Positions 1 through 64,000 of a DNA stretch of 64,000 bases are shown here, one piece after another. The position numbers were made by a program, and so were the translations under genes. Origin of the DNA: Clavelina lepadiformis (taxonomy: Eukaryota; Chordata; Ascidiacea; Aplousobranchia; Clavelinidae); NCBI RefSeq assembly GCF_947623445.1, contig NC_135244.1:8122001-8186000 (forward strand), written 5' to 3'. Position 1 is the stretch's first letter, and each line of letters begins with the position of its first letter. Under the pieces are notes generated by a model. The model saw only the letters and a list, made by a program, of their open reading frames with translations, did no database searches and was not told the DNA's origin.

Positions 1-3000
1 AAGCATTAGATGCGAACTTCTAATCTGTGATCCTTTGCCCGTCATTCCTCATGGCACCTTTTCAAACAGTTCTCAGGTAAATACAGTGGAAAAAATTTAA
101 AAACCTTGTGTTAAAATAGTAGTCAAATTTTTCCTGGCAGACTAAATTTGTGTTTAGCAGATTTGTTTCTGTTGATTTCTTTGCTCATGTTGACATAGTA
201 GTTATAGGAATATGCACTGGTAAAGCTGACTAGGTGATAACCATGAAAGTAATACTGCTACGTTGATGCATAAAACAAATGTGTTATTCTTAGGTTCGAA
301 GGCATGAGTTTATTGCCGGAGATGAAACAATACTGTCGTGCGATGATAGTTATACGATTGACAGCAGCAGTTCTTCAATTAAATACTTTTGTGACTTGAA
401 TGGTGCATGGTATCCAGACCCAGCTATATTGATAGATGGAAGACCGAGATGTGAGCCAGTGCATTGTCCTTCACCACCAGATATTCTTAGCTCAGGCGCC
501 ATCCAGAGAGGAGCAGCTGATACATATCGGCATGGCGATGAAGTTCGTTATGTTTGCCCTCTTGGTAAGTTGATAGAAGCAAGTGTTCCACAGCTCGCCA
601 AACAAACAGTTTGTGTTATGGAAAGGAACTTGAATCCTTCAAGTAATTCTGGGCAGTCTTATAAAGTCTACTGGGACCCTGCTGTTTCAACTATCAATTG
701 CACAGATTTGCTTTGTTCTCGTCCAGGTACTTAGCTTTGAATAATCTTTTGAGCCTAGTGAGACTAAATAAAAAGCATATATTCATGTAAAGTCATGCTA
801 ATACCTCAAGATGTTAGTTGTGTACAGTTTAGCTGCATTTGAATGGAAAAATAATTTTATCATTCATGAATATTTTCAGGTTTAATAGAGCATTCAACTG
901 TCACTGTTGGAGGTTTTGAGTATCTTGCGAAGACAAGTTATGTGTGTCATACTGGATACATGCTGAATTCCACTTTTGCATCCAAGTTTCAGACTAGTTT
1001 CCAGTCAGTTTGTCAATATGATGCCCTTTGGTTTCCAAATCCTGCATTGGTCCAGTGTGTTCCAGTTGAGTGTGCAGATCCTGGAGATATAAGAGATAGC
1101 ACTCGATTTAAGGATTCAAGATTAGCTCCTCCATATTACTTTAATGATGTTGTCACATACAAATGTATCCAAGGAAAGCATTTTGTTTACCTGAACGAGA
1201 ATTCAAAAAGGTATTCCAGCAAGTTAAACTACTTAGAGACCAGCTTTAGTTTTGCAAAATATTGTTCTCTTGGATATTGTTTATGTCACGTAACCTTTTA
1301 CTTTTACCCAGTGTTTAATTTCTTTGGTGTGGCTTCTGTACACATTAAATATTTTTTTCCTGTATAGTATATCATGAGCTAAGATGTGGTAATAAACTCG
1401 CTCTGTCAGATGTAACAATGTGTAATCTATTTCAAGTTCACATGGTCAGTGGCTGTGGAAAATCAAATGTTTATTTGACGGGACATGGGATATGTTGCCA
1501 TCAAATGCTTATGTTACGTGCCAGGATATAACATGTCGTGCACCACGATTTATTCCTAAAGCATACATTGCTACCAGCTACAGAGAATTTGTTGGTAAAT
1601 TATCTGTAAAGCAGTTGCATTTTAAATTTTCTCAGAGATCAATATACCCCCCTTGTTAGAATAGAACACTTGTTATAAAACTGGAATTGATTTTGAAATA
1701 TTTTTTAGCTCCATCACATTATCCTCTTCATAGTGTGTACAATATAACATGCTCGCTGGGATATGTTAGTTCGTCAACAGGATTACAGCATACAAGTTTA
1801 ACGTGCGGAAAATATGGTAAATGATCCATAGATAATATCATGTTTTGTCATTTCATGGGTATTTTTACCACTTTAAGATAACAATTTGCTGTTGTCGTCA
1901 AATTGGATTAAAATTCTAAATTGTTTTTTCAGGGCAGTGGGAACCAGTTGTTCCATCTTCAATGTCATGTGAGAGAATACATTGCCACGACCCAGGAAAT
2001 AGAAATCATTCTACACGTGTTGTTCATGGATTTCAACTTAACGATAGAATAACTTACTTTGCTGATGATGGTTATGCTTCACTTGGTTTTCCTGTTGGTG
2101 ATCCACGAAGTATTGTTACGCTTGAATGCGGCATTACAGGAGAGTGGCATGTACACGATTTTGCAAATCTGAGTTCTGAAGGAGACTATATGTCACGATC
2201 CAAAAGGTTTCAAACTAAAATTAAAGCTACTATATTTATAATCTAAACTCTGTGCAATGCCTTACCAATTGTACCCATATTTGACGTCAGTTGTGCATGT
2301 GTGTTCTTTGTGGAACATGCTAAAAGTGCAAAAGGTTCAGAAGTAAATGTAACATTGTTTTGTAGGAATGTACCATTATTTCGTACACCTTATTCCATAC
2401 TGAACCTCACCGAAACTCATATCACGTTTGATGTTGCGAAATGTGCACATCCAAAAGTATCCAACAACATCACTGAACCTTCTCACATAGTAGCTGAATA
2501 CGATGTGGGTTCTGTTTTATACCTCAGCTGCATACCACTTCATTTCGTGACCATCAATATCACAACATTTTCTATTATGTGTACTAGTAAGTTCAATTAA
2601 GCATTAATGGTTTAACAATATTTCATTGCAGTACTGTAATTCAAACAAGTGAACTATTTTTACTGACTAAAAGGTAGGTAAGGGGGCAGAAACTTCTCGC
2701 AAAAATTTGGTCATTTTAATTTGTAATATTTTTCAACTCAAAAAATATTTTTTTAGAGCGTGGAGAGTGGTGGCCTCTTCCTTCTAATATGAAATGTCTT
2801 CCTGCATCAGAATTTTTTTGCAATCTTCCTATCCCACCCGCTAACGCCACAATTGAATGTAAATAACTTCAAATATGACTTAATTTCTGTTAAATAGCTG
2901 CACGAATTTGTGCAATAAAACAACAAACACAACCGAGATTTTAATGCAGTGGATTCGTATCGATTAGAAGAGACAGCAACTATTACTTGCCTTGCTGGGT

Positions 3001-6000
3001 TTGAGATTCGTCCTGGGATATCTAAAGAATTAATAATATGCAAGAAAGATCACGTCTGGTCTCCAAAAGATGGGGTCAATTGCAGTCAGATTGTTTGCGA
3101 TCCACCACCAGACATAAATAATGCTGAGTTAGAACAATCGGGGACTGTATATGGAAGCATGGTAAAAACACTGCTAAGACTTTTAACTAATAACTTCTTT
3201 GCAACTAATCATGTCATCCACATCAAATTTTATTCTTTTAAAATGGAGCGTGGTTAGATGTGGATGTTGTATAATAACATGATAGTCTGGTCATAGTTTA
3301 CTCAAAGTTGTGAAAACATTGTCCATTTATCCATTTTAGGCTTTCTACAAGTGTCAGCCTGGTTACAGTTTCACGCAGCTTGCAAATGACACAACCTTTA
3401 CATCAGTGTGTTTAGCGATGAATACCTGGTCACCGAGTCCATTTGGTTTATCTTGTCAGCCAGTAAATTGTGGCACTCCTGACGATTTAGTTCTGCCAAA
3501 CACTATTTCATTAAATTATAATTCAACTTTGTATGCATCGGTAGCAAATTTTACTTGCCAAGATGGTTTTGTTATGGAGAGCAGTAATGGAACTGTTTCA
3601 ACTTCGATAACTGGTAAAAAAATACACTGAGAAAAATCAGTGCCAGGCAGTGTAAAGCCGTGTATAAAGAGCATGTAGATCATGTATAATATATCAATTA
3701 GTACAATATGTAATGAAATAAAACCTGCAACAACTTATGCAAGTTTATGTGACAGCAATATTGTTAATTTTTACATTGTCAAGCTTGGTGTGGCATTGAT
3801 GGGCATTGGACGCTGAGCCGATCTGGGATGATGAACAGTAGCGCTCTTCCTGATGAAGGATCTTATTGTGAAATCGGTTCTTGTGACAATCCACCAAATG
3901 TTGAAAATGCACATGTCACTCTTATTGGCGGCACAAACCACAATGTACAATATCCATGTTTCTTAGTTTTATGATTGCTTTTGCATTTTTGTTTGCACTC
4001 ATTACAGCAAAAGTAAAAACACATGCAAATTATAAATTTCAAGGCAAGCGCACTTTATCGTTGTGTACAAGGGTATAGAGTTGATCCACCTGGAGAACGT
4101 TCCAAGAACAAGACTTTTGTAGCAAAATGTGGTGTGGATGGAAATTGGACCACCAGCTTAACATCATCTAATGAAGAATATAAATGTGTGAAGGCTAAAT
4201 GCCCACATTTGCAAAACCAGTCAGTGTACTGTAGTTTAGGAAAAAATTCTACTACTGATAAAAGCATAATTAATCTTAACTTTCGGTTAAACTTTGTGCC
4301 ATAATTTGCAGTGTGGCATTTTTCTATTTGCATGCCCTGTGCAATATTTTATGGTTAATATATCTTAATTTCAATTATTTTATATTGTCAGGCCTAATGC
4401 CTACATTGCGTATACCAATGATGACATTAATAACAATTACGCTGGAGGTACAGCTTCTCATTCTTGTAATGATGGATACACCACTGTCATGGGAAGATCT
4501 TTTACATTACGCTGCATGTGGTACGGTGAATGGGAACCACCACAAGACTCCACTCCCTGCATACGACTTCAGTAAGAGCTACTACATCATCACCAATTAC
4601 TGTAAAACTTAAAGAACTTTCTAATAATTTATGCATAAGAAAGTTTCAAGGCTACTAATATTTGAAATGGAATGTTTCCTCCAGAAATTAATGTTTTGGT
4701 GTTAATTAGATGCAGTGCTGCACCTGAAATGGAAAACGCAATTGGAGCAGGTGATGATGCAGCAGGTGGTTCATGGACTTACACTTGTGATAGTGGGTAT
4801 GAGATAAGCAGTACCGAATCATCCGTTACAATGGAATGTTCAGGACAGGGTATTCCAGTTGTGAATTTTATTAATTTCAAATTTGAAACAGACTACTCTT
4901 GACTGGCTATCGTGGCACTTATTTTTGCTTTCAGCTTTGTGGGTACCACATTATACTCTACTACAAAAATGTAGAAGAGTTTCTTGTCCTTCACCAGACT
5001 TATATCCAAAAAATGCTGAAGCTTACATGGAAGACGGTACTAAGATTGATCCAAGAAGTAGGTGTTAGTAGATACAACATCACATGAAAAAAATGTTTAA
5101 GAAAAGACAACACATTTAACTTAAGTTTAGTAAAATATACTTTCACAACAGAAAAAAATATTTTTTGTGTTACGTGGCAGGAGATGACTATTACATTGAA
5201 GCTGATACCATAGTCCAGTTTAAATGCATCCTTGGATTCTGGACTAAATCTATGCAGATTCAGTCTCAAAACGTAACTTGCCAAGTAACCAGGACTTATT
5301 CTCCTCAACTAGTCAACCTTGATGATTGTGAACCTTTGTCATGTTCCAATCCGCCTCAAGTAAGTCAAAGCCTTAAAATTTATTTGTTGCCCGGATAATC
5401 ATCCTGCAAGAATTGTTTTTGAACTGTCAAGTTGGAATTATTTTGATAATTATCTATTGCTTATGTATAAGTAACAAGTAATTGTATCTCTTGGTCCAAA
5501 TTGGTTCTATTTTTCTTTTGTCTTTTCGTAGATCACCGGAGCAACTCTGAGCAATACAAATAGTGGTACATACTTTTATAACTCAACCGCTAGATATACT
5601 TGCCCCTCTGGAACATATTTTCCTTCTGAAAAGAAAAAGAGTGTTGAGGTGAATGAATTGGATTTGATTGAATGAATTGGGTGAATGAATTGGTGAAATG
5701 AATTGGAAAATGAATTGAAATGAATTTTTTTGTATTGTTTATTTTTCGCCATTAACTGTGCAGAGCAAAAGTTACGATGCTAACCACTGTAGTTATAGCA
5801 CAATAAAACGCATGCTCGCTAACAATTAACAAGCATTAAAAAATAGTAAAACCCAAACACTTAAAACATGCAAGATAGCAGTAATAGAATTATGCTACAA
5901 GATGGTAGGTTAACATGGCCACCAAATTCTCACAAAAAAATCCTAAGTTTAATGAATTTAAAACCAAAATAGCACAAATAACGAAACAACAAGATTTTGT

Positions 6001-9000
6001 ATGACAACATTTTACATAAACTTAACTTCACTCTTGCTGTGATAGACAACAGTTTATGTGAGAGTTAAGGGTTATGGTACAACCCTGATAGCTACTAAAG
6101 ATTATAGTGCTATAGAAAAGTCGAATCTTTAAGGTTAATGCAGTTTTTTCTATAACAATAACATGGAAATAATTTTTTTAGAATTAAAGGTTTACGATTG
6201 CCAATTTGTTACAGATTCATTGCAATGAATTTGGTGTGTTTGAACCAAATCCAGCAAGCCTCTCATGTGAAATTGTAAATTGTGATGACTACATGATGCC
6301 TAATGCTGATCGAATTACACTAACAAGCTTGGCTGAAAATGGACAAGCTACATACAGGTTAATGTTATTGAGCACAAGTATTCCAGACGCAGTTTCAGTA
6401 ATATAGGCTACAAATTCAGCCTAATAAATTAAATGCGATGCATTTCCCTCAGGAAGTTAAACTGATTTTTCATTTTTTATGTCATGCTTCAGATGCCATA
6501 GCGGGGCTTGGTATGAAAGAGGAGTACAGGAAAGAACATATGTGTGCAATGATGATGGACGATGGGAACCTGATATTATGAATATAAATTGCAAAACTAT
6601 TATTTGTTATGTTACTCAGACAGGCTACACGACATTGCAGGTTTAAACTGTTTTTAGCTGACTATTACTTCAGCAATGTACTTCAGCATTGTGTTAGTAC
6701 AACCACATTGCTATTCTCCCTTCAAAACTTACGCTCCAACTATGTCATTAGTACACCTTGTTAGTCTTCGCCATCTCGACAAAAGCTATAATGTCAATGA
6801 TAAAACAAGCAAGAAATGCAGCTTTGTGTTTGTTGAAAGTCTTCTTCATTTAGAATGGTGAACAAGTAAATGCTGGTGAATCTCTCTATGTTCGTTGCAA
6901 AGGCGGTTATTATCTCGTTGGACCTGGTACAATAAATTGCCAAAATGATGGAACGTTTGCAAAAGACCCAAGCACATTATGTAAACCTGTAGAATGCCCC
7001 GACCCACCTATTCCTAATAATGCTGATGCTAGCAGTACCGAATTTGAATATGGTGAGTTTTTCATTAGTAAAACATGTGAAACGTTACAAAACAACTTCA
7101 TGTTTCATACAGGATTTGTGTTTTGTGTATTAAATAATGTTTCACGGTACATCTATTCACAGCTTTACTGTCTGTAGGCTATCTCTTAAAACTTAATTTT
7201 CAATTAATTTGAATTTCCAGGAAACCCCATTGTTATTACTTGTACAACTGGTTATTGGCTCAGTCGAGGGACGCTTTCTTTGACACTTAATTGCCTTGGA
7301 AGTGGGAGGTGGGACGACGACTCCAGCAAGGTAAAACTTTGCAGAACAAGGGTGCATAAAATACAAGCTCCAGTTAAGCTTTTTTGCAATTCTTTCCTAA
7401 CACTTGATTTACAGATGGTTTGTGTTCCTGTGAGTTGTCTACTTCCACCTGCTCCCAAACATGGTGCGGTGGATGGCGATGGAACTAAGTATAAAGCTAA
7501 AATCAGTGTTAAATGTGACGAGGGCTTCTGGTTAGATGATGCATCTAAAGCTCTCTCAGCAGACGTGGTTTGTGAGAGTGACGGAGAATGGTCAAGGAAA
7601 ATCCCTGAAGCTTGTTCCAAGTTAGACATATTTTGTTGATTGTAAATCGTTGCAATTTACTTTAAATACAGAATATTTGTATTCATCAAGGTAGTGGTGT
7701 TAACTCCTGTGCTACTTGTTCGCTTTTCAAAAAATTTTGTTTTGGTTGTGATTAAATTGATCATTCGTGTATTTAGAATTGTTTGTCCAAATCCACCAAG
7801 TTTACCCCATTCCAAAGTAACAGAGGATCAGAAGACAGGTTACAAAGCTATCACCTACTATATTTGCATGTCACTCAGATGGGTAGCATATAACAATAAA
7901 ACACATTGGGTTTTATCAAGTAAGTACCCATAACATATATCGTCTGATACCCTGAACCTTCTCAAACATGAGTGCATGAGTCTTTGGTGCCATCAATTAC
8001 AGGTGAAAAGGAAGGCAAGTCCACATGTAGTGAAACAGGTGACTGGGATCCGATGCCAGACGAAGATTTTCGTTGTAATTCAATTTATGATGGTGATCTT
8101 CTCATCAATGGTAATGTTTGAAACAGATAGAATAGAACACACATAACTTAGGATTACATCTTATTACTGTTTCTGAGATAAAGTGCTTATCACAAATGTG
8201 TTGATGTCAGGTGCTTTGACGAAATCTCCATCTGGAAAGAGTTACACTGGCGATCAAGGTGGTCCACCATATTATAAGTTGATCAGGAGGATACCAGCGG
8301 AATGGCTTAAGTTTGATGAAGAAATTATGACCTTATCAGATGCTTACTTTCCGCCCAACAAGAGCTCAATATCTGATCAGCGTGATATAAAGTAAGTTAG
8401 AATTTGATAATAAGCTTTGTAGTTTACAATGATATCCAGGAAAGGCAGGTTTCATAACATTTTGTTAATAAGTTTGATACTGTGTTTTTATTGCATTCTC
8501 ATTGGAATAATTGAATCACAGATTTATATGGGACCAAAATCCTTTAACATTTTGGATCGCACCATCGGCAGTAAATGAGATTTCGTCAAATGACAGTGGT
8601 TCATTTTGGAGTGTAGAGGTACATTTGGGCAAACCTCGGGCTGTTTTTGGAATAATGATTATGTGTGCTGATGATGGCAGATCTGATTTAACCAGTTTTT
8701 CTTTAGTATTTGCTGGTCGTGACAAAAAGTCAAAGACCATTGGACCCTTCAAGGCAAGTTGTGTTACTTCATATTTAACAACTTTATTGTTGATAATATT
8801 AGACCGATATTAGTCTGCCACTTCATCTCCAGTCAACACAACCTTTGTCTGCTCGAATCGTTTAGGCTAATTAAAATACTATTACACTATCAAATACTAT
8901 TACACTGTCAAATTCAAATCAAATTATTCAAAATTATCTTTTAATTCCGCTATACAAGTATTTGCTAACGTATGCTGTGTTTTAGGTTTATGGAGACACC

Positions 9001-12000
9001 GGCATAAGCGGAGTTCCACAGTCAGACTTTCCGCTAAATTTTAGCTCTGTTGCAACGGCTTGGATATACACTAGTCTTGCAGAAGAAATGCTGTGGTTTC
9101 ACCTGGTTATTGATGGAACAATGGTCCCAGGTGTTCGTCCATCCATCAGAGAAATTGGTCTCTATGCCAGTGATGCGGTGTGGGAATGGTCATACCCAGT
9201 GGATACAACTCCTGTGCTTCTTTTGTGTACAATTCTCCTGTCTATGTTTGCTGTTATGATGCCAGTGATGTACTATTTTGATACGCTGAGTGCTTCTAGA
9301 ACTATCTTTACACCCTCAGTTGATAGTTTTGTTGCCAAAAAATCTGCTTATAAAGTAACTTTTAGTGTTACTGGTAAAAAAACAAGCAACATCTGCAAAC
9401 ATATCCTCTTTTGTGTCAACACTGCTGATGAAACATGCACTCCAGTATCCTGGATTCGGGGAAATGAACTTCAAGATTTTGGTCGCAGAAAGCGAGGTCA
9501 TTACTCCATAGTGTTGCCATTTTATCGATCTATTAAAATGAATAAGGCTGAAGTCAAATTCATTGCATGGTCTGTCAGTGAAGATACTCATGTAGGCTAT
9601 TCTCGCTTGGATGATACCTCACTCAATCAAAAACCAGAGATAGAAGTTCAAGATGTTAAAGTAGTAAGAATTCCAACCGGAGAAAGGTGGCATGCTGACT
9701 CAACCAACTCCTTTATTCGCCGAAATACAAAGAGTTTTCCACTTTCCTCCAAAAAAGTTTGTCTTGTTGGTGTGACTAAAATTAAGCAACACCCGGTGTG
9801 GGAAAAGAGAGTAATGAAGCTAATTCAATGTCATCAGATTTTTGCATTAGTTTGTCCACCGTTTAGTTCAAAACTAAACAAGATAGAGCGGTTTTTGATT
9901 ATCATGGCTATTACAACATGTGGCATTGTGGCTACATTCACTCTGCAAGTCTATCTTAATGCATTTCCATCTGTGGAAGGGAGTTTAATTAACGATAAAA
10001 TTTCAGAACAAATCGATATAAGAAGCATGTTGGGTGGAAATAGTACTTTTGCTCTGCTGGCATTATTTGGTGCATTGGCCTCTATACCTGTGCCTGTTAT
10101 TATCAGATTGCTTTATGCTTTTGAAGAATACCACGGTAAAAGAATGAAAACCATCCACAATGCGTTGCGAAAATTTTGTAGCCATAAAGTATTCTATTTG
10201 AGCTCTATGATAAGACTGCCTTTTATGAAAACGTTGAGAATTCCACTTGCAACATTTTTGGGAGTAACATTAAGGGATAAGCCGATGTTTGACGCAGCAA
10301 CTGTTGTTTCTGGAGACTTTGCTCATCGGAATATTTTTCTCTCTGATCGTGCAGAGATCAAGCGCCGATGGTCTCTACCCTTGCTGCCACATACTAGCAA
10401 ACTAGGCAGAAGTTTTCATCACGAAAGAGACAACAGCAAGAGAAGTTTATCTTTTCTGGATTTAGATTTAAGTAGATATTCTTTTCACGAAAGCATAAGC
10501 AATGACTCGTTCATTGAGAAGTCTGCAGAAGCAGTCCAAACTCAGACATCGGGTGAAACAAGTTTGAGTAGTAGTGCATTAAGTATATCAACAGTAAAAG
10601 AGAATATCATCAGGAAAACTTCTCAAAATAATGGCAGCTCCAGGAATGCTAATCTTGTGAGTGAAGCTGATTTTGCATCTGAAGACGATTCATTTGAAGT
10701 AGAGAATGCATTCACTGATCTGAGCGTAAAAACAACGGCAACAGATTGCGTTGCTGACTTACCTGAATTACCTTCTCATTTGACTTTGTCCACTTATTCA
10801 TCTTACAGTGAAATGACGCTCGAAGCACAAGAGAGTAAAGAAATATTATTGCCACAATTTCAGAATATTGCCAAACCAAAGATACCATTATTGGGAGTTA
10901 AAACTCTACCTGAATCAAATAAAATAGTGGAAAAAGTATTAGAGCAGGATAGTAAGGTATCATCTCCTGGTCAAATTAATGCTATTATTCCGCGTAAACA
11001 AGAAAATTTAAGAGTAATAGATAACTCATATCCAAAGCCTGATTTCTATTTTGGGAATAACAAAGAAGTTGAAAAAGTGTCTGGCTTAAAACAAAAAGCA
11101 TTGCAACCTGATGTCACTGACGCATCCTTTTTACCAAGAAATAAAGCTCTTCATACGGATAGTTTAGTGGAGAAGGTAGCTAATGTACCACAGTCTACTT
11201 CAGAGAAGTCTGACTTGTCCATAAGAAAGTTCCAGAAAGTTTTTCCTCCCAAGCAATCTACTTCCTCAAAACTTCATCGCTTAGAGAAGTATGATACCAA
11301 CTCACACAGTTTGCAGCAAACAACATTGCAGCCCGATGTCACTGACACACCCTTTTCACCAAGCAATAAAACTGTTCATAAGGAAATGACAACAGATAGG
11401 GTTACTAATGTACCACATTGTACTTCAGGATCATCTGATTCTTCCGAAAGAAATTTCCAGAAAGTTTTTCCTCCCAAGCAATCTACTTCCTCAAAATTTC
11501 AACACTTAAAGAAGTATGATACCAACTCACACAGTTTACTACAAAAAGCACTGCAGCCTGAAGTCATTGACACAACTTCTTTACCAAGCAATAAAGCTCT
11601 TCACATCGAAATGTCAGCAGAAAAAATCGATAATATATCACAGTCCACTTCAGAGACCTCTGATTCTTCCATGAGAAAGTTCCAGAAAGTTTTTCCTCCT
11701 CGTAAGCAATCCACTTACTCAAAATTTAAACATTCAGAGGAGTACGATAGCAGCTCAAGAAGCTCTTTTCCAAAAGAAGTACCATTACATGCTGACCAGA
11801 ATTTACTGAACCATATAAAACAAGGCAACACAAATGATGTACCGGTAGTTTCGAATCTAAGCTTGATTCCAGAGCATTTATTTGTGTCAGACCAGTCCAA
11901 TGAAGACTTGACAAAAATAAAAACAGCCTCACTTCCTCAGTCTAGTCATAGTTATTCATCAGCAGAATGTAGAAAACCGTATCTTGGATCTTCGTCTCTT

Positions 12001-14484
12001 TCAAGTTGTTTAGGTACTCAAGGTGACTTAGATATTAAGAGTCATGTAGCTCAATCAACACTACCTCAGAGACTAGCATCAAGCAACCAAGAGGTTGGCA
12101 AACATGATGAATTACCGACAAAACATATTTTCAGCTCTGTGCAATCTAAAGCAAAGTTCAATACTGTAGCAAAAGATCAGAATATTCCCCAAGAATTGAA
12201 ATCCAACTCCAGTAGCTCATATTCGTCTACAGAATCAGTCAAAGTTCTGTCTTTGTCATCTTCTTCATATGTGTTTGACGATGCTGTTTCTTCTGGAAAA
12301 TCTACTTCCAACATTTCAGCAGAAATACAACCACCCACAGCTTCTCATCAACATAGTGCTCAGTCATCAAGTCATTTGGAAGAAGAAGAGTCTTATCATA
12401 CTGCTCCACTGTTTAACATGAACAACAGTGAATCATCAAGTGCATGTAATAAATCCCTGACTGAGTCCATAAGTTTATTCAGGATTCAAGATGACTCAGA
12501 GCATGCATACATTGCACCACTTGATAAATATGCATCCAGCTCCAGTAGCTCAGGTGTTATGCATCATGTAGTTCAATCACCGCCTCAAGAATTGGCATCA
12601 AGCAACCTAGAGCTTAGTAAACATGATAGATTGCCGACAAAACACGTCTTTGTCTCTGTGCAATCCAAAACAAAATTCCATACTGTAGCACAAGAACAGG
12701 AAGTTTTCCAAGATTTTAGTTCCTATCCGTCTACAGAAACATTTGAAGATCTAACTTTGCCATCATCATCAAATATACTTCACGATACTGTTTCTTCTGA
12801 AAAATCTTCTTCCATTATTCCAACAGAAAAACAACTACCAGCAATTTCTCATCATCATAGTTTTCAATCAGCAAGACAATTAGAAGAAGAAGAGTCTTGC
12901 TACTCTTATCATACTGCTACACAGTTTAATGTGAAAAACAGTGAATCGTCATATACTTGTAATATATACCTGGCAGAGTCAGATACTTTTGATGATGTAA
13001 CTTTGCAGAGTAATTTGTCCGAATACTTTGAAGAGGATAATGGGCTCGAAAATACTCACAGTGCCATGGAATCTGAAGCAAGCATCAAAGAAAGTTTACA
13101 AAATACATTTGCAGATGCTTCATCTCATACAAGTCTGTTACCGGACACTAATGAGGTGCACATTAGCACAGGACAACACTTACAGCATTCAAGCTCAATT
13201 GAGAGTACGCAAGTGAAAGATATTACATTTGCAACAAAGGACAGGGAAGTTAAAGAGCGATTAGCTTGTACCAGACAAACAGATTCCGCATTAGCTTTGG
13301 ACTATGAACCATTAGTTTACGATTTTCCCAAACACATCGCTGTTTCTGTTTATTCAAAGCAAGATAATAATCTATCTTCATCAACAAGCCTTTATCCATC
13401 AACTTCCTTGGATGAGGTGGTAATTGATGTCCTTAAAAACCAAGATTATCTGACTCAAGTGCAGGAAACACCAATTATGGATACAGATGCAACAGTTATC
13501 ACTATGGAACCAAACAATGAACCGTCTTATGAGAATTTTCCGTTGCAACAAGTGCAACAATCACCATCAATAACGTCATTAATGTCAGACATATTTCGTG
13601 TAAAAGTGAGAAATATTGCCGAGTTTGTGCAACAAAGTTTTAAGCCACGTTCTGAACAAAATTCAATACCAATTCCATCGGCTGGATTTTTCAGTTTTAA
13701 AAAGAAACCTGTAGAAGCAGAGTCTATGTTAAGTTATGGCAGTACAAGTAGCTCGTATACAGGTACAAGGTTTATTGGTGCAGGATCATCAAATACTCGT
13801 ATTATCGGTCAAGGCCTTAGTGTTTCCACAGAAAATTCCGCTAGTACCATAAGAAATCCAAGCAAAACCAGCAGCGAAATCTCAGCACTCTTGCAAGCAA
13901 GTAAAATAGCAGGAAGCATCAAGCACCTAAACAATTATCAGTCCTCATTTGGTGAATCTACTGCTGGTGTAGATAGTGCTTACAGAGAAGCTTCCTCAAA
14001 GTTTGATTCGGTTGAACCCAGTCTGTATAGTAAAGAAACAGGTATCTCAGCTGGTAGTGAAAGTCTGCAAGTTGTGGAAAACTCAGCAAATTTTGAGACA
14101 CACGTTCAGTTGTCAAGTATGATTGATGAAGGAAGTCAAGAATCTATAGGCAATGCGGAGTCTTGTGGGGGATCTACGTCACTTATGGAATATAATAGCA
14201 GCAATAGTTTTCATCACGCAGTGGTGACACATGAACCTGCAGAAAAAAATTTATGTCCTGGTTACCTTTCTCTCCGCTCATTGCTATCTTGGTTTATTGC
14301 ATGTTTAATAATAGCGTTGTGTGTGTGTTTATTTTTCTTGGGTCAAAATCTAAGCACCAATAGTAAGGCTGAAGTATATAAGGCTGCAGCAACATCTGTT
14401 GGATTTTCCATACTACTTGTTATGATTGTTGATGCATTTGTTGGCATGCAGTTTTTCCAAGAGGATAAAATCTCTATTCAGTAG
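1..14484 (+). CDS. CCP-rich polycystin-1-like membrane protein, 5' partial
   Basis: Twenty-seven phase-consistent exons: 2-76, 294-726, 880-1210, 1437-1594, 1709-1816, 1933-2206, 2366-2586, 2757-2858, 2950-3161, 3340-3613, 3784-3944, 4044-4219 (3' end uncertain), 4392-4571, 4710-4849, 4935-5057, 5181-5359, 5532-5648, 6215-6357, 6493-6640, 6854-7052, 7221-7330, 7415-7620, 7777-7919, 8003-8110, 8211-8391, 8522-8753 and 8986-14484. They give 3410 residues, and the start lies before the window. About twenty CCP/sushi modules are recognisable from repeated CxxPP-type starts and GxW motifs. A discoidin (F5/8C)-like domain follows (about residues 1502-1650), then TM1 (1654-1677), a PLAT-like domain (about 1697-1825, ending in a TGxRW motif), TM2 (about 1880-1904), TM3 (about 1930-1957), a Ser-rich loop of about 1380 residues, TM4 (about 3341-3365) and TM5 (about 3382-3405). 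TM1-PLAT-TM2 is the polycystin-1 family order. The protein stops without the polycystin domain and channel helices. A cell-surface binding or adhesion role is inferred. The last intron uses a GC donor. Confidence 0.85.
11086..11763 (+). repeat. Three tandem 75-residue repeats in the intracellular loop
   Basis: Within the last exon of the CCP/polycystin-like gene, three consecutive copies of 225, 225 and 228 bp start at 11086, 11311 and 11536. Each opens with a ALQPxVxDT-like stretch, continues through a Ser-rich part, and contains the well-kept core FQKVFPPKQSTSSK followed by a KYDTNSHS-like end. The core is far better kept than the flanks, so it may be a short binding motif. This is in-frame internal duplication, not a mobile element. 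Confidence 0.85.
12040..12981 (+). repeat. Two-copy repeat of about 145 residues in the same loop
   Basis: Copy 1 starts at 12040 and copy 2 at 12562. Both open with LASSN, continue to KHDxLPTKH and SVQSKxKF, and later share an LEEEES block followed by a YHTA motif and NSESS. The copies have diverged by many substitutions and small indels but stay in frame. The loop has therefore grown by repeated internal duplication. Confidence 0.75.
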
Positions 14485-15553
14485 TATCTTCCTTGTTATT
14501 TGTTGAAAGTTATATTGTGGTTTAAAGTTTAATATTTCCTGTCCGTTACAGTAAATAAACGATAATACATTAAATGCATAACAATTTTTATTGCAAGCCA
14601 CACAAAATAATAAGGCTTGTGCAAACGAATACTATTATTATTCTGAATATAGCAATTAAACGTTGCAAAACATAGATGCAGAAACGTCTGCTCATTAAAC
14701 ACTGAATACAATAAAACCAATTAAACACAAGAAATTCTCAAACTACTGACAAAAGCAAATGTTCTTAAAATTTAAATTGACAAAACAATGTTTGAAGATC
14801 AACTCTTAAAATTTAGACCTTAAAAGGCAGCACGGCACTCTTCAGCGAGCATAAAACATTTCCAGCAGCAAATTTTACAAATCTTTTAAAAAACTGCAAT
14901 CTTTTGACACAAATTTATTAAACAAATGTGTATATTACGCTGTGATTGCTTACACAATGAAAACATTACATTGAAACCCTTGAGAAACTTGAAGCATACC
15001 GTAAAAAATTTAGATGGCAGTGATTTAATGAAGCCGGGTAATACAGCATAGTACAAAAAGCAATCTGGTAAAGTGTTGCTTAGCAACAAGCGTAAACAGT
15101 AGCTATAAAAAATCGCAAATGCTACAACCAGTGATGAAAAAGGTATCAAATATCAATGACAAGCGTGCTTCAGTCTTTCCCACAACAGTTCAGTTGTGGT
15201 GTGGGAAAGTGGCTTGATCAAGTTACACTACTAGCAGAATTTAAGAGGTGTGAGATTACTACTTAAAAAGTGATTGGTATTAGTAATTTTGGCAAGTCCG
15301 GTCAGGATAACTAAATCAATGGTAAACATCAACTGATCTGAATTAAATTTCATTTAAAAACAGACTACGGTACCACAGATCATGTTACTGAAACCATTAA
15401 ACAATTTTAAAACACCAAATTTAATTTTGTTCAAAACTGGAACTCACAAGCACAAAACTACAGTAATTAGCAAAGAACTTCACAGGTGTATCAATTAAAA
15501 CATTACAGTAACACGCACTAACACACCTTGCAAACTAAAGTACAATATTGAAA
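14485..15553. other. Convergent 3' intergenic region
   Basis: The region lies between the stop codons of two genes that face each other and presumably holds both 3' UTRs. On the minus strand an AATAAA lies at 14914-14919, about 640 bp after the ZNF367 stop. I see no further gene or repeat. Confidence 0.6.
14554..14559 (+). terminator. Candidate poly(A) signal of the CCP/polycystin-like gene
   Basis: A canonical AATAAA lies about 70 bp after the stop codon at 14482-14484. No transcript evidence is available. Confidence 0.5.
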
Positions 15554-18195
15554 TTAATGGTCATCACTTGATGAAGATATTTTTCTCGACGGTGGGCTTG
15601 AGGCAAGTTGCATCAATGCCAGGGCTCCATTCCACCTGTCTGATGTTTCATTAACACCTTGGTTCTCTTCACCACTTAACCTAATTTGCCTAGTTCTTGT
15701 AGGAGACTTGTTTTGATGTTGTATTGACGTCTCCACAACGTCCATCTTCTCAGCAAGGATTGTGTCCTTCACTTTTGAAGTTTCGGCAAGGTTATTTTCG
15801 ACAGACTCCAGGTCTCTTAGAAAGCTGTATTTTCTACATAAATTGTTTTTTTCATCAGATTCAATCTTAAGAAGACTGGTAAAAGATGCATCGGAATTGG
15901 GAGATTCAGCATTCCCGACCAATGGACATTTGCTGGGTGAAGTTATGGTTACCGGCGGCAAAATAGGATATGGACGTTGCAAAAATGGTGACAAAGGCGA
16001 CACTTGCTCCTGATTTTCTTTCATCATGAACTGATTATAGGCAAGGATTCTTTTTTTAACAGGGTGCCTTGGATCAACTTTTAAAACCTGCCCATTTTGG
16101 TTTAAGCGTTTGGGAGAGAGAGGAATCCTAACAGCTGGCTCTTCTTGCTCATTGTCTTTGATTCCTGAATAGTTTTCTTCATTATCAGATAGAAGTTGCC
16201 TCTTAGCTGAGGATCCTCTTGAAGCAGTGATTGCTGGTTTAGCATCCTATAGATAACAAAATAAAATTAAAACGAATCAGCAGATAATAAAATAAAACAA
16301 TATACACGTCTTTATGATATGATGATTGTAAACGAATGGAATTACCTGGCTTTCATTGTCTGATGAGAGTTTACTCTCAACTTGTTTTGTAAGTACAGTT
16401 TCGTCATCTGAACTGGTACAATTTTCAGATGACTCCCGTTTGAAACTAAGACGTGAAATTGAATTTGTCCTATCCAACCTGTAACAAAAAAGATGTATAA
16501 ATGCCAAGTTTACTGGTGCTATTAGTCAATTAAACTAACTACTTTATACAGATGATCAGCATGGTGTACATAACGTAACTTTTGAAATAAAATCAAACCA
16601 TTTTAACCATTTTAAAACTAACCTGGTTCTAACATATTTATCTAGCCATTCATCAATGGCCGAATCTTGTTTAGGTGTTCCAGTAAGAAGACCTTCAAGC
16701 GCACCCTGATCATCTCGAATTAACTTGGCATGTGGATGATCAGGACAGTGCCTGTTTGCATGTGTGAAGCGCACATTACACTCTAAAACAAAAAGCAAAG
16801 CTATTATGTTTTTGAAACAAAAACCAAAGATCACACACATTTACATATAAACTCGCAATGTACTTGTTATATTTCAAGCATACCACAGTACAGTGATTTT
16901 ATGGAATAACTTACCAACATCTGAACATTTGAATGGTTTTTCACCGGAGTGCAATCGCTGATGGGTTTTTAACTGTCCACTTTGCACAAATGACTTTGTA
17001 CAATTCGGATAGTCACATCTGAAATAATAGTACAATTGCAAATAAATAAACACCAAGCATTTGCTAGGATCCCGCCAATTTCTAACAATTCAAAACTTCC
17101 CGCTACTGGTTAAAATGCCAGTAAGTGTGCAACTTTTCGAATCAAGTAGCCACTTAAAATTAGAGTAGACCTTGAAAATACTTCAGTAGAAGCAAAGCAC
17201 ACAATAGAATTTAGAGTGCTGTTTTATTAAAGCATGAAAAAGCTAATAAGCCATGATGACAAAGTATATTCACCTAAATTGGTCGAAGGTAGTACATTGC
17301 ATAGTATTATATTTACCTGTATGGTCGTTCACCAGTATGTGTTCTTAAATGTGCTTGTAATGACTTTTCACGTGGAAACACTCTATGGCAAATGTGGCAG
17401 CGAATAGTACAAGTGGAATTAGATCCAAAATACTGTAAAGTCGATATCAAATCTGCCCTTGGACGGCCTCTTTTTGACCTAATGTGCATATTATTTCATA
17501 AGTATGTACAGTATTGGCAAAATGTTTTGCTATGAGTACCATCTGCAGCAAATTCAAGTCTAAAGATGAAATACACTGTGATTACAATGACATAATTTTT
17601 ACTAAGCTTTCTATTACATTTTCATGTTTTCAGCAGGCTCACCCTGTTGGTGTAGAAGAAACTGGACTTGCTTGAGACAAAGGTGTAACTCCTGGAATAG
17701 AAACAGTATATGTTGGGGACGAATTAGGGGAAAGAACATTTCCCAAAACAGGACACAAAGCTGGTGACATAGATTCGATCGGACATAGAGCTCTGTGAGC
17801 AGTTGGTGTTGCAGGAGTTAGAGGCGATGGAACATTATACCTATTGGCAGAATGAAAAATGATCAACTTTTTTTGGTCAAAAGACGCCTTTGACAAGATA
17901 AAAATATGAAAACATAAAAATCAAAGATCAACAAAAAGGTTACCTTCGATTGATATGTGGCAAACGGATTGCGGGTGACAGACTTTCTGGTGTAGGAGGC
18001 CACTGCCAATTTGGATAGAGTAACATGTTTTTGTATGCAGTGGGCCCTGGTTAAAAACAAACTATGGTAAATAACATAAAAACTCCATTTTCATAATAAC
18101 ATACAAACAAAGTACATTTTAAGTGTTAACTCACCACCATCTGCGTAACTTGTTAACACAGGGTGTTGTAACTTGGAAGGTGAAGCGATCATCAT
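15554..18195 (-). CDS. ZNF367: Zinc finger protein 367 (ZNF367) orthologue
   Basis: Eight exons: 18195-18135, 18046-17944, 17840-17643, 17478-17317, 17018-16915, 16782-16623, 16478-16346 and 16246-15554. Phases agree throughout and give 537 aa, longer than the human protein (about 350 aa from memory), mainly through the C-terminal tail. A basic [11 protein letters not shown] segment precedes two C2H2 fingers. The first has CHIC and HLRTH with a TGERPY linker, the second has CDYPNC and HQRLH with SGEKPF. The atypical RFTHANRHC block that marks ZNF367 follows. The fingers bind DNA in the nucleus, and the family is described as a cell-cycle-linked transcription factor. The start at 18195 is the first of two adjacent ATGs and begins MMIASP. 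An in-frame ATG lies further upstream but adds sequence unlike the family. The tail is Ser-rich with several SPx sites, which may be phosphorylated (inference). Confidence 0.93.
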
Positions 18196-18730
18196 TGTGT
18201 GCTCCCCTATTCGATATTGTTGACGAGAGATATCATAAGCCATAAGATATATATACAATGAAGTATTTATGATATAGGTTTTGACCTGTGCAATGCAGTC
18301 TGAAATGATCAAACATTCTGTCATTTAAAGACTTATGGACTTCTATAAACCTTACAATGCACTGTCCTTGTTTTTCAACAATGCAGATGTTTAACAATAC
18401 ACTTTCGATTTGCCTTTTATATACAAATCATTCTTGTTAGCAAAATGTCTACTAGGATATTGATTACTGTGAGAGCAAGATAATATAGAAGATTTAGAGC
18501 TTAGATAAAGTGACAAAATATGTCTATATTGTAGGATAAAATCTCTTTAAAGCTGGAATTCTTGTCAGCAGCTTGCTTTCCTAACAACTTCTAAAAGCAC
18601 TCCCAAGTTTCCAACGTCCTACACAATAGCTGCAGCCTTATACATGTTTGTAACGTGCAACACGCAATAATACTCGAAATTAATAAACATAATCTGTTCT
18701 CTGCACTGCGTCGCGTCAAATAACGATTAC

Positions 18731-18738
18731 GCGCGAAA
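18731..18738. promoter_or_regulatory. E2F-type site, GCGCGAAA
   Basis: An exact match to the E2F consensus on the reverse strand, about 540 bp upstream of the ZNF367 start codon. It is paired with an oppositely oriented site 60 bp away. ZNF367 is reported as an E2F-responsive gene in mammals, so a conserved control is plausible. Confidence 0.5.
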
Positions 18739-18790
18739 TATTGACAGTTATGTATTGTCTCATCATACCGCCGATGAGCACACGTGCTTC

Positions 18791-18799
18791 TTTCGCGCC
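18791..18799. promoter_or_regulatory. E2F-type site, TTTCGCGCC
   Basis: A perfect E2F consensus about 600 bp upstream of the ZNF367 ATG. The surrounding 18700-18960 is richer in CG dinucleotides than the rest of the window, as expected near a promoter. Confidence 0.5.
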
Positions 18800-19440
18800 G
18801 TTTTAGTTATTTATTGACATATTAAATGAGGAGTTTCCGGAGATTTATCGTGCAGTGTAATGGAACAAAAGATGCCCCGCTCTGCAGACAGCCTTGTCGC
18901 TAAGTAAACATGACGAATCTGTTCCATTTTACCGCGCTATGCAAGATGCCCGCATTGTCACGCTATTTTCGCTTCGTGGTATAGCCTAGGCTAGCTAATG
19001 TTTTTACGCTTGCCGAACTGTGCGAGTACAATATCACCTTATTATACCACTAGCTGTTTAAAAACTACACGCTGTATTCATCACTGGCGATAGACCTGTG
19101 TAGATAGTAGGATTAACTTGTTCTGAATAACAACTACACCACACGAACCAACGGTATAATAACATTTCATTTGTGTGTAAAACGTAATTAGCTTACTTCC
19201 AGTTCCAAGTACATACATAGTGACTTGCAACTTTTTAAATAAGTATTATTCCAAGCTCGCAAAAAATGGGACAAAATCCGAACGAAAATAAAACACGCGT
19301 TTAAACTGCACCGTACTGCCCTCAGATTTAAATGTCACTACCGAGCTGATTTAAAAACTGCGCATACCGAACGAGGTTTCGTAGAAAAAAAGCTCATGAA
19401 ACGGCAAGCCCAGGCTTTTTACTGTGTTTACCAACCGCTG

Positions 19441-19449
19441 TTTCCCGCC
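19441..19449. promoter_or_regulatory. Possible third E2F-type site, TTTCCCGCC
   Basis: Matches the TTTSSCGC consensus and sits in a CG-richer stretch. It is about 1.25 kb from the ZNF367 ATG, so its role is less certain than that of the two closer sites. Confidence 0.3.
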
Positions 19450-20181
19450 GAAATAAGCATATGGTAGCCACGTGAGGACTTGTCTGTTGAGATAGGCGCG
19501 CAGACATGAATGAGTGGTAAATTAAATGCCGCGTTATGCTTGTCTTTTCTCTCTCCCTGAAAGGGTCGCTGACGCGTAAGGTAAACAGATAATATAGCCG
19601 TTTATGGCGTCTTCAGAAGATTTCTCAATCATGACCAGACTTGAAGCATAGCGACAAAGCTTTTTTCAGGTTTCGTCGTTTGGTTAGTCCGCGTCTTTTT
19701 TCAACGTTCTTTCTGGTGTTTTGCGTTCGTTAGCAATTGTGCGGAAAAAGCGTGTTGTATTTCTCATACATTTAAATGAATACTTTGTAAACGTAGACGT
19801 GTCCAAGCTTGCATGTGTACCACGCAACACAAGCTTACCGCCATTCCTGTTTTGAAATGATAAAAAATTAACCACGTCATAGCTCACTTGTTGCTTTGAG
19901 ATACACACTATTGTAGTTGGCCAGTCACATACATTTCTTGCATAATCTAAACATGTCTCTAGACTACGGTTAGCTAACGTGGCCAAATTTCAGGATCTCA
20001 CTAAGAGCCTGAAAGGGCTGAGAAAGCTGTAATGAAGAAAATAAGCCTAGTTGGGAAACACTGTTTACAATTTTAGCCTTATCAACCCTTTCAGGCTTTT
20101 ACTGTGTCCTAAATTTTGCGATTTTAAACGTGTGACATATAATTGTGATTAGGTTAAAACTGTATGCGCTAAGGTCTATGC

Positions 20182-20497
20182 CGGGGTGGCCAACCAGTCA
20201 GAGACTAAGAGCCTCACTTCTTACTGTGTTAACCGCAAAGAGCCACATCATATACAGTATGATTAATGACGTTTTTCTTATTACCACATAATACTGCATC
20301 AGATATTGTTTCAGTTGCATCATCCTTATTCTGGGTCGAAACCTGATGTAATCAGTGATTATTATTTAGCAAATATCAAGTGAACATTAGCCAGTAGAGA
20401 TTACTTTTCTGTATTACTTATCTGCCTAAAATAGGTAAAATGTGCTCTGTTTCGGAGGTTCAATATGAACGAAAGAGCCGCGGGTTGGCCAGTCCTG
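20182..20497. mobile_element. hAT-type MITE, 316 bp
   Basis: The ends are inverted: GGGTGGCCAACC on the left and GGTTGGCCAGTCCTG on the right. An exact 8-bp duplication, GTCTATGC, flanks the element (20174-20181 and 20498-20505), the target-site length expected of hAT. There is no coding capacity. The flanking duplication is intact, so insertion is fairly recent. Confidence 0.85.
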
Positions 20498-20505
20498 GTC
20501 TATGC

Positions 20506-22665
20506 GATTTTAAGTCAGTGCACGTTGGCTATAGCCTACTTAGAATTTTTATGACCATTAATTCTTTGGGAAATTGGTAAAAACCGTTATCCCACACGGG
20601 GATGTAATTAACCTGCGTAATATTTTGATTGCTGTGAACGGACCCAAAAGTTAGATAACCCACGTGTAAGCTTCTTGAAGCTGCTAACATGAACGCAATT
20701 TTTCGGAGACTTTGTGTTCACCATTTTACTCACGCGTTTAAATTTCAAACCCTTTGGCCAATCGTTTGGAAGGCTAATCAAACAAGCATATGGTTAAGTG
20801 TTTGTGGTAAGGTTGTCACTGTTTCACAGGAAAAAATCGACCGTTGGAAGCTATTTTTACAGTTTCTTGTTAACCTGACTTAAATGTTATAACATATTAT
20901 AGCTTATGTAGGTTGCGATATTGCACATTAATCGAAACCTAATACAAATTTACCTTCTTATCTACATTTAACCTAAATTAAACCCTAACTAAAATCAACT
21001 ATTAACATACCTGGATATCCATTCCCTTAACCTAGTCTTTCCTAAACATTTTCGGTCACGGAACCCTACTGAAATTTTTATGATATTTTGGAACAGACAA
21101 TAAACAAACTAAGTACATTTCAAGTTACACCTTAATAGTTTGGACGAAAGACAGAATAACTCGTTTTCCCTTAAAACTGAAATCATTGTAATCAACAAGA
21201 ACCGACTCGAATGAAGTCAAGTCTTTTCAAACATCGACTCTGGTCAAGTCTTCCAAGTTGTTATCTAGAAAGAGACTCAAGTCTTTGCAAAAATTGACTC
21301 AAGTCCTTTCGACTCTGATGTTTAATTGAATAGATATTTAATGAATATTTAAGTGTATATTTTCTATTATAGTATATTCTATTATAGTTATTTAAGAGTA
21401 TATTTCTATTTCAGGTTTAAGAAAGTTAACATTTAAGTTAACCACATAACATTTTCCCTTTAAATTTTCGGATTTCTGGGCGCATTCCTCACATATAATC
21501 GTTATCATTGGAGTGCTGTATAACTAGTTATGCTCTACTGCACCACACAATGTCACGGAATGTCTTATGTTTCGCTATTTTGAATAAATGTTTTAGTTGA
21601 GAGTTTTTCCTGCGAGCGATGTTTGTCTTTATTTATTGCGCTGGAAGAGAAGGACACGTAGCCTTCATGGAAATCAGATCAAGCGGAATTTATTGACGCA
21701 GACACGTGATCTACAAACCAGAGATCGCTGCAAATGTAAAACATAAATACTTTTCAAGGCAATTTTCTTTTTATTTATGTATCTATTTATTTTATCTTTT
21801 ATCATAATTGTAAGGGACGAAAAATTGTGCTGACGCTGATCGTCGCGAACCTATTATATTAGCAACAATGGTAGGCGTAAGCTATTCCGCAAGTAAGGCG
21901 AGCATCTTTGGTTATTTTTCAAGGAAGGGAGTAAGTAGGCGTAGAGTAAGTAAGTTGTATGAAATTATAAATGCATCATTTATTTATCGAATAGGCTTAA
22001 ACTGTGAAATGGACTGGAAAAAGAAATAAAAGCATTTTTGCAAGTACATTAATTTACCCATCAACATTAAGCAACAGCAGTTACGACCACGCCCCTGTGG
22101 CGCTTGACGCAATAAAATAATGGCGCATATAGTACGAAAAAATTGTTAACTTCATATGAATGTATATTTAGCAATGCTATATGCCAATATGGTAACGTAT
22201 GACGCACTCAACTCTGAGAGCTAAGGTATATAACTTAGTCGTAACTTTGCTGCAGCAAAATGAAACGGAAATATGCTCACATGATAATTATGACCAATAA
22301 TGATACTGGATCATATGACACAATGTGTAAAGCCAGGACACTTGATGAGGTAAGGAAAACATGTAGGAATTGAAACGTTGAAGAATAACTTAAGCATACA
22401 CCTTCACCAATCTGTAAAATAGTTCTAGTGAACAAAGTTACTGTCCGTACACAAAATCAGCGGTAACTGAATATGTACAATAATGCACTACGTGTATCAA
22501 AACTGACTACCACATAAATAACTTAAAAATATCACGAAAATGCAAAACAGATTACGAATGTAAAATTCAGAACGCTCTGTTAATTTAACAGATAAATCTC
22601 CCATGAGTTAAGCAGAGTTTCAAAAATGACGTCTCTTTACTTTTAAAGCAAATTCGTTAGATAGA
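20506..22665. other. Gene-poor AT-rich stretch
   Basis: I see no supported gene. The part around 21040-21080 (ending in TTTTCGGTCACGGAACCC) resembles the end of a decayed hAT-type element. A 64-codon frame at 20689-20883 has no recognisable feature. Confidence 0.4.
21186..21320. repeat. Degenerate GACTC/AAGTC motif cluster
   Basis: About seven imperfect copies of GACTCAAGTC-like words (for example GACTCAAGTCTTTGC and TTGACTCAAGTCC) occur in about 135 bp, each followed by TTT-rich spacers. This looks like a small decayed simple or interspersed repeat. Confidence 0.5.
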
Positions 22666-23136
22666 CAGGGGTTCTCAAACTTTTTTTCGACTATGGCACA
22701 CCAAAACATTCCGGATTCTATCGCGGCACACCGACTTACTATGCCTATTAGCTTTTTACAAACTTTTCGACCGAAGCTGCGCTACGTTGAAAAACTATAC
22801 ACGGTAGAAGTCACTTCAAGTCAACTTTATTTTGATCAACGCAGCTGTAAAATCCTCAGTAAAATGATCAATAAGTTACAACCAGTAAAACCATTTATTC
22901 TTACTGCAATGTGAAGGGTGTGCCAGCTTTTGTGCGAAAATAGTCTTGATTCGGGGCATAAAATCAGACAAACACACCTTTAGTTCCTGTTCGACAGCAT
23001 TCAGCTCTGATCTTTGTTTGTTCTTGATCAGCGTCAGTGAAGAAAATGCCGATTCACACATGTAAGTTTTGGCAAATGGCAATATGATGCGGCACAACTG
23101 CAACCCTCTGACGGCACACCAGTTTGAGAAACCCTG
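22666..23136 (-). mobile_element. Short hAT remnant keeping the transposase C-terminus
   Basis: The termini CAGGGGTTCTCAAAC and GTTTGAGAAACCCTG are near-perfect inverted repeats. On the minus strand, 22876-23103 encodes a LPFAKTYMCESAFSSL motif, the conserved dimerisation end of ZBED5/GTF2IRD2-like hAT transposases. The rest of the transposase is absent. The flanking 8-mers agree only in part (TAGATAGA and ATTCTAGA), so this copy is older than the others. Confidence 0.8.
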
Positions 23137-23246
23137 ATTCTAGAGAATCGTGACTTTTACCTTGTAACTTGTCTTGGAGACGCAGTTACGACAACGCGCC
23201 ACATAGTTGTGTGCCAGTGGCGCTTCAATCATGATCCTATCTATGT

Positions 23247-23804
23247 TTAGCCATACATATTAAAATTCGCTTCTTTCAACGCGTTCATAAATTGTGACCA
23301 CGTTCAAAATTTGCGTACGCGTTCACAATTTACGAACAGGAAAGTAAGATACTTTGCATGGCCGAAAGATTCGTAATCGCATTTTTCGAATGCGTAGGTT
23401 TGATTTTTTGCCTAACGCTAAGGGTCATAATAACGCGTTGGTAAATTACATCACGTTCTCAACTTGCATGTAGGCCTATGCTGAAGTATCATACGAAAAA
23501 TTAGCTGTGTCGGCCAAAAAAGTCACTATTCAACTATACACCCTTATAAATTGCAATCGTGTGGACCATTAATGAACGCGTCTACAAATTACAAACACGT
23601 TCACAATTTGGAATTCCGTATAATAATGACCCGTTCGACCAATAGAGCTATGTATTTTTATATGATAGTGTGGCGTGCATGCAATTTATGAACACGTTGT
23701 TGTGAACCTTTCGGCCAGGCAAAATATCATACTTACACGTACATAAATTGTGAACACGTTCGCAATTTATGTACATACAGCGAATTCTGATACATATGGC
23801 TAAC
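23247..23804. mobile_element. Fold-back MITE with repeated palindromic motifs
   Basis: The two arms, about 23247-23360 and 23690-23804, are imperfect reverse complements. They pair TTAGCCATA with TATGGCTAA, AAATTCGC with GCGAATTC, and GTAAG...GCATGGCCGAAAG with CCTTTCGGCCAGGC...CTTAC. Inside are several versions of a palindromic word, ACGTTCACAATTTATGAACACG. No ORF with a known domain is present. The family is unknown. Confidence 0.65.
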
Positions 23805-24799
23805 TATCCGTCTTCTGTATTATCTCAGTGCATACCCCTCGTATGGTTTATGTCGTACCTGAATCTAGCACATTGTGATACTGTGTATCCTATTCGTTAC
23901 CTAACCTCTAACTACTATAGTTATCTCTTGGATTATATAGTTATCCACACCGTGGACTTCTCATTTGCAACTACTTCCGAACGCAACCTTTATATATGGT
24001 TACAATTTGTTTTTGTTTAATGTATTTATTCATACATTCGCTCAAACGAATGATATAAGCATGTCCGAAACTAGTAAAATTACGTATTTACTTGCAGTAA
24101 ATGAGGTGGGATGAGTAAAGATGGCATATATGGATGCTAAAGTCGCATCAAAATCTTTTTAGCTGAAAGGTGTCGTCATGCAAGTAAGTTAATTATAACG
24201 CGCTCTGTTTCTTTTTGAAGATATAAAACTAAGTTATTCCCATCCGACTGTAGTAAACGCGCAAACCATAACGTTCAACGCATGATCACAACTTTTAATC
24301 CTAAAGGATCAAAAACAATAAGTGTAAACTATATGTCTCATGACCTGGAGCTTTACCTATCTTACCCCATCTTCTTTAATGCATGTATTTCACTGCATAG
24401 TGCATACAGTTGTTCACCGCCAAATAACAAATTTCAACTCATTAAATACTTATTCCAAAAACTTTGCATTAAAAGTTTTACTGAGAAAACAATAATTAAA
24501 TTAATAACAGCCGGTGTAACGTCCAAATTAGCATTGTTATTTATTCAATTATTTGATTTAAGTAATAATGATTTATATGATTTGTGTCGCCCAAAACTCC
24601 AAATAGCTTTGTCGATGCGTGTCTATAGCCTCTTGGGAATTCCCTTTCTTTGTACATATTGAATTCCTTTTTTATTAAAGCTGATGAGCCGTGACCTGTC
24701 CGCTACCATGTGCTTATTAACGGCCATTTTTCTGTGTTAGCGCATCAGTTTAATCCCAGCCAATTTAGTAGGCTATGTATTGCAGTTGTTAGCCTAACT
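23805..24799. other. Unannotated AT-rich stretch
   Basis: An open frame of 126 codons at 24282-24662 is hydrophobic and Leu/Ser-rich, shows no known domain and lacks flanking splice sites that would place it in a gene. I see nothing else. Confidence 0.3.
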
Positions 24800-25446
24800 T
24801 AGGGTTGCCATACGTCCGGATTTCCCCGGACATGTCCGGAAATTTAGTGTTCAAACTGCGTCCGGGGGGGAATGCTAAAATATGCTTAATTGTCCGGAAT
24901 TTTTTAAATTGTTTGTTGCGTTAAGGGTAATAATTTCATCGTTACGTCATAAACGACAATACAGTGCTCTATTTGGGATACAATGATACATGGATGAGTG
25001 GAGCTGGGCTAGTAGCTGAAGGCCTTATATCTTGGTCGATATTGCAAAATTTAGAACATGTCTGAAACGATAAGAGCGTATATTCGCTGAAGAAAATTAT
25101 AAAGCAGTGAAAGCAGTAGAAAAATAGCGCAACAAGAAGTCTGTTGCAGACCAAATGAGAATACCAAGGAAATTTTCGTTTGTTTAATGCTTAATGATTT
25201 CGAAGTGGGGCGCGGGTTTTTTTTCGCACCGTCAAGGTGGGTCAAATCAGAGATGGCCCAATAGCGTTTGTTAGTGAATTCACGACACTATGTTCAAAAA
25301 TCCACTCCAGTATACAATGGATAGGCAAAGCATTGCAAGTGTGACGTCATATTGACAGACAATGTGTGCATACCTCATTTTAAAAACCGCTAGTGGGCAC
25401 TAAAGAGTGTCCGGATTTTAGGCCACGAAAATATGGTAACCCTCCG
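24800..25446. mobile_element. hAT-like non-autonomous element, 647 bp
   Basis: The left end AGGGTTGCCATACGTCCGGA and right end TATGGTAACCCT are inverted repeats, and further TCCGGA words lie near both ends. An exact 8-bp duplication, GCCTAACT, flanks it (24792-24799 and 25447-25454). No transposase is visible. Confidence 0.75.
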
Positions 25447-25454
25447 GCCTAACT

Positions 25455-26204
25455 TGTTTAAGTGAGTGTTGCATGCAGTATGATGAGTTAGTTGCCATTC
25501 AACCTGTTGTAATGCCTATTTGTTAGCCACGTTATTGAGATCAAATTTACTAGTATTGTATAGTAATTTACAGGGTAGTGTTCATTTCCTTACTTTGGCT
25601 TTGTTTGTACTTTCAAAGTTTGACTTGTATACTTTTACATTGGTTTGCTGTTCATATGCTGGCATTTTATATTTTATAAAAATTTAGCCGTTTTGACATC
25701 CATTCATAACTATAATTTCAATCTTCAGACTTCCTGGGGCTTAATTTGATGTTTTTATAAGATTTAATTCAAGGATTTTTTTGCCAACGTGGGCCACCGA
25801 GGTTTCCAGTTTAAAGAGATGAAATGAGTTAAAATCCAAGGAAATTTTTTGCTAGGTAATATGTTGAATGGTGAGAGGTTCAGATTTATGAACCCCAAAA
25901 AATTAATACCACATGCAGTGTACAACTGGACATTATATGTATGCTTTTGTATATACACTGCGATGATTACAAATATTCTGTACTGGATTTGATCATAATA
26001 TATCCCGTTAATCTTGGTATTTTGTCTGATAATTTTAACTTTTAATGAAAATTTCTCATTTTAATATAAAATTATAGCTAGGTGATCAACAGAACATATA
26101 AATGTCATATTTGACTGATAGCAGTACTCGTCATAGAACTGTGGGGTGGATATATTTTTAAATTGCTGCATCGTTGGTTTTACTGCCTATTTCAAAAGGA
26201 AAAA
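25455..26204. other. Upstream region of the 1004-residue gene
   Basis: AT-rich and without any supported gene. It should contain the promoter and 5' UTR of the gene whose start codon is at 26205. No TATA box or other site stands out. Confidence 0.4.
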
Positions 26205-29200
26205 ATGCCTGCAAGGAAAAAGAGGTAAAGTATTTTCTGTTTTTCTCAACTTGAAATCAGCCCTATATACCTGTGCAAAGATTCATTCATTTTTCTCTTT
26301 AGCAAGACTGTGGAGATAGTACACAGCTTTAAGCATCGACTTGTCAGATGCCACCAAAGTACCAATCAATTTCTTTTGTAGTTATCGACTTAGTTGCGAA
26401 TCAGAAGTTTTTACATTATAATTTATTTGTTTTTTATGTCTATTAAATTACAATTTGAAAACAATTTATGATAGTGTAACAGCCAAAGTTGATTCCAATG
26501 AGACAAGATTTTCAAACTAACAGCAGATTGTGGCAGATGTAAAGGTTGTATTAGTGATGAAGAAGAGGAGAAATATGTCAAATTGGGAAGTGATGAGATC
26601 GAGCTTGTTAAGGAGTTTCGTTATTTGGGGGATATGATAGGGGAAAATGACAGTACTGGCAGGGCAGTGACGGCAAGAATACGCGCTAGTTGGAAAAAGT
26701 TTAAGGAATTGTCTGGTACACTCTGTGGCAGACTACTCTCTACCAACCTGAAAGGAAGGCTGTATAAAGCATGTGTAAGAAGTGTGATGTGTTATGGAGC
26801 TGAATGCTGGGCGATGAAGAAGGCTGATATCAGGCGAATGCAGACGACAGAAATGAGGATGATTCGAATGATGTGTGGTAAGACACTACGAGATGGGATT
26901 ACCAATGATGTGATAAGAGGGTGGACAGGTGTTGAAGATATTGAAGAACATCTGAGAGGACATCGTCTGAGATGGCTAGGGCACGTTGAGCGAATGAGTG
27001 AGGAGAGCTTAACAAGAAGAGTACAGCATAAGATGATTGAGGGAAAGGTGAAAAGAGGAAGACCAAAGAAAACATGGGAAGAGACAGTGAAGGATGATAT
27101 GAGAAGGAGAGGTTTGAAGATCGAGGATGCCATCGACAGGGGAAAGTGGAGGCGTCGCTGCAGACAACTGGTTGACCCTGAATTTGTTTCGGGTTGAAGA
27201 CCAGGCCTGAACATAGGCGAATGGAAGATGATGATGAGCAGATTGTTATTAATTAGAGTCATTAAAGTTTTGCTTATGTCACAATTCATAACCCTGCTTT
27301 AAAGAACAATGAATTTATGCATACATGGAAATATTAATAGTCTTTAAATTTGGAAAAAAATGAATACTTGATTTTGTTGCTTATCGGAGTTTGAATGTTA
27401 CCTACTTTATTATCGATATATAGTAAAATAAAAAAGCAAGATTTAGGACGGCACTCTAGGATTAACTTTTATTTTTACGTATATCTTAATGCACCTTATG
27501 CTTGCAAAAGCTTGTGTAGAGAAATAAAAAATAAAAGTTAACCCTAGATTGCCATCCTATATATTTTTATTGTACTATATATACATACTGATTATACTAG
27601 GTTATCACAGTTCAGCCATCGTCTACTTTATTATGATGTGTTCAATCAGGGTATATTTAATCTGCAGACATTTATGTATTTTTTACAAAAGTTATTTTGT
27701 AATTGTATGTACGAATTTTGTATAATTTCCTTAAGTAAGAAGTAGCAATGCACATGTTTTCGTTGTGACTCAAGTACTCAACACGCAGTAATGTTTTGTG
27801 ACATTAAACATCTCCATATTGTAAAAAATAATCATTATATATATGTCTAAATTTAGTTTGGAACTACAAGCAGGACCAGTAATACCAATAAATAACACTG
27901 GCCAACAAAAAAATTTTGGCATGAAAGGTAAGAACGATTTTAGAGTATATCAGGGGCGCTGAACTCGAAAATGCCATTATTTTTTGCAAATTGGCTCTAG
28001 TTTTTAAGATATTAGCGAATTTCGATATTTTTGGTATCTTTTAAATTTGAAGGTAGGTTGCATTTTATATTAAGGAACTGCCTATATTAAATGTTGTTGT
28101 AAGTCTATCTGCACTAAAACCACAAGAATGAGCTAAAGCTAAAGACCCAATGAAATTAGCTAAATGAGGAAGTGCTGCATAAATCTATTCGTTTCCATAT
28201 ATTCAACACAAAAAATACCCCATTCATTCGTATTTTCATCAGATTCTCCTAACATATTGCAATTTGTGAGACTAAGCTTCCAATACCACATTAAAACTTG
28301 CTTGAAGTGAACAATAAATAGCAGTAATTTGGTAATAACAAACCAAGTATGCCTAAGCCTACACAAGAAAGACAACAATTTGTAAAATAGACGAAATGAA
28401 CAAGCAATCAATTTTTTTCATTTACCACGGAGTATTCAAAGCAAAACACTATACGAAGAAATATATCCATCTCAGGATGTGCATTAGTTAAGTTCTTAGA
28501 TGCACTCTAGTTAATTACTCAAATTAGCTTGAAGTCATCTGCAGGAAAGTTCTCTTGTACGACTTTCGCCTGTAGTCTTGTTGTGGACAGCTTCGCATTA
28601 GGCACCAGCAGTAATCTGCCATCATGTGAGTCATCTACCTTGATATCTCTCTTCCATTAATTTGATATCTTGGTGAAACCTTTCACCTTGTTCCTCACTC
28701 ATTCATATTTTCGAGGTTTTCAGGGAAGCGATCCAAGTGACTGAATAGATAGTGAACTTTTATGCTCATCCTTGATCCAAGAGCTTGAAAGTTCGTAAGC
28801 TTCACTTCTACGAGATCCACATAGTTGCTTGCTTATACAACTGCAACGAAAGAGTACCAGGCTGCCTTCTCAACTTCAGTCATATGTGATGGAAAAACTT
28901 GATCTTAAAGTAATTTTCGTATTTGTGGCCCATCAAAAATTCCTGCTTTCAGCTTTTCAATACTAAGACTAGAGAATACTTTGCACAGGTAATCAAAACA
29001 AGCACCATCTTTTTCTAAGGCCTTGACAAATTGTTTCATCAAACCCAATTTGATGTGCAATGTGGGTAAAATGATGCGATCACAAATGACCCAAGTTTCA
29101 TTTACAATGTTTTTATCTTCGCGCACAAGCTGTTCATGTATGGGCCACTCCTTTTTAATCCAGCGTTGATCAGTGGCCCAACTATCCCAGTAACAAATAA

Positions 29201-32200
29201 AGCAGGGGTACTTGGTGTAGCCGCCTTGTTGTCTTAAGAGAAAGTTGACCATTTTCAAATCAACGCATATCTCCCAGTTATGCTCAGCATAAGAAAGTTT
29301 CTTCAAGACCATTTTAACACGTTGGTAGTGTTCCTTTAAAACGACTGAGTGGCCAATTGGAACACAGGCAAACTTGTTTCCGTTGTGAAGTAGCACACAT
29401 TTCAAACTTTTTTTGGAGCTGTCGTTGAATAACCTCCATTCTTCTGGTTTATATTCAAGTAGACCCATAGATGAAAGAAGTCCTTCGATGTTTTTACAGT
29501 ATACAAAATTATCTTCTTGAGAGAAAAATTGCATTAACATTTCTTCTCTGTCCCGTTAAAACGTTATTTTTGTTGCCAAATCAAGAATGTTATGCTGTGT
29601 GTAGATGTTAAGACTTATGTTGTGCTTGATGGGAGATGATATAAACTAATGTAAGGTCTTATTTACCTCCCAAGAGAGTAATTTGTGCCAGACAACTAAA
29701 CATTTGGGCAAAACTAAATAGCTGCTTCACATGGCTTCAGTTTTTGTTAACCTTTATAGCATACATTTCTAACTTTTCATGGTATATGTAGGAAGAAGCA
29801 ATATCTCAAAAACTAGAGCCAATTCAGCAAAAGTAATAACATTTTCGGACTCAGCGCCCCTGATATACCCCTAAATCGATCTAACATATCATGCCTTTTG
29901 AAAAAAAATTTTTTTTGTTGGCCTGTGTAATCTAAGTATCACTAGGACTACAAGTAATACCAGTGATCTTGGTTAAAGCTGGAGTTGCTTTTTTATTAAT
30001 TGCCTTGTGATCGCGTATTTTCTCACCAACTGCACTCAACCATATCAGCATAACTTGAAATTGTCATCTAAATAGCTAAGCTAAGTCAGATAGCTCTCAA
30101 AAGCTAAGTGTAAGGTCCCACTTTCTTTCAGCCTTACTTCATTACCTGAACGTTCATTCAAATGTTCATTCACAGAATTACACTTAAAAGGTCAGTGATT
30201 ATATCTTCATCTGCTCTTTGCAATGCCAACCTGATAACTTTTGAGCGGAATATTGTCGCTGTCAAGTCTCCCAGTTCTCACGTAGTTTTCAGAATGTTAC
30301 CATACTACTGTACTAACGTATGTGGTGTTGTGGTTTTGTTATCATCATCTCATCATGTTGTATAAGGTAATTGTTAACTGAACTCATTAATAAGTTTCTA
30401 TGTTCCTAAAAATTAAACCTAACACTCAAACTTAAATGTAACTCAACACCATTACCCATTTGTCAGAATATCCAAATTTATTGCATGTCAAAACAACTTC
30501 CCAGAACAAGCGTATACAAATGAAGGCAGAGATATGTAGTGTACTGAAAGTTTTCGCAGTTACTTAATCAAAGAAACATCTACCGTTAGTTTGCAACAAT
30601 CGAAAGGTACCAGAAATATTTTATCAGTATATTTTAACAAATATATTAGCGGTATGTCTTCAAAGCCACTTTAAGATCTTTTAGGAACCTTAAGTTTATT
30701 AGCTATTCTAGATTAGTAGCATAGTGAGTTAGTGACTCAAGGTGTTGTGATGCGTGAGTGATCTGTACTTGAAACACAGTACTTAAAGTAATTTCAAATA
30801 TTTTAGCATAGTAATTTCTTTGTTGTGCATTTTTGGCTGTAACAGGGGACAAAGCATTAGATCGATTATGATATGTTTTAAACATTGGAATTTAAGGACT
30901 GTATGTGTCCACTCCAGGACTTTGCTGAATGTTGAAATGCTAAAAATTTGTCCAGTGAAGTATCTAGTTATCGTACCATGTAATGTACCATTTACGAAAT
31001 ATATACTCATCACAGAAAAACTGCAAAGTCATTATCATCTTTATTTAATGCTGCTGCCTTGGAAGAGTTCAACCATCAAGCAGAGACTGTGGATGATAAT
31101 TTGAATAGATACTTTCGTTCCTTGCCCCAACGTAGTCCAAAAGTTAATCTAACACCTAATCAAAGGAGAAGGTAAAGTATGAATTGTTTTTATTTGAGCA
31201 TATTCTGTCCTATTTGAAAATAAAATGAAACGTTTTAACTTTGTAGAAAGCTTGTTTGCTCAATAACATGGCAAGCACCCTTGCCATCATTGAAATTATA
31301 GATGCTTATTTCTAGGCTTGTTTCTATGGTGCTCTTATTTCTGTGATTAATAGGATAAAATACTAATATGATATGGATGCATTAGATTAATATAGTTAAT
31401 TACCACAGTTGTAAACATCTGCTATATATGATAAATATTAGAATTGTATTTTAAAATAAAAAGCATAATCACGTAAATAATTTTCATATTACTAGATACA
31501 CTGCTCCACCGAGAAAAATTATATCAAATTTTGGCCAAGGTAAACTATATTTAGCTTTTGGTGATTCAGAAGTTTTTTCTCTGGTTATTGCTTTTTTCTA
31601 CCTGCTGTCAGTTTTCAGATAGTTTTCTGCAGTTTTGTTATTTTTTTTTGTATATAGACAAGCGTTTCGAATACAGTGAACAAGCTGCGCAATTTGCTGC
31701 TCCAATAAGTTTACAAAGCAGAGTTTCTAAGACACCGGCTGGTTCTTATTTTACACCTGGTAAGTATGTTTAACAATTTTGAAGGTTCAATTGGAGTTTT
31801 GGACTGTGTTTCAATGTTTAATATTTACTATTCTTCTGCTGTCTCCTATAACTGCAGCAGCTAACCATTGCTGTTTATTAGATGATGCAGTTATGGAGCC
31901 TGTAAGAGAAACAATGCTTGCAACTGTTGAAGACAACACTGTGGAACAGAATGAAGTGGATGAACATCCAACTACTGATATTCAAAGAAAAGTCAAGAAA
32001 ACTCAAAAGGCACGCAAGACAATTGGCTATGGGAAGCCAAGAGACTCCATTATCTTATCGAATCCAATAGGGCAAAGTTCAAGTCATGAAGTTGTTCCAG
32101 CAACAACTCAATGTCGCAAAATGACCGCAAGGAAATCAATACGTTCCAAAAAATCACAGGCAAAAGTTATGGTACAAAAGGAAAATACTGCTACTGTTTC

Positions 32201-35200
32201 AAAAGTAGCATCTGAGAATGTTCAAGCAGCAAACGTAACCCACAAACGGTTATCTTCACCAGAAAGGAATAATGCAGGTCAAGCTATAAGCAATCAAAGA
32301 GACGTTTTAAAAATCAACAACACTTCACCAGAAATGATCAAGGAAACCAACATTGAAATGGATAGCACAATAATTTCTGATACACAGAAAATAGAACCAC
32401 AAGCCCAAGAAATGCAAAACTTCCCTAATACTTCTACATCATTTACAAGCAGTCATATCAAATCAGATGTTATTAAAAGAAAAAAGAAAAAAAGAAGCGT
32501 GTTTGAACGAATGGAAGAGGAGGCAGAATCGTTCGTGATGTACAACGAACATACAGGTGTCATGGAAAATGAAAAATCTATTCATAGCAAGCAACGACAT
32601 AGACTTAGATCTTCTACAAGCTTTTCAACCGTGAAGGATGATGAAGTTGCATCAATCCCCAGAAAAGCTAGAAGAGGAGCCAGTAATATATTGCCAACAC
32701 GCACAAATGAAGCAAACAGTGACGTGGACCAAACTATTGCTATAGAGAAATCAGTAAAACATATACAAAAGGAAAACTTACCTGAATCAGACATGAATAG
32801 GAATATTCGATTTAGTGAGCAAAGAAATTCATCAAGAAGTAGCAAGCAACAAACAAAGCGCTTTATCAAAGCAACAAAATCTGCAATCAATGACAATAAC
32901 AATCAATCAGATGTACTGGAGAAGGCCACTGCCACCACTGCAGAAGGTGACCAAATGAAAACCAAAACAAAAACCGTGAAGGCATTATCCACCAGGTATC
33001 ATTACAACACCAACCAAGCAAACGTTTCGTCTGCGAGTTCACAGTTTGCCACATCAAGCAAAAAACCTCGTAAAAGATCAAAGAGGAAAAGTCATTTGCA
33101 GCAAACAATGGCTGAAGGTGAAGTGTTTGTTTCGCATGTTGAAAATGACAGCGGTGCTAGTTCCGATGAAATTTTAAAACAAAGAAGATCATATCTACGA
33201 CATTCCACCTCTTCAAATCAAACCATCAGAAAAGAATCTGACGTTTCAAAGCATCTGCGGACAATTCCAGAAAGAGCCTCAGATTCAAACTACTTGGTGT
33301 CTTCTGCCTCTTCTGTGGAACAAGCTAAAAAGCCCAAAAAAAGATCAAAAGCTATCATTGACAGTGATGACAATGTTGATGCTGACATTACTGGCTATGA
33401 TAAGGAAATGATTAATAAGAGACCACCTTTCCCAACAGCTGTTAATTCAACTGCTAGGGCAAGAAAAAGGGGGACGACTGTAAGATCAAGATCCAAACCG
33501 TCATCTATACATGATATCACTACATCGGATAAAGATGATCAGCTTGTCAATCAAACTTATCCGAGAAAAAATCTTATCAACAAAGACATTACTCGAAATT
33601 CCACTAACGGTTCTGGAAATTTGCGGTTCAGTAATGCAGTTAATCAAAATCAGGGCACCATTTCCACCATGAACAGAGAGACTGAGACAAGTGACTCCTT
33701 TAAAACAAAATCAATCGTAAAGTTTAAATCAAACAAAGCAAATAAAACTTCAGGTCAACTGGAGAAGGACAAAAGTGCTGCCAGTAATTCTCAAACAAAC
33801 ATTTATTTGACAGCTAAGGATACTTCTACATTGTTTTCACGGCCCCATCAAAAGGTATATCATCACAGCACTCAAGAAGATGATACCTTTTTAAGGACAG
33901 GTAATTTAGTGTTTTCAGTAAATTCATGGTTGTTGATTACAAGTAATATTTTGATATGCATGCATATTTGCCATTTGCATAAATTCTAGATCAGGATGTT
34001 CATCTGCATAATTTGAACATTGTCAAAAGGCACTGTGGCTATTTAACATCACCGTTGATGTTTGGTGCATCACTCAAGCACAGATACGAAACTCTAGCTA
34101 GTGGTAAGTTTAGTTACATTTATATAAGAAATAGTTTGTGGTGTTTTTAGTGTATATAATAACTCCAATCTCTTTTGATGTCAATTTTCATGCAGAGGGT
34201 TCAAGTTTCTCTTCAGAACAACCTTTACCTGAATCTGTAATTAACAAGGTGCTTACGAAGTACAACAAGAAACTCTTGTGTTTTAACCATGAGCGAAATG
34301 AGGTATTGGAATATTGTACACCTAGTTCAGTATCTTTTGCGGTGCTCATGCTGTGTGATACCTGTATTTTTATTTGATCTTGACTTGTTTGGTAAAGCTC
34401 GCTGAAAAGATGCAAGAGAAAGCTGCGACAATTTTGGACCAAGTGAGCATGACAAAGGCAACAACATCATCGAAAAAATACTGGGATAAAATATCCAGGT
34501 TTTGATATTTAATTAAGCATCAGAAATTGTGCAATTTTGTAGTTAGTAATTCATTCATGAAGTGTTAATTGTGTGACTTGTAAACTAAACGGTCGCTCTA
34601 TGTTGTCGTTCCTCAGTAAAAATGTGCACTTTTATCGCTAATCTCTGATGATTTCATTGAATATACAGTAAATGTTCTATTGTATACAAATAGAATTTGT
34701 TCAGAACATATGACGTATTTTTCTTTGGCACACAGTGAGCTGAATTATTCAATTCCATCTGACTTTCCTGTGGAATGTGCTGCTACACAGTCTCAGTACC
34801 AAGAGTACATGCAGCTTGCATCTGATATAGAATCCCTTCACGAACAAAGAAAACAAAAGGTTTATTTAGATATTTTTATACAACTTAACTCATTGCATGG
34901 TTTTTCAATGGTATTGATGGTTGTTGTTGAACATTTTTTTAGCAAGTTATGCTGAAGAATATTTGGCATTTGGTGCAAGGCTTGGATAAGTTAAAGACAG
35001 CTGATGATCGTTACGTCGCTGCCAAGATTACCAATTCCTGCCTTGCCAAAGAACACTTTGAAAAACTAGCGTCTGCAGTCAGTGATGGTAAGCAATAGGT
35101 AGTTTGTGATGTGACGTTAAGCTGCCGTCATTCTGTGTCATATAGTTATGTTATAATAATAACATACATTTGATTTTGCAGCCAGGACCGTTGCTGGAGT

Positions 35201-35240
35201 TTTTGTTGGTGGAAAGGAATATCTTGAACCAGAAGATTAG
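26205..35240 (+). CDS. Uncharacterised basic, Ser/Thr/Lys-rich coiled-coil protein
   Basis: Eleven exons: 26205-26224, 31016-31171, 31496-31539, 31658-31759, 31858-33900, 33990-34103, 34196-34302, 34398-34498, 34736-34859, 34943-35087 and 35182-35240. Phases agree at every junction and give 1004 aa. The 20-nt first exon encodes MPARKK and splices in phase across 4.8 kb. I do not recognise the family. The N-terminus is basic, and a KTPAGSYFTPG segment may be a phospho-site cluster. The 681-residue central exon is low-complexity, with clusters such as KRKKKKR, KKPRKRSKRK and KKPKKRSK that look like nuclear localisation signals. The last 200 residues are ordered, charged and probably helical (NHERNELAEKMQEKA, SDIESLHEQRKQK). 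A chromatin or kinetochore scaffold is a guess from composition only. The poly(A) signal is at 35338. Confidence 0.8.
26525..27240 (+). mobile_element. 5'-truncated LINE: reverse transcriptase C-terminal part
   Basis: An open frame runs from about 26528 to the stop at 27197. It encodes the thumb and C-terminal region of a non-LTR reverse transcriptase: FRYLGDMI, then YGAECWAMKK, then HRLRWLGHVERM, then KRGRPKKTWEE and a final RGKWRR block, all typical of RTE/Jockey-like polymerases. The 3' tail has the GATGATGATGA end common in RTE-like elements. The endonuclease and most of the palm are missing. It sits in the first intron of the 1004-residue gene, in the same orientation. Confidence 0.85.
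27421..27577. mobile_element. Small fold-back MITE, about 157 bp
   Basis: Arms of about 58 bp (27421-27479 and 27518-27577) are inverted copies. They pair TAGTAAAATAAAAA with TTTTTATTGTACTA, and CTCTAGGATTAACTTTTATTTTT with its near complement. TATA-rich flanks fit a TA target as used by Tc1/mariner-like MITEs. There is no coding capacity. Confidence 0.7.
27896..29927 (-). mobile_element. 2.03 kb CACTG-ended DNA transposon with broken transposase
   Basis: Inverted repeats of about 130 bp start CACTGGCCAACAAAAA and CACAGGCCAACAAAAA, and share GTATATCAGGGGCGCTGA and ATTGGCTCTAGTTTTT inside. A 3-bp TAA flanks both ends. CACTG ends and a 3-bp duplication resemble CACTA/CMC elements, but this assignment is tentative. 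On the minus strand, 29540-28905 encodes 211 residues of a transposase-like protein with SLKCVLLHNGN, CVDLKMVNFLL, YPCFICYWDSWA and LHIKLGLMKQFVKAL. I remember this protein only as a widespread uncharacterised invertebrate repeat family. The downstream part (about 28700-28550) continues as HLDRFPENL and MADYCWCL in other frames and with stops, so the gene is broken. Confidence 0.75.
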
Positions 35241-35337
35241 AGAAGCTTGTTGTTTTTAGCTTTTAGCGCTACTGTCTTAAATGTTATTAGCTTTACTTCA
35301 ATTATTTAGACATGTTTATTACTGTTTTTCTTTTTAA

Positions 35338-35343
35338 AATAAA
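35338..35343 (+). terminator. Candidate poly(A) signal
   Basis: AATAAA about 100 bp after the stop codon of the 1004-residue gene. It lies within 460 bp of the stop codon of ALG6, which runs the other way. Confidence 0.5.
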
Positions 35344-35699
35344 GGTGGCAAGTGCACTGTATACAGGATAAAATACGATTAAAGTTTCAGAAACCATATC
35401 CTGAAAATAGTTTTCATACGTCATTAAAACTGAAAGCAGATAGGTGAAATGCATTTATTTAAAACAGTTTAGGTACTTATACTCCACAATCGTCGTACCA
35501 ATAAAGTAAATTGATTTCAACATGGCAGACAAATCTGTGCAATCCGTTAAGTAGATAGACACTTGTTAACTTTAAAGCTGTAAGGACCATACATTTATGT
35601 TCATGTCACAGCGCAAAATATCAGTAAAAACGCGTAGGCAATGCACAGATATTTTGTTTACTATGAGTTTTGCTGATATAAATCAGCTTCATTGCATTT

Positions 35700-38160
35700 T
35701 TAATTAACCTTCTTAGTTTGAACATCAAAGGGAAACGTTAATTGAAGGTATAAAAATACAACTGCAAAGAAGATAAACAGCACACAGCAGAAGACAGAAT
35801 TGACAACTGGAATAAGATCGGGAAAACGCGCTGTCGGTTTGTAGATGAAAGGCAGGATGAATAGGAATACGCTCGTCAAAATGGAAGCCCAAAACTAAAC
35901 AATTCAGAAAAAATTAGGATTTGGCTCAGAGATGAAAAATAACACAGTCTATTTGATATGATTTAACTGGTCTTCATTAATTTGATGAGGTTCATCAAAA
36001 CTACCTAATTGGAGCAGAATACATTATAAAGATGTAGTGCTACCAGGTGTTGTGTTTAAATTGCTTATTTAATAATCCTCACAACAAGAATGTTCAAATC
36101 ATAGACATCATTAAAATTAGCTTTACATTTGCTTACCGCTGCCAATAAAAAATTTGCAGCATGATTATGCCAATTCTTCTTGATAAAATTTATTCTCCTC
36201 ACAAATGGCAGAATGGACTTTTTTCCAAAGGAATGGTAAAGTGAAGAAAGTATCAGAAAAAGGATGGTAACTGTTATTTGTTGCATAGCAAGTTTGTCTT
36301 TATACAACAATGGACTGAGACTGAGAACAGTGACATGCAGAAACCATGTTACTAAAAATGGAGGAACAACGTCGTACAGGAGACAAGCTGATCTACAAAA
36401 AAATAGCATGCCTTTATTAGAAACAAGTCATAAAGTACTGTATAAAAACTACAATGTGGTTGCCAATGTCATCAACTTACATGGCAGGAATCAGAATTGA
36501 CTTTTCATGAACTTGGTAAGAAAAAAGGAAGAACACCAGTGAAACATAGACCTGGAAAATCATGCTTGCAAGTATGGTATGTAATTTTGTAATAACTTTT
36601 CTAAATAAGATGGCTTTCTTACCAGAGACAACCTTAATGTTGCTGATGTTGGACTTTTTAGAAGATGTAAGCAAGATGGTAGAGTAACAAAAAGAGTGGT
36701 CCCAGCACACAATTTTAAAATAGTATCTTTTGACATAATTTCTCTAATCTTTAGCACCTGAAAATATTTCCTACTTTAATATAACAAATTATTATTGAAT
36801 TAAATAAAGGTAAAAAATAATGTTATTGAAATGTCGCCACTCACTTACTGGTGAAATGGAACACCATAAGTTTGCAACCTTATCTTCGTACAATCCCCGG
36901 TCAACAGGAAATAATCTATTCAGAACTTGGAGCATCGAGTCCGTGCTTGAAAGGTATGGCATCCAGAGAATTCCAAATGAAACAATTACTGTAATCCCCA
37001 GCATACCAAGCATAAAAATGCTGGAAATTACATTGCAAAAGAACTTTAATTTAAAGGTAAACTTTTAATGTATAAATGTACAAACTGTACAATTTTCTAA
37101 AGCGTGTTTCTATTACCTTTTTATCCAATTTCTTTTTTTTAATGCTACACCCAATAGAAAAAAGAAAACTGGCAGTGAATGAAAAAGCTCCATTTGCTTG
37201 TAGTTAAGAGATAAACAGAAGAAAACAGAACCCAGTAAAAACATCTTCTTATCAAATGCTATTACAGTCAGTATAAAAAGTCCAAGGCTAATATTGTTGT
37301 ATTGAAAGTGTCCATGATCAATCAATATTAAACCCGGATAAAATAAAGTTAACAAAGCACTTGATGAAACGTTTTTCTGATTTAGAGTTTTTTGCTGTGA
37401 GCTCCTGTAGCAAAGGATTATAGCTGGGAAAAGTATGAGACAATCTCCAAATAACACTGTGTATCTCATGAAAAGCTTGTGGCTATAACCTTCCATGCCT
37501 CGTGATGTATCAAGTTCAACCCATTGATTATCAATCAGTGATGCCCTGGTAAATATGTATATAGTGGTGGTAAAAATATGAATATCTAAAGATGTGTAAC
37601 AAGAAATAATATGACCTTTTCTGTTAAAGTTAAATTTGTTCGGTTAAGTATAACCAATCACAATTGCCTTAAGTTTACTTCACATTTAGTGAGGAACTTA
37701 CATATATCCACACAACCAACTGTGATATGCTGTAAGTGGAGGATAGTCAAGGCCCCAGTATTGTAAATCATTTAAAGATGAATTGGTGTACCACTCAGCT
37801 ACAGGCAAATTATAAGTCACTTCTTGCCAGTGTCTTTGGGCTTCGTAGTCCCCATACATTGGTGGCTTACGTTCTCCTACACACATAAATCTTGCAAAAT
37901 GAGTTTCACTCATAAAACTGTATGCAGAGTGCATTAAAATTGCTTTTTTAACACTGTAGGCTTAGTAACACAACTTATTATGCTAAGAATAACTTATCAG
38001 TTATTTTTTTCAGTTATCTTGCAAGCTAAGTAATAAGTATGGCAAATCAATTACCTGAATAGGAACCAAGCGCTACACACCACCTAACAAGGATAGAGCT
38101 GAAGAGATGTATCAACACGCCATTTAAGCCGTGCGTCAAAACGTATGCGGTAGCATGCAT
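35700..38160 (-). CDS. ALG6: Dolichyl-P-Glc:Man9GlcNAc2-PP-dolichol glucosyltransferase ALG6
   Basis: Eight exons: 38160-38055, 37876-37702, 37545-37117, 37020-36849, 36757-36623, 36551-36481, 36392-36137 and 35894-35700. Phases agree and give 512 aa against about 507 in human. The enzyme adds the first glucose to the lipid-linked Man9GlcNAc2 oligosaccharide in the ER membrane, before transfer to asparagine. The loop [16 protein letters not shown] carries the acidic residues expected of the catalytic GT-C site. It is followed by [74 protein letters not shown] and QVHEKSIL, all hallmark ALG6 blocks. Many hydrophobic helices surround them. The first exon gives a membrane anchor ending in LGSYS, as in the human protein. 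The 3' UTR may use an AATAAA at plus positions 35454-35459. Confidence 0.96.
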
Positions 38161-39061
38161 GGCAATTTTTCTGCTGTTTGTTTCACACAATGTTTATGTG
38201 TACAAGTGCAACTAACTGCATTCATGACTACGTGTCAAAAATTATTTAAAAAAATTGTTTTTGTTATAGGGAAACCCCCAAAGAAGCTTCCATTTATTTT
38301 TTTAATTTAAAATCGTATTGTATTTTTCATGAACGTATTTTTATTTTCTTATCTTATTCTTTTAAAACAGCGTAAGCGCAATACATGTTTTGTGCTTTAC
38401 ACAAGCAATGACGAAAAGTAAACGATACGAGTTTGGTGCAGCTTGAAACCCCGGAATTTAATGAACTGCTAATAAAAATGTGGTACAAAGTACCATTTCA
38501 ACAATTTTTATCTGTTGATATTGCAATTGGAGTTTGGGTTGTAACAAAGTTGTACCAGGCAAGCTTTGGTATCATACTGCAATTCTAACTATTAATAGAC
38601 ATAGGTAGCTTTTTTCGGGGATTAATACTTTTGCATTGTTTATTAAATAGCTTAATTAATTAATTCATACCTACTGTAAATCAAAAGCATATACAATGAA
38701 TATAGCTACAAATCATATAGAAATTCCTTTGTGGCTATTAGCATATTTCACCGGAGGAAATCATCCGTTCAAAGCCGTTTTTGACTTTTCCCTGCTTCTT
38801 GTGAAGCGAACTTAAATGTTATAACTTTAGAACCTAATTCAAATCTAAGTTCAATTAAAACCCCAAATCTGTAAATAGCTAAATATCATAACTGCTGGCA
38901 CTTAACCTAATAGCCTATCTTTACCAACGAGTTGTGTCACTTACTTACAGTGCAATAGTCACTCTCATCATTTTTATGCATTCTAGCCTATAACAGTATG
39001 AGGCAGTCTAAGCTTATGCATAGGGCCATAGGCTGGGACAGTCGAAAATTGTTAATTGTTG
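38161..39061. other. Intergenic region upstream of ALG6
   Basis: Holds the presumed ALG6 promoter and one small open frame described separately. A block at about 38810-38900 starting GAACTTAAATGTTATAAC resembles one at about 20875-21000, so it may be part of a dispersed repeat. Confidence 0.35.
38478..38588 (+). CDS. Possible 36-residue hydrophobic micropeptide
   Basis: An ATG-initiated frame on the plus strand starts 318 bp from the ALG6 start codon and points away from it. It encodes MWYKVPFQQF and then one hydrophobic stretch (VDIAIGVWVV) before a short tail. The size and single helix fit a small membrane micropeptide. Chance is an equally good explanation, because no homologue is known to me and no splice context supports it. 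Confidence 0.15.
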   Translation: MWYKVPFQQFLSVDIAIGVWVVTKLYQASFGIILQF

Positions 39062-39284
39062 TGTTAGAGCAGTGTTTCTCAACCTTTTTAGCCCACGGAC
39101 TATTTTCCCATTAGCATAAGTATTCGAGGACTCAGGTTATAGGAATAAAAAATAAGTTAGTTCAACGCTAAAACAGTAAGATAAAAAAGCAGAAGCGGTT
39201 TGTTTATGGCACATATGCACTATAAATGTTGTTCTGGAACTTGTTTCACACGTTTGTCGAAATCAGGAATTATGCTCGTCAATG

Positions 39285-39591
39285 TATGGCGAAGGCTAAC
39301 GTCTAGTGAGTTGTTGTTGTTGTCACGATGCTGCGTTGTTGATCTGATGCTGACTCCTGTTTCAGAAGGCTGCTACTCAGTTGTTTGTTACCTTCGCTCA
39401 TATATTAAAGGAAAAACAAGTACGACCTTCTTACTTCAAGTCTTTTATCGAACTGATGTCCTGCGCTCAGACAGTGCAAAACGGAAAAGAGGCAGTAAAA
39501 CGAACTAACAGTGCTTAAATAAACATGTGCTGGGAGCACCGCGAGAGCGCCATCCAGCGACAAACAAACAAAACACCCAACGGCCGCTACA
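39285..39591 (-). repeat. LTR, 307 bp, 3' copy in element orientation
   Basis: Direct duplicate of 40400-40706, bounded on its left by the AATG target duplication. Confidence 0.85.
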
Positions 39592-40399
39592 TACATCTTT
39601 CCTTCCCGGCAAGAAAATAAGAGGGCGGAAAGCGATGAGGATAACACATAATGCGAACTAATAAAACAAAACTGAGATCTAACAAGCACAACTCACATTT
39701 TACAAATTTGGGATTATCTCAGCGCCACTGTGTCAACCTATCGTGCAAAAAGAACAATTGTGAGTATGGCAGTAGCGCCAGCAGCGGGAAGGACGTCACC
39801 TTCCCAAAAACAGCCACTATGTGTACAGTGTACACCATAACAAAAGAATGCAAAGGAATAATTCTCCACGACAGGAGTTCGCCGTCAGAGAGCATGGCAA
39901 TTAATGCCGGTAAAATCATGGCAATTAGTGCCGTTAAAAGCATGGCAATTAGGGCCATTAAGATTAGTGTGATAACACAATCGGCAATAGAACGCTATTA
40001 TACGTAACACCAGATCGTGTGGATTTTTATCAAAGGTTATAATAAGCCCTTGATAAGCACGACAAAATGACAGCTGGGCAATAATCTTTGGTGTAATATT
40101 CAAGTTACCCTTGGTAGGCGTAAAAAAAATACACAACAAATGGAAACGCTTATAAATAAACAAAACGCAAACACACATTCACCACTTAGTGTTGGAACAC
40201 CGCGCAGGCCTCTCGAATGACCTTCCACGCGTCGTGCACTGTTCAGCATGCTGGTTCTCCGCCACCCTCGCATCCGGGGTCAAACAAAGTTTCAACAACA
40301 CCATCGTTCCGCGGTGGCTTGCAGTTAAAAGCTCGATGAACAAACCTTGCATGGGTTGTAGACATGTCTTCAGAGTTGTAGTCGGAGGTCACCAGAATA

Positions 40400-40706
40400 T
40401 ATGGCGAAGGCTAACGTCTAGTGAGTTGTTGTTGTTGTCACGATGCTGCGTTGTTGATCTGATGCTGACTCCTGTTTCAGAAGGCTGCTACTCAGTTGTT
40501 TGTTACCTTCGCTCATATATTAAAGGAAAAACAAGTACGACCTTCTTACTTCAAGTCTTTTATCGAACTGATGTCCTGCGCTCAGACAGTGCAAAACGGA
40601 AAAGAGGCAGTAAAACGAACTAACAGTGCTTAAATAAACATGTGCTGGGAGCACCGCGAGAGCGCCATCCAGCGACAAACAAACAAAACACCCAACGGCC
40701 GCTACA
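40400..40706 (-). repeat. LTR, 307 bp, 5' copy in element orientation
   Basis: Direct duplicate of 39285-39591, followed on its right by the second AATG. Confidence 0.85.
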
Positions 40707-42281
40707 AATGCACATCTGATATCATCTTCCGGTTGAAGTTGGTTCTGGTACTTGGTTTTAACCATAGCCACTGTTGAAAATCCAGCTTCACACAAGTATG
40801 TAGTCGGAAAAGGCAAAAGAGCTGTTGCTGCTTGTTTGCAGAGGTCAGAAAATTAGGTTCCTCCGACAGAACATTCGCCCAAAATTAAGTCAGAGAAACA
40901 ATTTTGAACTTGTACCTCCATAGCTATCGACTTTGCAGTTCAATCAACTGTTCCCAATGCAGTCTATTTCTGAATGAGCCTCTAATGCTGACACCTAAAA
41001 AGGACTTCGTACCCAGTTAAATATCTTGTTATAATTGTGGGAAGGATTATATCAATCCAGCTCAGCAACAAATGTATTGAGGCGCTCTGGAAAGATTCGA
41101 CGAATACCGCGCAAATCAACATTTTTCTCCTTAACAAATAAGTTCAACGCTGAAAAAGCAGCCATCTTCCCACTTTCCATTCGATGTATCCAGATATGTA
41201 TCCATATCTTTGAACGCATCAACGCTTTCTGTTACATTTAAAATATTTTTGTCTTTTCCCTTCATAGAGCCATTCAATTGGTTCATATGGCTGAAAAAAT
41301 CAGCTAAGAAAAGCAATTTGGCAATCCATTTGTCATCGCTAAAGCGACCAACAAATTCATGTTTCTGTTCTTTCAAAAAGTAGTTGATTCATCTAGGTTA
41401 GCCACTCTTTCCAGCATCTTTCCTCGCGATAACCAACGAATGTTTGAATGGAACAGAAGCCCATTGAGTTCTGTTCCCATTTTGTCACATAATACACGAA
41501 ATATACGAGTGTGCAAGGGACGAGATTTAATAAAATTGACCACAGAAACAACTTCTTTGAAACTATGGCAAGGTCTTCTGGTATCCCTTTTGCTGCCAGA
41601 TTTTCTCTGTCGAGAAGACAATGAACAACTGAAATGTTTTTGTTTTCCTTTTTCACGAAACTCATTAAGCCTCTTTTTACTTCCCATCATAGACGGAGCG
41701 CCATCAGCGCAAACAGACACACAGTCAGACCACTCAAGCTTATGTTCTTTAAAGAATGAATCCATTTTCTTAAATATTTGATCTCCAGTGGTATTTTTGG
41801 CTAGTGCACGGCAAAACAAAAACTGCTCCTCATAGTCATTCGTGTCAACATATCGCACAAACACCATGAGCTGTGCATCATTCCCGATATCTCGAAAGAA
41901 AGAAAAAAAGGTGCTGACACTTGGGAACTCCTTTCAAAAAAACAGAAAAAAGAGGGTGATTCGCGCACCAGGATTTGGAAAAAGAAGAAGAGAACAAAAG
42001 AATTAAAGAATTGGATTGCCACCAGCGTAACAAGAGAAATAAGCAAGGTTCTTTATCAGATTATTCCAAACTACCAACAAATGGATGTCTTAATTACCAA
42101 AATTATCCAACACACCATCGTGTCTCTTGCGACCCCTACTTTTTAAGGCGAAAAGCCATCGCCAAAATTATGTCTTATGCCTAATTATATATGGTAAACT
42201 AATGGGCTTGTGGACTCACAAAAACCTTACGCGGACTCAGATGAGTCCGCGGACTCGGGGTTGAGAAACACTGTGTTAGAG

Positions 42282-43244
42282 TTTAAAACACTATGGTTTT
42301 TGGTATTTTGCAAAGCGTATAGTAGAAGTTTGAGTTGGAGTGCAACCAACTTACCATATATTCTGCCTTTTCTATTATGATATAGTGTAGTAAAGTTGAC
42401 ATGGTTCAGGCTTCCGTTTTGTGCACACCATCATGCTAGAGTTTTTTTCTTTGCGCCTACGATTTTTCATTGAAAACTGTCATACTTTCCAGTCAAGACA
42501 ACTGGCTATTCAATGGTTATACCTATTTATAAGATTAATAAATTTTATTCAAACAATGATTGACAGCTATAGGATAAATTTGATAGACTTAACAAAGTTT
42601 TGACCAACCATTTTGCTTTGTAGCTTGATAGTTTCACTTGAAACATCAGATAAAATTGATCAAGCATAGCCTAGCCTTATTATCTGTTAGGTGGAAGTTT
42701 AAAAATTAGCACAGAATCATGTTGTCATTAGTTTCATTTTTGCAATCAAATACAGTATGTTGCTTCGGCTTTTACCAAGTATCATTTATTTTATAAAATA
42801 AAAAATGTTTTTTTCTAAATAAATGATACCATTCTTTGTAAAAATGCGAAATTGATGGCTGGTGTTTATGTATTTTATTTCTATTCTTTTTAAATTAACC
42901 ATCAAATCAGTGCATGGTTTAATATGGCCCATTTTGTTGACAGTTTTTAACCAACTTTTTTGTGACATAAAAGTGCTAAGTTTTTATGTCACTTCCTTTT
43001 ACATTTGAAAATGTAGAGAGCCTTAATGTCACAAGGTCTATGTATTCATTAGAATTTAGTATTACTATTTCGACACTCATAACATTTTAATCAACTAGAC
43101 ACAAAAGAAAAACCTAACAATATGCTTCACCCTATCAAAGTTGCTCCTTATTGTGGCATGTCATGTAGCAACCACAATCCAAATAATGTATTATTATATT
43201 GACTGGCACGATTAAGAATAAATTTTGTTTACTTTACACAGTCT
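42282..43244. other. Intergenic region upstream of UMP-CMP kinase
   Basis: AT-rich with no supported gene. Short frames at 42421-42603 and on the other strand at 42786-42968 have no recognisable domain. The promoter of the kinase gene should lie near the 3' end of this stretch. Confidence 0.4.
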
Positions 43245-44723
43245 ATGATTGGCCTGTGCAGAAGTGGATTGTGTCTTTTCAATAGAACTCTAGTGTCTAA
43301 GTTACATTTAGCAAAAATGGCAAAACCACGGGTTGTTTTTGTGCTCGGTGCACCTGGGTCTGGAAAAGGAACACAATGTGAAAAAATTGTGCAGGTAATT
43401 TTGTTTTATGAGGTAAAGATGCATTGAGAAAATATTTATAACCAAATTAATAATAAATTAGTTTGTTGAAATACATGCCAGATTTGTCTTTGAAAAAACA
43501 TGTATTATTTATATAGCAAAAACACAATATCTCCCAAAAATTCATGAATAGATATTCAAACAGATATACTTGGTTGGGAAATGTATTGTATGAATGTTTA
43601 CCAGACATATTCAATTGACAGCATTTTGGCTATACCCATTTGTCAGCTGGAGACCTTCTTCGACAAGAAAGAAATGACCCTGCATCTGAAGTTGGTCAAC
43701 TGATACACAATTACATAAAAGAAGGAAAAATTGTTCCAGTTGAAATTACTTGCGGACTTATAGAAAAGGTATTATCTATTAAAAACTATGGACAATGTAA
43801 GAGTACAATACCATAAAAAGTTCTACTAGAATATACAGTTTCTAGTGGTTACAACTTGGTTTTGTTGGTCCACTTAGTAACCGTACCACTCCATGGCGAA
43901 TTTGACCAATATCTTTCGCATCCACTCGAACCAAGTGAACCTATATATTTCAATAGTGAAAAAGTATTAATTTGAAGATATTCGTTATGCATATTTCTGG
44001 ATTATTAAGCATATTTAGATCGGTACCTTTTTAAGCTGACTTCTATGAAACTTTAGGCAATGGTTAAAAGTGGAAAAAGCAAGTTTTTAATTGATGGCTT
44101 TCCTCGTAATCACGATAACCTGAGTGGTTGGAATGAGCAAATGGGAGAGAAAGCCGAAGTTGCTTTTGTATTATTTGTTGAATGTCCTGAAGAGGTAAAC
44201 ATATATTGGGATTAAAAGTTCCACAGGAAATTTTTTGTGATCATAAGGATAGACTATGTTAGTGAATGTTCATCACTACTGTTTACAATATTCCTCTGCC
44301 AAATTTGACTGTTGCCAGGTCTGCACGGAAAGAATCCTAAAGAGAGGGCAATCAAGTGGTCGTACAGATGACAACATTGAAAGTTTACGAAAGCGCTTCA
44401 ATACTTATACAAAAGAAACTGTTCCAATTGTTAGGCATTATGACCAGCTTGAAAAAGTGCGAAAAATTAATGGCGGTACTGGACGTACACCAGACGAGGT
44501 ACTGCATATTCATTGTATATCATTTATCCACAGGCAATTTGCTTTCAGTAATACACATTTTCTCAGGTTTGCTGTAAATGAGTGAATATTATTACAATCT
44601 TTTTATGTTTAATAAGAAAATATACAGTATAATCGCTTTTGTAACACTTAAATATTGTATTCACACTGCTCTTTTTGTTTGTTTTTTTAGGTTTTTGAAG
44701 ATGTTAAACAAATGTTTCAATGA
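43245..44723 (+). CDS. CMPK1: UMP-CMP kinase
   Basis: Five exons, all breaking at codon boundaries: 43245-43394, 43622-43768, 44057-44194, 44319-44498 and 44691-44723, giving 215 aa. The enzyme phosphorylates UMP, CMP and dCMP with ATP in pyrimidine nucleotide synthesis. The P-loop [10 protein letters not shown], the substrate block [27 protein letters not shown], the DGFPRN motif and the lid [11 protein letters not shown] are all present, so catalysis is expected. Two in-frame starts exist: 43245, which adds a 24-residue leader with no acidic residues, and 43317, which gives the core 191-aa enzyme beginning [11 protein letters not shown]. The longer start is annotated because its CRSGL word resembles the long human form, as I remember it. 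The last exon adds only ten residues. Confidence 0.95.
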
Positions 44724-46730
44724 CAGAATAAAGATGATGTTACTTAAACGTTTTTGTTTGCGTATATCTAAATTTTTACTTAAATACCTTTAATGCAAAT
44801 ATATATGCTTCTTAGAGAAAGTTTGTATTAGACGCCATTATTTAATCTTGTAATCATGTACCATAACCTGTTTTTATACCCAGAGATTGCTGATTTTTTA
44901 TTGCTAAATTGCAAATTGCTTCAATATGTATTTTACTATTTACTCATAGCAAAAAAAAACACTACTGACAAAAACAAACCATCAGCATACAGTTGCGTTC
45001 CGAAAATACTGCAAATTTTTCTGTAAAAAGTTTGCAATACATTACTTGAACATTATGCAGTGCTATATTTTCAATGTTCCATGTTATCGTAAAATTTATA
45101 CTAACATTGGTATTAATTACACAATTACCGTACCCTTGCATGCAAGGAATATTTGCATTTTTTAATTGGATGTATTTAACTGTAGCTGCAGAATATCTTG
45201 TACCACATACTTGCTTTTCTTCATTAATAACTGCTAAAGAAATACAATGAGTTACTTTTTTGACTGATTTATGGTGCATTTTTATAAAGAAAATTGGTGA
45301 AATTATTTTTAAAAACTCGGTTTATAGTATTTTATAGAAACGCATAGTAATACTCTATTGTTTAAGATGCAGATTGAAATTGCATCTTGTTATGCATACA
45401 TTTTCAAATTACTTGATAACTTAAGTTTAAAAACCACTCAAGCTTACCTTGTCCTTGTTTAGCTGGTGCAAGTTTGGTTTGGTTAAGCAGAAAATATCTG
45501 GTACGATCACTGACGACAGTGTACTGATAAAGTACAACTTGATGTATTGCATGTGAGAATTACCTGTCCCATCAATTGTAAAGAGATTTGCTTTATTAAC
45601 TACCGTATATATACACCTTGCGACGCAAAAGCGATTGCGTTTCTTTTTGAAGCCCATGTTGTTTTCAAAAGATCGAAAATTCTCCCAATTTGCATTCAGT
45701 CATTGAATCACGTGATTTTCGATTTAGCAATATTGTTCAGTCATACATAGTACGCAGCAAGTCATCTGGTTTCGTGATATCTTTCAGTAAACGACGTGCA
45801 TTAGCTTGCGTAGGCTAGATGAGTAACGAAACTGTATACTAAATGCTGTCTTTTGCGCCTACTGCTTTACGTAAAGCGTATAGGGAAACTCGGTTGCAAT
45901 GTTTGTTTAACAGAGAAATCCATTATGTCACTTATGCGGAAGTTGATCCTGGTAAACTTTCAAACCAGCTGTCGTACAGAATGTAATTCTGAAAATATTA
46001 ATGAAGCGAATGGCGGGTATAGTACCTCTCAGTAATTAGTTTTTGTGATTGCAAGTTATTGCACATGGCAGGCCTATAGCTCAGGCCAGGTTAGGTGATG
46101 AGACGTCATACTGAACTTAATTTGAGTAAATTGTTATGTAAATCATCGCAAATTAGCGACCTTAAAAGCTAGCCAAGAACTGATTTTAGGACAAGTTTCG
46201 TATGTATTGATCATAAATATTATCTTAAAATATCAAAATTATTGATAAACATTTGTTTTTGCCATGCTAGTACACAAGATAAATCCCATAACAGTTCAAT
46301 TATTTCGGCGTAGGATTAGGAATACGTGATCGCTGTGATGAATAATAACTGTTGGTGTGCGTTTAAACAAGACTTGACTGATATCAGAGTTCAAAGAAGC
46401 TATTGCTGCCAGGCAAGCATTACCACAGTTGTGCAATATTTTTTGACGTCAGTTGCAGGCAGGTGAAACTTTAAGATTATGCGTCACACCTGATGAATCT
46501 GATTATAGAGTAGTTATATCTATAAATGGCATTTGCCGCTGTCATTTGTAACGCACAACTTAATTGAATCTATAATCGTTAAACCTTGATTTTTTGATAT
46601 AACGTGTTACTGGAAGATTAAACAACTTTATCTCGCTAATACTGTTTATTAACGTATATACATTTTAGATTAAAACATTAACTATGGGCATTTTTATCAC
46701 TAAACTTCGAACATATCCTTAATTTATGCT
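44724..46730. other. Intergenic region between CMPK1 and the Rab pair
   Basis: About 2 kb with no supported gene. A possible AATAAA occurs four bases after the kinase stop (44727-44732). Frames at 44578-44793, 44962-45279 and 45547-45750 lack domains and splice context. Confidence 0.4.
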
Positions 46731-47541
46731 ATGTCAAGTCCTACACTGCTGGTGAAAGTCTGTGTTTTGGGGGACTCAGGTGTCGGCAAGACTTGCATTA
46801 CAACCCGTTTTGTTCAAGATACTTATGATCCTGTCTTTCAGCCAACAATAGGAGCTGCGTTTTCATCCCGACATGTTTATGCTCCTGAGGGCACTCTATA
46901 TAAACTACAAATTTGGGATACGGCCGGACAAGAAAGGTAATTTAGATTCTGTTTAGATAGCACTGTCTGGATCAGTAGTTTTTTTTTTGATAGAAAAAGT
47001 TGCAGATAAAATAGTGACTTCAAGCTACTTTCATGTTTAGCTGTATTTTATTAGGCTTTTATATACCAGATACAAGTCTCTCACACCCATGTATTACCGA
47101 AGCGCAGACGTTGCTATTATCACTTACGACATTACGGCTCGTGAAAGTCTGTTTCAGGGAGCGGCTGCTTGGCTTCGTGATATTCGCGATCACGGTCCAC
47201 CTGACGTGCTGCTGGCCGTAGTTGGAAATAAAACAGATTTGTCGGAAAGCACGAGGCAAGTTCATCGGCACGAAGGACGTAAATTTGCGAAGGAAATCGG
47301 CGCTATATTCTATGAAACCAGCGCAAAGACTGGTGAAAATGTTTCAGATGTATTTCTTGATATCTGTGCCGAACTGGAAGGAAAGAAGGGACTTAAACTG
47401 ATGAATAAGTCGCCCAAAGACTTGATACCTATTGCTGCCTTGGTCGATCAGAAAAAATTTTCTTTTCCATTCAACGGAAAATTACAACTAAATCCACACA
47501 CAGATGCCGGAAGTCAAAAGAAAAACTGCTGCTCTTTATAG
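46731..47541 (+). CDS. Rab-family small GTPase (Rab5/22/31-like), copy 1
   Basis: Two exons, 46731-46936 and 47070-47541, joined in phase 2 at the QER/YKS boundary, give 225 aa. The G-protein motifs are complete: P-loop GDSGVGKT, switch I threonine in PTIGAAF, WDTAGQE, NKTD and ETSAK. FVQDTYD and PMYYRSADVAIITYDIT place it with the endosomal Rab5/Rab22/Rab31 group. The C-terminus KKNCCSL ends in a di-cysteine CCXX prenylation motif, so membrane attachment is expected. Such Rabs direct early endosome and Golgi-endosome traffic. A close paralogue lies 2.3 kb downstream with an intron at the same codon, so the pair arose by tandem duplication. The exact subfamily is uncertain. Confidence 0.92.
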
Positions 47542-48912
47542 TTTACATTATTTATCAATTACTATGTAATTTTGACGCAAAATATTTGCAACTATTCCGA
47601 CTCGGGTATTTTTGCTTTTACTCAAGACTTACTTTGATCTTTGCCACCTATTGCCACCTTTTATTTTTTTTGGTTTCTGTAAATCATGTTGACCTAGGTT
47701 ACTTTAGCGGCATGAGGGATTTCAGGCTTGAATATAAGTTAATAACCGTCCTAACCTCAAAGTATTAACAACAGACTTGACTATTAAAGTTTTGCTGCAT
47801 AAATTCGAGACGTTTCCATTATAAAAATATAGGATACTTAGTTGACCAGGGATTAAAAGGATTCGAAAGTTTCTTATCTGATGTCACGCGTGTTGTACGG
47901 CGTAGGCTCCTCGTAGTCATATAGGCCTATATGTCTTAGTTGAATTATATAGGCCTCATTATCTTGTTTAAGTAAAAGTTTGAAATTGTATTTTAAATAT
48001 ATACGACGTAGCCTTATGTTTGCAAATAAGTGTTTACGGCCAAACCAAACGTAGGCCTACTAAAATACAAAATTCTTGTAAATCGAGTCACCGCCAATAC
48101 AATGTTGCTTTGTTGAATACTGAGTTGCGTGACAGATATACGGAAACGTATGAGCTAATAGGCTATGACATACAGTACCACAACTTTAATTAGCTTATCA
48201 ATCAGCGTTACCTTTCGAGATATAAGCATATGACTCACATTATGAGTATATAGAACAGATAGTGCTTCAGGTATAATTCGTGTTTCTTTTTCTGTGTGGT
48301 GGGTTTTGTTGAATGACCACCTAACTTTAAAACGTGAACTTAAGGAATTGTCAGGTAGCTGATTACAATTGTAAAATTCTGCCAACAAGTGACAGCAGAG
48401 CTGTAAAACTCACTTGCTACGTGCAAGTTGATGTGGGTGCATTATTATTAGCGCCTTCCTGCTGATAACAGTTATCCTTTCACTGAGCAGACGATTTGCT
48501 ACTTTTTTGAAAAATAAGTTAGATTGTGCTTTGTGATGAACAATTTTCAAATTTTCTTGCGAGAAAGCTAGAAGTAGACAATTAACATCAGGACAGGCCC
48601 CAATCAGAGAGTTGGCCGAAAAAACTAAACTTTGTATAAAAGAGGTCAGCAACCTGCGCACACAAACTTTAACTAAATTCGCTTACTCACCTCAGCTACA
48701 AACAGTTACAATTGTTCTAATTATACGTATAGTGACGCTGGCATTTGTATTAAGCTTATGAAATGTTTTCAATAAGGAAATTCAGCTAAATAAACTATTC
48801 GTACCCCAATTTCAGCAGCATGGTCAGTTACGCGTGGTGCATTTGATCAGTGAATTCTTGTGCGGACATGCGCAGAAGTATTACATATAGCCTGTAGGTA
48901 ATAGATATATAG
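47542..48912. other. Intergenic region between the two Rab genes
   Basis: No gene is supported. Short frames on the minus strand at 48155-48388 and 48410-48661 show no domain. The 3' UTR of the first Rab gene should lie at the start. Confidence 0.4.
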
Positions 48913-49236
48913 CAGGGGTTCCCAACCGGTGGTACGCGGGAGCTTTTCAGGTGGTACGCGAGCAGCTCTCCGTTGCATGCGATATACAGTATAGTAGTAT
49001 AACAATTTAATTTTGAGTTGCTAAAATATGCGAACAACACTTTTATTTCTTTCCGTACTAAATTCTCTGCACTCAGTAAGCTACTTTTGTCGATCTTGCT
49101 CCCTGCTGTCATTGTTATTAATACAATGCTGCTGTGCGAATATTGGATCAAATTAGTTGTTTTGAAAATAGTGGTACGTGTTGACAATCCGTGGTGACTA
49201 AGTGGTACGAGAACATAAAAAGGTTGGGAACCCCTG
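48913..49236. mobile_element. hAT-type MITE, 324 bp
   Basis: Perfect 15-bp inverted ends, CAGGGGTTCCCAACC and GGTTGGGAACCCCTG. The subterminal GGTGGTACGCG is repeated near the left end, and GTGGTACG words recur near the right end. The flanking 8-mers do not match (ATATATAG and GTAGAAAG), so the target duplication has decayed. It lies between the two Rab genes. Confidence 0.8.
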
Positions 49237-49813
49237 GTAGAAAGCGTATAGATAACATATACATCCTAGTATGAGGCCTACGCAGACATATTGTACCTAT
49301 AGGCTTTGAGATATAATTAATCCAGCAAGAACTGTAGCCGTTAAGTTGTGGTAATTATTTTTCAATCATGCAATGATTTCAGTTTATGTAATAAACCGAC
49401 AAGGTTTAGCGTCTAATTGGGCAAAGATTAACCCTGTTCATTGGACTAAGAAACTTAGCGACCCAGCAGCAGTTATGACAAGTACATTTTTTCCGCATTT
49501 CAGTATGCCTATACAATACAAAGAAAATCGCTAAATTTAGAACTTCCGGGCTGTTTATTTTAGTAATAGTGATTGTGAAACTCAGACAAGCAAAGGCACA
49601 CGTTTTAGTAAAAGCAATACGTACGAGGTATGATTGCAGCAAAGAGGTTTGATGCAAAATCCGTAATATTTCTGGAGAGAAATCAAGAATCTTGTTGAAT
49701 ACAGTGCAGTAAATTGGGCGTTAAATATAGCAACCTATAGTCAGTATATAAATATATTGCAGTTTGGTTAACAGTTCCGATAATTTCTACTTTTTATGGA
49801 CTAATTTTATAGC
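49237..49813. other. Upstream region of the second Rab gene
   Basis: No gene or repeat is recognised. It presumably holds the promoter of the gene starting at 49814. Confidence 0.35.
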
Positions 49814-50853
49814 ATGTCTAATTGCTATGCTGTGAAAGTGTGCGTGTTGGGAAATAGCGGAGTGGGCAAGTCGTGCGTTGCTGTACGATTTGTTCAAGAT
49901 ACGTTTGACTCTAAAATATGCAGTACTATTGGAGCTGCATTTCTTACCAAATTCATGTCATCTTCAAATGAATGTAGTTATAAATTACAAATATGGGATA
50001 CCGCTGGCCAAGAAAGGTATTTTCAGCATAACTAATGCTCTTGTTGAAAATCGCAGTTTGAAAGCAACCTTTCAAATATAGTTTCATTTTATTGACACGG
50101 GTTTTTCTTTTGATAACAAACTTTTCTCTCTAAGTTGTGGTGATGTGGTCATGACTACGTACGTTACAAGTCATTTTCATGCTTATTCTTCGAAATCAGT
50201 CTTAAAACTTAATTTTGTCAAAAATAAATTCACCTCGGGTTATTGAATTTCATCAGTGGTAGTAAGTAATTGTTAATAGCCATCAAGGGTTTTTGCTGTT
50301 TAAAAATGTTGTTGCTTTGAACAGATACAAATCCTTGGCCCCCATGTACTACCGTGGTGCTTCCGTCGTTCTTCTTGTTTATGATATCACGAAAAGAGAG
50401 AGCTTGACCGAAGGAATTCGTGATTGGGTTCGAGAACTTCGAGAGAAAGGTCCGGCTGATCCGATACTGGCCCTCGTGGGAAACAAAATTGACATCGGCG
50501 AAGATCTGCGAGAAGTTGATACCGAAGAAGCTCAGGAATATGCAAATAAAATTGGGGCTATTTTTTACGAGGCCAGCGCAAAAACTGGGCATAATATTTC
50601 AAGTTTATTTACAAACATCTGCTTGCGTTTGGATATGCGAGATAAAGGTGGACTAACGCCTATACATGGCATGGGTCCGGCGCAACAAATTTCACACAAA
50701 AGTCAAAATGACAAAAAGAAACCTTCCAGATGGAAATTTGGAAGTGGGAAAGCGAATGTGATGAACTCACATCAACCCTTGTCACGAAGACAAACCCTAA
50801 AAGTGGAAGAGTACAATTCTCAAGAAAGTGACCCATTACGTTGCAATATTTGA
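49814..50853 (+). CDS. Rab-family small GTPase, copy 2, atypical C-terminus
   Basis: Two exons, 49814-50016 and 50325-50853, joined in phase 2 at the same QER/YKS site as copy 1, give 243 aa. All nucleotide-binding motifs are present: GNSGVGKS, STIGAAF, WDTAGQE, NKID and EASAK. The body resembles copy 1 and the Rab22/31 group (PMYYRGASVVLLVYDIT). The tail is longer than usual (about 70 residues after the G domain), rich in Lys, Ser and Gln, and ends DPLRCNI. The only cysteine near the end is third from last, so neither CC, CXC nor a four-residue CaaX box is present. It may be soluble, modified in another way, or held by the basic tail. A missed 3' exon is possible, but no strong donor precedes the stop. 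Confidence 0.9.
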
Positions 50854-51268
50854 TGACGCTCACATTTTTTTCTTTTTGTCATAAACAGTATTATCAAAAT
50901 GTTAATGTTGTGCAGAAAAGAGTTGGTTAATGTAAAATTATGCGGCATAGCCTACGTATATACAATACATAAAACCTTGCTTGTAACGACAGTAAAAGCT
51001 CGTCAACCCAACTTTGCTCGGCTCGGAGTTTTGGACAATTCAAAGTAACAGGTCCCATACAATTTTCTTAGAATCGTTTGCCAATTATATCAGGTTCGTA
51101 ATATAACTTACCAATTATATTATTCAGTATAACTCAAAGTATTCAAAGTTGATCCCTTCAGTTTCGAGAAACATTTTTTTCCTTTGTTAAATTAATGTTT
51201 ACAAATTCTTCATACATCAAAAATCTAAGCAATATATGCAAATGTTTAGTAAGCCGACGGTTCAAAGT
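50854..51268. other. Convergent 3' region between Rab copy 2 and tetraspanin 1
   Basis: No gene recognised. It presumably holds both 3' UTRs. Confidence 0.4.
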
Positions 51269-52505
51269 TTAGACGTAAGTGTCAGACTTTCTAAACATCC
51301 AGCAAGCTGGAATCATTGCAAAGATTTCAACCACCAATATTGCAGCGCTCACTCCGCCAATTACTCCGCAATAATTTCGTAAAATTCGATAAAGCGCCAC
51401 CACACATCCCTGAAATGAATAAACATTGTTGGAATAAGTTTACTTAAACGTTTGACTTGTAGTATGCATGCATAAAAGATTAGGAAATAACGTTACTTAC
51501 TGTTTTCGCATTAGTGTGCTGGGTGTTTGGAGGCTCAGTGTTTGTGCATGACGTCAGATTTACGAACTGTTGCGATCCCGAAGCTAAAATACAACAGGAC
51601 TCCGGCCATGGTTGAACGTTCGTGTTCATCATAACGTCAAACAAACTCGAATTGTAATCAGAACCATTATAAAAGCCGCAACAGTCCAACTGCGTATAAA
51701 TTGCATAAACCTTTTAACAACTGGATAGTTGATAACTTAAAATTATCTTTTTCTTTGTGTATAGTATATACTATATAACCTTACAGTGGCCTGGAGTGTA
51801 TTCCATGATGCAGTAGCTGCGGAGGCAGTAACGGGTGACTGACCGTACAGTTCTTTTATAGAATTCACCGCAGTTGGTGCAATATATATTGCAATATCAA
51901 CATAAAATTCAAAGGCTACGACAAGCATGGCAATTTCCAGTAAGACAATCACCACCAAAACAATGAAAAACTGAAAACAACAGATAATGTGAAGTTAGTC
52001 ACAAAATCGCGATACGCGTGGTGAACTACATTTGTTTTCCATTTATCTCACCACTCCAAGAAAAGCTTTGTTTTCCGAATATGCTCCATAACAACCAAGA
52101 AACGCTATCAGTGAAATAATCCCACCAACTACAATCATTGCGTAAGCGGCATATTGAAACAAAAGTGTGCTGTTGCTGAAAACATTGCTGAATGATTGAT
52201 AGTCAACAACAATCCAAATTCCCACGGCTAAAAACGTAAGTCCGCCGGCCTGAGTAAAGCAGAGAATTTTCGGTATATTTAACTATTGCTTATATTAATT
52301 GACATGTTGTCTCCAATACTGCAAAGCTTAGCTAATGTATTCACTGTCATTTAAACAAAGCTCACGCTAGTGAGTTTATCTAAAGCATTCTCAAGGTAAT
52401 TAGAGCTTACGGTATATGGCTATATGCAATATATTCTGCTTTGGTACTTACCAAAGACAATAAGTTGAGGACAAGCAACAAGCTTTTACATGATTTTTTG
52501 TTCAT
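51269..52505 (-). CDS. Tetraspanin, copy 1
   Basis: Five exons, each a whole number of codons: 52505-52452, 52249-52052, 51970-51785, 51689-51501 and 51409-51269, giving 255 aa. Four membrane helices are clear: one across the first junction (LLLVLNLLSLAGGLTFLAVGIW), one at AAYAMIVVGGIISLIAFLGCYGAY, one at FFIVLVVIVLLEIAMLVVAF, and the last at VIGGVSAAILVVEIFAMIPACW. The large outer loop carries the diagnostic DCCGF, then ESCC and SC cysteines for disulphides. NGS, NSS and NLT sequons suggest glycosylation. Tetraspanins organise receptors and integrins into membrane microdomains. The start codon follows family practice, just before TM1. Its nearest paralogue is the divergent gene beginning at 53679. 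Confidence 0.93.
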
Positions 52506-53678
52506 TGTAAACCTTTTAATGCCACTCAATATCCTTAGATTCTGTCATTTTTAATTTTTAATTTTTAATTATATAATGTTGATATTTTTCGAAGTTCTTA
52601 GTATTTGTCAAACCTGACTCTTTCGGTTCGTCACAGCTTTATTAATTTGCTTTTGTTAAAGAGAAGAGTTTTGTATTACAATAAGACGATTTGATCCTAT
52701 GTAACAACAGTACACAAAAGACAAACGCACTAGCTATAGTAAAAAGCAGGGTTGTTTTCAGGTTTGCTATTCAATCCTATAAACGTTTAATAAAAAGTTT
52801 GGCACCTTAGAAAATTCATCTACTTGAAATCCAAACAAGTTTACCTTGCTTGTTGCAACGTCCCCTTTTCTGCTCAACTGCTCGTGACAAATCTTGTCAT
52901 GTATGACGGGCCATTTTACGCGATGTTCATGCTCCTATGACAAACTTGTTTTTACCAGTCATTACACCTACACCCCTATAGCAATCAATAATAGTAGAGT
53001 TAAGTTATGTTATACGAGTACAGATCTGAAATTAGGTAAAACATCAATCGCATAAAACAGGTTTAATGCCACTTTCCGGTAATTTATGTATGTTATACTA
53101 TATATGTAAAAAACTATCATAGCAAAAATACATGGAACCGGACAGAAAATCATGCATATTTTTATAATTTGTGTTTTTGACATTGCATAATTTGTTATGT
53201 TTATAAAAAAAACAAAATTTAAACAAGCGAAAACAATAAATTACACCACAGTGTTTAGTAATGCATGTAAAATAACATATACAGGTACTGTATTTTCAAT
53301 TATATCTTGCCCAAACCAAGGAATGTCTTAGGAATGTGAAAACGTTTTGGCAATAAAATGTCAAAACATTGTGTAACAAATAACTGCTATATCCAACGGT
53401 TGCTTGTTTTCTCGGTAGTCATAACAGGCCCTCCTTTGGTAACATGTATTAAGTTACAGTTTCTATTCATTTCAGTTTTAAAAACAAAAGCTGCAAAAAA
53501 GGTCTATTTAAGGAACAGCTACAGATAAAAGAAAACCGATGGACCCGCAAGCCCAGTGTACTTACCTGAATTAGAATTAGAGACAGTATTCAAACCTGTG
53601 ATAGAATTCGTTGATCTTTTGCAAAGAAGTCAAGAAGCAGTTTACTACTGTATCTTTTTGTTTGAAAAACAAAGAAAA
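52506..53678. promoter_or_regulatory. Shared upstream region of two divergent tetraspanins
   Basis: About 1.17 kb between the start codons of two genes that point away from each other. It is AT-rich, with no recognised repeat. A bidirectional or shared control region is inferred from geometry alone. In the plus direction an in-frame ATG at 53556 precedes the chosen start. Confidence 0.35.
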
Positions 53679-55139
53679 ATGGCGCTGGAAGCTGAAACGT
53701 TCAGTCGCTGTAAAAAGTTGATGATGTTTTTTAATATCTTGTTTCTGGTATGTTTCCTTTGAAGTTTTCATATATGCTCGTATAATGATGCAGTAGGCTA
53801 CAGTGGTAACGTTTACATATTACAAAATTGCGTTTACATATACATTTAATGACCTAAATTTAGCAGACATATTTGTTTATATGTTAAATTTAAAATTAAA
53901 ATATTGTTTACAGATAAAACTTTTAAAAATACAACAAACAGTTATATACAAAAAAAAATAGGCTATAGCTAAAGCTTCCAATCACTTTGCTACAAACTTG
54001 CAGGTGGGTGGCGTGGGGCTTCTTTCTCTGGGAATATGGTCGGTGGTAGATTTCAATTCTTTTGCTGCAACACTTCAGACTAGTAGTTTGTACTTCGTGT
54101 GGGCCTCATACATCGCTATAGGCGTTGGTGCAGCGATAATGATCCTCTCATTCATAGCTTGCTGTGGTGCTTACAAGGAAAACAAATGCCTCTTGCACAC
54201 GGTAATATTAAATACATTAATATATTATATTGAACCTTTATACCGGTGTAATCTTACAGGTAATAGATTTAACCATAATGTTTCACACCTTAGCCTATGT
54301 ACATTTGCATTTACCAGTTTTCGACTTTCTTGATGATTTTCGTTTTGGTCGAAACTGCTGGTCTGATTCTGGCATTTGTGTTCACTGGTAACTTAGAAAC
54401 ATTATTGAGAGATGGAGCTATACCCACTATACAGAATGATTATGGGCAATCCTCATCATACGGTCAAGCGGTAACTTCAGCATGGGACAACTTGCAGTCA
54501 TCGGTAAAATATTGTAGAATTGTGGTTTATACTGTTCTACAAATGGTATCTATGAATGCCTTAAATTCTTTATGTTGACGTCTTTACAAAACAGGCCAAA
54601 TGTTGTGGCTTTAACGGCGGAACTGACTACGACGGAAGCAGCTATGCGAGCACTGCTGCTTCCGTGGCCAATTGGCCAAGTTCTTGTTGCACTAAGGATT
54701 CATCTGGAAGCTTCGTGGACGAAACATCTTGTTTGTCAAACACGATTAACGTCCTTCATACGTACGCAAATACGGTAAGTATAAACGATTTATTAAGTTT
54801 TCCACCATGCGTTCAAGTTTATAATCTTGCAATTATACAAAGGACACCCATATGAGTATATTTTTCTTTTCATCTTTCTATTTTGTAACAAATTTCGAGG
54901 TATGTTGATATAATAAAAGAAATAACGAAAAAAATATTTTCGGTAAAAAACTACTTTTGAATTTCATGAAATTTGTTTAGGGATGCTACAGTACGATTCG
55001 TGGCTTAGTTACAACCTATGCGGCAGCTGTTGGCGGCGTCACAGGTGCGGTTATGTTGATCCAAATCCTTGCAATCACCTTTTCCTGTTGCGTCGCCACG
55101 AATATTGGAAAAACTCACAAAGTAAACGCATTTGGGTAG
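53679..55139 (+). CDS. Tetraspanin, copy 2
   Basis: Five exons, all whole codons: 53679-53747, 54004-54201, 54318-54503, 54595-54774 and 54981-55139, giving 263 aa. The second and third exons have exactly the lengths of those in the neighbouring minus-strand tetraspanin (198 and 186 bp). Helices cover MMFFNILFLVGGVGLLSLGIW, YIAIGVGAAIMILSFIACCGAY, FLMIFVLVETAGLILAFVF and a C-terminal VTGAVMLIQILAITFSCCVA. The outer loop has KCCGF and SSCC, the family signature. The upstream in-frame ATG at 53556 would add 41 residues before TM1. I prefer 53679 because tetraspanins begin close to TM1 and the Cys in SRCKK then falls at the usual palmitoylation position. An AATAAA lies at 55195-55200. Confidence 0.93.
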
Positions 55140-56252
55140 GCTACTGAAAATGGAAACAAAATTTTCAGTTCCATCTATTACTTCATAAACTTACAATAAA
55201 TGGTGTAAGGCTACTTTCCGAAGGCAAGTCATTAAACGGAAAGCTTTGTAGTTTACAAGTCTGCCAGCAAACTTCTATTTTTATATAAACGTTTTTGCCA
55301 GGAGTGCCACTTCTTGCCCACTATCGTAGTTTATCAATACATTTCATTTTTGTTTTGATATAATAAATTTATAATAAAAATCACTGTGATATGTATAGCA
55401 TATTTTAGCTAATTAGTAGTTCTCGTAGCAAAAATGTGTGTAATGTACTGTAAGTTGTTCATGTTGCATATCTCAATTACGGGGCGTTGAACAACCTAAA
55501 TAGAAAGCTTTTATGAAACGATGTTTACATTTTACTGCACTATATTTGTCAGCACCGTTGATATTTCAGCGTTTACTTCGAGATTTCACTTTTTGGCTAC
55601 AACATAAAGTTGTAAATGTGCATATACAGTAACTCGAACATATTCTGGTTTCATTGCCCAGTCTTTACTATAACGACCAGTGGTAATGAAATTTTAGTTA
55701 CACGGTAAAGTTATCTTTTGACCGCAACTGATTTATTTCGTTTAATTCTTAATTCAAGAATCCGCTGGATGTATTGATATCAGTTGTAGTTAACGGTGTT
55801 GTTTTTAAGTCGATTGAAATAAAAATTCGCATTTAACATGCTTGTGAGGATATACAATACAGAGCTGAACTGGAACAGGACGAAATGACGTTATTGTTGC
55901 TTATGTCGCTTATAGTCTACTATATAATCAATGCTTAAAGGAAAGGGAACAATAAGAGAGAACATGTTGTTCAAAGTTTAACACAGTTAAAGTGAAGTTG
56001 TACACAGTTGTACGTTTGAAGTTGTACACAGTTTATTATACACGTACTGACATACACTTGCAAAGAAATTAGAATAAGCTGTAAATTTATCTACTGTAAA
56101 ATGTATTCCGGTTGTTTTAAATTTTAATTTTCCGAAATTAATGTTCAGTGATTTGGGGTATTTATGTGAAGAACGGTGAGATGGCGGCCAAATTACGCCA
56201 TCAAAGTAACGATTTCTCATCGTGAAACAACATTGCCAAGTATTATGCAATG
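55140..56252. other. Convergent intergenic region
   Basis: Holds the presumed 3' UTRs of the tetraspanin and of the zinc-finger gene on the other strand. No other gene or repeat seen. Confidence 0.4.
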
Positions 56253-59200
56253 CTACACATCTGTCCTACGAAGTACAATTGTTTGGCTGGGATCGTTAGA
56301 CACGCCTTCTATATCATCAGCAACGCCTACAACGACGTATTGGGCCCCTTCTTCCACTGCGTCACAGTCTTCCCTAGCAACGATCACGGATTGCATGTTT
56401 GGGTCAATCCCGTCAGCAACAACTGCATCACCGGCGTTATGATCGTGACCGGTTAAGCCCATTTTCGGCACAATGGCCATTTGATGGTCCGTTGTTCCGC
56501 CACTGCCCGTCGCTTCAGTGTCCAGCAGAGAGGAATCTATTTCATCCGCGAAGACAATAGAATGTCCGGTTACCAAGGTAACGGGAATGGTGTTGTTCTC
56601 ATTTGGGACTACAGCGAAGGATGTTGTGACATCAGACGAGGAAAATGAAGGATCCAAGTCGTTAGCAAGAAGGTTGACGGATGGAGCTAAAACTGCTTCG
56701 GAAGAAGTGGCTTCTGGAGAGAGCGGATTGATGCCAGAGATCGAATTGGATATTAGATGCAAGAAAGAGGGAGCGTATGTTACATCTGACGATTCTCTGA
56801 GATCCTGCGTTGTATTAAGGGTTACTGGATTAGTCAAAGACATGCTGAACTAGCTAAGGCCAAAACAGTCGAAGTTGACCATTTATTGCACAGAAAGAAA
56901 CAAAGCAATATGAAACACTACTGCAAAAATAAAACGCATAATTTGCATAATTTTCTACGTCTGTTTTTATTCTAGAATTACAATTTATTTTAGATCTATT
57001 CAAACAACATTACATTATGGGATGTAATGTTATATACTTTTTTCTTTGTTTGTATCTACTTTAGCGAACTACACTATACACATTGATAGATATCATTAAC
57101 AGATGATTGTTGCATTTATTGTACTTTTCTCACACAGTCATCGCAAACCTAAAGTTCAAAACCATCACAAAACTGGTAAACTTAACGCTAAAAGGAATAC
57201 TCACCATGCGAATATCACTTTCGCCATGCGTTGGCTGGAATCGAGAACCAGATTCAGCCGCTATATGACGGTCGCGAGCTTCCTTAGTTGGAAATCCACT
57301 GCCGCACTGCTCGCAACGAAACCTAAACGAGAACAACACACTTTTGAAAACAGTTTGACAGATTTTCTTTCGGCAAAAACGGAGACAGAAAAACTTACGG
57401 GGCCAAGTCGTGGATTTTGTGTACGTGATCTTTCAAGTATTGGAGCCTGGTGTAAGCGAACGAACAGATGTTACATACATACGGCCGACCCCTCGTATGC
57501 TTTGTCATGTGTCTGGTCAAATCATCTAAGGTGCAAGAAGCAATCAGGTATTGTCAATATTACAATTCAGTTTAAGCCAAATTAAGCGCGTTGTTATTAC
57601 TTCCTTAACGCAGGCACTATTAATACGGCTTGGACTTGGTACCGACTATTTTAAAACTACTACTGAAGTAATTTTATATTAACCATAACAATGTGTGTAA
57701 CAGTACACTGGATGCGAGCGATTGGCAAGTCAAACGTAATTTTCGATGACTTGCGCAGCGACACAGTGCGATTTTGTGGTACGAAAGAACTATACTAGAT
57801 GACGAGAATCGAGTTGAAATATGGTGTAACTTAAAAGTATTTTATTTAGTAATTAAATAATCAAACAAAACGATTTGCATGCAAGCCAAATGTATGATGA
57901 GGTAAGAAATATGCAAGCATGTAGGAGAGGGTCGAATCAGACTTTAAAGTAACTTACTGGAAAATTGAAAGCTAGTTCGGTTACACCGTTACAGGCTTGT
58001 ATAGGTTATACAGGTTCTATACAGTAAGCCTCAACATTTCGATTATACAGTCAATTCTTTCGGCTACATAATTTTATCACAAGTTTGGCCTTGTTGGCAA
58101 GCACGCGTTCAATTAACGAAGAAGAGCGATTGTGTGTGAAGACAGGTTGACCATGACATGTGTTTCCTTGCGATGTTATGTTGTGTAGCAAGATAATCGC
58201 ATCCAGTGTCGCAGTCATTTTAGTGTTAAACTTACTTCTGTATTGAAACGCGCGACCGCAATCGTCGCATTTATGTTTGCGGATTCCAAGGTGTCGTAGT
58301 TCATGCGAACGAAGATTAGCTTTCTGCCGGAAAGAGCGACCACATACTTCGCACAGGTAAGGTCGATGACCGGTGTGCAAACGACGATGAGCTGTTAGCG
58401 GACCAGGCTGAGAGAATCGTTTCCCGCATGTTTCACAACTGCCCAAATTAATGAAAAGCGTGTTGATCAATTATAACAATCAAAACCGAAGACAAAGCAA
58501 TTCAGCTGCAAAGACATAAAACGATGTGTTGTTTAGTCGTATGTAATGCATTATGTTACGGAAGCGAACGCCTGCAGCAGTTGGTGTACACTTCAAATTC
58601 TGATCGTCAAACGCCGGAACATGGGATTATATGAGATGGCGTACAACTTACGAGTAAGGTTTCTCTCCCGTATGAGTTCTCATGTGAATTGTCACCGATC
58701 CAGCCTCGGTAAAAGTGGCCGGACATTGCGGGCATTTGTGCACACTTTGTCGGCTGTGCGTCTTCGTATGCCTCAGGCAATTGCTCTTGCTCCGGAAGCG
58801 TTTACTGCAGACCGGACAGTGAAAGGGCATATGCCCGCTATGGCTGCGAAGATGAACTGCAACAAACGTTTCGACATGTATTTACAAAAGAGACTAGCAG
58901 TAAGCATTTTACTAAACACCAACTACGATAACAGTTTTTAGCGTATATGTGATGTTTTTCCGCTACTGCAATACCATATATTTTATAGGCATCTTGCAAT
59001 GTATGACATAACAGTACGTCAAACACCAGGAAACTATATAACACAAAGTTAGAATTGGCCTTTAAAATGACGACGACTTAACTTTGCGATGAATGAAGAA
59101 CTTCTGAAAGTAGAAATTTGCTGTATTTTGAAAATTCAGTTACTTACCTGCCAGAGATGTCATAGTTTTCATTGATTTTGAGCAAACGTCACAAGTGAAA

Positions 59201-62200
59201 ACAGGTTTTCTATCTCGCATTTTTCTGCTCGAATGACGATTAATCACGTGATTGTGCAGTAGAAGACTAGATGAAAATCGACTTGAGCATACGCCACATA
59301 CGTAACTACATCTATTCATAGAAATAACAGAATTTAACTTCACCAAAATGAATCTGTGTCGTCTTAGCGAAAACAAAAGGCGCAAAAAATTAACCATAAC
59401 CAACTAAACAAAAGCTTTATCCACTTGATTCCACTGTTTACGTATATCTTTTATGGTGTACAGTATATGAAAAATATCATAAATGATGTAATAATAATTT
59501 TGCTCATTTCGCTTTTGTTACTAAAAAATAATGTAAAAATTAAGTTAATTCCACTGTTCCATAACGGAAGAACCAGCGCAACAAAATTGTTAGTGTACAC
59601 TACAGCATAACAACATACTGTGTCGTATCTATGGGTGTAACAATGTTTGAGGTTGTTGAAATGTTGGCGTTTTTAGAATCTTCCTTCTCTACAGAAAAGA
59701 ACCTTATTTAACACGCCGGTGTACTTTGGTCACTGAGCTTTAAATACGTGCACAACGTACAGCAAGCACTGTAATTACTTACAACTGCTACCTTCTAATA
59801 CCCAAATGCACATAACGCAGATGTTCTGCACACGCGTTTTAAAAAAACAAAACACGTCGATTTGCAAGGAAAAAACACGATCGAAGCATGGACCTGTATT
59901 AAGATGCTGGCCTTGAACTCCATCATTACGCTCAGATTCCTCTCGTAAAAGTGCTGCTTTTTGGGCTCTAGACAAAAGATTCCAGGAATTAATTACAGAT
60001 TAAAGAAATAGATTAGAATGTTTCCTTGTACAGTATTACTTAAAGTGAGGGGCAAGTCCAAAAACAAGATGAAGTTAAGTCAAAACAAACACTACTGAAT
60101 ATTCCGGTAAAATATTTTTGAAAAATAATTCTAAGTGAGGTAATTATAAGCAAAAGAAAATCGCAAAGTTGGCCTTAACTGTGACGTAAATGAAGGCTTT
60201 AACGAGTAGCCTAAGCGGTCCAAATGATACTGTAACTCTACCGACGCAAATGGTTGAGATACCGGATTTATTATGCTTAAAACAATCGTAATTTATTCAA
60301 TTACATTGCATCAAGTTACTAATTTCTCCACATGACGCCTAATTGAAAATAGGTTAAACTCCTACGACCAACACTTCTGACTTCAGTTGACTACCGCGCA
60401 AGGAAAGCAACAGCAGCAGCAGCATGCTGTTAAGCAAATCGGCTAATGCAGTGGTTCTCAAACTTTTTTAAAAGAAAGTACGCCACGGTCTCCTAGCAAT
60501 TTTGTAAATGCCTCACGGTCCCTTAAAAAATCAAACAAAAATAAACACAAAACAACACGTTGGTTTTTATGGTATCAATGTGACGGGTGTACCTGCTTCT
60601 TTGCAACCAGTTCATTAATGTTTGGTTCCGTTTTGGACAACGCAACCCTAATATCGTGAATCGCATTCGAATCACACCGGTTTCGAGCTTTTGGCTTGAT
60701 GGCAAGAAGTGCCGTTTTTTTGGAAGGTGCTTCGCGGTCCCAGAAAATTGTCTCGCGGACCTCAGTTTGAGAACCACTGGGCTAATGTATGACATAACAA
60801 GGGTCTTGATCTACGTCACCATGAAGGCAAAAAACTGAGACTTTTTGCAATTTTTCTTTTGCTTAATAATTATTAATTACCTAGCCACGAATTATTTTTC
60901 AAAAATATTTAACCAGGATGTTCGGTTAATAGTGTTCTTTCAAAATGATCAACTTGTTTTCGGACTTTCCCCTCACTTTAAAGCAATTTTTGTGTTTATA
61001 CCTACCGTTTACTTATAACGCTTTTCTGGTTTTCATGGCGTCGTTCGTGAGCTCTCAAGTTGGTGAGTGTGGCAAACCTTTTTTTGCACATACTACACTC
61101 ATGTCGCCTTTCGCCAGTATGTGTGAGTAAATGACCTACAGTGAATAAAACTTACTCAGCCGTCGAAGTTAACTTTTATAAATAAATTGTGTAACTCTTA
61201 ACGTTGGAATACAATATCGAAACTAATTCAAAGAATGTGATGAAATACTCACAATCCAGTGTCAGCTTGTTACGCAAGATTTTGCCGCAGCCCAACACTG
61301 GACATATGTGCTTATCACCATAACGAGGCCTCGTTGTTTGCTCAGTTGTTTTCATTTGAGCTGTTTCTGAGTTTTTATTTGTTTCACCTGAATCAGAAAT
61401 TATAAGTGTAAAACATTTATGGACTAAGTGAGAAAATTTGCCTCTGAAATTTAATAATAACCAGCTTTGAAAATATCATCAGACAAAATTGTTTCTGAAG
61501 TGTTTTCTAATCAATGTTGTAACAATACAAGCCAAATGAACATGACGTCACAGCCAAAAAACTAGAAAAAACCAAAACCAACCATTTCCCACATTATACG
61601 TTTCTGAAAAAAAGAATGAACTAGACTACATTTAAAACAGTCATCACGTTATGATAACCAACTTAACGTGGAAAGCAACATAAGCAAAAATCTTACAATT
61701 TAAAAGCATCGACTTGACCTGATATGCGTCACAATATTATTTGGCTTGACTTAGATGTGGATGAAACTTAAACTTAATTGACTTGACGTAACAAAAATTA
61801 CCACTCTGCATTGAGTAATTAACACAATGAAATTAATACTACACTGGTACCTGCATTTTAAAGGAATGAGGAGATAGCGTAGCATTAATTCAGAATAGAA
61901 ACTCCGAAGGACTGATTCTAAACCAACTGTTACCTTTCTCATGGCTTGACTGGCCTACTTCATCAAACTCCAACTCTGCCATATTCTTCAATGTATCATC
62001 TGTAGATGTGAAAGATCAAGCCATTAAAATGAAATGTAGACTCGTTTCCAAAGTTCAGAAATATTTCTTAAATATAAATTATTTGCACAAACATTGCTAA
62101 AACAAATATAGAAACAGGAAACAGTTAAAACACCTCCAGTAATGTCATTTATTTGCTTCACTTGATTTTCACAATACTCTAAGAGATAACGCTTATCCAG

Positions 62201-64000
62201 CTGCATTTTAAGGGCAATTGTGTTAATGAGCAACTCTGGTGGAACTTTTCGTAATGCAAGCATCTTCATTATTTCTTTTGGCAGAGTTTGTAGATTACGT
62301 CCTGGTCGCACTGGAATACAATAAGATTACCATTATTGTTGTTTGCCTTTATTTCTTTAGACTCTGCAGAATTTAGCAAACATGAAACAAACGTGCCAAC
62401 TTTGCTGTAAATATTATCTGACTGTGAATTATACAGACATCACGAATACATACCATCCAAGCAATTTTGCTTTAACTTATACACGGACATATCTAGGTTT
62501 CCATCACTTAAAAATTGCATCATTTTAATGTACATGGTTTTGCCTCTTGGGGATAAACTGTTCCATGGTTTAGGATGATTGAGCAAATCACTTAAAGTGC
62601 CCTGCACAAAGGAAAAAATTTAAAGTTTAAAGCTCACGGTTTCTGCAAATATTAGCTATTCTACAAACCTGCCTACGTTTCAAGTAACTACGTGAAAAAT
62701 TCTCTAGCGAAATAGACTTCTTCTTGAGAAAGTTTCGTAAATCCAAAGCAACTGTGTTTGTATCTATGTGACAGAAGTTATCCATTAAATCATCAGGGTT
62801 TTTAGGTGGCTTAGTATACCACTCTCTTCTGATGCAAGGAAAACAAGTGTGATCTACAACCACTGGTTGCTGCTTTTCATCACTTTCTGATGCATTACTG
62901 AAGAAAAAAGACGAGATTCCGTCAGTAATGACCAGCAAAACGTTAAAATTGTACACTTTTAACAAAGATTACCAGGAAATAATCCTTTTATTGCATGCAG
63001 AAATTCATTTAAGGCATAACAATTAAAACCATGTGACCCAAACACCCTAGCTATCATAAGGAGTATTACAAATCAAGAAATAACTTACATGACATTTGGC
63101 TGTTCATCCAGGTCGTCAGTAATAATTGAAACTATCACGGTGGATTTTGGATCATTGCTAACTGAAAAAAAGACACATCTAGTCATTAGCAAAAGCTAAC
63201 TATTTGATGAGAATTTGTTTTTAACTATTTAAATTTTAGTTTTATTTTTAACGTCCCATTTGTGTGATGGTGTTAATGAACATTTTACCACTGTAAGGAT
63301 GATCATTTGAATTCATTTTTCTTCCAACATCTGCGTCACGTTTTACCAAAGCATTATTTATTTTCTTCAGTTTCGATAAATCTGGTTGCCCTATTTAGCA
63401 AATCATAATGCAAAAAGTCATACTCACATACATAAAGTAAAAAGCACATTTTTCACCCATATTCAAATGAACAGTTTTCATTATAAATCTATAATTATGT
63501 CCAATAATTAAAAATATAACAAAATAAATTATTCATAAAAAGCTCATAAAAAACATTTGATATTGAATTTATTATAATTTAAAGCACCTACAATAAGGAT
63601 TAAGATTAATAAATTCAAATCATAAGCATTCAAAAAAAGGTATGTATAATTGAAAACCATTGTTGTAAATGTTTATACCCATCATCAGACTTCCACTGCT
63701 GCCATAGTTTATTCTGTTTTGAAGGTCATTTGAACAAGAAGATTTGCTAAAACCTTTGTCATTTTGACCAGCTTGGCAGTCATCATCCATGTCAGTGATA
63801 GGCTGTTTTGAATGTTTAAACCAATGAATAAAAGTCACAACTTCCAGTTTCAAACATTGTGAAACCATAAACGATAGTGATGTTTTTCACATAATAGCAA
63901 AGAGAAAATGTATGAACAATATACTTAGCGCTTACATGTGCAATGATGTCACCCTTTTCCTGAAACAAACCCCATTCCATCACTTTTTCTTCACTTTTTT
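56253..64000 (-). CDS. CUT-homeodomain-C2H2 zinc finger protein, 5' partial
   Basis: Eighteen exons, phase-consistent: 64000-63936 (continues beyond the window), 63802-63679, 63390-63289, 63161-63089, 62897-62669, 62601-62454, 62310-62134, 61999-61934, 61387-61253, 61135-61006, 59967-59894, 59825-59792, 59311-59148, 58856-58652, 58438-58236, 57525-57399, 57322-57205 and 56849-56253. They give at least 922 residues. A CUT domain spans exons 5-6 (LRNFLKKKSISLENFSRSYL, then GTLSDLLNHPKPWNSLSPRG). Exon 7 resembles a Cut-class homeodomain: it keeps Asn51 but has Tyr, Cys and Val where Trp48, Phe49 and Arg53 are expected. About ten C2H2 fingers follow, several split exactly by introns (for example CPVLGC...HLLTH and CDVCSK...HLRSH), plus one decayed finger at 57205-57322. 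The last exon is an acidic Ser/Thr-rich tail of about 200 residues, perhaps for activation. It is a nuclear DNA-binding regulator by inference. Exons 11-12 are the least certain. Confidence 0.82.
60449..60779. mobile_element. hAT-type MITE, 331 bp, in an intron of the CUT/zinc finger gene
   Basis: Perfect inverted ends CAGTGGTTCTCAAAC and GTTTGAGAACCACTG, flanked by an exact 8-bp duplication, GGCTAATG (60441-60448 and 60780-60787). There is no transposase. The ends resemble those of the 39070-42273 autonomous-type element but are not identical, so a related hAT probably mobilised it. Confidence 0.9.

Follow-up and report, generated by a model that had tools for sequence, protein, structure and literature searches.

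The window analyzed here, a 64,000-nucleotide stretch of chromosome 5 of Clavelina lepadiformis (G000:C5:8122001-8186000; 209.06-Mb genome), carries on its minus strand a gene model of 18 exons that runs from 63802 to 56253 and stays in a single frame for 906 amino acids, with its sole stop at the end. The original prediction was correct in treating the DNA as tunicate; a COX1 search, made as a check of ascidian origin, returned no match. Both a CUT domain and an array of C2H2 zinc fingers lie within this one open frame. Beyond the 18 exons, four more in-frame exons can be joined by eye upstream, the last of which crosses the window edge (63936 to 64000 in the window, part of an exon at L004:2058-1936) and has the three others, likewise assembled by eye, upstream of it. 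With these, the full model of the CUT-C2H2 gene reaches about 1,035 amino acids and has its first ATG at L004:3974. The third upstream exon ends in an apparent GC-AG donor at L004:2577 (GAG before the junction, GCAAGA after it). A divergently oriented neighbor on the plus strand (L004:4914-7460) encodes MYM-type zinc finger, QRICH1, and DUF3504 domains, and its ATG lies 940 nt away from that first ATG.

Gene model

Reading along the minus strand, the single-frame model begins with exons at 63679 to 63802, where the splice sites are weak, 63289 to 63390, and 63089 to 63161. The CUT domain is divided between an N-terminal part at 62669 to 62897 (phase 2 in, 0 out) and a C-terminal part with the QGTLSDLLNHPKPW stretch at 62454 to 62601 (phase 0 to 1). 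Three phase 1-1 exons follow: one at 62134 to 62310 that was originally described as homeodomain-like (the HD-like exon), a 66-nt bridging exon at 61934 to 61999 whose skipping would also be frame-neutral, and the first part of finger 1 at 61253 to 61387. The remainder of finger 1 and finger 2 occupy 61006 to 61135, and linker exons at 59894 to 59967 and 59619 to 59688 lie between this pair of fingers and the main array. By translation and motif scan, the array then continues with finger 3 and the start of finger 4 (59148 to 59311), the rest of finger 4 with fingers 5 and 6 (58652 to 58856), fingers 7 and 8 with the start of finger 9 (58236 to 58438), and the rest of finger 9 with finger 10 (57399 to 57525), followed by a degenerate finger 11 seen in translation (57205 to 57322).

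Besides exon 1, exons 17 and 18 have weak splice sites. Because the donor of the small exon at 57125 to 57148 is weak (53rd percentile), the gene may instead end right past that exon, with VQ and a stop. The exon at 56253 to 56804, which ends in TAG and has no Pfam match at E values up to 0.1, is the probable C-terminal exon, and its inclusion is uncertain because the splice sites of exons 17 and 18 are weak. A 33-nt candidate exon at 62363 to 62331 would keep the frame, yet it was dropped, as it would leave an intron of 20 nt; direct splicing from 62454 to 62310 also keeps the frame. The proteins used for the Pfam, solved-structure, and paralogue searches still carry the 11 residues of this dropped exon.

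The CUT domain and the zinc-finger array

A clear CUT domain had been predicted at 62897 to 62454, and Pfam bore this out: the exons at 62897-62669 and 62601-62454 together score 77.7 bits (E = 6.7e-22) against a cut-off of 24.4, which places the product among the CUT-domain proteins, and the C-terminal part reaches 50.8 bits alone. The gene has one CUT match. Among solved structures, the nearest CUT domain is that of CUX2 (E = 4.2e-10), followed by that of ONECUT2 (E = 3.7e-9), and that of SATB2 is far away in the same search (E = 1.1). The QGTLSDLL...PKPW stretch is kept and aligns to both CUX2 and ONECUT2. Because this stretch is retained, the CUT domain and the fingers probably both bind DNA, and the earlier suggestion of a possible shift of DNA contact to the fingers is overstated.

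In the same frame as the CUT domain, Pfam finds ten zf-C2H2 stretches (112.3 bits, in the 917-amino-acid version of the window part), in agreement with the long array first proposed. These are tandem fingers with intact ligands, ten of them canonical, and they place the product among the C2H2 zinc-finger proteins as well. Counted from the translation, they are laid out as a pair (fingers 1 and 2), a linker of about 60 residues, fingers 3 to 10, and the degenerate eleventh. Finger 1 is indeed split as foreseen, the exon at 61387-61253 being joined to that at 61135-61006. A one-frame C2H2 motif scan recovers 7 of the 10 fingers because three are split by introns.

Searching the genome with the finger array returned at least 451 matches (from the best 150 of 1058 candidates). 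No distinct partner gene appears among the matches listed, where the other loci show 36 to 50% identity. Large clusters of C2H2 genes lie on G000:C1, C3, and C7, with uninterrupted frames of 229 to 764 amino acids among the matches listed; the CUT-C2H2 gene, in contrast to these long uninterrupted frames, is intron-rich. Elsewhere in the window, two further C2H2 finger motifs on the minus strand (17399 to 16949) belong to another gene. The intron that separates fingers 2 and 3 (1,038 nt) contains a 331-nt element (60449 to 60779) whose 16-nt terminal inverted repeats, CAGTGGTTCTCAAACT, are perfect; from its motifs we take the element to be a hAT-like MITE. At least 39 other places match most of this element at 86 to 94% identity (best 40 of 60 candidates).

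One gene or two

The original prediction held that splice phases run unbroken from the CUT domain to the split first finger, and translation of the joined exons confirms it. Splice sites were ranked, with generic weights, against all GT and AG dinucleotides on the same strand of the window: the HD-like exon has its donor at the 93rd percentile and its acceptor at the 96th, the 66-nt exon has both at the 96th, and the first finger exon has its donor at the 97th and its acceptor at the 92nd. Because every exon from the C-terminal CUT exon to finger 1 ends in phase 1, a match in phase would by itself arise one time in three; skipping is frame-neutral, and with three successive 1-1 exons such agreement comes cheaply. 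We therefore simulated neighboring gene ends embedded in sequence resembling introns. Across ten settings, unrelated gene ends produced an equal or better phase-matched, stop-free join in between 21 and 404 of 4000 trials (0.5 to 10%), the lower extreme with a strict donor and no extra coding sequence and the upper with the donor of the HD-like exon and generous stop-free ends. An earlier version of the simulation gave 27 to 78 of 5000. One gene is therefore favored, on a footing better than chance although short of proof. Judged from sequence, a single predicted transcript spanning the CUT domain and the fingers is likely.

The alternative that survives best is that of two neighbors on the same strand. 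The first would be a short gene with CUT alone that ends near 62024 or 61889; the second would be a C2H2 gene that starts at the ATG at 61355 and uses either its own promoter or a leader trans-spliced to the acceptor at 61388. Tunicates do carry out trans-splicing. Two genes can be entertained because this in-frame ATG, 32 nt behind the acceptor of the finger exon at 61387-61253, would be usable by a separate finger gene, and because read-through of the HD-like exon or of the exon at 61999-61934 reaches stops. The 546-nt intron between the latter and the finger exon holds one ATTAAA, in an interval that would suit a gene end, and close spacing does occur here, the ATG of the divergent neighbor being 940 nt from the first ATG of the CUT-C2H2 gene. 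AATAAA or ATTAAA is also present in 7 of the 16 other introns of the model, and by direct reading the ATG at 61355 has C at position -3. Given these points, the simulated frequency of joins of at least this quality (21 to 404 of 4000), and the intron-rich build common to the CUT and finger halves, we regard two genes as unlikely, though still a genuine competitor of the single gene.

The exon at the homeodomain position

The exon at 62134 to 62310 had been read as a Cut-class homeodomain-like exon that keeps Asn51. What stands of this reading is its setting and its predicted shape: it lies roughly at the homeodomain's place in Onecut and Cux, behind a phase-1 intron, and a structure model built from the single sequence has three helices (mean pLDDT 69.6, low confidence). 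As read by eye, each of the three CUT genes in the genome has a phase-1 intron behind its CUT domain. The distances from this intron to the PW or SW of the CUT domain, also read by eye, are about 31 codons in Onecut, 36 in the CUT-C2H2 gene, and 40 in the Cux-like gene; because these distances differ, the introns are not established as the same one.

What does not stand is the sequence signal. The Pfam comparison proposed for this region yielded the CUT domain at 77.7 bits and, for the HD-like exon, 0 families at E values up to 10. Against a 30-row homeodomain HMM, the exon plus six residues of the following exon scored -0.2 bits and ranked 260 of the 938 sequences reported (itself and 999 shuffles). 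With hhalign, the probability of a homeodomain was 0.2%, and 59 of 100 shuffles scored equally well. An ungapped alignment to a homeodomain matrix gave no support either, since 1235 of 5000 shuffles equalled or exceeded its best score of -55.8. The Asn cited in the original prediction is present, but the best ungapped offset differs from the one that would place it at position 51. The same methods did detect controls: the homeodomain of the Clavelina Cux-like gene scored 37.5 Pfam bits and reached 95.6% in hhalign with CUT-class rows removed, and half of the Onecut homeodomain scored 14.4 Pfam bits, below the cut-off of 22.9 yet visible. A homeodomain in this exon is not supported by sequence. 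The recognizable homeodomain C-terminal to CUT that defines CUT-class homeobox genes was found by none of Pfam, HMM, and hhalign, and of the ONECUT features the single CUT domain is there and the ONECUT-type homeodomain was not found.

A Foldseek search with the structure model offers an argument for a genuine, strongly diverged DNA-binding homeodomain and hence for a protein with three working DNA-binding modules. By title, 24 of the 45 rows listed are homeodomain, POU, or ONECUT entries, with LMX1A as the top match, and the three predicted helices have about the length and spacing of a homeodomain in a position and intron phase that are consistent with one. However, no match listed reaches an E value of 0.001 (the best is 0.97), and the model derives from one sequence at the pLDDT given above. 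Of the 45 rows listed, 10 or 11 are HU-type or histone-like, and the highest Z score among the matches listed belongs to drimenol synthase (6.1, with the best homeodomains at 5.6). The fold match is therefore unspecific, as HU proteins and drimenol synthase fit about equally well. With the sequence signal absent although controls were detected, we consider a working homeodomain in this exon improbable.

Relation to known CUT and zinc-finger proteins

Three loci in the Clavelina genome match CUT: Onecut on C7, a Cux-like gene on C1, and the CUT-C2H2 gene on C5. The Cux-like gene (L007, G000:C1:20279525) has a clear homeodomain and only one detected CUT domain. A paralogue search with the CUT and HD-like region returned Onecut and the Cux-like gene, besides the region itself in three pieces and a single match at E = 8. 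No C2H2 motifs were found at the other two CUT loci, over 15.3 kb and 29 kb, by the one-frame scan that detects 7 of 10 fingers at the CUT-C2H2 gene.

The consulted part of PMC4901127 divides the CUT class into ONECUT, CUX, SATB, and CMP and describes C2H2 fingers for none of them; in CUX, ONECUT, and SATB, the review sections we drew on have CUT domains accompanied by a homeodomain. The CUT-C2H2 gene resembles ONECUT (HNF6) in having a single CUT domain followed by a phase-1 intron and a helical exon, and in the common QGTLSDLL...PKPW stretch. Unlike ONECUT, it has no recognizable homeodomain and a long C2H2 array behind, and its CUT domain is split by a phase-0 intron where that of Clavelina Onecut is unsplit. 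Likeness to CUX is seen in the best solved CUT match (CUX2), in the stretch after PKPW with GK...IKM, which is nearer CUX, and in the phase-1 intron after CUT that the Cux-like gene also has. In contrast, an excerpt of PMC10515288 gives CUX three CUT domains plus a homeodomain, the Clavelina Cux-like gene has its CUT domain split elsewhere, and no C2H2 motif was found at that locus.

Atypical homeodomains also occur in SATB and COMPASS proteins, SATB having Phe at position 48 in the portion of PMC3784565 used here, but the SATB2 CUT domain is distant (E = 1.1) and a C2H2 array is present in the CUT-C2H2 gene. Pfam found no COMPASS domain in the N-terminal 170 amino acids (E up to 0.1) or in the 917-amino-acid part, a search that a very diverged copy could escape. 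ZF-class homeobox genes (ZFHX, ZEB, and others) combine C2H2 fingers and a homeodomain in one protein, as outlined in the same part of PMC4901127. The CUT-C2H2 gene differs in having CUT and in being without a recognizable homeodomain. ZF-class proteins are not known to carry CUT.

Amphioxus Bf-Acut is another extra CUT-class gene of an invertebrate chordate, with a "unique domain structure" in the wording excerpted from PMC10515288. Odd CUT architectures are already in print, since the part of PMC7806701 consulted reports an unusual gene model in which CUT is joined to an olfactory-receptor domain. PMC5415576 describes dual-specificity factors as ubiquitous among fungi and animals. A CUT-C2H2 protein is described in none of the parts consulted of PMC4901127, PMC5415576, PMC7806701, PMC6451197, and PMC13078641, and the open-access literature searched, as far as its accessible text goes, yielded no description of the pairing.

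A putative transcription factor with two DNA-reading modules

We think it probable that one tunicate gene encodes a putative sequence-specific CUT-C2H2 transcription factor in which the homeodomain slot has decayed or been replaced. A single intact CUT domain would lie in the N-terminal third of the protein, with ten canonical C2H2 fingers behind it, and from these domains we infer two DNA-reading modules. Like its counterparts in ONECUT and CUX, the CUT domain would bind a short half-site on DNA, and the finger array would serve as a long second recognition module, in the role of the homeodomain in other CUT proteins. The middle exon, in the homeodomain's place, is probably a homeodomain decayed past recognition or else a substituted helical piece; lacking a recognition-helix signature, it most likely does not read DNA like a normal homeodomain. 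The most plausible origin would be a fusion, via phase-1 introns, between a C2H2 gene and the CUT end of a CUT-class gene. That the gene is instead a decaying relic, as the unrecognizable middle domain and certain weak splice sites might hint, is very improbable, given 18 exons free of stops and frameshifts, an intact CUT domain, and intact zinc ligands in ten fingers.

More tentatively, and with slightly less confidence than would tip the balance in its favor, we propose that the gene represents a novel class of transcription factor in chordates, with a C2H2 array that functionally replaces the homeodomain and partners a conserved CUT domain in DNA reading. If a natural CUT-C2H2 gene of this kind is true, the homeodomain partner of CUT would be exchangeable, and the gene would offer a test case for the rebuilding of a two-module DNA reader.

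The three CUT loci of Clavelina also bear on the wider ascidian picture, as Ciona is reported with Onecut only in the excerpt of PMC10515288. On the same chromosome as the CUT-C2H2 gene, a homeobox cluster at G000:C5:847530-924314 packs 24 of at least 116 homeodomain matches in the genome (counted from the best 150 of 192 candidates) into 77 kb, with scores of 27 to 57 bits. This cluster is tandem and fast-diverging, and eight further homeodomain matches lie at C5:1200390-1252208.
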